Part shown: positions 1 to 51,493 of the stretch, piece after piece | Numbering within the stretch: position 1 is the first letter of the stretch | How the letters are laid out: each line of letters begins with the position of its first letter | DNA from: Desulfobacteraceae bacterium 4572_35.1 | GTDB taxonomy: Bacteria > Desulfobacterota > Desulfuromonadia > Desulfuromonadales > Desulfuromonadaceae | Assembly (NCBI GenBank): GCA_002084705.1 | Contig: NBLX01000003.1 | Coordinates: 1 to 51,493 of the forward strand | Length of the DNA stretch: 51,493 nucleotides | Direction: 5' to 3' | The notes under the pieces: model-generated | The model's input: only the letters and a program-made list of their open reading frames with translations | Told to the model about the DNA's origin: nothing | The model's database searches: none | Made by a program: the position numbers and the translations under genes

Positions 1-108
1 ACCGTAGATATGATCACCCCGATCGCCATGGATAAAGAGTTGCGCTTCGCAATCCGCGAAGGTGGACGTACTGTTGGTGCCGGTGTTGTTAGTGAAATTA
101 TTGAGTAA
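1..108 (+). CDS. tuf: Elongation factor Tu, C-terminal end only (partial at window edge)
   Basis: The first 36 codons are open from base 1 and end in TAA. They encode the last 35 residues of EF-Tu, the GTPase that delivers aminoacyl-tRNA to the ribosomal A site. The ending with [16 protein letters not shown] followed by SEIIE is the conserved beta-barrel domain III terminus. The rest of the gene lies upstream of the window. It is 13 bases ahead of rpsJ, so this is the tuf copy that heads the S10 operon. Identification from the short tail is secure; whether a second tuf copy exists cannot be seen here. Confidence 0.93.
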
Positions 109-121
109 TCGAGGTTAGCAA

Positions 122-430
122 ATGTCCAGCCAGAAAATAAGAATTCGCCTTAAGGCGTATGACCATAAGCTGCTTGATATGGCCGTGAGTGAAATTGTCG
201 ATACGGTTAAGCGTACAGGGTCGCGGTTAGCAGGTCCGATCCCATTGCCTACAGTAATCAACAAATACTGTGTGCTGCGTGGACCACATGTAAACAAGAA
301 AAGTCGTGAGCAGTTTGAGATCCGTACGCACAAGCGGCTGGTTGATATACTGGATCCTACACAGCAAACAGTAGATGCCCTGATGAAGTTAGACCTGTCA
401 GCGGGGGTTTTTGTTGAGATTAAGCTGTAG
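122..430 (+). CDS. rpsJ: 30S ribosomal protein S10 (uS10 / NusE)
   Basis: This 102-residue protein of normal length belongs to the 30S head and also acts in transcription antitermination as NusE, pairing with NusB. The start [15 protein letters not shown] and the central GPIPLP and THKRL segments are the family signatures. A GAGG ribosome-binding site sits 9 bases before the ATG. It is the first gene of the S10 cluster after tuf, followed 27 bases later by rplC, and is presumably co-transcribed with the block to its right. Confidence 0.98.
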
Positions 431-457
431 GTTTAAATAGTTTTTGATAAGGATTGT

Positions 458-1090
458 ATGATGTTAAACGGAATTCTGGGAAAAAAACTGGGTATGACCC
501 AGATATTTACCGAGAACGGAACGCGCATCCCGGTAACGGTGGTTGAAGCAGGTCCGTGTACGGTTGTCCAGAAGAAGATTTCTGACACTGATGGTTACAA
601 TGCAGTGCAGTTAGGCTTCGGGGCGCAAAAGACGCAGCGCATTAACAAACCAGCCATGGGGCATTTTAATAAAGCCGGCAAGGGAGTTTTTGCTTATCTG
701 CGTGAGATGGATGGCGATATCGATAATCTGGAAGTTGGTGCAGAGGTTGTATGTTCTGAACTGTTTTCAGCAGGTGATATTGTTGATGTGGCGGGAACTA
801 GCAAGGGTAAGGGTTTTCAGGGGGTTATTAAACGTTGGAATTTTTCCGGCGGGCGTTCAACTCACGGTTCCAAGTTTCACCGTGCTCCTGGTGCAATAGG
901 CTGCAGTGCTTGGCCGTCACATGTTTTCAAAGGTAAGAAAATGGCCGGACAGATGGGTAATGAGCAAGTTACTGTTCAGAACCTTGAAGTAGTCGACGTG
1001 CGGGCAGATCAGAACCTGATTCTTATAAAGGGTGCTATACCAGGACCCAAGAATGGATTGGTCACAATCCGCAAAGCTGTTAAGGCTTAA
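458..1090 (+). CDS. rplC: 50S ribosomal protein L3 (uL3)
   Basis: At 210 residues this matches the family. L3 is an early-assembling 23S rRNA binder whose long internal loop reaches toward the peptidyl-transferase centre. The N-terminus [13 protein letters not shown] and the loop segment [15 protein letters not shown] with GQMGNEQVT nearby are diagnostic. The start could be ATG 458 or the adjacent ATG 461, which differ by one residue; AAGGA lies a few bases upstream of both. It sits second in the S10 cluster. Confidence 0.98.
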
Positions 1091-1122
1091 GTCGGCCCCA
1101 GTGGCGATATGGGAGAAGTAAG

Positions 1123-1743
1123 ATGGCTAATGTAACTGTTTATGATATGCAAAAACAACAAGTGTCAGAACGCGACATCAGTGATGCTGTGTTTAACACT
1201 GAAGTGAAGAAATATTTACTTCACGATATGGTACGCTACCAGTTGGCTGGTCGCCGCCAAGGTACAGCAGCAACTAAGAATAGAAGTGCTGTAGCGGGTG
1301 GGGGTAAAAAACCTTTTAAGCAAAAAGGCACTGGTAATGCGCGACAAGGTACGATTTCAGCTCCAAATCATGTTGGTGGCGGTGTGGCTTTTGGGCCAAG
1401 TCCACGCGACTATGCTTTCAAGCTAAACCGTAAAGTTAAAAAAGCAGCTCTGTGCTCAGCTCTTTCAGCTCGTTTTCAAGATGAAAGATTGACCGTCATA
1501 TCGTCTCTGTCTTTTGAGGAGATCAGTACTAAGGGCTTTAAGCAGGTGCTGGATACCTTTGGTCTTGAGCGTGCGCTGATTGTTATCGATGGTAGCAACC
1601 AAGAGGTTGAGTTGTCCGCTCGGAATTTACGTCATGTTAAGGTTTTGCGTGCCGAAGGTGTGAATGTTTATGACGTTCTTAAATACCCAAATTTGGTGTT
1701 AACCGAAGGTGCTGTTGAGCAACTGGAAGGAGCGTTGGCGTAA
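1123..1743 (+). CDS. rplD: 50S ribosomal protein L4 (uL4)
   Basis: This 206-residue L4 binds 23S rRNA, and its extended loop lines the nascent-peptide exit tunnel. The loop is visible as [13 protein letters not shown] followed by [18 protein letters not shown]. In E. coli L4 also represses its own operon, but I see no leader here to support that. GGAGAAG lies before the ATG. Its stop codon overlaps the rplW start by one base, a typical translational coupling. Confidence 0.97.
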
Positions 1744-2030
1744 TGAAGTTGTTACATCAAGTATTAAAGAAGCCTTTGGTTACCGAAAAGACAGCTTTGT
1801 TGAAAGAGCAAGGTCAGGTTGTGGTTTTTGAGGTAGCGAGAGAGGCTAATAAAATTGAGATCAAACAGGCAGTAGAAAAGGCTTTCGACGTTAAGGTTGA
1901 CGATGTGAACACCATGATTGTTGCCGGTAAAGTTAAGCGTGTGGGTCGACAGTTTGGTAAACGACCTAATCGTAAAAAAGCATATGTGACACTTGCTGAA
2001 GGAAGCAATATCGACTTCTTTGGCGTGTGA
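1743..2030 (+). CDS. rplW: 50S ribosomal protein L23 (uL23)
   Basis: A 95-residue L23, the protein at the tunnel exit that serves as the docking site for trigger factor and SRP. The opening with KKPLVTEKT, then [11 protein letters not shown] and the basic [17 protein letters not shown] tail are standard. The start ATG overlaps the rplD TAA by one base, and a GGAAGGAG site lies inside the end of rplD. Confidence 0.97.
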
Positions 2031-2060
2031 TGTCAGTCTTAGGGATACGGAGTTAGAATA

Positions 2061-2885
2061 ATGGCTATCAAAAAGTTCAAGCCGACCTCGCCGGGGCGTC
2101 GTCATATGACTGCCTCAGCTTTTGATGAGGTAACAACAGCGACACCTGAAAAGTCACTTTTGGAACCTTTGAAAAAGTCCGGTGGACGGAACAATAACGG
2201 GCGCATTACTAAAAGACATACTGGTGGTGGGCATAAGCGTAAGTATCGTATTATAGATTTTAAACGCGATAAAAAAGATATAGTAGCACGTGTTGTGTCG
2301 ATCGAATACGATCCCAACCGCTCTTCACGTATTGCACTGCTAACCTATGCTGATGGTGAGAAACGATACATTCTTGCACCTGTAGGTTTGTCCGTTGGGG
2401 CAGAAGTTGTTGCCAGTGAAAAAGCAGATATTCAGCCTGGTAACGCCATGTCAATCCGCTCAATTCCATTGGGTACATGGGTGCATAATGTTGAATTGAA
2501 GGCTGGCAAAGGCGGTCAGTTGGCACGTAGCGCAGGTGCTTATGCCATGATCGCGGCAAAAGAGGGTCGTTACGCTCAACTGCGTCTGCCGTCGGGTGAA
2601 GTTCGCTTGGTGTTGCAAGAGTGCTGTGCAACAATTGGTCAGGTAGGTAATACTGATCATGAAAACATCAAGATCGGTAAGGCTGGTCGTAACCGCTGGC
2701 TTGGAAAGCGTCCACAGTCACGTGGTGTAGCTATGAACCCTGTCGATCACCCCCATGGTGGTGGTGAAGGTAAGAGTTCTGGTGGTCGTCACCCAGTAAC
2801 ACCATGGGGTGTGCCGACTAAAGGTTATAAGACTCGTACTAATAAGCGTACAGATCGCTTTATTGTACGTCGCCGGAATAAGTAG
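2061..2885 (+). CDS. rplB: 50S ribosomal protein L2 (uL2)
   Basis: At 274 residues this is full-length L2, a primary rRNA binder needed for subunit association and peptidyl transfer. The N-terminal [15 protein letters not shown] and the C-terminal [19 protein letters not shown] are hallmarks; the latter contains the conserved histidines placed near the catalytic centre. A GGAG site precedes the ATG. It follows rplW by 30 bases and precedes rpsS by 11. Confidence 0.98.
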
Positions 2886-2896
2886 AGGAGGGTATC

Positions 2897-3175
2897 GTGG
2901 CTAGATCTATTAAAAAAGGACCTTACGTTCAGGAATGTTTGTTGCGTCAGGTCGATTTGGATGGTGGTACTACGGCCAGTAAGGTTATTAAAACCTGGTC
3001 TCGCCGCAGCACGATTATTCCAGAATTTGTTGGGCATACTTTTGCGGTACATAATGGAAAAAAGTTTTTGCCTGTTTATGTGTCAGAGAACATGGTAGGT
3101 CATAAGCTTGGTGAATTTGCTCCAACCCGTACATATTACGGCCATGGTGCAGATAAGAAATCCAAGAGAAAATAA
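2897..3175 (+). CDS. rpsS: 30S ribosomal protein S19 (uS19)
   Basis: This 92-residue S19 sits in the head of the small subunit and forms a complex with S13. The start [11 protein letters not shown] and the stretch [22 protein letters not shown] are diagnostic. It uses a GTG start with a strong AGGAGGG site 5 to 6 bases upstream. Length and position in the cluster are normal. Confidence 0.98.
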
Positions 3176-3193
3176 TCGCAACGGAGTTCCCGT

Positions 3194-3526
3194 ATGGAAG
3201 CAAAAGCGAAATTAAGATATGTGCGCATGTCACCACAAAAAGCTCGATTGATTGTGGACATGATACGCGGAAAAAATGTTCAGGATGCGCTGAATATTTT
3301 ACGATTTTCACCCCAGAAGCCAGCTGGAATTGTAGCTGAACTGGTTAAGTCTGCTGTGGCAAATGCAGAGCAGAAGGGTGTTTCTGACGTAGATGCAATG
3401 TATGTAAAAGCAATTACTGTAGATCAAGGCCCAGCGCTGAAGCGTTTTATACCAAGAGCACAGGGTCGTGCCAGTAAGATTCGTAAGCCAACAAGTCACG
3501 TTCAGGTTGTACTGGACGAAAAATAG
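3194..3526 (+). CDS. rplV: 50S ribosomal protein L22 (uL22)
   Basis: A 110-residue L22, whose beta-hairpin lines the exit tunnel and is the site of macrolide-resistance changes in other bacteria. The segments [18 protein letters not shown] and [18 protein letters not shown] are family signatures. ACGGAG precedes the ATG. It lies between rpsS and rpsC as in nearly all bacteria. Confidence 0.98.
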
Positions 3527-3546
3527 CTGTTCAAGGAGGTGATAGT

Positions 3547-4182
3547 TTGGGCCAGAAAGTTCATCCAATAGGTTTTCGCCTGGGTGTTATTAGAACCTGG
3601 GAGTCGAAATGGTATGCAGATGGAGACTATGCGCAATTTGTGCATGAGGATTTGAAACTGCGTAATTATTTAAAAAAACGTCTTTACCATGCAGGTATCG
3701 CCAAGATTGAGATTGAGCGTGCGGCAGGTAAGATGAAGTTGAATATCTTTGCTGCTCGTCCGGGTATTATTATTGGTAAGCGTGGTGCGGAAGTAGAAGC
3801 TCTCAAGGTTGAGCTGGCCAAACTCACCGATAAAGAAATATTCTTGAATATTCAGGAAGTACGCAAGCCGGAAATGAATGCTCAGTTGGTAGCAGAAGGG
3901 GTAGCACTACAGTTGGAGCGTCGTGTAGCTTTTCGTAGGGCCATGAAACGTAGTGTCGGACAATCTCTTCGTTTCGGAGCTCAGGGCATTAAGATCACTT
4001 GTAGTGGTCGTTTAGGCGGTGCAGAGATGAGCCGCACAGAATGGTATCGAGAAGGACGTGTTCCACTTCACACCATTCGTGCAGATATTGATTATGGTTT
4101 TGCCGAGGCAAAAACTACCTACGGTATCATTGGTGTTAAGGTTCTCATCTTCAAAGGTGAAGTTCTTTCACAAGAACTTTAA
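3547..4182 (+). CDS. rpsC: 30S ribosomal protein S3 (uS3)
   Basis: A 211-residue S3 with an N-terminal KH RNA-binding domain ([14 protein letters not shown], residues near 75) and the C-terminal S3 domain. It forms part of the mRNA entry channel with S4 and S5. The start is TTG, chosen because [12 protein letters not shown] follows at once and AAGGAGGTGA sits just upstream; no in-frame ATG would keep this conserved N-terminus. Confidence 0.97.
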
Positions 4183-4207
4183 TTTTGTCGAATAGGAGTA
4201 TGTAGTT

Positions 4208-4633
4208 ATGTTGATGCCTAAGAAGGTTAAACATAGAAAACAGTTTAAAGGACGCATGAAGGGCGCAGCTAAAGGCGCTACCGATGTTAATTTTGGTGAT
4301 TACGGTTTGCAGGCTACTAATCGTGGCTGGCTTTCATCTCGCCAGATAGAAGCTGCTCGTCGTGCGATGACTCGTTATATAAAGCGTGGTGGTAAGATTT
4401 GGATCCGGTGTTTTCCCGATAAATCATTGACACGTAAGGCTGCCGAAACTCGTATGGGTAAAGGTAAGGGTTCTCCTGATAGTTGGGTAGCTGTAGTGCG
4501 CCCTGGTCAGATTCTCTATGAAATGCAAGGTGTGTCAGAAGAGATCGCTCGCGAAGCATTGCGACTGGCTGCGCAGAAGTTGCCGATTTCAACAAAGTTT
4601 ATCGCTAGAGAGGAGGCTTCTAATGATAGCTAA
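4208..4633 (+). CDS. rplP: 50S ribosomal protein L16 (uL16)
   Basis: A 141-residue L16, which helps position the A-site tRNA. The N-terminal [19 protein letters not shown] and the [20 protein letters not shown]-like central stretch are typical. TAGGAG precedes the ATG. Its last 11 bases overlap the start of rpmC, a common arrangement of these two genes. Confidence 0.98.
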
Positions 4634-4811
4634 GGAGCTTATTGACTTAAGCCAAGAAGAGCTAGAGGCAAAATCTCTAGAGTTGAGTCAGGAACTTTTT
4701 AACCTGAAATTTCAGTTGCACACTGGTCATCTTGAGGATACCTCCAAGATACCTCAGGTGCGCCGAGATATTGCTCGGGTTAAAACTGTTCTACAGCAGA
4801 AACTTGCGTAA
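4623..4811 (+). CDS. rpmC: 50S ribosomal protein L29 (uL29)
   Basis: This 62-residue L29 lies next to L23 at the tunnel exit. The protein begins [17 protein letters not shown], and the ending with IARVKTVL is characteristic. The ATG at 4623 is chosen over upstream in-frame codons because AGAGAGGAGG lies just before it and because it gives the family length. The gene overlaps the end of rplP by 11 bases in another frame. Confidence 0.96.
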
Positions 4812-4832
4812 CGGGGTGTTGAGGTGAGCAAT

Positions 4833-5093
4833 ATGGCAACAGAACATCGTAATAAGAAGAAGCTGGTAGGAACTGTTACCAGTGATAAGATGGATAAAAC
4901 TGTCGTGGTCAGAGTTGATACGCTGGTGAAACATCCAGTGTACAAAAAATATCTGAAACGCAGCGCTAAATATAAGGCACATGATGAGAATAATAATTGT
5001 GCCGTTGGTGATAAGGTGGTTCTTACAGAAGCGCGACCTCTGTCTCGTGATAAACGCTGGCGTGTCAGTGAAATTATTGATAAAACGCTGTAG
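4833..5093 (+). CDS. rpsQ: 30S ribosomal protein S17 (uS17)
   Basis: An 86-residue S17, an early-binding 16S rRNA protein of OB-fold type. [18 protein letters not shown] and [20 protein letters not shown] are diagnostic. I choose ATG 4833 because GAGG at 4821-4824 gives an 8-base spacing; an in-frame GTG at 4824 would add three residues and has a poorer site. It follows rpmC directly. Confidence 0.95.
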
Positions 5094-5108
5094 GCTGGGA
5101 GATCGATA

Positions 5109-5477
5109 ATGATTCAAATGCAAACCGTACTTGATGTAGCGGATAATTCCGGAGCACGGAAGCTGTGCTGTGTCAAGGTTTTGGGTGGCTCAAAAAGAAA
5201 ATATGCAGGACTAGGTGATATTATTGTCTGTTCTGTTCGAGAAGCAATGCCCAATTCAAAAGTAAAAAAAGGTGATGTTATTCGAGCGGTCATCGTAAGG
5301 ACTGCCAAAGAGGTTGCACGCCCTGATGGGTCACGTATCCGCTTTGATAAGAATTCTGCTGTTGTTGTTAATGCTGCCGGAGAGCCTGTAGGTACACGTA
5401 TCTTTGGTCCTGTTGCACGTGAATTACGTGCTCGGCGTTTTATGAAAATCGTATCGCTGGCACCTGAGGTGCTTTGA
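5109..5477 (+). CDS. rplN: 50S ribosomal protein L14 (uL14)
   Basis: A 122-residue L14, which lies at the subunit interface and is also the binding site of the silencing factor RsfS in bacteria. [18 protein letters not shown] and the ending [17 protein letters not shown] are universal signatures of the family. GGGAGAT precedes the ATG. Standard length and place at the start of the spc-type section. Confidence 0.98.
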
Positions 5478-5499
5478 TACGGCCTGGAGATTATCAGAA

Positions 5500-5826
5500 A
5501 TGGCTGTAAAAAAGTTTCATGTAAAAAAAGGTGATCTGGTGCAAGTGATGGCTGGTAAGGAGAAGGGTAAGCAAGGCAAGGTGCTCAACGTCTTCTTCGA
5601 CAAAAACCGCCTCACGGTTGAAAACCTGAATATGGTTAAGCGGCATACAAAACCTTCACGACAAAATCAAGAAGGTGGAATCGTTGAGAAAGAAGCTGCA
5701 TTCGCTGCTTCAAATGTCATGATCGTATGTAGTTCTTGCAATAAACCAACTCGTACCGGTATTCGTAAACTTGAGGACGGGACGAAAAGTCGTTATTGCA
5801 AAAAGTGCAGCGAGAATATTGACTAG
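5500..5826 (+). CDS. rplX: 50S ribosomal protein L24 (uL24)
   Basis: A 108-residue L24 with the KOW motif near the N-terminus ([20 protein letters not shown]). It initiates 50S assembly and lies near the tunnel exit. The C-terminal part has four cysteines in CSSCNKPTR and CKKCSEN, a pattern able to bind zinc and seen in many but not all L24 proteins. TGGAGAT lies upstream of the ATG. Confidence 0.97.
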
Positions 5827-5841
5827 GTAATGGAGAGATAA

Positions 5842-6381
5842 ATGGCCAGGTTAAAAGATAAATACAAAAATGAACTGGCACCTAAGCTGCTCAAGGATCT
5901 TCAACTCACTAATGTGATGGAAGTGCCTCGGTTGGAAAAGGTGGTTGTAAATATGGGGGTCGGCGAGGCTATTCAAAACATTAAGTTGTTAGAGTCTGCT
6001 GTTGAGGAATTGACAAAAATTGCCGGTCAAAAGCCAGTTATCACCAAAGCAAAGAAATCAATTGCAGGGTTTAAATTGCGCGAAGATATGCCGATTGGCT
6101 GCATGGTTACCTTGCGCCGGGATCGTGCTTATGAGTTTCTTGATCGACTGATTAATATTGCTTTGCCACGGGTGCGTGACTTCAAGGGGGTTTCCCCTAA
6201 AGCGTTCGACGGGCGTGGTAATTATACCTTGGGAGTTCGGGAACAGATTATTTTTCCTGAGATCGATTTAGAGAAAATTGCGAAAATCGGTGGACTGAAT
6301 ATCTCAATTGTGACTTCTGCACAGACAGATGAGCAAGGTCGGGCACTGTTGACAGAGTTCGGGATGCCGTTCAGGAAATAA
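5842..6381 (+). CDS. rplE: 50S ribosomal protein L5 (uL5)
   Basis: A 179-residue L5, which binds 5S rRNA and contacts the P-site tRNA and S13. [29 protein letters not shown] and [17 protein letters not shown] are conserved family blocks, and the protein ends at the usual FGMPFRK. ATGGAGAG precedes the ATG. Normal length and position. Confidence 0.98.
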
Positions 6382-6403
6382 TTAGGCGATATCGGAGGAA
6401 ATT

Positions 6404-6589
6404 GTGGCAAAAAAATCAATGATAGCTAAGGCTGCACGGACACAGAAATTTAAGGTCAGAAAGTATACACGCTGCCCTCTTTGTGGTCGTCCACGCGCTT
6501 ATTACCGGAAGTTTGATATGTGTCGGATTTGCTTGCGCAAATTAGCGCTAGAGGGTAAACTTCCTGGCGTTTTGAAATCTAGTTGGTAA
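6404..6589 (+). CDS. rpsN: 30S ribosomal protein S14, zinc-binding type (uS14)
   Basis: A 61-residue S14 of the short, zinc-containing class: C24-x2-C27 and C40-x2-C43 form the ribbon (CPLCGRPR and CRICLRKLA). The longer zinc-free form of gamma-proteobacteria is excluded by length. It uses GTG with CGGAGGAAA just upstream. It helps assemble the 30S head. Confidence 0.97.
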
Positions 6590-6608
6590 CGTACAAGGAG
6601 ATGGATCC

Positions 6609-7007
6609 ATGGCAATGACCGATCCTGTTTCGGATATGCTAACCCGCATTCGCAATGCGGGAATGGCCAAGCATCAAAAGTTGGAAATGCCGGCAAGTAA
6701 GGTAAAGCTGGCTATAGCTAATGTGCTTAAAGAGCAAGGTTATATTAAAAATTTTAAGTTCATCCAAGATGATGTGCAAGGAGTTTTACGTATATACCTT
6801 AAATTTGATAATGAGAATGTTCATGTTATTCACGAGATTAAACGTGAGTCAACCCCTGGGCGCCGTCTGTATGTAGGTGCTGACGATATTCCTAAAGTTA
6901 AAAACGGCTTAGGTTGTGCTATCGTATCTACATCACAGGGGGTTTTGTCTGATGTTGCGGCACGTGAAGCCAAGGTCGGTGGCGAACTGGTCTGCACCGT
7001 TTGGTAA
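6609..7007 (+). CDS. rpsH: 30S ribosomal protein S8 (uS8)
   Basis: A 132-residue S8, a primary binder of the central domain of 16S rRNA and, in E. coli, the translational repressor of the spc operon. [15 protein letters not shown] at the N-terminus and [20 protein letters not shown] at the C-terminus are typical. AAGGAGATG precedes the ATG. I did not find a clear mimic of the S8 site before rplE. Confidence 0.98.
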
Positions 7008-7028
7008 CTAGAGTGAGGAGTGTAGACA

Positions 7029-7565
7029 ATGTCTAGAATTGGTAAAAAGCCTATCCAAATACCTGGTGGTGTTACAGTTGATCTAAAAAAAGATCAAATC
7101 AGCGTTAAAGGACCTAAAGGGCAATTGGAGCGCAGTATTCCGGAAACTGTTTTGGTTTCCATGGAAGCTGATACTGTTAATGTTGCTGCCGTGGAAAGCG
7201 TTCGGCGTAACACCGCAATGCAGGGTTTATATCGTTCATTGATCGCTAATATGGTTGATGGAGTAACTACTGGTTTTTCTAAGATTCTTGAAATTAACGG
7301 TGTTGGCTATCGTGCTGACGTCAAAGGATCAGTTTTGAATCTTGCCCTTGGTTATTCTCATCCTGTTGAATACCAACTGCCTAAAGGTATCAGTGTAGAA
7401 GTTGAGAAGCAGACTCGTCTTACGGTTAGCGGTATCGACAAGGAGCTGGTAGGTGCCACCGCGGCTAAGATTCGTTCATTCCGTGAGCCTGAGCCATATA
7501 AAGGTAAGGGTATCAAGTATGCTGATGAGCACATCTTACGTAAAGCTGGTAAGGCTGGTAAGTAA
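7029..7565 (+). CDS. rplF: 50S ribosomal protein L6 (uL6)
   Basis: A 178-residue L6 made of two related alpha/beta repeats, located near the factor-binding site. [15 protein letters not shown] and the C-terminal [20 protein letters not shown] are diagnostic. GAGGAG lies before the ATG. Normal length; between rpsH and rplR as expected. Confidence 0.98.
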
Positions 7566-7589
7566 TAATTTAAATACGGGAGAAATAAA

Positions 7590-7958
7590 GTGGCTGGCGT
7601 AATATCAAGAGCGGAAGCAAGAAAAAGACGACAAACAAGGGTTCGTCGTAAAGTGGTCGGAACCTCAGAGCGTCCACGTCTTTGTGTCTTCCGTAGTTCT
7701 AAGCATATATATGCGCAAATAGTTGAGGATTTTAACGGTACTTCAGTCGTGACTGCATCTAGCCAGTGTTCAGGTGTGCTTGATGATGCTTGCTACACTG
7801 GAAATGTAGCGGCGGCGAAGGCTGTTGGTACTGCTATTGCGAAGAAAGCTCTTGAGAAAGATATCAAACAAGTAGTTTTCGATCGTAATGGGTTTATTTA
7901 TCATGGCCGTGTAAAGGCCCTGGCTGATGCTGCGCGTGAAGCCGGACTTGAGTTTTAA
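7590..7958 (+). CDS. rplR: 50S ribosomal protein L18 (uL18)
   Basis: A 122-residue L18, which binds 5S rRNA together with L5. An arginine-rich start ([16 protein letters not shown]) is followed by [16 protein letters not shown] and the ending [26 protein letters not shown] with its typical GLEF tail. It uses GTG with GGGAGAAA upstream. Its stop overlaps an ATG of the rpsE reading frame. Confidence 0.97.
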
Positions 7959-7975
7959 TGAGATTGGAGGGTCCT

Positions 7976-8461
7976 TTGCATCGCAATGAGCCAAACGAAA
8001 CAGAAATGATTGATCGTGTCATCCACATTAACCGCTGTTCAAAGGTTGTTAAGGGTGGTAGACGTTTTAGCTTTTCAGCACTAGTTGTTGTTGGTGATGG
8101 TAGTGGTCGTGTCGGTTTTGGGCATGGTAAAGCTAAAGAGGTGCCTGAAGCTATTCGTAAAGGGGTTGAGAAAGCGAAGAAAAGCATGATCAGCGTTCCT
8201 TTGGATGATCGTACTATCCCTTTTGATGTGTTGGGTCACTTTGGTGCCGGCAGTGTGCTTCTAAAGCCTGCTTCAAAAGGTACTGGTGTTATCGCTGGTG
8301 GACCAGCGCGTGCGGTACTCGAAGCTGCAGGAGTTGGAGATATCCTGTCCAAGTGCTTGGGGTCGAATAATCCTCATAATGTTGTTAAGGCAACAATGGA
8401 TGCACTCGGTCAACTGCGCAGTGCCAGTGAGATTAAGTCTAGACGCGGGATAACTGCATAA
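7976..8461 (+). CDS. rpsE: 30S ribosomal protein S5 (uS5)
   Basis: S5 lines the mRNA entry channel with S3 and S4 and contributes to decoding accuracy. [20 protein letters not shown] and the [20 protein letters not shown] stretch are conserved. Two starts are possible: ATG 7958, which overlaps the rplR stop but has almost no ribosome site and gives 167 residues, and TTG 7976, preceded by GGAGGG at 7966 and giving 161 residues, close to the family length. I prefer the TTG because other genes in this block also use TTG, but the ATG cannot be excluded. Confidence 0.9.
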
Positions 8462-8484
8462 TTGCAGTATAGCTGGAGATAACA

Positions 8485-8667
8485 ATGGCTAAACAAATTA
8501 AAGTTACGCTCAAGAAAAGTGGCATTGGCCGCCCTGAGTATTTTACTAAAGTTTTGAATGGTCTAGGTCTTACCAAACTTAACAAGACTGTAGTACTTCA
8601 GGATACTCCTGAAATTCGTGGCATGATTAATAAAGTATGTCATATGGTCGTTGTTGAAGAAGCCTGA
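8485..8667 (+). CDS. rpmD: 50S ribosomal protein L30 (uL30)
   Basis: A 60-residue L30 of the short bacterial type. [12 protein letters not shown] and the middle [19 protein letters not shown] are family features. TGGAGAT lies before the ATG. It sits between rpsE and rplO as is usual; L30 is missing in some lineages, so its presence is mildly informative about the host. Confidence 0.96.
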
Positions 8668-8681
8668 ATAGGATAAAGATA

Positions 8682-9122
8682 ATGGATCTAAGTAATTTAA
8701 GCCCCGCAGCGGGATCAGTTAAAAAAAATAAGCGCATAGGTCGCGGGCCTGGAGCTGGAACCGGGAAGACTTCTGGTCGTGGGCATAAAGGACAAAATGC
8801 TCGATCTGGCGGTGGTGTAAAGCCTGGTTTTGAGGGTGGTCAGATGCCGTTGCAACGTCGTTTGCCTAAACGTGGTTTTACCTCCTTGAATAAAAAGGTT
8901 TATGCGTTGGTTAATGTCCGTGACCTGGAGACCTTTGAAGTTGATTCAGTTATTGATCCAGAAATGTTGATCAATGCTGGATTTATAAAAAGTGTTAAAG
9001 ATGGTGTTAAGATTCTGGCCGATGGTGAATTGACAAAAAAACTCACTGTTAAGGCCCATAAGTTCAGCAAGTCAGCGGCCGAGAAAATTGAGGCAGCTGG
9101 CGGTAGCATTGAGGTTCTCTAA
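8682..9122 (+). CDS. rplO: 50S ribosomal protein L15 (uL15)
   Basis: A 146-residue L15, a late-assembly protein of the large subunit. The glycine-rich N-terminal part ([20 protein letters not shown] and [12 protein letters not shown]) is diagnostic, and the C-terminal [16 protein letters not shown] is the canonical end. A GGATAAAG site precedes the ATG. The stop is two bases before the TTG start of secY. Confidence 0.97.
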
Positions 9123-9124
9123 AA

Positions 9125-10257
9125 TTGTTTAAGAGTCTGCAGAATATTTTCAGTATAGCTGAGCTGCGCCAACGTATTTTGTTTACTATGCTGATGTTGG
9201 CTGTATATCGTGTCGGTTGTCATGTCCCAACTCCTGGTGTAAATGGCCAAGTGCTGGCTAGCTTTTTTGAAGGTAGCCAAGGGACTTTGTTGGGTTTGGT
9301 GAGTGCCTTTACCGGTGGTGCGTTGCAGCGGATGACCGTGTTTGCGCTTGGTATCATGCCATATATCAGTGCATCGATTATTTTGCAGCTCTTGACTGTG
9401 GTTTTTGAACCGGTTGAACGATTGTCGAAAGAGGGCGAGCAGGGACGTAAGGTTATTACCCGTTGGACTCGCTATGGAACTATTGCATTATCTGTAGTGC
9501 AGGGCGCTGGTATTGCGGTTGGTTTGCAATCGATGGTTGGACCAGCTGGTGATCCTGTTGTTCCTTCCCCTGGGTTTGGTTTTATCCTGTTAACCGTTAT
9601 TACACTGACTGCCGGTACGGCTTTTATTATGTGGATTGGTGAGCAGGTGACTGAGCGCGGAGTTGGTAATGGGATATCGTTAATTATTTTTGCGGGCATT
9701 GTAGCAAACTTACCTTCGGCTATATTTAACTCAATTAGACTGTTGCGTACTGGAGCTCTTGCTCCGGTAACTATGTTGTTTCTGGCAGTTGTAATGCTGG
9801 TGGTGGTTATGGTCATAGTGTTTATGGAGCGCGCCCAGCGTCGTGTTCCAATTCACTATGCCAAGCGGGTCGTTGGAATGCGAAACAGTGGTGGTCAGTC
9901 CAGCCACTTACCATTGAAAATAAATATGAGTGGTGTTATCCCGTTGATGTGGCAGAAAATGTAAAAAATCAGGGTGGATATATACCTGGAGTGCGACCAG
10001 GTAAGCCTACTTCGGAATACTTGGATACTGTATTAAGTCGACTCACATTTGCAGGTGCGATTTATGTATCTATTGTGTGCGTATTACCTACATTGCTGAT
10101 AGGTCAATTCAATGTACCGTTTTATTTCGGTGGTACTTCATTGCTTATCGTTGTTGGGGTTGGCTTGGATACAGCGTCGCAAATTGAATCGCATCTAATA
10201 TCTCGTTCTTATGAAGGATTTATGCGCGGTGCGTCCATTAAGGGACGGCATGGGTAG
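9125..10257 (+). pseudogene. secY: Preprotein translocase subunit SecY, broken by an internal deletion with frameshift
   Basis: SecY is the ten-helix channel protein of the Sec translocon in the inner membrane. The first part (TTG start at 9125, GAGG upstream) reads normally through 273 residues to NMSGVIP near 9943, then runs into TAA at 9962. From 9943 in the next frame [16 protein letters not shown] and then the normal C-terminus to KGRHG can be read. The two halves total about 377 residues, whereas the family is about 435. The missing part, about 58 codons plus one base, would hold TM7 and TM8, which include a lateral-gate helix. As written the gene cannot make functional SecY. No second secY is in the window. 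A sequence or assembly error is the likeliest reason, since secY is essential in bacteria. Confidence 0.9.
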
Positions 10258-10272
10258 CGGAGATTGCAAATT

Positions 10273-10923
10273 ATGAAGTTGATACTGCTTGGACCTCCTG
10301 GTGCTGGAAAAGGTACTCAGGCTAAAATGTTGATACAGCGTTATGGCGTGCCACAAATTTCCACAGGTGATATATTGCGTGGTGCAGTCAAAGAAGGTTC
10401 GCCAATGGGTTTAAAGGCGAAGTCTTTTATGGACGCGGGTGGATTGGTTCCTGATGAAGTTGTTGTCGGCATTGTCGAAGAGCGGCTACAGAAACCGGAT
10501 TGTGATAAAGGTTTTATTCTGGATGGCTTTCCACGTACCGTGCCACAAGCAGATGCTTTAGCGGGGACATTGTCGAGCTTAGGGAAAAATCTTGATGCTG
10601 TGATCTCTCTTGAAGTTGATATCGAGGCATTGGTGGCTAGGCTTGCGGGCAGACGTACATGCGATAGTTGTGGTGCTGGTTATCATGTTGCGTATGAACC
10701 CCCAGCTGTCGATGGTGTGTGTGACAAGTGTGGCGGTAAATTGATTCAGCGTGATGATGATAAAGAAGAAACTATCAGGAAGCGTATGGCGGTTTACAAT
10801 GAGCAGACATCACCTTTGGTAGATTATTATCGCAATGCGGGTTTGCTTAGAACTGTTGATGGTATGCTCCCTATCGACGAAGTAGGGGTTGCTATTCTGG
10901 CTCAACTCAAGGATTTTGAGTGA
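10273..10923 (+). CDS. adk: Adenylate kinase, zinc-LID type
   Basis: A 216-residue cytosolic kinase that interconverts ATP + AMP and 2 ADP. The P-loop GPPGAGKGTQ lies at residues 8-17, the AMP-binding DGFPRT at about 84-89, and the LID has four cysteines, C130-x2-C133 and C150-x2-C153, which bind structural zinc as in Gram-positive and many delta-proteobacterial enzymes. ATG 10273 is chosen because GGAG at 10259 is 10 bases away; an in-frame TTG at 10264 is almost on top of that site. It sits between secY and map, the common order. Confidence 0.97.
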   Translation: MKLILLGPPGAGKGTQAKMLIQRYGVPQISTGDILRGAVKEGSPMGLKAKSFMDAGGLVPDEVVVGIVEERLQKPDCDKGFILDGFPRTVPQADALAGTLSSLGKNLDAVISLEVDIEALVARLAGRRTCDSCGAGYHVAYEPPAVDGVCDKCGGKLIQRDDDKEETIRKRMAVYNEQTSPLVDYYRNAGLLRTVDGMLPIDEVGVAILAQLKDFE

Positions 10924-11666
10924 TAATCATAAAGCGTCCACATGAGATCGACAGGATGAGGGTTCCGTGCAGAATGGTAGCTGAAATCCTTGACGAGCTC
11001 AGTGGTGCTGTAGAGCCGGGAATAACTACAAAAGAATTGAATGAGCTGGCACTTGATGCGTGTAAAAAGCGCAAGGCTGTGGCAGCTTTTAAGGGTTATT
11101 CGGGATTCCCTTTTGCCATATGTTCATCTCCCAATGAGGTTATTGTGCATGGATTTGCAACTGATAAGCCTCTAGTTGAAGGTGATATATTAAGTATAGA
11201 TTTTGGTGTGCTCTATGATGGTTTTTACGGTGATTCAGCAGTGACTGTTCCTGTTGGTGATGTTAGTAAGGATCGCGACAGACTTATGCGGGTGACTAAA
11301 GAATCTCTGTTCGCCGGGATAAACGCGGTTGCCCCTGGAGCACATTTGTCTGATATCTCAAATGCTGTGCAGTGTGTAGCTGAAGATGCCGGATATACAG
11401 TAGTTAGAGACTTTGTGGGACACGGTATTGGTCGTGCTCTGCACGAAGATCCGCAGGTTCCAAACTATGGCAAGCCTGGTTATGGTCCAATACTGAAAAC
11501 AGGTATGGTTTTGGCTATAGAACCAATGGTAAATGCCGGCAGCCCCCAGGTTAAGGTTCTTGACGATGGCTGGACTGCTGTAACAAAAGATGGGTGTTGC
11601 TCGGCGCATTTCGAACATACAGTTGCTGTGACTGAAAATGGATTCGAGATACTTACGAGTTTGTAA
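10920..11666 (+). CDS. map: Methionine aminopeptidase, type I
   Basis: This 248-residue enzyme removes the N-terminal methionine from nascent proteins. All five metal ligands of the pita-bread fold are present: D94, D105, H168, E201 and E232, with the substrate histidine H78 in VHGF. It starts at GTG 10920, overlapping the adk stop TGA by four bases, which suggests translational coupling. There is no N-terminal SH3 extension, so it is the short bacterial form. Confidence 0.97.
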   Translation: MIIIKRPHEIDRMRVPCRMVAEILDELSGAVEPGITTKELNELALDACKKRKAVAAFKGYSGFPFAICSSPNEVIVHGFATDKPLVEGDILSIDFGVLYDGFYGDSAVTVPVGDVSKDRDRLMRVTKESLFAGINAVAPGAHLSDISNAVQCVAEDAGYTVVRDFVGHGIGRALHEDPQVPNYGKPGYGPILKTGMVLAIEPMVNAGSPQVKVLDDGWTAVTKDGCCSAHFEHTVAVTENGFEILTSL

Positions 11667-11701
11667 TTTGGTTGATAATGGTAATTTTATAGAGGTTGGT
11701 T

Positions 11702-11815
11702 ATGAAAGTTCGTGCATCTGTTAAACCTATTTGTGATAAATGCAAGATTATTAAGCGCAAGGGTGTTTTGCGAGTTATTTGTGAAAACCCTAAACATAAG
11801 CAGAGACAGGGTTAA
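11702..11815 (+). CDS. rpmJ: 50S ribosomal protein L36, zinc type (bL36)
   Basis: A 37-residue protein starting [15 protein letters not shown] and ending HKQRQG. C11-x2-C14, C27 and H32 form the zinc site of the classic, zinc-replete form of L36. GAGG lies seven bases before the ATG. It is located between map and rpsM, as in many bacteria. Confidence 0.97.
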
Positions 11816-11833
11816 AACTGGGAGGATATTAAG

Positions 11834-12202
11834 TTGGCTCGTATTGCTGGTATAGATTTACCGAAAAATAAACGTATTGAAGTAGCACTGACCTACATTT
11901 ATGGGGTTGGACGTTCGACGGCGCAACGGATCCTGTCTCAGGCTGGTGTGGATTGTGACACCCGTTCAGACGACCTTACGGAATCTGAAGTTGCTCAAAT
12001 TCGTAAGGTGCTAGATGCTGAATATAAAGTGGAAGGCGATTTGCGTCGTGAAATTTCCATGAATATTAAGCGTATGATGGATCTCGGCTGTTACCGTGGC
12101 TTACGTCATCGTCGTGGCTTGCCGGTGCGTGGACAAAAAACAAAGACCAATGCTCGTACCCGTAAGGGACCACGTAAGACGGTTGCTGGTAAGAAGAAAT
12201 AA
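11834..12202 (+). CDS. rpsM: 30S ribosomal protein S13 (uS13)
   Basis: A 122-residue S13 in the head of the 30S, bridging to L5 of the large subunit and touching the P-site t[23 protein letters not shown] and the C-terminal [19 protein letters not shown] are diagnostic. It begins with TTG preceded by TGGGAGGATATT; no ATG is near the conserved start. First gene of the alpha-operon section. Confidence 0.97.
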
Positions 12203-12213
12203 TTGGAGGAACG

Positions 12214-12609
12214 ATGGCTAAGCCAGGTAAAAAAGTTGTAAGAAAAAGCAAAGCAAAAAAGAATGTTGTTAATGGTGTTGCCCATATTCAGGCTACTTTT
12301 AACAACACTATAGTATCCATTGCGGATGTTAGTGGTAACGTTATTTCTTGGGCGACTTCCGGTGGTTCAGGTTTCAAGGGTTCACGTAAAAGTACCCCTT
12401 TTGCGGCTCAGGTAGCTGCTGAAACTGCAGCCAAGGCTGCTCAAGAACACGGGATGAGGAGTGTCGAAGTATGCGTTAAGGGTCCTGGCTCTGGGCGTGA
12501 ATCTGCGCTGCGGGCTTTGCAGGCGGCAGGACTCAATGTAACCATGATTAAAGATGTTACTCCTATTCCCCACAATGGCTGTCGTCCGCCCAAGCGCCGT
12601 CGCGTTTAA
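12214..12609 (+). CDS. rpsK: 30S ribosomal protein S11 (uS11)
   Basis: A 131-residue S11 of the 30S platform, next to the Shine-Dalgarno helix. [33 protein letters not shown] and the end [13 protein letters not shown] are universal signatures. TTGGAGG lies just before the ATG. Normal size and order. Confidence 0.98.
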
Positions 12610-12670
12610 GGCTTCAGTTTCAGGGTAGTTTCCGACAGGTAGACGATAGACAGTAGAGGATAATAAAGAA

Positions 12671-13291
12671 ATGGCAAAAAATTTCACACCTAAAGGTAAA
12701 ATCGTAAGACGACTTGGTGTCAATATTTATGGTAACCCAAAATACGATCGTTTGCTCGAACGTCGTCCAACACCTCCAGGCGAGCATGGTGCTGGTCGTC
12801 GAGGTAAGCCTTCAGATTACTCACGTCAATTGAATGAAAAGCAAAAGGTTCGTTTTTGCTATGGCTTAAGTGAAAGCCAGTTCCGTCGGGTATTTGATAA
12901 GGCTAAATCGATGAAAGGGATCACCGGTCACAATATGCTGGTGTTGCTTGAGCGTCGTTTGGATAATATGGTTTTTCGCTTAGGCTTGGCTTCAACTCGT
13001 ACTGAGGCACGTCTATTTGTTCGTCATGGTCATTTTATGGTCAATGGTCGCAAAGTGGATATTCCATCATACCTGGTTCGTTCTGGCGATGTGATCGAAG
13101 TTCGTGAAAAAAGTCGCAAGATTGCTAAGATAACGGAAGCCATGGATAGTGTAATGCGTCGTGGAATTCCTGCTTGGTTAGAACTTGATCGTGATGCTTT
13201 TAAGGGTACTGTCAAGACGTTGCCGGCACGTGAGGAACTTACCTCTCCGGTGTTTGAGGAGCAGTTGATTGTTGAGCTTTATTCTAAGTAA
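12671..13291 (+). CDS. rpsD: 30S ribosomal protein S4, zinc-free type (uS4)
   Basis: A 206-residue S4, a 16S rRNA assembly nucleator that also contributes to decoding fidelity. The N-terminal third has no cysteines, so it is the zinc-free form, in contrast to the zinc-type S14 and L36 in the same cluster. The S4 RNA-binding domain (LERRLDNMVFRLGLASTRTE, FVRHGHFMVNG) lies near residues 95-130. In E. coli S4 represses the alpha operon; no obvious S4 pseudoknot site is seen before rpsM. A 61-base spacer separates it from rpsK, and GAGGATAA precedes the ATG. Confidence 0.97.
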   Translation: MAKNFTPKGKIVRRLGVNIYGNPKYDRLLERRPTPPGEHGAGRRGKPSDYSRQLNEKQKVRFCYGLSESQFRRVFDKAKSMKGITGHNMLVLLERRLDNMVFRLGLASTRTEARLFVRHGHFMVNGRKVDIPSYLVRSGDVIEVREKSRKIAKITEAMDSVMRRGIPAWLELDRDAFKGTVKTLPAREELTSPVFEEQLIVELYSK

Positions 13292-13329
13292 TCGCAGTCA
13301 TTTTGTAACCCTCAACTTGGAGCAAATGC

Positions 13330-14346
13330 ATGTATAAAAACTGGAGAGATCTGATCAAGCCAAAAAGGCTGCAAGTCGAAACTAAAAGTTTGACCAGCAG
13401 TTATGGTAAGTTTTACGCTGAACCATTTGAGCGTGGTTTTGGTACTACGATTGGGAACTCTTTGCGGCGCATTCTGTTGTCATCTCTGCAGGGTGCTGCG
13501 ATTACCTCAGTGCGAATTAAAGGGGTTCTCCATGAGTTTTCGACTATTCCTGGCGTAACCGAGGATGTTACTGACATTATACTTAATTTAAAGTCAGTGC
13601 TGCTGTCTCTTGAAGGTCAAGAGAGTCGTAATGTTCGCATTGTTAAAAAAGGTGCTGGGGTTATCACAGCTGCAGATATAATCACTGATGCTAATGTTGA
13701 AATCTTAAACTCAGATCAGTTTATAGCAACCTGTACCAAAGAAGCTGATGTCGAGATTGATATGGTTGTATCAATCGGTAAAGGTTATGTTACCGCAGAG
13801 CGGAATCGTGATGAAAATGCACCGGTTGGAACAATAGCCATCGATTCAATATTTTCTCCCATCAAAAAGGTTAATTATTCAGTAACTAATGCCCGTGTTG
13901 GTCAAATTACTGATTACGATAAATTAACTCTGGAAGTGTGGACAGATAGCAGTGTTAGTCCTGAAGATTCAGTGGCGTATGCTGCAAAAATTCTCAAAGA
14001 ACACCTGCAGATGTTTATTAATTTTGATGAGGAACAGATTCCAGTTGAAGAGCCTGAAGAGGATGAGGTTCAAAAAATCAACGAAAATCTGTATCGCAGT
14101 GTTGAAGAACTGGAACTGTCGGTCCGTAGTGCTAATTGTCTCAAGAATGCACATATTGGACTTATTGGTGATCTGGTTCAGAAAACAGAAGCTGAGATGT
14201 TGAAGACGCAGAATTTTGGGCGTAAATCACTCAACGAGATTAAAGATATTCTTGCAGAGATGGGACTTACCTTAGGGATGAAATTGGAAAATTTCCCTGA
14301 TCCTGAGTACTTAAAAGTTTTACAGAAGAGTCGCGAAGAAGCTTAA
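13330..14346 (+). CDS. rpoA: DNA-directed RNA polymerase alpha subunit
   Basis: At 338 residues this is the normal alpha subunit. Residues 1 to about 235 form the dimerising, assembly-competent N-terminal domain ([19 protein letters not shown]), an acidic linker follows ([11 protein letters not shown]), and residues from about 250 form the C-terminal domain that binds UP elements and activators ([17 protein letters not shown] and [18 protein letters not shown]). CTTGGAG precedes the ATG. It lies between rpsD and rplQ. Confidence 0.98.
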
Positions 14347-14378
14347 TCTAACATTACGCATAGAAAGGATTACACATT

Positions 14379-14747
14379 ATGCGTCATAATAAATCAGGTA
14401 GAAAACTTGGGCGCAATTCAAGCCATCGTAAGGCTATGTTGCGTAACATGGTGACTTCATTGATTGACAATGAGCGGATCACCACGACGGATGCGCGAGC
14501 TAAAGAAGTTCGTAAAATTGCTGAGAAAATGATTACCCTTGGCAAGCGTGGAGATCTTCATGCACGCCGTCAGGCTTTAAGTGTTATTTTTGATAAAGCC
14601 GTAGTTGCCAAATTGTTTGAGCGTTTGGCTCCCCGGTATGAAAATCGTGCAGGCGGCTATACCCGTATTATTAAAGTTGGGAATCGCCTTGGTGATAATG
14701 CCTCTGTTTCTATTATAGAGTTTGTTGACCAAGAGCAATCTGCTTAA
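14379..14747 (+). CDS. rplQ: 50S ribosomal protein L17 (bL17)
   Basis: A 122-residue L17 located near the tunnel exit. [20 protein letters not shown] is the diagnostic start, and the end with [17 protein letters not shown] is typical. AAAGGAT precedes the ATG. It is the last gene of the ribosomal block; a strong terminator begins 26 bases after the stop. Confidence 0.98.
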
Positions 14748-14772
14748 TAGTTGTGAGGTAAAATATTGTTAG

Positions 14773-14807
14773 AAAAAAAGGCAAGGGATTTTCCCTTGCC
14801 TTTTTTT
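14773..14807 (+). terminator. Rho-independent terminator after rplQ
   Basis: GGCAAGGGA (14780-14788), a three-base loop, and TCCCTTGCC (14792-14800) form a perfect nine-base stem. Seven A residues lie before it and seven T residues after it, so the stem can extend and would also terminate transcription on the minus strand. It separates the ribosomal block from trpE, which starts only 24 bases later. Confidence 0.95.
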
Positions 14808-14830
14808 CTAGGTGAAAGCTATAGCGAGTA

Positions 14831-16321
14831 ATGACCATGCATATTCAACCTGCATATCAGGATTTTGTTGAGCTCACGCAACAGGGTAATCTGGTACCTA
14901 TTTATGCTGAAATTCTGGCAGACATGGAAACTCCGGTATCTGCATTTAAAAAAATAGATAATGGAAGCCAGTCATTTCTGCTTGAAAGTATCGAAGGTGG
15001 TGAAAAGTGGGCACGTTATAGTTTTTTGGGCTCTGGTTCAGGAACTATGTTTCGCTCGCGCGGTAACCAATATGAGATTCTAACAGATGGGGTGCAGATA
15101 GAGTCTGGTGACTGTGATGATCCATTAGAAAAATTGCGGGCATTGATTGCTCGTTTTAAACCGGTAGAAATGGTGGGGTTGCCTCGATTTTGTGGAGGTG
15201 GAGTTGGCTATCTAGGTTACGACATGGTGCGCTATGTTGAACGTCTGCCTGACAATAATCCATCAAGTATTGGAACTTACGACAGTTGTTTCTTTTTCGC
15301 TGATACTTTACTTATTTTTGATAATCGCTTACAAAAAATTAAAGTAGTATATAACGCCTATATTGATAAAAATTCAGATCTACGTCAGAGTTATCAGCGT
15401 GGAATTGAAAGTATTGGCACATTGATTGATAAATTGCGTATTCCGCTGGAGCGGGGCGCCGTTCGGTCACAGTGCGAGCAAGCTTCCACGTTAATCCCAA
15501 ATTTCACCAAAGATAAGTTTAAGGCTGCGGTTGAACGGTGTAAGGAATATGTGCGCTCTGGTGATGTTATTCAAACAGTGCTATCACAACGTTTTAGCGC
15601 ACCGCTGCGGGTTGATCCCTTTGATATTTATCGATCTCTGCGCACTATTAATCCTTCACCGTATATGTTTTTTCTCCGTTTTTCAGAAACTGTTGTCGTT
15701 GGGGCTTCGCCTGAGGTTATGGTGCGCAAAGAGGATGATGTCGTTGAAGTTCGTCCAATAGCTGGCACCCGTCCCCGAGGGAATGATATAATCGACGATC
15801 AACGTCTGGAGCAGGAATTACTTAACGATCCCAAGGAATTGGCAGAGCATGTTATGCTTGTTGATCTAGGTCGCAACGATCTTGGACGAATTTGTCAGAC
15901 CGGTAGCATAGAGGTTAGCGAGTTTAAGGTGATTGAGCGTTACTCCCATGTCATGCATATTGTTTCGAACGTGCGCGGCAGACTGCAACCAGAATGTGAT
16001 GCTTTCGATACCTTCCGAGCGACTTTTCCAGCCGGAACATTGTCCGGAGCACCTAAAGTCAGGGCTATGGAGATTATTGACGAACTGGAGCCACAACGGC
16101 GCGAGATATATGGTGGTGCCGTTGGTTATTTCTCTTATTCAGGGAATATGGATCTTGCCATCGCGATACGTACGCTGGTTGTTCATGATGATGCCATTCA
16201 TTTGCAGGCTGGTGCTGGCATTGTCGCCGATTCTGATCCACAGGCAGAGTATGAAGAAACGCTAAATAAAGCACGCGGAGTGATGAAGGCTATCGAGATG
16301 GCAGAAAGAGGACTTGATTAA
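14831..16321 (+). CDS. trpE: Anthranilate synthase component I
   Basis: This 496-residue enzyme, with TrpG, converts chorismate and glutamine to anthranilate, the first step of tryptophan synthesis. The chorismate-binding domain is in the C-terminal half ([31 protein letters not shown] and [11 protein letters not shown]). The N-terminal LLES motif near residue 50 is the conserved tryptophan-binding element of feedback-inhibited TrpE. The start is ATG 14831 or ATG 14837; neither has a strong ribosome site. Its stop overlaps trpG by one base. It could be mistaken for the PABA enzyme PabB, but the adjacent trpGDCFB order settles it. Confidence 0.97.
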
Positions 16322-16908
16322 TGTTGCTGATGCTGGATAACTACGACTCCTTCACTTATAATCTTGTGCAGTATTTCAGAGAGCTGGGTGTGCATGTCGA
16401 GGTTTATCGTAATGATGCCATCAAACTTGAAGAGATAGGGCAATTACAGCCACGTATGTTGGTTATTTCGCCGGGACCGTGTTCACCTGCTCAGGCGGGT
16501 CTTTCGGTGGCGGCTATTCAGCATTTTGCTGGCAAAATTCCTATCTTCGGTGTTTGCTTGGGTCATCAGTCGATAGCTGCAGCGTTAGGTGGTAAAATTG
16601 TCCGCGCTCCAGAATTGATGCATGGAAAGACCAGTCAAATTTTTCATGCCGGAAGTGACCTGTTTTCCGGTTTGGAAAATCCATGTATAGCCACCCGTTA
16701 TCATTCACTGATAGTTGAGCGTAGCTCATTGCCGGAGCAGCTCAGTGTTACTGCATGGACAGAAGATGGTATGATAATGGGGATGGCGCACAAAACGCTG
16801 CCGGTGTGGGGAGTTCAGTTCCATCCAGAGTCAATCCTCTCAGTTTCCGGCAAGGAGTTGATGGCTAATTTTATTAAATTAGCGGATAAATTTTGGAGTG
16901 ACAAATGA
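16321..16908 (+). CDS. trpG: Anthranilate synthase component II (glutamine amidotransferase)
   Basis: A 195-residue class I glutaminase that supplies ammonia to TrpE. The triad is C79 in FGVCLGHQ with H168 and E170 in QFHPES. The oxyanion segment SPGPCSP lies near residue 52. The start overlaps the trpE stop by one base and the end overlaps trpD by four, so expression is coupled. Such subunits can also serve PabB in folate synthesis; whether this one is shared cannot be told from sequence. Confidence 0.96.
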
Positions 16909-17954
16909 TAAAAGCCGCTATCGCTAAGGTTGTTGATGGTCGTGATCTTGATGAAAGTACGATGATCGATGTGATGAATATGGTGATGGGTGGTGAGGTA
17001 ACTCCGGCTCAAATTGCTGCATTTATCACCGCTCTGCGCATGAAGGGTGAAACCATCGAAGAGATTACTGGTGCGGCACGAGTGATGCGCCAGCGCGCTA
17101 CACCTATAATGGTTCAGCATAGTGTTGATATCGATCGGGAAGAGATCAACAGCGACCGTGAAACAATCCTCGACACTTGTGGTACCGGTGGTAGTGGAAC
17201 TAAAACATTTAATATTTCAACTACGGTGGCATTTGTGGTGGCGGCTTGTGGAGTAAAGGTTGCCAAGCATGGTAACCGCAGTATCTCATCTGCGTGTGGC
17301 AGCGCCGACGTGCTAGAACAGCTTGGGGTCAATTTGTCGGTACCTGCGCATACTGTTGAGCGCTGTATCGATGAGATGAATGTTGGCTTTCTGTTTGCCC
17401 CAGTACTGCACGGAGCGATGAAATACGCCATAGGACCGCGGCGCGAAATCGGAATTCGGACGATATTTAACATTCTGGGACCACTGACTAACCCTGCTGG
17501 TGCTGATCGCCAAGTGCTGGGAGTGTATCGAGAGGATCTGGTTGAGCCCATAGCTACAGTGCTGATCCGTCTTGGTTGCAAGCGCGGTTTTGTTGTTCAT
17601 GGACTGGATGGGATGGATGAGATCACCATGACTGGTGCAACCAGAATTGCATCTATCGAGGATGGTAAGGTGACAGTTTCAACTATGCATCCAGAAACAT
17701 TGGGACTGCCAACTTGCGATCTTGCTGATCTTCAGGGCGGTGATGCTGTTTATAACGCAACAATAGTGCGTTCGATTCTGGAGGGTAAAAAAGGGTCACA
17801 ACGCGACATCGTGGTGCTCAATAGTGCCTATGCTCTGGTTGCAGCCGGAGTGACAGGGAGCATTGCCGATGGTTTGACTAGAGCATGTCAGGCCATTGAT
17901 GATGGTACGGCTTTGGCTAAACTGGATGGTTTGGTGCGGATAACTAATCAATGA
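16905..17954 (+). CDS. trpD: Anthranilate phosphoribosyltransferase
   Basis: A 349-residue enzyme that transfers phosphoribose from PRPP to anthranilate. [18 protein letters not shown] is the PRPP-binding glycine loop, [18 protein letters not shown] the anthranilate and metal region, and [19 protein letters not shown] is also diagnostic. The ATG overlaps trpG by four bases, and the end overlaps trpC by four. It is not fused to trpG, unlike in E. coli. Confidence 0.97.
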
Positions 17955-18742
17955 TTTTAGATAAAATTATAGAAAAAAAAATTAGCGAAGTTGATGCTGC
18001 TAAAGCACAAGTAAGTTTGAGCGAGTTGCAAGATATAATTGTCAATTGCCCCTCAACACGTGGTTTTGAAGCACAGTTGCGTCAGTACAGTAAAACGACT
18101 ACAGCAGTTATTGCAGAGGTTAAAAAAGGTTCCCCTTCCAAAGGGATAATTCGTGCAGATTTTGACCCCGTAGAGATCGCTCGTGGCTACGAGGGCGCTG
18201 GTGCAGCTTGTCTGTCGGTGCTCACTGATGAGAGTTTCTTTTTTGGCAAGTTAGCTTTTTTGAGTGATATTGCCCGGCATGTAGATTTGCCGTTGTTGCG
18301 TAAAGATTTTATTGTTGATCCATTCCAGATTTACGAGGCGCGCGCTAATGGTGCCGATGCAATTCTGCTCATCGCAGCAGCTCTTGGTTTGTCACAGCTG
18401 CAAGAGTTTTATGCTGTAGCGCGACAATTGGGGTTGGATGTGCTGCTGGAGGTACATAACGAAGAGGAACTGGAGCTGGCTCTTCAGACTGAGTGTTCTC
18501 TTATTGGCATTAATAATCGCTGTCTGAAAACATTTACCACCGATTTACAGGTGAGTGAGCGTTTAATCCCCCTTGTTCCATCGTCGCGGCTGGTGGTGTC
18601 CGAGAGTGGCATACACAGCCGCGCTGATATTGAACGGTTGCTGGATGCAGGAGCGGGAGCGTTTTTGATTGGTGAGAGTTTGATGCGCGAAGATGATTTT
18701 GCCGACAAGTTGGGTGAATTGCTTGGCGAAGAGTGTAGCTGA
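17951..18742 (+). CDS. trpC: Indole-3-glycerol-phosphate synthase
   Basis: A 263-residue TIM-barrel enzyme that closes the indole ring from CdRP. The catalytic lysines are in [11 protein letters not shown] and [17 protein letters not shown], and the substrate-binding [12 protein letters not shown] and VVSESGI segments are present. It is a stand-alone protein, not fused to TrpF. It overlaps trpD by four bases and trpF by one. Confidence 0.97.
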
Positions 18743-19386
18743 TGGTTGTAAATGGCAACCAAACTATAAACAGGGTGCGGGTCAAGGTGTGTGGAATTAC
18801 CACCCTTGAGGATGCTCTTCAAGCAATAGCTGCGGGTGCCGATGCTCTGGGGTTTGTTTTCTATCCTAAAAGTCCACGATATATAGAGGTGGAAGCAGCT
18901 CAACGTATAATTGCTCAATTGCCACCTTTTGTTGCCATAGTTGGTTTGTTTGTTAACGCTGACCCGGCAATAATTAAAACTACTATTGCCGAGTGCAATC
19001 TCGATGTGGTGCAATTACATGGCGATGAAACTCCGGCGCAGTGTGAATACGCGGGGGTAAAGGTTATTAAGGCGTTACGGGTACGCAGCTCTGAATGTTT
19101 ACAGAATGTGGATGATTATCCCGTTGCTGCGTTATTGATTGATGCCTGGAGTGAAGATGCCTATGGTGGTACTGGTCAACTTGGGCGTTGGGATCTAGCT
19201 GCCCAGATAGCCAAGCGTTTGCCGGTTATCCTTGCTGGTGGGTTGAATAAAGACAATGTGGCGCAGGCGATTGCTGCAGTACACCCTTACGCCGTCGATG
19301 TCTCTAGCGGGATTGAGATCAAACCGGGGCACAAAGACTCAGAGTTAGTGCGCGATTTTATTTATAGAGCAAAAAAATGGGAATAA
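18742..19386 (+). CDS. trpF: Phosphoribosylanthranilate isomerase
   Basis: A 214-residue TIM barrel that isomerises PRA to CdRP. The catalytic cysteine is in VKVCGITTLEDA and the general-acid aspartate in LIDAWSEDAYGGTG. LAGGLNKDNV and AVDVSSGIE form the phosphate site. The ATG overlaps the trpC TGA by one base. The first ten or so residues before VKVCGIT are a short extension, and a later start is possible but has no better ribosome site. Confidence 0.96.
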   Translation: MVVNGNQTINRVRVKVCGITTLEDALQAIAAGADALGFVFYPKSPRYIEVEAAQRIIAQLPPFVAIVGLFVNADPAIIKTTIAECNLDVVQLHGDETPAQCEYAGVKVIKALRVRSSECLQNVDDYPVAALLIDAWSEDAYGGTGQLGRWDLAAQIAKRLPVILAGGLNKDNVAQAIAAVHPYAVDVSSGIEIKPGHKDSELVRDFIYRAKKWE

Positions 19387-19422
19387 AACCCATAGTGACA
19401 GAGAAGGTGAAGAGGTGTGCCG

Positions 19423-20616
19423 ATGTATGAATATCCCGATCAACGTGGTCATTTTGGTCAATTCGGTGGGCGTTATGTTGCTGAAACCCTTATGCCGGCA
19501 CTGCTGGAATTGGAACAGGCATATCGTGAAGCTCAGGCCGAGCCAAAATTTCAGCAGGAGTTTGATTATTATCTTAATAACTATGTTGGTCGTCCGAGTC
19601 CTATGTATTATGCCGAGCGTTTGACTCAATCTCTGGGTGGGGCAAAGATATACCTGAAACGTGAAGATCTGAATCACACTGGTGCCCACAAGGTAAACAA
19701 CACCGTGGGGCAGGTACTGCTGGCACGACGGATGGGTAAGAAAAAAGTTATAGCTGAAACCGGTGCAGGACAGCATGGTGTAGCCACCGCTACGGTTGCC
19801 GCCCGTTTTGGTTTGGAGTGTGATGTTTTTATGGGCACCGAGGATATCCGCCGCCAATCGTTGAATGTTTTTCGGATGAAGTTGCTTGGAGCCAGAGTAC
19901 ATGGTGTAACCAGCGGAACGGCAACCCTTAAAGATGCTATGAACGATGCTTTACGCTATTGGGTGACCAATGTTAGCGATACCTTTTATATTATCGGTAC
20001 TGTCGCGGGGCCTCATCCATATCCGCAGATGGTGCGTGATTTCCAATCGGTAATCGGGCGTGAAGCCCGTGCTCAGATGTTAAAAATAGAAGGGAAACTG
20101 CCCGATGTTGCCGTTGCCTGTATCGGTGGTGGCTCCAATGCCATGGGGATGTTTTTCCCTTTTATAAACGATAAACAGGTTCGCCTCATCGGCGTTGAAG
20201 CAGCAGGGCTTGGACTCGATACCGATAAGCACGCAGCCAGCATTAGCGCAGGTCGTGTCGGTGTTCTCCATGGGAATAAAACCTATTTGTTGCAGAACGA
20301 TGATGGACAAATTGATCATGCGCACTCTATAAGCGCTGGTCTTGACTATCCCGGCGTTGGTCCCGAGCATGCGCTGCTGCACGAAATTAAGCGGGCTGAA
20401 TATTGTGCGGTCAGCGACGATGAAGCCTTGGATGCTTTTAAGAAGTTGACGCAACTTGAGGGGATTATTCCAGCTCTGGAAAGTGCCCACGCTATTGCTC
20501 AGGTGATTAAACTGGCACCGACTATGAGATCTGAGCAGACCATTGCGGTGTGTCTGTCGGGTCGTGGAGACAAAGATATGCATACCGTTGCAGAAGCCTT
20601 TGATGTAACATTATAA
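19423..20616 (+). CDS. trpB: Tryptophan synthase beta subunit
   Basis: A 397-residue PLP enzyme that condenses indole and serine. The Schiff-base lysine is K90 in [18 protein letters not shown] follows, and [10 protein letters not shown] near residue 230 binds the cofactor phosphate. ATG 19423 is preferred because AGAGG lies seven bases before it; GTG 19417 in frame would add two residues. It is the TrpB1 form, normally paired with TrpA, but trpA is 2.2 kb away here because two other genes intervene. Confidence 0.97.
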
Positions 20617-20638
20617 TGTCGTTTTTTCAGGAGCTGTT

Positions 20639-22000
20639 ATGCGTTTTACTGAATTAGATCTACCCCCACAGGTGCAACATGGTATTGAAGCACAGGGGTT
20701 CGAAAATTTAACCCCAGTGCAGCAACAGGCCGTACCCATAGCTCTTGCTGGCAAGGATGTTGCCGCCCAGGCACAGACCGGTACCGGTAAAACAGCAGCT
20801 TTCTTGATTGCGTTGTTTACCCGTTTACTTAATGACCCTCAGCAAACCAGCTCTAACCCGCGAGCCTTGGTTATGGCACCGACGCGTGAGTTGGTGGTGC
20901 AGATATGTGAAGATGCAAAAAATATCGGAGCTGATTGCCTTCTGAAAATTGTTCCCATTTTTGGTGGTATCGATTATGAGCGCCAGCGTAAATTATTGAC
21001 TGACGGTGTAGATGTGATAATTGCTACCCCAGGGCGTTTGATTGACTATGCCAAGCAGAAAGTGTTTTCCTTTAATTGTATAGAGGTGTTGGTGATTGAT
21101 GAAGCTGATAGAATGTTTGATATGGGCTTTATCAGTGATTTGCGTTATATTTTGCGACGCCTTCCATCTTTTGAAAAGCGCCAAACCATGTTGTTTTCTG
21201 CCACTTTGTCCCCACGGGTGATGGAACTAGCTTATGACTTTATGAATAATGCAGAAAAGGTGCAGATTGAACCAGAACAGGTAACAGCCAAGCTGGTAGA
21301 GCAGGTTGTGTACCATGTTGGCTATAAGGAAAAATTGCCATTGCTGCTTGGTTTGCTCAGTGGTCGTATGGCTGACGGCAGGGTAATGTTGTTTGCCAAT
21401 ACCAAACGGGAGACGGAATACGTTACCCAAGTACTGCAGGCGAATAATTATAAGGCTGCACAGATATCAGGCGATATCTCCCAGGCTAAACGAATGCGAA
21501 TCCTGCAAGAGTTCAAAGATGGGAAGTTGCATGTTCTTGTAGCTACAGATGTTGCCTCGCGCGGGATCCATATCGCTGATGTTACCCATGTAGTTAATTA
21601 CGATGTGCCCCAGGATCAGGAAGATTATGTGCATCGTATAGGGCGGACTGCCCGTGCTGGGGCTGCAGGATTGGCGATAACCATGGCGGATGAAAATCTG
21701 GTGTTTCATTTGCCGGCGATAGAGGAATATATTGGGACTAAAATCCCCAGTGAAGTGCCGGAGGAGGCGCTGTTTTGTTGGAACTACCAACGACCACAAC
21801 TGAAAAAGAAAACACCGGCGCAACGTAAGGCCTCTTCAGTTAGGAGAGGTGGCCGCCCCGCAGGCAAACCAGCAAGCAAGGGGCCAGGAAAGGGAACAAA
21901 GGTGTCAGGGAAGGCTGCTGAAATCACTGGCAATAAGCCCCATCGGCGTAGACCGAATCGGCGCAAAAGCACGCCTAAACCGGAAAACCGTGATTCATGA
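20639..22000 (+). CDS. rhlB: DEAD-box ATP-dependent RNA helicase, RhlB-like
   Basis: A 453-residue helicase with every core motif: Q motif (LTPVQQQAVP), Walker A AQTGTGKT, PTREL, TPGRLIDY, DEAD in VIDEADRMFDMGF, SATLS, LFANTKRE, ATDVASRG and HRIGRTARAG. The LPAIEEYIG segment after the core and the GDISQAKRMRIL stretch resemble RhlB, the degradosome helicase, more than RhlE; the subfamily call is my reading, not a search. The last 70 residues are lysine- and arginine-rich with no fixed structure, likely an RNA-binding tail. It follows trpB by 22 bases and overlaps the next gene by four, so it appears to ride in the trp transcript. Confidence 0.85.
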   Translation: MRFTELDLPPQVQHGIEAQGFENLTPVQQQAVPIALAGKDVAAQAQTGTGKTAAFLIALFTRLLNDPQQTSSNPRALVMAPTRELVVQICEDAKNIGADCLLKIVPIFGGIDYERQRKLLTDGVDVIIATPGRLIDYAKQKVFSFNCIEVLVIDEADRMFDMGFISDLRYILRRLPSFEKRQTMLFSATLSPRVMELAYDFMNNAEKVQIEPEQVTAKLVEQVVYHVGYKEKLPLLLGLLSGRMADGRVMLFANTKRETEYVTQVLQANNYKAAQISGDISQAKRMRILQEFKDGKLHVLVATDVASRGIHIADVTHVVNYDVPQDQEDYVHRIGRTARAGAAGLAITMADENLVFHLPAIEEYIGTKIPSEVPEEALFCWNYQRPQLKKKTPAQRKASSVRRGGRPAGKPASKGPGKGTKVSGKAAEITGNKPHRRRPNRRKSTPKPENRDS

Positions 22001-22683
22001 CGACAACTCAACTCAGTTTACCTGAATTGGCTGATTGTCGACGCTGCCAGCGTTTAGTCGATTATTTGGCTCATCTGCCGCCCAAGTCGGGGCGAACCCG
22101 TGATGATTATTGGAATAAACCAGTACCGGGTTTCGGTGATCTTCAGGCGCAGATATGGTTGGTAGGACTTGCCCCCGGTGCACATGGTGCCAATCGTACC
22201 GGTCGTCCATTTACAGGTGATGGGGCGGGAGACTTTATGTATCCATTGCTCTATCAAGCTGGGTTCAGCAATCAACCACAGGTCAGTTGTGTCGGCGATG
22301 GTCTGCAACTGAAAAATATCTATATCAGCAATGCCGTTAAATGTGTTCCCCCTGGCAACAAGCCAACTGCGGCAGAATTTAATAATTGCCGACAATTTAT
22401 GTTGCAGGAGTGGCAACAGTTATCGCAGGTGCGTGTTCTTTTTGCCCTTGGTCGCGATGCCTTTATGAGTGTGCTGCGTTTGCTTAAACAGGCGGGAGTG
22501 ATTGAGCGTTTGTCCGATTACCCATTTCAACACAATGTTGCTTATCCTTTGGCTAACGGGCAGTGGTTGTTGAGCAGTTATCACACCAGTCGCTACAATG
22601 TCCAGACACGACGTATTACTGCTCCGCTTTTTTTAAAAGTGCTTGATCATGCGTATTTGCTGGCGCAAACACCTGTTAGCTAG
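21997..22683 (+). CDS. Uracil-DNA glycosylase, family 5 (UDGb type, iron-sulfur)
   Basis: A 228-residue protein with the family 5 motif GLAPGAHGANRTGRPFTGDG at residues 57-76 and the later SYHTSRYN motif carrying the conserved histidine. Four cysteines (C14, C17, C116, C131, the last two in KCVPPGNKP followed by NNC) match the 4Fe-4S ligands of families 4 and 5. Such enzymes excise uracil, and often hypoxanthine or other deaminated bases, from DNA. Family 5 lacks the catalytic Asp of family 1. The ATG overlaps the helicase stop by four bases. Confidence 0.9.
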   Translation: MTTTQLSLPELADCRRCQRLVDYLAHLPPKSGRTRDDYWNKPVPGFGDLQAQIWLVGLAPGAHGANRTGRPFTGDGAGDFMYPLLYQAGFSNQPQVSCVGDGLQLKNIYISNAVKCVPPGNKPTAAEFNNCRQFMLQEWQQLSQVRVLFALGRDAFMSVLRLLKQAGVIERLSDYPFQHNVAYPLANGQWLLSSYHTSRYNVQTRRITAPLFLKVLDHAYLLAQTPVS

Positions 22684-22814
22684 TACTAATTCATGGGGTG
22701 ATACGAGAAAACGGTTGAAAGCATAGTTGTTATTGAATTAAACTCTCTCAGTTAAGTATTGGCATGAGATCGCGAAGCGGCGATGACTCAGCTCATGACA
22801 AAAAAGGGGTTATT
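22684..22814 (+). promoter_or_regulatory. Spacer before trpA with a bulged hairpin and a possible weak promoter
   Basis: Seen directly: CATGAG plus ATCGC (22763-22773) pairs with GCGAT (22780-22784) and CTCATG (22792-22797), leaving a seven-base bulge, just before the AAGGGG ribosome site of trpA. There is no T run, so it is not an intrinsic terminator. A TTGAAA at 22715 could be a -35, but the matching -10 (TTAAAC at 22738) is poor. In a cluster where most genes overlap, a 131-base spacer suggests that trpA may have its own start or be controlled at the RNA level; that is inference. Confidence 0.4.
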
Positions 22815-23627
22815 GTGGGGCGGATAAAACAGACATTTGCACAGCTTAAACAACGAGGTGAGACGGCATTGATTCCGTTTGTAACCGCCGGCGACCCGAA
22901 TCTTCAAACCACAGAAGATATTATCGATGCAATCATTGCTGCCGGAGCTGATATTATTGAGCTTGGGATGCCATTTTCCGATCCAATGGCAGATGGACCG
23001 ACAATTCAGGCAGCTTCAGAACGTGCTTTGGCTGCGGGCACCACTCTGGTAGATGTTTTAGCGCTTGTCGCACGGCTGCGTACGCGCACGCAGGTACCCA
23101 TTGTTTTGATGGGCTATTACAATCCTATATTTAGCTATGGTGCCCAACTTTTTGCGCAGCATGCTAAACAGGCTGGGGTTGATGGATTGTTGTTGGTGGA
23201 TTTGCCACCGGAGGAGCAGCTTGAATTGAGTTCCTTTCTGGAAAATCAAAAAATTCATCTTATTACCTTGTTGGCACCTACTACCTCGGAACAGCGAACC
23301 AAAGAACTGCTGTCTGCAGCACGTGGCTTTGTTTACTATGTTTCCATGACCGGCGTCACCGGAACTGCCAAGGTCGACAGTGAGGCCATCGAAGTTAGGG
23401 TTAAAAATTTACGCAAGCAAAGTCCAGTACCGGTTGCCGTTGGTTTCGGTATTACCAGCGCTGCTGACGCTGGTGCCATTGCGCGCTTTTCCGATGCCGT
23501 TGTGGTTGGAAGCGCTCTGGTTAATATCATTAAACAGCATGCTGAATCGCCAAGTTTACTTGAGGAGGTGCACACGTTTGTACATGACCTTAAACAGGGT
23601 GTTTTGGATGCCACAAATAACAGATAA
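22815..23627 (+). CDS. trpA: Tryptophan synthase alpha subunit
   Basis: A 270-residue TIM barrel that cleaves indole-3-glycerol phosphate and channels indole to TrpB. The catalytic glutamate is in IIELGMPFSDPMADGP, the aspartate in LLVDLPPEE, and GFGITSAADA and VVVGSALV make the phosphate site. GTG 22815 is chosen since AAGGGG lies just upstream and it gives the family length. An upstream in-frame ATG at 22764 lies inside a hairpin and would add 17 polar residues not typical of TrpA. Confidence 0.95.
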   Translation: MGRIKQTFAQLKQRGETALIPFVTAGDPNLQTTEDIIDAIIAAGADIIELGMPFSDPMADGPTIQAASERALAAGTTLVDVLALVARLRTRTQVPIVLMGYYNPIFSYGAQLFAQHAKQAGVDGLLLVDLPPEEQLELSSFLENQKIHLITLLAPTTSEQRTKELLSAARGFVYYVSMTGVTGTAKVDSEAIEVRVKNLRKQSPVPVAVGFGITSAADAGAIARFSDAVVVGSALVNIIKQHAESPSLLEEVHTFVHDLKQGVLDATNNR

Positions 23628-23640
23628 AGTGAGGTAACTC

Positions 23641-24492
23641 ATGTCATGGTTTAGCAAAAAAGCGAAAGCGCCAATTTCTGCAGTTGAGACTAAAACGGTT
23701 AAGATGCCCGAAGGGGTGTGGACTAAATGTAAAAATTGTTCTGAGATTATCTATTCCAAAGAGATCGAGCGAAACCTGAATGTTTGTCCCAAGTGTGATT
23801 ATCATTTTCGCATAAGTGCCAGGGAGCGTATTGATTTGGTAATTGATGCCGGGACATTCGAAGAGATGGACGCAGGGCTTGAATCGACCGATTTTCTGGA
23901 GTTTAAAGATTCTAAAAAATATAAAGACCGGATCAGGGCTGCCGTGGCTAAAGCTGGCGGTGGAGATGCTGTTATCTGCGGTTGTGGCAATATCAATGAT
24001 TTGCCAGTGGTAGTATCTGTTTTTGATTTCAGCTTCATGGGTGGAAGTATGGGATCTGTTGTTGGAGAGAAAATAACTAGGGCTATAGAAAAAGGGATTG
24101 AGACCAAGGCTCCGGTTATTGTTTTTTCCTGCTCAGGTGGTGCTAGAATGCAGGAGAGTATCCTCTCCCTGATGCAGATGGCCAAAACCAGCGCTGCTTT
24201 GGCGAAATTGAAGGAAGCTGGATTACCCTTTGTTTCAGTATTAACCGATCCAACTACCGGCGGAGTTACAGCCAGTTTTGCTATGCTGGGTGATATCAAC
24301 ATGACAGAGCCACGAGCATTGATAGGTTTTGCTGGTCCTCGCGTAATTGAACAGACCATTCGTCAAAAATTGCCGGAGGGATTTCAACGCTCGGAATATC
24401 TCCTTGAACATGGGATGATCGATATGATTGTTCGCCGTCAGGAGATGAAAGAGAAGTTGTCACAGATGTTGCGGGTCTTCACCAAGAGCTGA
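23641..24492 (+). CDS. accD: Acetyl-CoA carboxylase carboxyltransferase subunit beta
   Basis: A 283-residue subunit that, with AccA, moves the carboxyl group from biotin to acetyl-CoA to make malonyl-CoA for fatty acids. The N-terminal zinc ribbon is C30-x2-C33 and C49-x2-C52. [18 protein letters not shown] and [18 protein letters not shown] form the CoA-binding crotonase core. GAGG lies before the ATG. It is followed by folC, a pairing seen in many proteobacteria. Confidence 0.97.
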
Positions 24493-24496
24493 AACC

Positions 24497-25759
24497 ATGG
24501 GTAAAGAAGCCATATTGGAGTTCCTGTACGGTCTTCAGATGTTTGGCATTAAGCTCGGTTTGGAAAATATCCACACCCTGTTGCATTCGGTGGACAATCC
24601 TCAGAACCAATATGGGATCATACATGTAGCCGGAACCAATGGTAAGGGGTCAGTGTGTACTTTTTTGCGCGCAATTCTGATGGCGGCCGGTTATCGGGTT
24701 GGAACCTACACCTCTCCGCATCTGCACCAGTTTAACGAACGGATAACCGTTGATAATTGCCCCATAGACGATGATGAATTAGCATCCTTGGTTGACGAGT
24801 TGCGCAGCGGTAATCCCGGTGTTCCCGCCACTTTCTTTGAATTTACTACAGCGTTGGCATTGCTCCATTTTTCCCGCAGTGAAGTTGATGTGGTGGTGCT
24901 GGAAGTTGGGATGGGGGGCAGACTGGATGCTACCAACGTCGTGACTCCTCTGGTCTCGGTCATTACCTCGGTAAGCATTGATCATGGTGGCTATTTAGGT
25001 GATTCAATTGAGCAGATCGCCGCTGAAAAGGGTGGCATTATCAAAGCCGGAGTGCCTGTAGTTATCTCTTCTCAACAGGAGGCGGTGCAGTCGGTGTTGC
25101 TCCGGCAGGCTGATGACGCAGGGGCGCTTGCATTTCTTTACGGTCGTGATTTTCACTGTGAAAATGGTAGCGATGAAATGAAGGTTGTCAGTACGGACCA
25201 AGTGTGGACAGAGTTGCGTCCGCAGATGTTGGGTCGGCACCAAGGGGAGAATTTGGCGACGGCTTTGATGACTTTGCAATGTTTATTGTTACATGGCTAT
25301 GAAGTTACACAGGCACAAATCAGAACTGCTGTGGCGCAGGCAACTTGGCCCGGGCGTTTGGAGTGGTGGCCGGATACCCACCCCCCTGTTCTTCTCGATG
25401 GTGCCCATAATGAAGCTGGCGCGACCTCTTTGGCAACCTATCTTCAACAGCATGATTATACCAAGATTCGATGGGTCGCCGGGTTTAAGGTTGATAAAGA
25501 TGTTGCAGCGATTCTGCGTTGTATGCTGTCATTGACCTTGCGGGTTTATGCTGTTGAGCCTCCGGTTGAGCAGCCTTTCCCATGTGAACAGATTGTTGAC
25601 ATTGTAGTTGCCTCGGGTGGAGTTGGGCAATCCTATGCTGACGGAGTATCAGCCTTGCAGCAAGCACAGCGCGATTGCCGGGCAGGAGAAATTGTTGTTG
25701 TTGCTGGCTCTCTTTTTTTAGTGGCAGCTTGTCGTGAATATCTGATTTTATCTAGGTGA
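24497..25759 (+). CDS. folC: Folylpolyglutamate synthase / dihydrofolate synthase
   Basis: A 420-residue Mur-ligase-like enzyme that adds glutamate to dihydropteroate and to folates. The P-loop is in VAGTNGKGSV (near residue 45), followed by the folate-binding YTSPHLHQFNERI, EVGMGGRLDATN with the catalytic glutamate, and DGAHNEAG in the C-terminal domain. The start is 5 bases after accD with only a weak ribosome site, so translation is probably coupled. Together with folP at 40296 it gives two folate genes in the window. Confidence 0.95.
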   Translation: MGKEAILEFLYGLQMFGIKLGLENIHTLLHSVDNPQNQYGIIHVAGTNGKGSVCTFLRAILMAAGYRVGTYTSPHLHQFNERITVDNCPIDDDELASLVDELRSGNPGVPATFFEFTTALALLHFSRSEVDVVVLEVGMGGRLDATNVVTPLVSVITSVSIDHGGYLGDSIEQIAAEKGGIIKAGVPVVISSQQEAVQSVLLRQADDAGALAFLYGRDFHCENGSDEMKVVSTDQVWTELRPQMLGRHQGENLATALMTLQCLLLHGYEVTQAQIRTAVAQATWPGRLEWWPDTHPPVLLDGAHNEAGATSLATYLQQHDYTKIRWVAGFKVDKDVAAILRCMLSLTLRVYAVEPPVEQPFPCEQIVDIVVASGGVGQSYADGVSALQQAQRDCRAGEIVVVAGSLFLVAACREYLILSR

Positions 25760-25768
25760 TTAACCTCT

Positions 25769-27874
25769 ATGCGTGACGATAAATTGTGTAATTTTCTACA
25801 GATAGTGATGTTTGTGATTGTCAGTTGCTTGTTCTTTGTCACTAGTGCCAGTGCTAGAGATATACACAAAAAAAATGTTCCAGTATCTATTCAAGCCGAT
25901 AACCTAAAGTTTGATAAAGAGTCTGGAGTATATTCAGCACAAGGGCAAGTGGAACTGCGGCAGGAACAGACGCAATTACATGCAGATCAAGTTCAGTATA
26001 ATGCTCGCACTGGTGATGCCGATGCTGTTGGTAATGCTGTACTCAACGATCCAGATGGTACGTTAGAGGGCGAGCAGATGAATGTCAACATGAAGACCGG
26101 CATTGGAGAAGCTACTAAGGCTAAAGGTTTTCTCAGTGCCTATAATTTTCATATCGCCGGTGATGATATTAGTAAGTTGGGTGAGTTTACCTATCAGGTT
26201 AAAAATGGATTTTTTACTACCTGCGACGCTGAGCCACCCGCATGGAAATTTGGTGCCAGTGATCTAAATGTTAGTCTTGGTGGCATGGCTAAAGCGCATA
26301 ATGTTAAATTTTATCTTCACGATGTTCCTGTCCTTTATCTCCCCTATATTGCCTATCCGGTAAATACAGAGCGCCAATCAGGTTTTTTGATGCCAGCGTT
26401 GGGTTACTCTAATGACCGCGGCATGCAAACTTCTATTGCATATTATCAGGTGATGGCGCGCAACATGGATGCTACCCTGTACCTAGATTATTTTTCTGAT
26501 ATGGGGTTGGGCAGTGGGCTGAGCTATCGTTATATTTTTGGTGATGATAGCGCCGGTGAGGCAAATGTGTATTACCTGTCGGGGTTTGAAAATCCTGAGT
26601 ATGAAAATCTTAATGATAGCCTTGCCTTCAAGTGGGATCATCTCGGCACTCTGCCTTATGGGGTGCGCTTTAGCGCCGATACAGAATATGTGAGTGATAG
26701 TGAGTACTTCGAGGAGTTCGGCGAGATTGCAGAAGAATATAATAAGGATGAAGTGGAATCTACCGTTGCCCTGAGTAAACGTTGGGGTAGCCTGGCTGCC
26801 ACTCTGAGTGCTATCTATACTAAAGATCTTGAGGATGACGCAGATAACGATAAAACGTTGCAGCGTTTGCCTGAGTTTCAGTTAGATTATATGCGCACCC
26901 GTATTGGATCAACTCCTCTGTATTTCAAATTTGATTCAACCTCTACCTATTTCTGGCGACGCGAAGGTTTGAAGGGGGAACGGGTTGATGCTCGTCCGGC
27001 TATCTCAGCGTTTTTCCAACCGGGAGGGGTGGTGGATATAGAACCGGAACTTGGCTATCGACAACGGCTTTATTGGACCTCTAACGAAGGACCAGGTTAT
27101 GAGCACGCAGAAAATTATGAATTTTCTACCCGCTTTTCCACTCGGTTAGCCCGTGTTTTTGATCTGGGAAGCTCAGAAGGATTGACCAAGATTAAACATA
27201 GCGTTGAACCGGAAGTAACCTATTATTATACCCCCAACAAGAATCAGGATCACCTGCCATATTTTGATTCTGCTGATCGGGTGGCAAATAAAAATATGGT
27301 GGAGTATGCGCTGGTTAACCGTTTTATCGGTCGCTTCATTGAGGATGGTAATCGTCCAACTTATCGCGAGTTCGCTTATCTGCGTTTTTCACAGAGTTAT
27401 GATTTTTGGCTTAGTCGTCGTGATCGTGATGAAAAAAACAGTAGTCACAGTTTCTCCAATATGCGCACCGAGTTAATATTGCGACCCAGTACTCTCTGGA
27501 ATGTCGATATTGATCTGAGCTATGACCCACATCGGACAAAGCTGGCCAAGTTCAATGCCGAAACTGGTGCCCGTTATTCCGATGATTTGGGTTTTTCCGC
27601 TTCCTACCGTTACACTGAAGATGATTCAGAGTATCTGGCTGCCGGTGTAGATCTTGATTGGGCTAAGCCGTTGTACGTGAAGTACGAATATAGATACGAT
27701 TTTGTCGATGAAAAACGACTTGAGAATCTGGTCAGTGTCGAGTATCGTTCCCAATGCTGGAGTATTTTCCTAAGTTACCGTGACCGTATGGATGATAATG
27801 AGATTATGCTGACCTTCAGTTTGGGTGGCATTGGCTCTGTTGGTCATATCGGTAGTAGTTTCAGCAGCGATTAG
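25769..27874 (+). CDS. lptD: LPS-assembly protein LptD (OstA), outer-membrane barrel
   Basis: A 701-residue protein that inserts lipopolysaccharide in the outer leaflet with LptE. A signal peptide (residues 1-29, ending SASA) precedes an OstA jelly-roll domain (about 37-125), then a large beta-barrel rich in alternating aromatic strands. The mature protein has only two cysteines that I can see, C152 at the end of the N-terminal domain and C663 near the C-terminus, compatible with a single interdomain disulfide rather than the two pairs of E. coli. It shows that the host has an LPS outer membrane. It follows folC by nine bases. Confidence 0.93.
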   Translation: MRDDKLCNFLQIVMFVIVSCLFFVTSASARDIHKKNVPVSIQADNLKFDKESGVYSAQGQVELRQEQTQLHADQVQYNARTGDADAVGNAVLNDPDGTLEGEQMNVNMKTGIGEATKAKGFLSAYNFHIAGDDISKLGEFTYQVKNGFFTTCDAEPPAWKFGASDLNVSLGGMAKAHNVKFYLHDVPVLYLPYIAYPVNTERQSGFLMPALGYSNDRGMQTSIAYYQVMARNMDATLYLDYFSDMGLGSGLSYRYIFGDDSAGEANVYYLSGFENPEYENLNDSLAFKWDHLGTLPYGVRFSADTEYVSDSEYFEEFGEIAEEYNKDEVESTVALSKRWGSLAATLSAIYTKDLEDDADNDKTLQRLPEFQLDYMRTRIGSTPLYFKFDSTSTYFWRREGLKGERVDARPAISAFFQPGGVVDIEPELGYRQRLYWTSNEGPGYEHAENYEFSTRFSTRLARVFDLGSSEGLTKIKHSVEPEVTYYYTPNKNQDHLPYFDSADRVANKNMVEYALVNRFIGRFIEDGNRPTYREFAYLRFSQSYDFWLSRRDRDEKNSSHSFSNMRTELILRPSTLWNVDIDLSYDPHRTKLAKFNAETGARYSDDLGFSASYRYTEDDSEYLAAGVDLDWAKPLYVKYEYRYDFVDEKRLENLVSVEYRSQCWSIFLSYRDRMDDNEIMLTFSLGGIGSVGHIGSSFSSD

Positions 27875-27891
27875 TCGGAACCCTGTTGATG

Positions 27892-29034
27892 TTATGATTT
27901 ATCAAGTGGGTACAGGGCAACATCTATCCCTCCATTGCTGAAGTTGAATAGGGTTTTATCTTTTTCATTTGAGCTCAGCACAGAGGTTGTTGCAGAAGGT
28001 GTTCCGTGGTATGGCAGCAGGGCATAACCGTGCCAGCTGGGATAATTGTCGTGTAATTGCCTGCCCAGTTTTTTAAGCAGTTTTGTCGGTGTCGATGTCA
28101 GCGCAAGCCTTTCGCCGTAGGGTGGATTACAGATAATTAATCCATCATCTGTGGGCGCTTGTGCCTGAAATGCATCAGCGTGGCGAAAGGTTATAAATTG
28201 TGCTACTCCGGCCTGTTGAGCATTTTGCCGCGCGGATTCTACCGCCTGTTCATCAATGTCACTGCCATCAATTGTTATCCCTGTCTCTTTTTTTATCCCC
28301 CTGTCAGCTTCACTAAGCAGTGCTTCCCATAGTCCGCGCCGGAACCCCGGCCATGACATAAAGGCAAATTTACGCGATATCCCCGGTGGGATATTGGCAG
28401 CTATCAGCGCTGCTTCAATGGGGAATGTTCCCGAGCCACAAAATGGATCCCACAGTGGTTCTTGCCCCGTCCAATTACAGTGTAATAAACATCCCGCTGC
28501 TAATGTTTCCCGCAACGGTGCATTTGTTGCTTGCTGGCGATAACCTCGCTTGTGTAATAGATCGCCACTGCTGTCTACAGACAGGGTGCAGATATCGTTT
28601 TCAATGCGGACGAAAACTGTTTGTTGCTCTGGTGAAATCTCCTCTGAAACGGGAATTGACCCAAGCGCTTTGTGTATCGCTTCTTCGATTGTTGTAGCTA
28701 CGCGGTCGCTGTGGTTCAGACGTGATGAGTGGCAACTGACACGCAATGCAACCTTGTGGTGCGGTTTTATGAAGCGTCCCCACGGTAAGCGCGATGCTCT
28801 GTTGAACAGTGTGGGGAAATCTCGGCACTTGACGCTGCCAATACGTACCAGAATGCGGCTGGCACAACGTGACCATAAATTGACAAGATACAATTCACGC
28901 AATTTACCCGTGAAGGAGATTCCACCACGGGTAATGGTTAGTGGTGTATCGAGAAACTGTTTTAGTTCCTTAGCGCATATCTGTTCAAAACCGGGTGGCA
29001 TGATTACATAAAAATCTTCACTGGTGTTTTTCAT
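27892..29034 (-). CDS. rlmL: THUMP-domain 23S rRNA guanine-N2 methyltransferase (RlmL N-part / YpsC type)
   Basis: A 380-residue protein read right to left. The N-terminal ferredoxin-like and THUMP domain (about 1-160) holds FYVIMPPGFEQICAKEL, and the Rossmann methyltransferase domain has WDPFCGSGTFPIEAAL and the catalytic IICNPPYGERL motif. Proteins of this type methylate G2445 of 23S rRNA with SAM. The RlmK half that is fused in E. coli is absent, so it corresponds to the short form. It ends 17 bases from lptD, converging with it, and no clear shared terminator lies between. Confidence 0.85.
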   Translation of the reverse strand: MKNTSEDFYVIMPPGFEQICAKELKQFLDTPLTITRGGISFTGKLRELYLVNLWSRCASRILVRIGSVKCRDFPTLFNRASRLPWGRFIKPHHKVALRVSCHSSRLNHSDRVATTIEEAIHKALGSIPVSEEISPEQQTVFVRIENDICTLSVDSSGDLLHKRGYRQQATNAPLRETLAAGCLLHCNWTGQEPLWDPFCGSGTFPIEAALIAANIPPGISRKFAFMSWPGFRRGLWEALLSEADRGIKKETGITIDGSDIDEQAVESARQNAQQAGVAQFITFRHADAFQAQAPTDDGLIICNPPYGERLALTSTPTKLLKKLGRQLHDNYPSWHGYALLPYHGTPSATTSVLSSNEKDKTLFNFSNGGIDVALYPLDKS

Positions 29035-29071
29035 TAAGGCTCATCTGTTGGTTTAAAAGGGATGCAGTTGT

Positions 29072-29105
29072 CCCACGGACAATAAATTGCCTGTTGTGTC
29101 GTGGG
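29072..29105. repeat. Inverted repeat, possible hairpin, in the leader of the methyltransferase gene
   Basis: CCCACG (29072-29077) pairs with CGTGGG (29100-29105), and the arms extend inward through GACA and TGTC with one bulged base. It lies 38 to 71 bases ahead of the minus-strand methyltransferase start, so it may be an RNA leader hairpin or a protein-binding site. No function can be assigned. Confidence 0.5.
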
Positions 29106-29142
29106 TGTCATGTAATTTGAAAAGTTTAGCATATTTATAAGA

Positions 29143-29170
29143 GTGAAACCAGATCACATGCTGGTTTCAC
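29143..29170. repeat. Perfect 10-base inverted repeat between divergent genes
   Basis: GTGAAACCAG (29143-29152) and CTGGTTTCAC (29161-29170) are exact reverse complements separated by eight bases. It lies between divergently transcribed genes where no transcript needs to end and has no adjoining T run, so an operator is as likely as a hairpin. It is the middle of three dyads in this 267-base gap. Confidence 0.6.
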
Positions 29171-29187
29171 CAAGTGCTGCTGTCTTT

Positions 29188-29214
29188 TTGACAATTATCC
29201 CTTTGAATTGTCAA
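29188..29214. promoter_or_regulatory. Perfect 9-base inverted repeat near the J-domain gene promoter, operator-like
   Basis: TTGACAATT (29188-29196) and AATTGTCAA (29206-29214) are exact reverse complements with nine bases between. A TATAAT lies ten bases to the right, so the repeat covers the expected -35 region of that promoter. A run of eight T residues follows, so a weak terminator-like hairpin is the alternative, but nothing upstream on the plus strand needs ending. Confidence 0.55.
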
Positions 29215-29229
29215 TTTTTTTTGTATAAT
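29203..29229 (+). promoter_or_regulatory. Probable sigma-70-type promoter of the J-domain gene
   Basis: A perfect TATAAT at 29224-29229 has TTGAAT at 29203-29208 upstream with a short 15-base spacer. A transcript would start near 29236, about 65 bases before the ATG. The -35 overlaps one arm of the inverted repeat at 29188-29214. Confidence 0.5.
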
Positions 29230-29301
29230 GGTACTGATATGCTCTGGTCCTGGTTTTGTCGAGATTATCATTGCTTATAAGTTTAATTAACGAGGGATTT
29301 A

Positions 29302-30075
29302 ATGACGGTTTTTGCCGAAACAGAACTATTTGACGCTTGCCGAGTATTGTTTAGTAATGAAGTGCAGGTCAGTCGTGATTTTCTGTTTTATATTCAGCCC
29401 AGTGGAGTAAAAACGGCGTATCGCAAGAAAGCACGGGAAACTCACCCTGATCTTCTAATTGATGCACCGCCCGAAGAATATGAACGCCAGAATGAGTTGT
29501 TCCGAGATGTGAATCAGGCGTATAAATTGTTGGATTTGTTCGCTAATTCTCCAAGTAAACGATTGTGGCCAACGGCAGATAGCCGAACCGGATTTGGCGC
29601 TGGGTGTCAGCCTTCAACAGGTAGCGGTCAGCATTCACAAGAAAATTATACTGATGGCGAGGGTCAAGATCAACAATCATCAATTCTGCTGCCTAGGCGC
29701 TATCTTGAAACCGGGTTGTTTTTATATTATCGCGGTGTGATCTCATACGATGAGATGATTGAGGCGTTAGTTTGGCAGCGACGTCAGCGGCCGATTATTG
29801 GTAACATTGCCGAGAATTGGGGTTGGCTTAAGTCTGGTGATATTCAGGCGATAAATCGTTTTCATGGTCGGCGGGGTCGTTTTGGTGCACGTGCGGTGCA
29901 GATGGGCTATCTCACCACTTTTCAGGTGCAGGTGTTGTTGCGGCATCAGCGTCATGCGCAAAAACGGTTTGGACAATACTTTGTAGAGCAGGGTCGTTTA
30001 ACTCGCTCTGAAATTGATGCTTATATTCGTGAGCAGCTTCTCCACAATTCCAAGTTTAATAATTCCAGGCGTTAG
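29302..30075 (+). CDS. J-domain (DnaJ-like) protein with a C-terminal domain of unknown function
   Basis: A 257-residue protein. Residues about 10-80 form a J-domain: AYRKKARETHPDLL carries the HPD triad at 48-50 that stimulates DnaK, and NQAYKLLDLF is the following helix. A polar glycine/glutamine-rich linker (about 92-125) leads to a C-terminal domain (130-257) with arginine-rich repeats of the form RxGxxAxxxGxLxxxxxxxLLxxQ, echoing the short helical N-terminal domain of type II secretion and pilus ATPases. There is no zinc-finger region or classic DnaJ C-domain, so it is a specialised co-chaperone rather than DnaJ. No partner gene is adjacent. GAGGGA precedes the ATG. The client and role are unknown. 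Confidence 0.75.
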   Translation: MTVFAETELFDACRVLFSNEVQVSRDFLFYIQPSGVKTAYRKKARETHPDLLIDAPPEEYERQNELFRDVNQAYKLLDLFANSPSKRLWPTADSRTGFGAGCQPSTGSGQHSQENYTDGEGQDQQSSILLPRRYLETGLFLYYRGVISYDEMIEALVWQRRQRPIIGNIAENWGWLKSGDIQAINRFHGRRGRFGARAVQMGYLTTFQVQVLLRHQRHAQKRFGQYFVEQGRLTRSEIDAYIREQLLHNSKFNNSRR

Positions 30076-30102
30076 TAGGATGTTTTCCAATTGCCCTTTG
30101 AA

Positions 30103-30783
30103 TTAAAATTTACCCGCCACTACATTTCCATCGACTTTGGGTTGGCACTGTTCTAATCGGTGTAAAAATTGCTCACGGTCAATATCGTAAGCGCCTAATG
30201 AGTGCAGGTGGTCTGTGGGTAGTTGGCAATCTATGAGTTGATAGTCAAGTTCTAGCAGATGTTGAGCCAGGGCAATGAACGCCATTTTTGATGCATCAGT
30301 TTGGGTGTGAAACATTGATTCACCGCAAAAACAACGACCTAGTGCTAATCCATATAAGCCACCTACCAGTTCGTCATCCTGCCAGCACTCTACCGAGTGG
30401 GCATAGCCTCTTTTGTGCAGGCGGTTGTATGCCGCAACAATTTTTTGGCTGATCCAGGTTTGCTCTGCGCGCTGGTTGCATTCGGCACAGTGAAGAATGC
30501 AAGCATTGAATGCCATATCAAAGGTTATTTTGAATTGTTCTCGGGCTATTTTTTTAGTCATAGAACGCGATATGTGAACCTGTTCTGGGTGTAAGACACA
30601 GCGTGGATTTGGCGACCACCACAGCGTTGGATCACTGGGGTGATTCCATGGAAAGATGCCGCAACTGTAGGCGAGGAGAAGTCGTTGTGTTGACAGATCC
30701 CCACCGACGGCCAGTAACCCGTTTTCGTCGGCGCACTGTGGCGCGGGGAAAATTAACTGTTTATCAAGAACAAAAACAGTCAT
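30103..30783 (-). CDS. aat: Leucyl/phenylalanyl-tRNA--protein transferase
   Basis: A 226-residue enzyme that adds Leu or Phe from tRNA to proteins with N-terminal Arg or Lys, making them N-degrons for ClpS-ClpAP. FPAPQCADENGLLAVGGDLS, YSCGIFPWN and WWSPNPRCVL mark the N-terminal region, and GGLYGLALGRCFCGESMF the GNAT-like core. The start ATG overlaps the clpA stop by one base on the minus strand, so the enzyme and its protease are coupled. Confidence 0.96.
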   Translation of the reverse strand: MTVFVLDKQLIFPAPQCADENGLLAVGGDLSTQRLLLAYSCGIFPWNHPSDPTLWWSPNPRCVLHPEQVHISRSMTKKIAREQFKITFDMAFNACILHCAECNQRAEQTWISQKIVAAYNRLHKRGYAHSVECWQDDELVGGLYGLALGRCFCGESMFHTQTDASKMAFIALAQHLLELDYQLIDCQLPTDHLHSLGAYDIDREQFLHRLEQCQPKVDGNVVAGKF

Positions 30784-33053
30784 CAGCTTGTGCTGTTAAA
30801 GTTGAATGTAAGCTGATTGTTGCGATATCCGATTTTTACTTCTCCACCACTTGTTAGCTCCCCAAACAAAATTTGTTCGGATAGTTTAGCACTTATATTC
30901 TCTTGAATGAGTCGGTTCAATGGTCTGGCACCATATTTAGGATCGAAACCGTTACGCGCCAGATAATTATGAGCGGCACTGCTGAGCTTCATGGTGATAT
31001 TGTTGTCAGCCAGACGCAGACGCAATTCGTCGATAAATTTGTCTACAATATTGCTTATCGCTTCTGGAGTAAGTGGTTTGAACGTTATCATTGCATCGAG
31101 GCGATTGCGAAATTCTGGCGAGAACGTTTTGATAAGAGCCTGATCCGGGCTGGAAACAGTGGCTACACCGCTGGCGTTGAAGCCTATCACTGTAGTGTTC
31201 ATCTCGTGGGCTCCGGCATTGCTTGTCATTATGAGAATAACGTTGCGGAAGTCAGCCGTTTTTCCATTGTTATCGGTTAGGCTGCCATGATCCATGATCT
31301 GCAGCAAAATGTTAAACAGGTCGGGGTGGGCTTTCTCCATCTCATCGAGTAATAACACCGTATGGGGCTGTTTGGTGACGGCGTCGGTTAATAACCCACC
31401 CTGATCAAAACCGACGTAGCCAGGCGGTGCACCGATCAAGCGGGCTACAGAGTGTTTCTCCATGTACTCACTCATGTCGAAGCGTACAAATGAAATTCCT
31501 AGCTGTTTGGCCAGTTGACGGGCCACCTCGGTTTTGCCTACTCCGGTAGGTCCGGCAAACAGGAAGGAGCCGATGGGGTGTTCCGGATGGCTGAGCCCAG
31601 CTCGGGAGCGGATAATTGCCTGGGTCACCTGTTGCAGTGCTTGATCTTGACCGAATACCGTACGACGCAGGTTTGATTCTAAACTGCGCAGATTCTTGCG
31701 ATCATCGCGTGATACCGAGCGAGGAGGAATTTGTGCCATCTCCGCTACTATGGTTTCGATATCGCCAACTTTAACGCTCCTACGCTTACGTGGCTGAGTA
31801 CGTAAGCGGGCACCGATTTCATCTATTAAGTCGATGGCTTTATCGGGAAGATGACGTTGAGTAAGGTAGCGACTGGACAGTTCGGCAGCAGCTTGCAATA
31901 CCTCGTCGCTATATTTGATGTTGTGGTAGCTTTCGTAATGGGGGCGTAGCCCTTTGAGAATTTCAACAGTTTCAGTGATGCTGGGCTCTCGGATGTCGAT
32001 TTTTTGAAAGCGGCGTGACAAGGCGCGATCTTTCTCAAACAGGTTTTTATACTCTTCGTAAGTGGTTGCGCCGACGCAGCGGATGGAGCCATCGGCTAAC
32101 ACCGGCTTGAGAAGGTTGGATATATCCATTGAACCATTGCCCGTCGCTCCAGCGCCAATAATGGTGTGAATTTCATCAATAAACAGAATAGGCTGATCTT
32201 TCTCCTCTAACTCATTCAATACTGCCTTGAGGCGTTCTTCAAAATCACCACGAAATTTGGTGCCAGCCATCAGCGCTCCCATGTCAAGAGCGAATATTTC
32301 GTTATCTTTTAGCACTGACGGAGCCTGCTCTTCAGCGAGCATTGTTGCTAGCCCTTCAGCTATAGCGGTTTTGCCGGTGCCCGGTTCTCCCACCAATATT
32401 GGATTGTTTTTACGCCGCCGACACAGCACCTGTATAGTGCGTTGTAATTCGTTGCAGCGTCCTATCAGGGGGTCGATCTGTTTATTGTTCGCCTTGAGGA
32501 TAAGGTCGGTGGTGAAGCTTGCCAAAGCACTTTTTTTGCTGGGCTGTTTAGTATTGTCCTCCTGTTGGGTGGTGCTGTCTGGCTCTTTTGCTGTTATTGG
32601 TTTTGTGGTGCCGTGAGATATGTAGTTGAGGACATCCAGCCGTGTTATCCCTTGGCTGTTGAGAAAATAAGCCGGCTGGGTATTTTCTTTGGCTAAAATT
32701 GCAACCAGAATGTCTCCGGCGTTGACGCAGTCTTTGCCTGCAGCAGAACAGTGACTGACAGCATCCTGGAGAATGTGCTGTAGTGCTACTGTTTGCTCGG
32801 GGATATTGTCAGTTTCAAGTTGTTCCTCATTGTCTTGTTGATCAAAATGTTCTATTTGACTATCGAAATAATCATTTATGCTGGTGCGCAATAGATTGAT
32901 ATCTCCACCGCAATTGATGAGGATATCTTTGGATTCATCGGCGTAGAGCATGGCTAACAGTATGTGCTCGGTCATCAGATATTCGTGGTGACGGTGTTGA
33001 GCTTCCTGAACTGCTAGAGAAAAAATTATCTGAACGTCTTTGGTGAAAGTCAC
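30783..33053 (-). CDS. clpA: ATP-dependent Clp protease ATP-binding subunit ClpA
   Basis: A 756-residue Hsp100 unfoldase. The N-domain (about 1-145), which would bind ClpS, is followed by AAA module 1 (Walker A GEPGTGKT at 222-229, Walker B FIDEIH) and module 2 (GPTGVGKT at 501-508, LLLDEMEKAH). There is no ClpB-type coiled-coil middle domain, and IGF at 623-625 matches the IGL/IGF loop that docks on ClpP, so this is ClpA and not ClpB. It uses GTG with AGGAGAT upstream. It lies between clpS and aat. Confidence 0.96.
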   Translation of the reverse strand: MTFTKDVQIIFSLAVQEAQHRHHEYLMTEHILLAMLYADESKDILINCGGDINLLRTSINDYFDSQIEHFDQQDNEEQLETDNIPEQTVALQHILQDAVSHCSAAGKDCVNAGDILVAILAKENTQPAYFLNSQGITRLDVLNYISHGTTKPITAKEPDSTTQQEDNTKQPSKKSALASFTTDLILKANNKQIDPLIGRCNELQRTIQVLCRRRKNNPILVGEPGTGKTAIAEGLATMLAEEQAPSVLKDNEIFALDMGALMAGTKFRGDFEERLKAVLNELEEKDQPILFIDEIHTIIGAGATGNGSMDISNLLKPVLADGSIRCVGATTYEEYKNLFEKDRALSRRFQKIDIREPSITETVEILKGLRPHYESYHNIKYSDEVLQAAAELSSRYLTQRHLPDKAIDLIDEIGARLRTQPRKRRSVKVGDIETIVAEMAQIPPRSVSRDDRKNLRSLESNLRRTVFGQDQALQQVTQAIIRSRAGLSHPEHPIGSFLFAGPTGVGKTEVARQLAKQLGISFVRFDMSEYMEKHSVARLIGAPPGYVGFDQGGLLTDAVTKQPHTVLLLDEMEKAHPDLFNILLQIMDHGSLTDNNGKTADFRNVILIMTSNAGAHEMNTTVIGFNASGVATVSSPDQALIKTFSPEFRNRLDAMITFKPLTPEAISNIVDKFIDELRLRLADNNITMKLSSAAHNYLARNGFDPKYGARPLNRLIQENISAKLSEQILFGELTSGGEVKIGYRNNQLTFNFNSTS

Positions 33054-33086
33054 TTTTTCTAAATCTCCTGCGCTGTTATGCCGATA

Positions 33087-33407
33087 CTATATTGAATTCA
33101 TGCTACATCGAAGGGGATAACCCGCCGCGCTGGCGCGTTGATGAGCCTGAGCAACTTTTGTTTCGGCAACTTCGTATGGATAGTTTCCGCATACAGCCTG
33201 TCCTTGCGTATGGATGGTCAACATCACATGGGTAGCATCTGCAGGGTTTTTGCGAAAAATAGTTTGTAGTACTTCGATAACGAATTCCATAGTGGTGTAG
33301 TCATCATTATGCATTATAACTTGATAACGTGGAGGCTGTGCGCTGTCGTGTCTAGTAATTGTGTCGCTGTTCGGAGAATTGTCGGTCTTGGTTGCCATCT
33401 TGGACAT
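33087..33407 (-). CDS. clpS: ClpA adaptor protein ClpS
   Basis: A 106-residue adaptor that binds N-degron peptides and hands them to ClpA. YQVIMHNDDYTTMEFVIEVL contains the conserved HNDDYTTMEFV pocket residues, and THVMLTIHTQGQAVCG the second part of the site. The N-terminal 28 residues are a flexible tail, as expected. AAGGAAA precedes the ATG. It heads a clpS-clpA-aat operon, a complete bacterial N-end rule module apart from ClpP. Confidence 0.96.
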   Translation of the reverse strand: MSKMATKTDNSPNSDTITRHDSAQPPRYQVIMHNDDYTTMEFVIEVLQTIFRKNPADATHVMLTIHTQGQAVCGNYPYEVAETKVAQAHQRASAAGYPLRCSMNSI

Positions 33408-33458
33408 TTTCCTTTTTCGCTGTTTATTGTTAGCAAGCTTTTATGCGTCAGCACAAGC

Positions 33459-33487
33459 ATTATAAGTTTTTTTTCGACGACAATCAA
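33459..33487 (-). promoter_or_regulatory. Promoter of the clpS-clpA-aat operon
   Basis: On the minus strand TTGATT (33487 to 33482) and a perfect TATAAT (33464 to 33459) are separated by exactly 17 bases. A transcript would start near 33452, giving a leader of about 45 bases before clpS. The spacer contains eight consecutive A residues on this strand. Confidence 0.7.
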
Positions 33488-33506
33488 CGCTGAGCTGAAT
33501 AAACGG

Positions 33507-33535
33507 TTGAACAAAAAAAATGGATGGCATAGACT
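33507..33535 (+). promoter_or_regulatory. Possible promoter of the ftsB-like gene
   Basis: TTGAAC at 33507-33512 and TAGACT at 33530-33535 are 17 bases apart on the plus strand, back to back with the clpS promoter. The -10 is a 4 of 6 match, so this is tentative. Confidence 0.35.
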
Positions 33536-33610
33536 GCCAGAAACTCATCATTGTGTGAAAATATTTATGTTGCGGCTTGGTAGATTACCTGAGCAAAATG
33601 TGTTGCAAGT

Positions 33611-33931
33611 ATGATGTCAAAACCTGTTGCTGATAAGAAAATATCCATAGTTAGTTCGCGTATGTTGTGCTTGGCGGTATTGGTTAGCATTAGTCTGGGT
33701 TTTGCTTTGTTTGGCGAGAACGGTGTGTTGCGACTTAAGCAGGTATGCCAGCAACAGGCGTTGCTACAGTTACAGACACAACAATTGCAGGAAGCTAATG
33801 CACAATTGTGTCAGCAGATAGATGCGTTGCAGCATGACGATGCTTATCTGGAGAGGCTGGCGCGTAGCAGGTTGAGCTTGGTGCGTGATGAAGAGATAGT
33901 GTACCGTTTTGCGCCGCAATTAGCTAATTAG
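33611..33931 (+). CDS. ftsB: Septum formation initiator family protein (FtsB / DivIC-like)
   Basis: A 106-residue small bitopic membrane protein. A single membrane helix (about residues 17-37) is followed by a glutamine- and leucine-rich coiled coil (about 43-80) and the motif DDAYLERLARSRLSLVRDEEIVYRF, which is the family's typical end. FtsB works with FtsL and FtsQ to activate septal peptidoglycan synthesis. The ribosome site is weak and the two adjacent ATG codons at 33611 and 33614 cannot be separated. It lies alone between clpS and argS and is followed by a terminator. Confidence 0.85.
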   Translation: MMSKPVADKKISIVSSRMLCLAVLVSISLGFALFGENGVLRLKQVCQQQALLQLQTQQLQEANAQLCQQIDALQHDDAYLERLARSRLSLVRDEEIVYRFAPQLAN

Positions 33932-33977
33932 GTGGGTTAAAGGCGGTAACTATGTTGTTTAAGTGTGTATTCTAAAC

Positions 33978-34000
33978 AGGGGCTTTGCCCCTTTTTCTCT
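33978..34000 (+). terminator. Rho-independent terminator after the ftsB-like gene
   Basis: AGGGGC (33978-33983), a TTT loop and GCCCCT (33987-33992) form a six-base stem followed by TTTTCTCTTTT. It lies between the ftsB-like gene and argS, so argS, starting 25 bases later, needs readthrough or its own promoter. Confidence 0.75.
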
Positions 34001-34024
34001 TTTGGTTGATAAGGTAAAGGTTTT

Positions 34025-35698
34025 ATGAAAACAAGATTACGTGACGCAGTACAGCAGGTGTTAACTCAGTGCTATGCGGAAAAGTTGTTGCTTTCTGGTG
34101 AAATGCCAGATTTTGCTATAGAGGTACCAGGTCGGGTTGATCACGGAGATTTTGCCGTTAACGTTGCCATGATGTTGGCGCGGGCGGAAAAGAAAGCTCC
34201 ACGCCAGATTGCGCAGACGGTAGTTGAGAAACTGGAGGAGGTGCAGGAAGAGGTTGGGTTGTGGAAAAAGGTTGAGATCGCTGGTCCCGGCTTCATTAAT
34301 TTTTTTCTGCATGCACGTTGCTGGTACGCGGTGCTAGATGATATCTATGCTCAGCATGAGACCTTTGGTCGTAGCGAAGTTGGGCGTGGACGTAGAGTGC
34401 AGGTGGAGTTTGTCAGCGCCAATCCTACTGGACCTTTGCATATAGGGCATGGTCGCGGCGCTGCAACGGGCGATGCTGTTGCAGCTGTGTTGCAGGAGGC
34501 TGGTTTTGAGGTGCAGCGTGAATATTATGTTAACGATGCTGGCAACCAAATGGATACATTGGGGCGCTCGATTTATCTGCGCTATTGCCAGTTGCATGGT
34601 CAACAAGTTGATTTCCCCGAAGATTGTTATCAGGGCGATTATATCAATGATTTAGCAAAACAGGCACAAAGTGCTGATGGTGATAAGTATTTGCATCAAT
34701 CACAGCAGGAAGCAGTTAGTTATTTTTCCAGTTTTGGCGGTGGGATAATCAAGGCTGGAATAGATGATGATCTGCTTAGTTTCGGAATCAAGTTTGATAA
34801 CTGGTATAGTGAGCAATCTTTGTACGATCGCGGTTTGGTCAAGGCCGGTATAGAGGCTCTAACCCGGGAAGGTTATACTTACGAGCAAGACGATGCTGTT
34901 TGGTTTAGGACTACCGATTTCGGTGATGACAAAGATCGAGTATTGGTGCGCTCCAATGGGGTGACAACCTATTTTGCCTCCGATGTGGCTTACCATCGAG
35001 AAAAATATGAGCGAGGTTTTGATACAGTGATAGATGTGTGGGGCGCCGATCATCATGGTTACGTGCCGCGCATGAAAGCGGTTCTGGCTGCATTGGGGCG
35101 CAACCCAGAAGATTTACAGGTTGTCTTGGTACAGTTAGTTAATCTGCTTCGCGATGGTGAACAAATTGCCATGAGTACAAGGGCGGGCAAATTTGTTACT
35201 TTGAAAGAGGTTATCGATGAGGTGGGTAGCGATGCATGTCGTTTTTTCTTTTTAATGCGCCGTTCCGACAGTAAGCTTGATTTTGACCTTGAACTGGCAA
35301 AAAAACAAAGCACCGAAAATCCGGTGTTTTATGTGCAATATGCCCACGCACGGGTCTGCAGTATAAACCGCAACGCTCAGGATGCTGGATTGCAATTGCC
35401 CACTGCCGCCATGGTTAATCTTGAGCTATTACAGTTGCCGGAAGAGTTGGCGTTGGCAAAGTTGCTGTCTCGGTATCCAGAGGTAATTGTCGGTGCGGCT
35501 CTGGAGCATGAACCACACCGCGTGACATTTTATCTGCAGGAGTTGGCAGCAAAGTTTCACAGTTATTATAATCAACATCGTGTTGTTATTGACGATGTTG
35601 CTACCAGCTCAGCACGTTTGTGCCTGGTTAATGCAGTGCGAATTGTCCTTGCAAATGCGTTGCGTGTTCTTGGTGTTTCTGCACCGGAAAAAATGTAA
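34025..35698 (+). CDS. argS: Arginyl-tRNA synthetase
   Basis: A 557-residue class I enzyme that charges tRNA-Arg. The Add1 domain is at the N-terminus, the HIGH motif at 139-142 (NPTGPLHIGHGRG), and the AMSTRAGK stretch near 380 replaces KMSKS as is usual in ArgRS. The C-terminal anticodon-binding domain contains LAAKFHSYYNQHRV. AAGGTAAAGG precedes the ATG. It is followed 17 bases later by the SPOR-domain gene. Confidence 0.97.
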   Translation: MKTRLRDAVQQVLTQCYAEKLLLSGEMPDFAIEVPGRVDHGDFAVNVAMMLARAEKKAPRQIAQTVVEKLEEVQEEVGLWKKVEIAGPGFINFFLHARCWYAVLDDIYAQHETFGRSEVGRGRRVQVEFVSANPTGPLHIGHGRGAATGDAVAAVLQEAGFEVQREYYVNDAGNQMDTLGRSIYLRYCQLHGQQVDFPEDCYQGDYINDLAKQAQSADGDKYLHQSQQEAVSYFSSFGGGIIKAGIDDDLLSFGIKFDNWYSEQSLYDRGLVKAGIEALTREGYTYEQDDAVWFRTTDFGDDKDRVLVRSNGVTTYFASDVAYHREKYERGFDTVIDVWGADHHGYVPRMKAVLAALGRNPEDLQVVLVQLVNLLRDGEQIAMSTRAGKFVTLKEVIDEVGSDACRFFFLMRRSDSKLDFDLELAKKQSTENPVFYVQYAHARVCSINRNAQDAGLQLPTAAMVNLELLQLPEELALAKLLSRYPEVIVGAALEHEPHRVTFYLQELAAKFHSYYNQHRVVIDDVATSSARLCLVNAVRIVLANALRVLGVSAPEKM

Positions 35699-35715
35699 TC
35701 TAACAGGAGTTTGTT

Positions 35716-36501
35716 ATGCCACCATCAGAAATGCCAAGATCACCCCGTGCACCGCAGCGTCATCGCCCTATTGGAGTACTTGTAATAATCGTGGTTTTGT
35801 CTCTTATCGCATTTGGTCTTGGGGTGTTTGTCGGTAAACAGCAAAAAAACTCCCAACCCCAAGTTGTTGCGCCGCTGCAGCCACATACCCCGATAAAACA
35901 AAACTCCGATGAAACTTTGAAAAAAGTACCGTCTAAAGTGGAGCAGCGTGCTAGCAATGCTGTTGGGGTTGGTAAAGAGCTTTCCCGCTTGGCGGTAGAG
36001 GGAAGACAAAGTATAGAGTCGCTTTTAACCGGCAAGGTTGAGGATCAGGTTGTTAATGAGCAAGTTGTTGAAGTGGCAACTGCTTCTGCAGTTGTTGTCG
36101 AGCAGGCACCATTGGGTAATGGTATTAACCCTGCAAGGAATTCAACGTTGCCATTATCGCCATTGGCAGCATCACCATCACCAGAGGTGGTTTCAACAGC
36201 GACGCAAGTGTTGCAAAAAAAGGCAGCACCTGCGCCAGCTAAAGTCAGTGCTGTTGTAGGTAAGGGCAGCTATGTGGTGCAAGTGAGTTCCTTCAAGAAG
36301 CGCAGTGATGCTGAAAGGGTGGAGAAAAAAATCCAGGCCAAGTTTCATGCTTATGTCAACCGCGTCGATCTTGGGAAAAAAGGGGTATGGTATCGGGTGC
36401 TGGTCGGCCCAGTTACAACATTGCGCGAAGCGGGTAAGCTGAAAGAGCAGGTGCAGAAAACTTATCGGCTGAGTGGTTTTGTGAAAAAAGTGGTAAATTG
36501 A
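35716..36501 (+). CDS. Membrane-anchored SPOR-domain protein
   Basis: A 261-residue protein: short proline-rich cytoplasmic start, one membrane helix (about residues 19-37, rich in Ile, Val, Leu), a long low-complexity Ala/Pro/Val linker, and a C-terminal SPOR domain (about 183-260) with SYVVQVSSFKKRSDAERV and WYRVLVGPVTTLREA. SPOR domains bind denuded septal peptidoglycan, so a place at the division site like FtsN or DedD is likely, but this is inferred from the domain. AGGAG lies before the ATG. The argS-SPOR pairing is common in proteobacteria. Confidence 0.88.
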   Translation: MPPSEMPRSPRAPQRHRPIGVLVIIVVLSLIAFGLGVFVGKQQKNSQPQVVAPLQPHTPIKQNSDETLKKVPSKVEQRASNAVGVGKELSRLAVEGRQSIESLLTGKVEDQVVNEQVVEVATASAVVVEQAPLGNGINPARNSTLPLSPLAASPSPEVVSTATQVLQKKAAPAPAKVSAVVGKGSYVVQVSSFKKRSDAERVEKKIQAKFHAYVNRVDLGKKGVWYRVLVGPVTTLREAGKLKEQVQKTYRLSGFVKKVVN

Positions 36502-36552
36502 TGGTGTAGATCATTTAAGTTTTATTTTAGTTGATATAGATCGTTTTTTAGC

Positions 36553-36581
36553 TTGACTTTGTCGCGTTAAAAAAGTAAATT
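36553..36581 (+). promoter_or_regulatory. Promoter of the tRNA pair
   Basis: TTGACT at 36553-36558 and TAAATT at 36576-36581 are 17 bases apart, and the initiator tRNA begins 13 bases beyond the -10. The region 36502-36594 otherwise holds only AT-rich DNA. Confidence 0.65.
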
Positions 36582-36594
36582 CCTTTCGCTTTGA

Positions 36595-36671
<77 letters not shown>

Positions 36672-36735
36672 AAGAGGTAACACCGGCAGATCATTGGCAT
36701 GTTTAGATGATGGTCGTTGGTTTTATATATAGCTT

Positions 36736-36812
36736 GGCGGTATAGCTCAGTTGGTTAGAGCATGCGGCTCATATCCGCAGTGTCCGGAGTTCGAATCTCT
36801 GTACCGCCACCA
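36736..36812 (+). tRNA. tRNA with anticodon CAT (elongator Met, or Ile2 read after lysidine modification)
   Basis: A 77-base cloverleaf with acceptor arms GGCGGTA and TACCGCC, D arm GCTC/GAGC, anticodon stem TGCGG/CCGCA, anticodon at 36770-36772, T arm CGGAG/CTCTG with one G-T pair, and encoded CCA. CAT can specify methionine or, after TilS converts C34 to lysidine, isoleucine at ATA codons. I favour elongator Met from overall look, but tilS lies only 78 bases downstream and the identity is not settled by the bases visible. Confidence 0.85.
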
Positions 36813-36817
36813 ATTAA

Positions 36818-36850
36818 AGCCCCTTCAATTACTGGAGGGGCTTTTTTTTT
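36818..36850 (+). terminator. Rho-independent terminator after the tRNA pair
   Basis: AGCCCCTTCA (36818-36827) pairs with TGGAGGGGCT (36833-36842) with one G-T pair and a five-base loop, followed by a run of nine T residues counting the last base of the stem. It ends 39 bases before the tilS start. Confidence 0.92.
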
Positions 36851-36889
36851 AAGTGTTCCCGTCTTGCTTGTTATCTTTGGGGTGATCTT

Positions 36890-38284
36890 GTGCCAACAAA
36901 AAACGCTATTGAATCACAATTGTACGCAGCTATAAAAGATCGTGCCTTGTTTGCTGAGGGTGCAAGGGTGTTGATTGCCGTTTCTGGTGGTGCTGATTCG
37001 GTATGTTTGCTTCATGCCTTACATTTTTTGTCTCGCAATAAGTTGTCTTTTGAGCTGGTCGTGGCTCATCTTGATCATGGTTTGCGTGCTGAAAGTATGA
37101 CAGATGCTCAGTTTGTTGCAGATATGTGTACTGGATTAGATTTGCCATGTCATGTCGAGCGGGTTGACGTTATGGCTATAGCGCGTAAACGAAAGCAAGG
37201 AGTTGAGGAGGCTGGACGCACAGCTAGACGGCAATTTTTGCAGCGTATTGCCAGTGAACATAGCTGTGAACGTATAGCTTTGGCTCATCATCGTGATGAT
37301 CAGGCTGAAACGGTGCTGTTGAGAATGGCCCGTGGTAGTGGTATCTCGGGATTGGCAGCTATGTTATGGCGTGATGGTCCGTTTATTAGACCTCTATTAG
37401 GTGTGACTCGTCGGCAGATTGATAGTTATTTGCATCAGTTGAATATCGATTTTGTAGAAGATGCCAGCAATAGCAGTTTGGTTTACATGCGTAATAGGAT
37501 CCGTCATCAGGTATTGCCTCAGCTGCGTCAGGTCAATCCTGGAATTTCTAAGCAACTGGCTCAGTTGGCTAGCTTGGCTCAGTTGGAGAACTCCTATTGG
37601 CAGCAGCAGTTAGCGGAACTTATGCCTAGTTTGAGTTGTTGGTATAACGATCAATTACATTTGGATTGCCAAACTTTGATCCAATTGCATCCAGCATTGC
37701 AACTGAGAGTGGTTCGTGCTGCTCTCGAGATGGTGCGTGGTGATTTGTTGGCTATCGAGACTGTGCATCTTGAGGCCGTAGTCGGATTGCTTAATAGCGG
37801 TCGACCTCAGCGTGAATTGAGCTTACCTAGAGCGTGGGTGGCTCGCCGCTACGGGAAATTATTGTTTAGTTCTGTTGCTCCGCAACCTTGTTCAGAATTT
37901 AGTTGTAATATTACCGCCCCGGGCACGTACGATTTGCCTGATGGACGTCTTCTCCGTGTTACTCTAGAGCCTGAAGGTGGGGATAAAACAGGCAGTGTGG
38001 TTGAGTTTGCCGCTGACCATGTTGCGTTTCCTCTGTGTTTACGCTCTGTTAGGCCTGGAGATCGGATTACTAGTATTGGGATGTCGGGTCGTAAAAAAGT
38101 GAAAAAAATCTTTGCTGAACGGCGTATGGAGCTTGAACAACGGTACTCCTGTCTGGTTCTTGCTCGGGGCGATGACCTGTTGTGGTTGTTGGGAGTGCAT
38201 CGCTGCGCTGAATACCGTCCCGATGGTGATAATTCGCTGGTGATCAGATGCGAAATAGAGCAAAATATATTTGAGCTATCTTAG
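36890..38284 (+). CDS. tilS: tRNA(Ile)-lysidine synthetase
   Basis: A 464-residue ATP-dependent enzyme that converts C34 of tRNA-Ile2(CAT) to lysidine so it reads ATA. The PP-loop SGGADS is at 32-37, LDHGLRAES follows, and ALAHHRDDQAETVLLRMARGSG is a family signature. The C-terminal TilS domain (LRSVRPGDRI, KKVKKIFAERRM) is present, so it is the long form. It starts at GTG with GGGGTGA upstream, just after a terminator, so it may depend on readthrough from the tRNAs or on a promoter I cannot see. Confidence 0.96.
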   Translation: MPTKNAIESQLYAAIKDRALFAEGARVLIAVSGGADSVCLLHALHFLSRNKLSFELVVAHLDHGLRAESMTDAQFVADMCTGLDLPCHVERVDVMAIARKRKQGVEEAGRTARRQFLQRIASEHSCERIALAHHRDDQAETVLLRMARGSGISGLAAMLWRDGPFIRPLLGVTRRQIDSYLHQLNIDFVEDASNSSLVYMRNRIRHQVLPQLRQVNPGISKQLAQLASLAQLENSYWQQQLAELMPSLSCWYNDQLHLDCQTLIQLHPALQLRVVRAALEMVRGDLLAIETVHLEAVVGLLNSGRPQRELSLPRAWVARRYGKLLFSSVAPQPCSEFSCNITAPGTYDLPDGRLLRVTLEPEGGDKTGSVVEFAADHVAFPLCLRSVRPGDRITSIGMSGRKKVKKIFAERRMELEQRYSCLVLARGDDLLWLLGVHRCAEYRPDGDNSLVIRCEIEQNIFELS

Positions 38285-38417
38285 CTATATATGCTAGTTT
38301 CTGACACTGGCTGGGAAAGTTTCTATGTTCCGTATTTAAGTTCTACACTTCTGTGCTTTTAGGGTATTCAATTTCTCGCGTTGACGTCGACGCTGGCTTT
38401 ATCTTTTTGGAGGAAAA
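38285..38417 (+). other. Leader region of ftsH with an imperfect 16-base palindrome
   Basis: This 133-base spacer holds GCGTTGACGTCGACGC at 38378-38393, a palindrome with one mismatched pair centred on GACGTC, just before the GGAGGAAAA ribosome site of ftsH. No convincing -35/-10 pair is visible. The palindrome could be an operator or chance. Confidence 0.3.
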
Positions 38418-40295
38418 GTGAATCAGTTTTATAAAAATATTGCACTGTGGCTTGTGATTTCATTGGTGATGATTTTGTTGTTCAACATGATGACTCAACA
38501 GGAGCAGAAAAAAGAGACAGTGAGCTACACCGCCTTTACCAGCGCACTTGACGATGGTCGAGTGCAGGAAGTTGTTATTCAGGGGTCCAACCTCCAAGGT
38601 GTTTACAAGGATGGCACCCACTTTAAAACTTTTGCTCCATCAGACCCGACACTGATATCTGAATTGCGTCAGCACGATATTGTGATCGAGGCTAAGCCAG
38701 AGGAAGATCGCAGTTTTTGGATGACCATGCTGGTGTCTTGGGGACCAATTCTGTTGTTGATTGCAGTGTGGATATTCTTTATGCGCCAGATGCAGGGTGG
38801 TGGTGGCAAGGCGATGAACTTTGGTAAGAGTCGCGCTCGCTTGCTTTCGGATACTCAGGGGATGGTGACTTTTAAGGATGTTGCCGGGGTGGATGAAGCC
38901 AAAGAGGAACTGGAAGAGATTGTCGCTTTTTTGAAGGATCCGAAAAAGTTTACCCGCCTCGGTGGGCGTATCCCGAAGGGGGTGTTGCTGGTTGGTTCTC
39001 CCGGCACCGGTAAAACTTTGTTGGCGCGAGCCATTGCCGGGGAAGCTGATGTTCCGTTTTTTACTATCTCTGGTTCCGATTTTGTCGAAATGTTTGTCGG
39101 AGTTGGCGCAAGTCGGGTGCGTGACCTTTTCGCTCAGGGCAAAAAGAATGCTCCCTGTATAATTTTTATTGATGAGATTGATGCTGTTGGGCGTCATCGT
39201 GGTGCCGGTCTTGGTGGTGGTCACGATGAGCGTGAGCAAACTCTTAATCAGTTGCTGGTTGAGATGGATGGTTTTGAGTCTAACGAAGGGGTAATTCTTA
39301 TTGCCGCCACCAACCGCCCCGATGTGTTGGATCCGGCTTTGCTGCGTCCTGGGCGTTTTGACCGGCAGGTAGTTGTTCCCCGACCAGACATAAAGGGGCG
39401 GCGTACTATCCTTGAAGTTCATGCTCAAAAAGTTCCAATGTCCGATTCTGTAGATATGGAAGTAGTCGCAAAAGGTACGCCAGGTTTTTCCGGCGCCGAT
39501 TTGGCGAATCTTATCAACGAGGCGGCGTTGTTGGCCGCTCGTGCGGATAAAGATCTGGTCGGTATGGATGATTTTGAAACAGCAAAGGATAAAGTGTTGA
39601 TGGGCGCTGAGCGCCGTTCAATGGTTATAACCGAGAAAGAAAAGAGGGTTACCGCCTATCATGAGGCCGGTCACGCATTGGTTGCTATTAAAATACCTGA
39701 AGCTGATCCGGTGCATAAAGTATCTATTATCCCTCGTGGCCGTGCTCTTGGTGTGACCATGTATCTGCCAACAGAGGAAAAATATAGTGAAAGTCGTGAT
39801 GATTTACTGATCTCCATGTGTGCTTTGCTCGGAGGTCGTGCCGCAGAAGAGATTTTTCTCGGTAACATAACCACGGGAGCCAGCAACGATATTGAGCGTG
39901 TCAGTAATTTGGCTCACAAAATGGTGTGTGAGTGGGGTATGAGCGACAAGATTGGAACAATATCCTATGGGGAAAAAGAGGGAGAGGTGTTCCTCGGCAA
40001 AGATATGGGCCATGTGAAAAACTACAGCGAAGCTACAGCGCAGCTTATTGATGAAGAGGTTAGTAGTCTGATCAAGGAATGTTATGAGCGAACCTGCACA
40101 ATTTTGCGTGATAATAGCGATATTATGGAGCGGATGGCTCAAGAGTTATTGGAAAAAGAGACAATTGATGCTCAGGATATAAAGAGAATCCTAGCTGATG
40201 ATGTGACTGCAGACACCTCTACAGAGATAATGGAAGATGCAACGGAAGAGATTGTGGCCGAAGTAGCGGAAACGGCAGAAGAGGATAAGGGCTAG
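38418..40295 (+). CDS. ftsH: ATP-dependent zinc metalloprotease FtsH
   Basis: A 625-residue inner-membrane AAA protease. Two N-terminal membrane helices (about 7-24 and 104-122) enclose a periplasmic domain; the AAA module has Walker A GSPGTGKT at 193-200, Walker B FIDEID, and the second region of homology ATNRPDVLD. The zinc protease motif HEAGH is at 415-419. The C-terminus is acidic and unusually rich in Glu and Ala, as in many FtsH. GTG start after GGAGGAAAA. It degrades misfolded membrane proteins and, in E. coli, LpxC. The following folP starts immediately. Confidence 0.97.
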
Positions 40296-41510
40296 ATGGG
40301 AGACTTTGCCCCGCGAATCCTTAATTTAAATACGCAGGGTCAGGTGCAAATAGTCATGAAAACGATTGGTGTTGACCCCGCTGGTATCACCAGGATGGCG
40401 GGGAAAGCACTATGGATGAATGTTTTACTGGAGAATGTCCCCTGTGCTGCTGCGAATATTTTGAAGCAGGAGATGCTGGCCATAGGCGCCGATGCCGCAG
40501 TAGCGCGAGGTTCGGTGTCCTGTGCTCGTAGTCATACCCATGTGCTCCTCATGGCCAGCTCCAAGCAGTTTGATCGGTTGATTAAACGTCTGCCATATCA
40601 GCCTTTTGGGTTGGCTGGTCTGGCTGTCGAGTTGCGCAGTTTAGTTGATTATCAAAAGACTTTTCCTGAGCAGTTGTCGGGTAAAGATTGCTACCTAACC
40701 TTGGATCGACCTCAGGTTATGGCGGTGATAAATGTCACCCCCGATTCGTTTTATGATGGGGGCAAAAGTTTCAGCATTGAAACTGTGTTGTGTCAGGCCG
40801 AGAAGCATGTTGCCGCTGGTGCTGATTTGTTGGATATTGGCGGCGAGAGTACTCGTCCTGGAGCACTAGCTATTACAACTGAAGAGGAACTCAATCGAGT
40901 CCTTCCAGTTGTTGAAGCGCTGCGGAATAATTTTTCAATTCCTGTTTCTGTCGATACCAGTAAAGCGAAAGTTGCAGCTGAAGTATTGAATTCTGGGGCA
41001 AATTTCATAAATGATATTAGCGGTTTGATGTTTGATGATGAGATGGCATCTGTAGTTGCTGAAAGGGGTGCCGGTCTGTTTGTGATGCATACGCGTGGTC
41101 GACCGGAAGTTATGCAACAAGATACCAAATACGATGATCTGCTCGGTGAAGTTATTGCCGGTCTAAAATTTTCAATAGAACGGGCATGGGCTGCGGGGAT
41201 ACCACAAAATAAATTGGCCGTTGATCCTGGTATTGGTTTTGGTAAGTCGGTTGCCGGTAATCTGGATATATTGCGTAACTTGGATCAACTGCGATGTTTG
41301 GGTTGTCCTATCTTGCTGGGGACTTCGCGCAAGAGTTTTATCGGTTCGGTTTTGAATCAGCCGCAGCCTCAGCAGAGGCTGTATGGCTCATTGACTACTG
41401 TGGCGCTTGGGGTTGCCAACGGAGCAAGGTTGTTTCGGGTACACGATGTTGCGGCAACCCGGCAGACGGTTGATATGGCGTGGGAAATCTGTTGCGGAAA
41501 GCTTGATTAA
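40296..41510 (+). CDS. folP: Dihydropteroate synthase with a long N-terminal extension
   Basis: A 404-residue protein. Residues about 145-404 are the TIM-barrel DHPS that joins pABA and hydroxymethylpterin pyrophosphate: MAVINVTPDSFYDGG, LLDIGGESTRPGA, VDTSKAKVA, INDISG and LGTSRKSFIG are all in place. The first ~130 residues (VDPAGITRMAGKA, ANILKQEMLAIGADAAVARG, QPFGLAGLAVEL) are not part of classic 280-residue DHPS; I recall such an extension in delta-proteobacterial and some clostridial FolP, but know no function. The ATG is directly after the ftsH stop. Later starts would cut into the conserved extension. Confidence 0.93.
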   Translation: MGDFAPRILNLNTQGQVQIVMKTIGVDPAGITRMAGKALWMNVLLENVPCAAANILKQEMLAIGADAAVARGSVSCARSHTHVLLMASSKQFDRLIKRLPYQPFGLAGLAVELRSLVDYQKTFPEQLSGKDCYLTLDRPQVMAVINVTPDSFYDGGKSFSIETVLCQAEKHVAAGADLLDIGGESTRPGALAITTEEELNRVLPVVEALRNNFSIPVSVDTSKAKVAAEVLNSGANFINDISGLMFDDEMASVVAERGAGLFVMHTRGRPEVMQQDTKYDDLLGEVIAGLKFSIERAWAAGIPQNKLAVDPGIGFGKSVAGNLDILRNLDQLRCLGCPILLGTSRKSFIGSVLNQPQPQQRLYGSLTTVALGVANGARLFRVHDVAATRQTVDMAWEICCGKLD

Positions 41511-41526
41511 ATAAAAAGGTTCGGTT

Positions 41527-42303
41527 ATGGGTATGATCGATGAGATGATGAAAAACTTCAGGTGGGTGTTGGATGTTTTAGATATCACCCTGGTTGCTGT
41601 AATCATTTATTGGATCATTTTGCTGATAAAAGGTACACGTGCGGTACAGATGCTGCTTGGTCTGGCCGTTATCCTTGGCGTTTATGTTGCTGCCCAGACT
41701 TCCGGTTTATATACTCTGCAGTGGTTGCTAGATAATTTTCTAACATCTATTGTTTTGGTAATTGTTGTAATTTTTCAAAATGATATCCGACGCGCCTTGA
41801 TGCATGTTGGGCGCAATCCTTTTTTTGCCGATGTTGCTTATCGTGAAGAAACTAAATTAATAGATGAACTGGTTGCTGCCTCAGTTAATCTGGCAACAAA
41901 AAAGATCGGTGCTCTGATTGTTATTGAACGGGAAACCGGTTTGAAAAGTTTTCTTGAGGTTGGTGTTGAAATCGATGCCAAGGTATCATCTGACCTGATT
42001 ACTGCTATTTTTCTCCCGCGCTCTCCTATTCATGATGGAGCTGTGATTCTTCAGCACGGACGTCTTAAAAAGGCTGGCTGTTTCCTCCCATTATCTCAAA
42101 ATCCTGATATAAATAAAAATCTTGGTACTCGCCATCGTGCTGCTATTGGATTGACAGAAGTAGTTGATGCTGTAGTCATTGTCGTTTCTGAAGAGACCGG
42201 AAAGATTTCGGTTGTAGTGGGGGGGAGAATGACTCGTGATTTGGATTCAAAATCGTTGAGACGTATCTTGACCCGTCTTCTCGACCCGGAACGTAAATCG
42301 TAG
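41527..42303 (+). CDS. cdaA: Diadenylate cyclase CdaA (c-di-AMP synthase)
   Basis: A 258-residue membrane enzyme that makes c-di-AMP from two ATP. Three N-terminal membrane helices (roughly 14-34, 38-56, 66-84) precede the DAC domain, in which the catalytic DGA (170-172) and RHR (202-204) motifs are both intact. It sits directly before ybbR and glmM, the conserved partners that regulate CdaA in Firmicutes. The start may be ATG 41527 or 41533. The presence of both motifs makes an active cyclase likely. Confidence 0.94.
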   Translation: MGMIDEMMKNFRWVLDVLDITLVAVIIYWIILLIKGTRAVQMLLGLAVILGVYVAAQTSGLYTLQWLLDNFLTSIVLVIVVIFQNDIRRALMHVGRNPFFADVAYREETKLIDELVAASVNLATKKIGALIVIERETGLKSFLEVGVEIDAKVSSDLITAIFLPRSPIHDGAVILQHGRLKKAGCFLPLSQNPDINKNLGTRHRAAIGLTEVVDAVVIVVSEETGKISVVVGGRMTRDLDSKSLRRILTRLLDPERKS

Positions 42304-42317
42304 GAGCAGCGCTAGCT

Positions 42318-43016
42318 ATGTTTAAGATTATTACCAAAAATTGGCATTTGAAGTTGATATCGTTGTTCTTTGCTCTCTTGCTGTGGTTGTTTGTTATGGG
42401 CGAGCAAAACTCCGAAGTTGGGTATACGGTGCCGTTGGAGTTGAAGAATCTGCCGGTTGGTTTAGTCGTGGCCAACGAGGTTGCCAGTTTAGTTGATGTC
42501 CGTATTAGTGGGCCACGTACCTTGTTGAGTAAGTTGCAACCATCTGCTCTTAGCATGTCAGTCGATTTGCATGGGTTAAAGGCGGGGCTCACTACCTTTA
42601 AGCGTTTGGATCAAAATCTTAATATCCCCAGCATGTTGCGCGTATCACGACTGTCGCCGTCATATGTAGAGGTTAAGCTCGAGCGTATTCGCGAGAAAAA
42701 GGTTCCGGTACATGTGTTGATTAGCGGGGAACCGGAAGATGGAGTTAAGCTGGGTAAAGTGCGACTTAATCCCTCGGCCGTGGTGGTAGAGGGTGCTGAA
42801 AGTGAAGTTAAAAATGTCGATGCAGTTGAGACTGAATTGGTAGATATAACTGGCGTGGACGAGAGTTTTACCTTAACTGTACCGATAAATTACCGTGGCA
42901 CTTATACCGCCCTGAAAAATCAAAAAACTGTTGAGATAGTGGTGCAAATTGTTAGGACACAGCCTGAAAATGTTAATCCAATAGTAGTTGTGCCGTCTGC
43001 CGATGCGATCCAATAA
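42318..43016 (+). CDS. ybbR: YbbR-domain protein (CdaR-like)
   Basis: A 232-residue protein with an N-terminal membrane helix (about 12-27, then MGEQNSEV) and at least two YbbR repeats exposed outside the membrane (VSGPRTLL-type and VRLNPSAVVVEGAESEV). In Firmicutes the homologue CdaR binds and modulates CdaA. AGGAG lies upstream of the ATG. It lies 14 bases after cdaA and 33 before glmM, so a shared transcript is expected. Confidence 0.9.
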   Translation: MFKIITKNWHLKLISLFFALLLWLFVMGEQNSEVGYTVPLELKNLPVGLVVANEVASLVDVRISGPRTLLSKLQPSALSMSVDLHGLKAGLTTFKRLDQNLNIPSMLRVSRLSPSYVEVKLERIREKKVPVHVLISGEPEDGVKLGKVRLNPSAVVVEGAESEVKNVDAVETELVDITGVDESFTLTVPINYRGTYTALKNQKTVEIVVQIVRTQPENVNPIVVVPSADAIQ

Positions 43017-43049
43017 TTATGAGTTTATCTTATATAACAGAGGGATTCT

Positions 43050-44227
43050 ATGACTAAGAAGTTTTTTGGCACTGATGGGGTACGTGGTGTTGCTAATGTT
43101 TATCCTATGACCACAGAGATTGCTATGCAGTTGGGGCGTGCGATTGCCTATCTGTATAAGGGCTCTGATAAAAGGAGGCGAATTGTTATCGGAAAGGATA
43201 CGCGTTTGTCCGGTTATATGATTGAGAACGCCATGGCTGCTGGGATTTGTTCTATGGGGGTTGATGTCCAACTTGTGGGACCGTTACCAACGCCGGGGAT
43301 CGCGTTTATTACTAATTCCATGCGTGCTGATGCTGGAGTTGTAATTTCAGCTTCCCACAATCCATATCAAGATAATGGAATAAAATTTTTTTCTGACCTT
43401 GGGCAGAAATTGCCCGATGAGATGGAGTTGAAGCTAGAAAACTGGAGGAGCTTGGAGCTGAAGTTATCACTCTGGGTGTTAAGCCGAACGGGACCAATAT
43501 TAACGCTGGCTGCGGGTCTCTGTACCCGCAATTGATGGCTAAAGCTGTGCGTGAGTATCGAGCCGATGTCGGTATCGCTTTAGATGGTGATGCAGACAGG
43601 GTTATTTTTGTCGATGAGCATGGTGCTGAGGTTGACGGAGATCATATTATGGCCATTTGTGCTAGTGATATGTTGAAAAATGGAACTCTGGCACACAAAA
43701 CTTTGGTAGCTACGGTTATGAGTAACATGGGGCTGGACATTGCTTTACGTGACGCCGGTGGTAAAGTTATCAAGGCTGCTGTAGGCGACCGTTATGTTAT
43801 TGAGGAGATGCTGCGTGGTGGCTATAATTTTGGTGGTGAACAATCGGGGCACATGATCTTTTTTGATTATAATTCAACCGGTGACGGTACGCTGTCGGCG
43901 TTACAGTTGCTGGCAATTATGCAGCGCACCGGCAAACCGTTATCGGAACTGGCCAAAGTTATGACCGCGTTGCCTCAGATTTTATGTAATGTGCGGGTAA
44001 AAAAGCGCATTGATTTGGCCACTGTGCCCGAGATAGATCAGGTTATCAAAGGGTGTGAAGACACGCTTGGCAACAGCGGCAGGGTGCTGATTCGTTATTC
44101 CGGTACTGAACCATTGTTACGTATTATGCTTGAGGGGGAGAGTCTTAGCCTGATTGAGCAGTTAGTTGCAAACATTGTTGATGCAGTAGAAAAACACATG
44201 GGCGGTGTTAAAGAGGGGAGTAAGTGA
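43050..44227 (+). pseudogene. glmM: Phosphoglucosamine mutase GlmM, broken by an internal deletion with frameshift
   Basis: GlmM makes glucosamine-1-phosphate for peptidoglycan and LPS. The first frame reads normally to [11 protein letters not shown] at about 43439 and includes the catalytic serine S102 in ISASHNP. From 43442 the neighbouring frame continues [17 protein letters not shown] to the end, with GDADRV (metal site) and YSGTEPLLR (phosphate site). The first frame alone stops at 43533. The total of 392 codons is about 60 short of the 445-454 usual, and the missing block covers the linker and start of domain 2. The gene cannot give GlmM as written. No second copy is present. Its product is normally essential, so a sequence error is likely. 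The stop overlaps the ATG of pdxJ. Confidence 0.9.
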
Positions 44228-44943
44228 TGGCACGTCTCGGTGTAAATATTGACCATGTTGCCACTGTTCGCCAAGCACGGGGAACTATGTCCCCCGATCC
44301 GGTAGCGGCTGCCGCTATTGCGGAGCTGGCTGGAGCTGATGGGATAACCGTTCATCTACGTGAAGATCGCCGTCATATCCAAGATCGTGATGTGGAATTG
44401 CTGCGTCGAACGGTGCAGACGTCATTAAATTTAGAGATGGCATGTACCGATGAAATTGTTGCAATTGCTAACAAGCTTCGCCCCGATTGTGTCACCTTGG
44501 TGCCGGAAAAACGGCAGGAGTTGACGACTGAGGGGGGCTTGAATGTTGTGGGTGCAGCATTATCGCTTGGTCGGCATATAGAAAGTATGCAGGAGAATGG
44601 CATTGTGGTAAGCCTGTTTATCGATCCCGATTTAGAGCAGATTGATGCGGCAATGCAACTTGGTGCTGATGCTATTGAGATTCACACCGGCAGTTACTGC
44701 GATGCGCCCTCAAGGGGGGCGAGGCAGGCAGAATTGGTCAAGGTTCAGACGGCTATTCATGCAGCGCGGCAGGCGGGTATCGCAGTCAATGCTGGGCATG
44801 GTCTAAATTATAATAATATTATACCTGTAGTTGCTTTGGGAGGGATTGACGAGTTTAATATCGGCCACAGTATAATTGCCCGAGCCGTACTGGTTGGTCT
44901 TGAGCGAGCGGTGCGGGAAATGAAAGAATTGCTGGCGGGATAG
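44227..44943 (+). CDS. pdxJ: Pyridoxine 5'-phosphate synthase
   Basis: A 238-residue TIM barrel that makes PNP from deoxyxylulose-5-phosphate and aminoacetone phosphate. [32 protein letters not shown] and VNAGHGLNY are diagnostic. ATG 44227 is chosen because GGGGAG is six bases upstream; GTG 44224 is too close to it. It shows that the host uses the DXP-dependent route to vitamin B6. Confidence 0.96.
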
Positions 44944-44944
44944 C

Positions 44945-45328
44945 ATGTCTATAGCAGGGATAGGTACAGATATTGTTCGCGTTGGTCGTTTCAAGCGTTT
45001 TATCCAACGCAATGATGAAGCGTTGCTTAAGCGGATGTTTACGACTGGTGAGCTAGACTACTCGTTACCACGCAAATGTGCCGATCAACATCTGGCTGCG
45101 CGCTTTGCAGCTAAAGAGGCTTTTGTTAAGGCGTTGGGATTAGGCTTGCGCGATGGAATAACTTGGCATGACATGGAAGTAATACGTGATGATCTCGGTT
45201 GTCCGTCTCTGAAAATTAGTGGGCGAGCGGCACAGATTGTCAGTGAGCGTAACTTGAAGCATTCTTTTCTCTCTTATAGCCATGAGGAGGAGTACGCTGT
45301 GGCAACTGTAGTGTTGGAGCGATTATGA
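44945..45328 (+). CDS. acpS: Holo-[acyl-carrier-protein] synthase
   Basis: A 127-residue phosphopantetheinyl transferase that activates ACP for fatty-acid synthesis. Magnesium ligands D9 (GIGTDIV) and E58 (RFAAKEAFVKALG) are present. GCGGGA lies before the ATG. It is next to pdxJ as in many proteobacteria and overlaps nnr by four bases. Confidence 0.96.
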   Translation: MSIAGIGTDIVRVGRFKRFIQRNDEALLKRMFTTGELDYSLPRKCADQHLAARFAAKEAFVKALGLGLRDGITWHDMEVIRDDLGCPSLKISGRAAQIVSERNLKHSFLSYSHEEEYAVATVVLERL

Positions 45329-46881
45329 AATTATTAACGGCAGAGCAGGTGCGTGAGGTTGACCGTTGCGCCATTGAAGATTATGGCGTGCCGGGAGTGA
45401 TATTGATGGAAAATGCCGGTCGTGGAGCGGCGCATATCGTAAATGATCGCTATGGTGGTTTGCGTCCAGGATCGGTCTTGGTAGTGGCCGGTAAAGGTAA
45501 CAACGGTGGTGATGGCTATGTTATGGCTCGACATCTGGAGAATAATGGCTGGAAAGTTGAAACGCTGGTGTTGGCTGAGCGTAGTGCTATTAGCGGTGAT
45601 GCCAAGGTTAATTTAGATATTTTAGAGAGTTGTTCAGCCTCAATTAAATATGCGACCAATGTCGGCGAGATAGATGAAGTTTTAGAGCATATTGCTCCTC
45701 CGGTACTGGTGATTGATGCAATATTTGGTAATGGTCTCAGTGCGCCTGTGCGCGGTCATTACTTGCATGCAATTGAGCGTCTTAATGCGTTGAAGGTTCC
45801 AAAGGTTGCCGTGGATCTTCCCTCTGGTGTAGATGCTACCAGTGGGGAAATTTTAGGTATTGCCATTGAGGCTGATTGCTCAATCTCTTTTGCTGCCGCA
45901 AAGCTGGGGCAGGTTAATTATCCGGCTCAAAGTTGTGCCGGCGAACTGTTTGTGGTGGATATTGGTATGCCAAAACAGTTGCAGGAGACGATATCCGAGC
46001 AATATGTGCTGGTGGATGAAGAACGGGCGTTTGGGCTGCTGCCAACCAGATTTGATGATGCCCACAAAGGCAGTTTTGGCCATAGCCTGATAATTGCCGG
46101 ATCCCTTGGTAAGAGTGGCGCGGCACAAATGTGCGCTTGCGCCTGTGCGCGCAGTGGCAGTGGGTTGGTTACTCTGGCTGCTCCAGCGACTTGCCAGCCG
46201 TTAGTAGCTAGTGCCGCAGCTGAAATAATGACTGTTGCTCTCGCAGATCAGGATGGTGTGCTTATTGATGCTGCCTTTGATGCCTTGCAGCCTCTATGGG
46301 AAGATAAGCAGGTTGTAGCTATTGGTCCTGGCCTGGGGCAACAACCCCAAGTGCGGCAATTAGTAAACGAAATTGTCCAGCATTGTCCTTTGCCGTTGGT
46401 GATTGATGCTGATGGGCTTAACGCGTTGCAAAATAAAACGCACATTTTGTCGCAGCGCACCCATGTTTCAACGGTGCTTACCCCCCATCCGGGGGAGATG
46501 GCACGTTTGACCGGTCTCAGCGTTGAGCAGATCCAAAATAAGCGCTGTGAAATAGCGGGTAAATATGCAAAACAGTGGCAATCAGTAGTTGTGTTGAAGG
46601 GGGCGCGGACTGTGATTGCAGCACCAGACGGCCGGGTATGGATCAATAACAGTGGTAACTCGGGGATGGCTAGTGGCGGCATGGGCGATGTTTTGACTGG
46701 GGTGATTACTGGTTGGTTGGCTCAGGGTCTGAATCCGTTTGATGCAGCCGTGCTCGGTGTGTTTCTTCATGGTATGGCTGCGGATCGCTGTGCCGAACAG
46801 CAGGGGAGTGTCGGCTATTTGGCTGGAGATCTGCTCCAGCGGTTGCCGGCGGTACGTCAACTACTTCTCGAGAGGGGGTAA
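45325..46881 (+). CDS. nnr: Bifunctional NAD(P)HX epimerase / dehydratase
   Basis: A 518-residue repair enzyme for hydrated NAD(P)H. The N-terminal YjeF_N epimerase domain (about 1-215) contains GKGNNGGDGYVMARHL and DLPSGVDATSG; the C-terminal ribokinase-like dehydratase domain (about 225-515) contains PGLG, DADGLNAL, LTPHPGEMARL and NSGMASGGMGDVLTG. It overlaps acpS by four bases (ATGA) and is followed three bases later by the CBS gene. Confidence 0.95.
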   Translation: MKLLTAEQVREVDRCAIEDYGVPGVILMENAGRGAAHIVNDRYGGLRPGSVLVVAGKGNNGGDGYVMARHLENNGWKVETLVLAERSAISGDAKVNLDILESCSASIKYATNVGEIDEVLEHIAPPVLVIDAIFGNGLSAPVRGHYLHAIERLNALKVPKVAVDLPSGVDATSGEILGIAIEADCSISFAAAKLGQVNYPAQSCAGELFVVDIGMPKQLQETISEQYVLVDEERAFGLLPTRFDDAHKGSFGHSLIIAGSLGKSGAAQMCACACARSGSGLVTLAAPATCQPLVASAAAEIMTVALADQDGVLIDAAFDALQPLWEDKQVVAIGPGLGQQPQVRQLVNEIVQHCPLPLVIDADGLNALQNKTHILSQRTHVSTVLTPHPGEMARLTGLSVEQIQNKRCEIAGKYAKQWQSVVVLKGARTVIAAPDGRVWINNSGNSGMASGGMGDVLTGVITGWLAQGLNPFDAAVLGVFLHGMAADRCAEQQGSVGYLAGDLLQRLPAVRQLLLERG

Positions 46882-46884
46882 TCT

Positions 46885-47334
46885 ATGCTTACAGCAGAAA
46901 ATATTATGACTACCGATGTTGTTTCAGTGCATCCGAATACTGAACTAAAGGATCTTGCCGCTCTGTTCCAACAGTATAATCTCAGTTCAATGCCGGTAAT
47001 AGACGACCAGGGAAAGCTGTACGGCGTTATTACCACAACCGATTTAATTGATCTCGATACTACTTTACATATTCCTACCGTAGTATCAATTTTTGACTGG
47101 GTGTTGTATCTGGAAAGTGAAAAGAATTTTGAGGAGCAGGTGCGCAGGATTAGCGCCCATACCGTGGCGGAGATATGTTCCACTCAGGTAGTTACTTGTG
47201 GAGTGAATACTCCAGTTCAAGATGTGGCTGATATTATGGTGAAAAACAGAGTACACTTGGTGCCTGTTGTTGAGGATGAAAAAGTGGTTGGTGTGATAGC
47301 TCGTCTTGATATTATCCGTGCAATGGGAGTCTAG
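46885..47334 (+). CDS. Protein of two CBS domains
   Basis: A 149-residue stand-alone CBS pair (Bateman module). The first domain is about residues 1-55 (LTAENIMTTDVVSVHPNTEL, SSMPVIDDQGKLYGVI), and the second about 90-149 (VAEICSTQVVTCGVNTPVQD, HLVPVVEDEKVVGVIARLDI). Such pairs sense adenine nucleotides or related ligands. Its effector and partner are unknown. The position between nnr and tsaE suggests co-transcription. GAGAGGGGG precedes the ATG. Confidence 0.92.
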   Translation: MLTAENIMTTDVVSVHPNTELKDLAALFQQYNLSSMPVIDDQGKLYGVITTTDLIDLDTTLHIPTVVSIFDWVLYLESEKNFEEQVRRISAHTVAEICSTQVVTCGVNTPVQDVADIMVKNRVHLVPVVEDEKVVGVIARLDIIRAMGV

Positions 47335-47338
47335 CCTT

Positions 47339-47815
47339 TTGTCGGGTGCATTGCGTCGCACAATCGAATGTTCCAGTGTTGCTCAAACTCATAAATTGGG
47401 GCATAGGTTGGGGAAATTGCTCCGCGCGGGCTCTCTGGTGTTGTTAAACGGAGAACTTGGCGCGGGGAAAACCGCCTTTACCCTCGGGATTGCCCGTGGG
47501 TTAGGCGTTGCTGAGGATGTTCCTATAACCAGCCCCACCTACACTTTGATGAACAGTTATTCTGGGTGTGATTTGCCTTTGTATCATTTTGATTTGTATC
47601 GTCTAGGTGACACCGACGAGCTTATAGAGCTTGGTTTTGACGAGTATTTTCATGGTGACGGTGTGGCTGTTATTGAATGGGCACAACGTTGCACTGAGTT
47701 GGCTGACGACGCATTGTGTGTAGATATAACCAGCCTTGATGAGTTTACCCGCAACATTGAATTATACGTTAATGGTTGTTCCTGCCAATACGACTCACTC
47801 CTAACCGAATTATAG
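47339..47815 (+). CDS. tsaE: tRNA threonylcarbamoyladenosine biosynthesis protein TsaE
   Basis: A 158-residue ATPase needed, with TsaB, TsaC and TsaD, to make t6A at position 37 of ANN-reading tRNAs. Walker A GELGAGKT is at 38-45, SPTYTLMN follows, and the YHFDLYRL and VIEWAQRC segments are diagnostic. I choose TTG 47339 because GGGAG lies nine bases before it and it gives the usual length; an in-frame TTG at 47306 would run inside the CBS gene. Confidence 0.94.
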   Translation: MSGALRRTIECSSVAQTHKLGHRLGKLLRAGSLVLLNGELGAGKTAFTLGIARGLGVAEDVPITSPTYTLMNSYSGCDLPLYHFDLYRLGDTDELIELGFDEYFHGDGVAVIEWAQRCTELADDALCVDITSLDEFTRNIELYVNGCSCQYDSLLTEL

Positions 47816-48079
47816 CTAGAGTTATTAATATATTCCCACAATTTTTCTTTTTACCTGTTTCTGAATATAACATCCTTTCGTAGGATAAAAGTTTTGACCC
47901 GCTTTACATTACCTGTTAAAAACTCTATGTAGTGTGGGTTTTGAAGTATATCTAGGGCGATATTTGGCGAGAAATTGGTTTTTTAGGACGCTGGTTTATG
48001 CCTTATTTATTTCGCGTCTTGAATTTATGTGAGTTATGGATTTACTGATTAAGCTATTTCATAAGGAGGAACCTCAAAA
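47816..48079 (+). promoter_or_regulatory. Leader region of lysC with a possible promoter
   Basis: This 264-base AT-rich region holds TTGACC at 47894-47899 and TTAAAA at 47916-47921 (16-base spacer), which could start a lysC transcript near 47930 with a leader of about 150 bases. A short hairpin ATCCT/AGGAT lies at 47872-47886. I looked for the conserved pieces of a lysine riboswitch and saw none. An AAGGAGGAA ribosome site precedes lysC. Confidence 0.4.
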
Positions 48080-49300
48080 ATGGCTCTGGTCGTACAAAAA
48101 TATGGCGGGACATCTGTTGGGACAACGGACAAGATACGTAATGTTGCCAAGCGGGTAGCCCGTACTTATGATGAAGGCAACGATGTTATTGTTATCGTCT
48201 CGGCGATGTCCGGTGAAACTAATAAACTGGTAGCGCTGGCCGAAGAGATGTGTGAATTTCCTAGTGAACGTGAATATGATGTGCTGGTTTCAACCGGTGA
48301 GCAGGTAACTATTGCTTTGTTGTCCATGTGTTTACAATCCATGGGTTATAAAGCGAAGAGTTATCTTGGGCATCAGATTCCGATTAATACTGACAACGCT
48401 TCGTCGCGAGCACGTATTCAAAATATCGGTGAAGATAATATTCGCGAAGATTTGAAGAGTGGAAATATTGTTGTGGTTGCCGGTTTCCAGGGGGTCGACG
48501 ATCAAGGAAATATTACCACATTGGGGCGCGGTGGTTCCGATACTTCTGCTGTTGCCGTGGCGGCAGGATTATCTGCTGACGTGTGTGAAATTTATACCGA
48601 TGTAGATGGTGTATATACCACTGATCCACGCATTGTTGCTGATGCCAGGAAAATTGATAAGATCTCCTACGAAGAGATGTTGGAGATGGCGTCTTTAGGT
48701 GCTAAAGTTCTGCAGATTCGATCAGTTGAATTTGCCAAAAAATATGATGTCGTTATTCACGTTCGTTCCAGCTTTAATGATAATCCTGGGACGCTGGTTA
48801 TGAAGGAGGATGCTGAGATGGAGACCGTATTGGTTTCGGGGGTAACTTGCAACAAAGATGAGGCAAAGATTTCTGTAATGCGTATTCCTGATCATCCAGG
48901 AATTGCAGCTGATATATTTTCTCCGTTGACGGCGGCAAATATAACTATCGATATGATAATCCAGAATGTTTCAAAAGAAGGTTTTACCGATATAACATTT
49001 ACCGTTCCCAAGGGTGATTTAAAGAAGGCGTTGAAGATTGTTGAAGATACGGCAACTACTATCGGTGCCGATGAGGTAAGCTCTGACGATAAAGTTGCAA
49101 AGGTTTCTATTATTGGTGTCGGTATGAGATCTCATTCAGGTATTGCCAGTAAGATGTTCAGTACCCTCTCGGCTGAGGGGATTAATATTCAGATGATTTC
49201 TACTAGTGAAATTAAGGTTTCATGTGTGATTGAGGATAAATATACTGAGCTTGCGGTGCGTGTGTTGCACGCCGCCTTCGATCTTGGTAATGGGCAATAA
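48080..49300 (+). CDS. lysC: Aspartate kinase
   Basis: A 406-residue monofunctional aspartokinase, the entry to lysine, threonine and methionine synthesis. [11 protein letters not shown] at the N-terminus binds aspartate and phosphate, STGEQV and [11 protein letters not shown] are the kinase core, and the last ~140 residues are two ACT domains ([14 protein letters not shown] and [16 protein letters not shown]), implying allosteric feedback by lysine or threonine. Unlike the homoserine-dehydrogenase fusions, it is stand-alone. It precedes cimA by 25 bases. Confidence 0.96.
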
Positions 49301-49325
49301 TTGATTTGCTTTGGAGAGACAAATA

Positions 49326-50894
49326 ATGAGTAAAGTAATGCTCTACGACACAACGTTGCGAGATGGTACCCAAGCGGAAGATATTTCGTTTCTGGTGAGT
49401 GATAAAGTTAGCATCGCACAGCGCTTGGATGAGTTGGGGGTCGATTATATTGAGGGTGGTTGGCCAGGTTCAAATCCAAAGGATATTGCATTTTTTCAAG
49501 AGATAAAAAATGTCACCTTAAAGCATGCCAAGATTGCTGCATTTGGTTCAACCCGGCGGGCAAAATCTACCCCGGAGGATGACAATAATCTACAGACTTT
49601 AATACAGGCACAGCCAGATGTAGTTACCATTTTTGGTAAGACTTGGGATTTTCATGTGCGCGAAGCGTTGCGTATAAGCCTGGAGGAGAATTTGGAGTTG
49701 ATCAACGATTCTCTTGTGTATCTAAAAAAGCATATTTCCGAGGTGATATACGACGCTGAACACTTTTTTGATGGCTACAAGGCAAACCCAGAGTATGCGC
49801 TTAAAACTCTCAAGGCTGCAGAAGATGCCGGTGTGGATTGTATTGTGCTGTGCGACACCAATGGCGGTACTATGCCGAGCGAGTTCCCGGAAATTATGGC
49901 AGCAGTTCGTGACACAGTGTCCACTCCCCTCGGGATTCATGCGCACAACGATAGTGAATGCGCCGTTGCTAACTCATTGATGGCTGTTGCTCATGGTGCG
50001 GTACATGTGCAGGGGACATTAAATGGCTTTGGTGAACGCTGTGGTAATGCTAATCTTTGCTCAATAATCCCGGCATTGAAACTGAAAATGGGTAAAGAGT
50101 GTGTTAGTGATGAGCAGATGAAAACCCTGCGCGGGGTGTCGCGCTATGTTTATGAAGTAGCAAATTTGATTCCTAATAAGCATCAGCCCTATGTGGGTAA
50201 TTCAGCTTTTGCTCACAAGGGTGGAGTCCATGTCTCAGCTATTCAACGCCATCCTGAAACTTATGAGCATATGCGCCCAGAAAAGGTTGGGAATGCTACT
50301 CGGGTTTTGGTTTCAGATCTGTCTGGTCGTGCCAATATCCTGGCAAAAGCTGAGCAATTTAACATTGATCTTAACAGTAAAGATCCGATCACTCTGGAGA
50401 TTCTTGAAGAGATCAAGGAGATGGAGAATAAGGGGTATCAGTTTGAGGGAGCCGAGGCTTCTTTTGAATTGTTGATGCGCAAAGCTCTGGGTACATTGCG
50501 ACACCACTTCTCAGTTATTGGTTTTCGAGTTATTGATACCAAGTTGAAAGAGGATGATAAGCCGTTGTCGGAAGCTACGGTTAAGGTGAAGGTTGGTGGA
50601 CGTATTGAGCATACTGCTGCTGAGGGAGATGGACCGGTAAATGCGTTGGACAATGCGTTACGAAAAGCACTAGAGCATTTTTATCCACAGCTTAAAGAGA
50701 TGCGACTGCTTGACTATAAAGTGCGTGTTTTACCTAGTGGACATGGCACAGCATCAATTACCCGAGTGTTAATCGAATCCGGTGACAGTGATAATCGCTG
50801 GGGAACCGTTGGTGTTAGCGACAATATCATTGATGCTTCCTATCATGCTTTGATTGATGCACTACAATACAAACTGGTTAAAGACGCCGAATAA
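49326..50894 (+). CDS. cimA: (R)-citramalate synthase
   Basis: A 522-residue enzyme of the DRE-TIM metallolyase family. [17 protein letters not shown] and the metal site [15 protein letters not shown] are seen, with [15 protein letters not shown]. The C-terminal regulatory domain (about 395-520) is like that of isopropylmalate synthase. The [16 protein letters not shown] stretch and lack of LeuA-type sequence suggest citramalate synthase, which supplies isoleucine from pyruvate and acetyl-CoA without threonine, as known in Geobacter. ATG 49326 is used with GGAGAG 7 bases upstream; a TTG at 49311 overlaps that site. Confidence 0.93.
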
Positions 50895-50895
50895 G

Positions 50896-51468
50896 ATGTC
50901 TGTGCAACGTGGCTTTTGGGCTGTGTTGACACTCACAATTATAGCATTTGTTGTTTTAAGACAGGAGGGACCTGGTGAACTGGTTGCTCCTGTCTTTGTG
51001 TCTAGCCCAGATAAAATTTGTTATGTAGAATTTTCTTTTCCGTGCCTGGGGCATAAAATAACAAAGCTGGTCTCTTTTTCTGATGCCGTTGGTCAAGAAA
51101 TTTTACTCAATGAATTAAAGTGCCCTGTCTGTGAAAAAGAGATGAAATTAGTTTTGAAACAATATCTGGCTAAGCACCATGTTGAGTCTGGTCAAAGGCT
51201 GACTATTGTTGCAGTATCAATGGATCAATTGTGGGTGTTATCTGAATATATGGGAGCTGCTCAGCGCCAAGTGTTGGGTATCCCCCTGCATCCAGATCGT
51301 ATGACTGAAGCTGATTGGAGTTCGTTGCCGGGAATTGGGGAAAAGATGGCGACGGCAATAGTTGAAGAGCGTCGCCGCAACGGTGCGTTTGGCTCATTTT
51401 TGGCGTTAAAAAGGGTTCGTGGAATAGCAGATAAAAAAATTAAGTTTTTGCAGCCTCTCTTTGAGTAA
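50896..51468 (+). CDS. Membrane-anchored helix-hairpin-helix protein (ComEA-like C-terminus)
   Basis: A 190-residue protein with an N-terminal membrane helix (about 7-21), a middle region of unclear fold with C42, C50, C76 and C79 (the last two in CPVC), and a C-terminal HhH pair (about 130-188) with SSLPGIGEKMATAIVEERR and LKRVRGIADKKI. LGIPLHPDRMTEADW just before the HhH resembles ComEA-family DNA-binding proteins. A role in DNA uptake or binding at the cell surface is possible but unproven. The ATG overlaps no ribosome site and lies one base after the cimA stop, so coupling is likely. The window ends 25 bases past its stop. Confidence 0.75.
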   Translation: MSVQRGFWAVLTLTIIAFVVLRQEGPGELVAPVFVSSPDKICYVEFSFPCLGHKITKLVSFSDAVGQEILLNELKCPVCEKEMKLVLKQYLAKHHVESGQRLTIVAVSMDQLWVLSEYMGAAQRQVLGIPLHPDRMTEADWSSLPGIGEKMATAIVEERRRNGAFGSFLALKRVRGIADKKIKFLQPLFE

Positions 51469-51493
51469 TTCTTTAATCGCGTCAATTGTTTGC

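Follow-up and report, generated by a model that had tools for sequence, protein, structure and literature searches.

Frame-breaking loss of 196 bp in glmM of a draft Desulfuromonadaceae genome, very probably a local assembly error

INTRODUCTION

The product of the cell-wall gene glmM, phosphoglucosamine mutase, is described by the NCBIfam profile TIGR01455 (442 positions), and the sequences SASHNP, DGDADR, GEQSGH and RYSGTEP are taken here to be the GlmM active-site motifs. Phosphoglucosamine mutase activity also occurs as the second activity of an enzyme of another name, namely the phosphoglucomutase of B. subtilis, according to the part of PMC6797236 that deals with this enzyme. Local assembly errors and scaffold-join errors in metagenome-assembled genomes are described in the passages of Chen et al. 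2020 (PMC7111523) on this subject.

The window, i.e. the whole stretch of 51,493 nucleotides analysed here, is contig C45 of the draft genome G000, and an earlier note, made from its letters and open reading frames, had read in it a glmM gene that falls into two neighbouring frames around a deletion. Compared with the systems above, the locus keeps the recognizable halves of a GlmM, lacks the stretch between them, and lies in a draft with further lesions of the same kind. We sized the loss against relatives, surveyed the draft and its same-genus relatives for other broken frames, and weighed a local assembly error against the biological readings of the break.

MATERIALS AND METHODS

The draft G000 comprises 2,328,692 bases in 166 contigs (87.05% complete, 4.77% contaminated) and is probably metagenome-derived. 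The survey for broken frames covered 41 of the 166 contigs, i.e. 479,997 bases or about one fifth of the draft (no more than the initial 20 kb per contig, except for C45), and its one main reference was the single-contig relative G002, of which 860 kb were used. An ORF pair was defined as a best match with at least 60% identity and at least 80% coverage; since the ORF sets were mechanical, some antisense ORFs are among the 94 pairs obtained (one of them shown). In-frame gaps were listed for the targets G000, G004, G009 and G003.

Several survey rows were set aside. With G002 as the target, 0 of 111 ORFs were frame-broken against the G000 reference; one of 59 against G009 (an offset of −1 close to the N-terminus of a G009 ORF) was not counted, and neither were two of 63 against G004, which were the L258 lesion of G004 seen in reverse and a paralogue pair. 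The L156 row of the G004-to-G000 comparison (+151) was a product of the same L258 lesion in the reference. Two of the nine ORFs listed as broken between G002 and G004 (both on L266, offset 530) were neighbouring paralogues, so that seven of 56 were retained. Two gaps in poorly conserved stretches, one of 14 aa on L178 and one of 7 aa in G009, were left uncounted. The loss sizes from the G009-based survey (−193 and −166) were overrun by the protein alignments, and so the nucleotide sizes were used. A looser first survey had yielded four broken and 25 partly covered ORFs among 142; 15 of these 25 were flagged as lying less than 200 bases from the end of a stretch, and two of the other 10 (L180), when rechecked, were matches to antisense-type ORFs with stops.

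The GlmM loci of relatives numbered 109. The species collection gave 512 matches, of which the best 80 were taken, and the relatives search gave 30 loci, of which 29 were taken, the window's own locus (L084) being excluded. Weakly matching genomes lie outside the 109, and so do G028, G039, G004, G005, G012, G041, G052 and G010. In the relatives search, G028 and G039 gave paralogue-level matches only, with no GlmM orthologue seen, and G004, G005, G012, G041 and G052 gave partial GlmM matches; the contig of G010 starts shortly before its GlmM-matching part.

RESULTS AND DISCUSSION

The window's glmM consists of two constrained halves in different frames

Read from its start, the glmM frame is that of a normal GlmM up to [11 protein letters not shown], the last codon of which is 43437-43439, and it then runs out of register as N-W-R-S to a stop at 43533-43535, forming an ORF of 161 aa. 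The next frame takes over at 43442 with [17 protein letters not shown] and proceeds to the normal end at 44227 (Table 1). Both the frames and the profile matches bear out the earlier reading of two halves in neighbouring frames, and no internal stops occur within either part.

Table 1. Coordinates of the glmM and secY parts in the window and of the other lesions in draft G000
Feature	Position	Strand	Basis
glmM 5′ part, domain I, ending [11 protein letters not shown]	43050..43441	+	frames, profile matches
glmM join, 196 bp missing	43440..43443	+	alignment to G009 and G004; offsets for G005, G003, G002
glmM 3′ part, closing portion of domain II, then domains III and IV, regular as far as the stop codon	43442..44227	+	frames, profile matches
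secY 5′ part	9125..9943	+	companion lesion
secY join, 178 bp missing; four bases (CCCG) agree with either flank in the intact relative	9940..9943	+	alignment
secY 3′ part	9940..10257	+	frame, matches
purD, frame-breaking 82-bp loss	L179 5246-6432 (G000:C24)		comparison with relatives
NtrC-type regulator gene, frame-breaking 47-bp loss	L168 3416-4781 (G000:C19)		comparison with relatives
dGTPase gene, in-frame 28-codon loss versus G002, conserved stretch	L177 (G000:C22)		

Both halves have the equivalog TIGR01455 as their best match, the 5′ part covering profile positions 1-127 and the 3′ part 193-441, and about 65 positions (128-192) are absent between them; the earlier estimate that some 70 residues had shrunk to about 8 was thus about right. 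The two ORFs score 197.3 and 331.8 bits, both under the curated cut-off of 447.55, and no single protein exceeds it. In Pfam terms, domains I, III and IV are present, whereas domain II is represented by its end only: the match to PF02879 runs from 3 to 103 in an intact relative, and from 72 to 103 (or from 39 to 103 in the genome search) in the window protein, so the start of domain 2 belongs to the lost piece, as had been proposed. All four of the presumed active-site motifs are readable, but they are spread over the two frames. Gene order around the locus is the same as in relatives. The likeness to GlmM therefore lies in the order of the two matching halves and in their conserved neighbourhood, and the difference in the missing profile stretch, the change of frame and the sub-cut-off scores.

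Selective constraint was compared on the two sides of both joins in the window. The pN/pS values were 0.11 and 0.21 for glmM and 0.09 and 0.05 for secY, and ranged from 0.06 to 0.38 in nine other window genes, the secY 3′ part lying just under that range. Each join is thus flanked on either side by ordinary, strong constraint, which is not what an old pseudogene would show; that reading was rejected on this ground. The constraint is compatible with a very recent deletion, to which pN/pS is blind because synonymous sites are near saturation versus G009.

The loss amounts to 196 bp and is absent from relatives

In the nucleotide alignment to G009 the offset changes from 1000 to 1196 across the break, i.e. 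196 bp are lost. The alignment to G004 gave the same 196 bp, the offsets for G005, G003 and G002 concurred, and the break lies at the identical place versus each of the five same-genus relatives examined. As 196 equals 65 × 3 + 1, the loss corresponds to 65 codons plus one base; the alignment to intact GlmM thus upholds both the deletion and its '1 mod 3' remainder, and shows the earlier figure of about 60 codons to be slightly low.

In the 109 loci of relatives (104 distinct), GlmM was in one frame across residues 125-210 (G009 numbering) without exception, and a naturally shorter GlmM, which the earlier note had named as a possible refutation, was not found among them. The break is not a matter of chance, because all 109 loci are intact across the stretch; the lesion is absent from independent relatives, and the window's split glmM is not a natural form.

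These comparisons also bear on the reading that glmM is functional as it stands, by ribosome bypassing, frameshifting or a two-part GlmM. The downstream ORF has its TTG start at 43532, overlapping the upstream TGA at 43533-43535, which makes re-initiation conceivable. Even a perfect frame switch, however, would still omit about 65 residues, much of domain II; the split form occurs in none of the 109 loci; and secY and purD are broken in the same manner. We regard this reading as barely credible.

Queries with intact GlmM and SecY against the draft G000 found neither a second copy of glmM or secY nor any match elsewhere to the lost pieces, and a misplacement of the missing piece within the draft was rejected on this basis. 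The GlmM search returned the two broken pieces and two CpsG-like paralogues, on C33 and C67, and the SecY search returned the two pieces of secY alone. A search of the plasmid collection gave partial matches only, which, where annotated, were pdxJ and one glmM, and was of no help.

A companion lesion splits secY on the same contig

The earlier note had described the glmM loss as similar to that of another gene with the same frame shift, which we take to be secY. Its two parts indeed sit in different frames, and the offset to G009 changes from 36 to 214 within 9125-10257, giving a loss of 178 bp that is also 1 mod 3. Beyond glmM and secY, no gene split between frames appeared in the window's best-hit tables versus G009 and G002. 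The common '1 mod 3' of the two genes is no signature, because G000 also has a 2 mod 3 loss (47 bp) and an in-frame loss (28 codons), and G004 has all three classes. A cell that loses SecY is not viable.

Further lesions are scattered over the draft G000

Versus G002, four of the 94 ORF pairs in G000 were frame-broken, i.e. glmM (196 bp), secY (178 bp), purD (82 bp) and an NtrC-type regulator (47 bp). None of the 94 pairs was broken by an indel of 1-2 bp, and the stops inside the match in five pairs fell at the gene end (three), in an upstream extension (one) or in an antisense ORF (one). With the same reference, the control samples contained no frame-broken ORF (0/54 in G009, 0/37 in G003 and 0/26 in G005, together 0/117). 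Taken without the C28 gap and G004 described below, the comparison of 4/94 with 0/117 is suggestive and not conclusive.

A plain scaffolding error is seen on contig C28 (L183 104-324), where 13 Ns at 208-220 separate 104 bases (104-207) from their exact repeat at 221-324; this gap is an overlap missed by the scaffolder when joining two pieces. Other join errors thus accompany the glmM and secY breaks in the same assembly, namely the C28 gap and the purD, NtrC-type and dGTPase lesions. Set beside the errors described in the relevant passages of Chen et al. 2020 (PMC7111523), G000 is alike in its incorrect protein-coding genes and in an N gap left despite overlapping flanks (C28, 104 bp), and unlike in its presumed direct joins, where 20-200 bp are dropped and no Ns inserted, a type that those passages do not describe.

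No common physical cause of the losses emerged. Hairpin-induced loss was rejected, as the G009 counterpart of the glmM piece gave a fold slightly more stable than its shuffled versions (z = −2.5; five of 200 shuffles were as good) and that of the secY piece did not (z = −0.3). Short direct repeats, i.e. CCCG at secY, about two bases at purD and at the NtrC-type gene (by eye) and none clear at glmM, are too short and too inconsistent, and the sizes of 196, 178, 82, 47 and 84 bp indicate no fixed unit of deletion.

The survey further bears on a real deletion, in which glmM would be dead or dying and a CpsG-type phosphomannomutase/phosphoglucomutase paralogue would supply the phosphoglucosamine mutase step. 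Deletion between short repeats is a familiar event in bacteria, the draft holds the two superfamily paralogues on C33 and C67, and the B. subtilis phosphoglucomutase has the required secondary activity (PMC6797236, in the part cited above). Given that second activity, the paralogues weaken the argument as regards glmM only and not as regards secY. Against a real deletion, secY on the same contig is broken likewise with no second copy found in the draft, purD is broken too, and the losses are both in-frame and out-of-frame. Real gene decay, moreover, is rich in one-base frameshifts and stops, and not one one-base frameshift occurs among the 94 pairs. A living lineage would not carry the secY, glmM and purD losses together. 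That the organism itself carries the deletion is therefore not supported, and the version with paralogue replacement is unlikely; were the deletion true, it would mean life without intact SecY and GlmM, and nothing else here supports that.

The sister draft G004 carries lesions of the same kind

In G004, seven of 56 ORFs versus G002 were frame-broken after the two paralogue artefacts had been removed. The frame lesions, sized by various references, include argS (140 bp), pyrG (170 bp), clpA (62 bp, or 53 bp by G009), an ORF matching window positions 41527-42303 (187 bp) and a gene on L269 (197 bp); in-frame losses were found in glyQ (seven codons) and hflX (35 codons), and L258 and L262 also gave, respectively, an eight-codon in-frame gap and a loss within the same frame. 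Its glmM is intact at the window's break point and contains tandem duplications of 13 bp and 33 bp. Over the stretches inspected in this draft (L115, L149 and L256-L275), deletions of about 20-200 bp are numerous, and there are exact tandem duplications 13-84 bp in length, with several conserved genes hit.

A second draft affected in this way bears on two further readings. One is a strain mixture or an amplification chimera (such chimeras often give inverted joins), by which a minority deleted template or molecule would have entered the consensus; the short CCCG common to both secY flanks, the fragmentation of the draft and its estimated contamination of 4.8% would suit it. Such an event, however, would have to have struck many genes in two drafts of one genus, and on both sides of the joins the genes follow each other as in the same relatives; it is very unlikely. 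The other is a real lineage that lives without working glmM, secY and purD frames, via read-out across the breaks or via paralogues, with G004 belonging to the same odd lineage, and this we consider highly improbable.

A local assembly error best accounts for the glmM break

The glmM break is very probably a local assembly error. The organism most likely carries an intact glmM, and the pieces on either side of 196 bp that assembled poorly were probably joined directly, without Ns, during assembly, scaffolding or consensus building. Such a join would drop 65 codons plus one base and put the 3′ part of the gene out of frame, and the same kind of wrong join, with 178 bp dropped, probably broke secY. 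A wrong join in assembly is favoured because the lesions hit indispensable genes. The case for it is carried by the C28 gap, by G004 and by the nature of the genes hit, the contrast of broken ORF pairs between G000 and the controls being small on its own. The glmM join has no Ns and its flanks share at most a few bases (four at secY), features that point to no particular producing step; we infer that there would be reads contradicting the join, and that the assembly step rather than library making was at fault.

The lesion pattern as a whole fits assembly errors, and the glmM loss is almost certainly not a real biological feature. With 4/94 and 7/56 ORFs frame-broken, universal genes included, G000 and G004 are unfit for inferring gene loss or split genes.

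The tandem duplications count against the reading as an assembly error in one respect: G004 shows an excess of exact tandem duplications (17 in 301 kb) that G000 does not share (four in 480 kb, compared with five in 285 kb of G009 and six in 860 kb of G002). As a separate observation, the window holds two adjoining tRNA-Met genes with the CAT anticodon, at 36595-36671 and 36736-36812.
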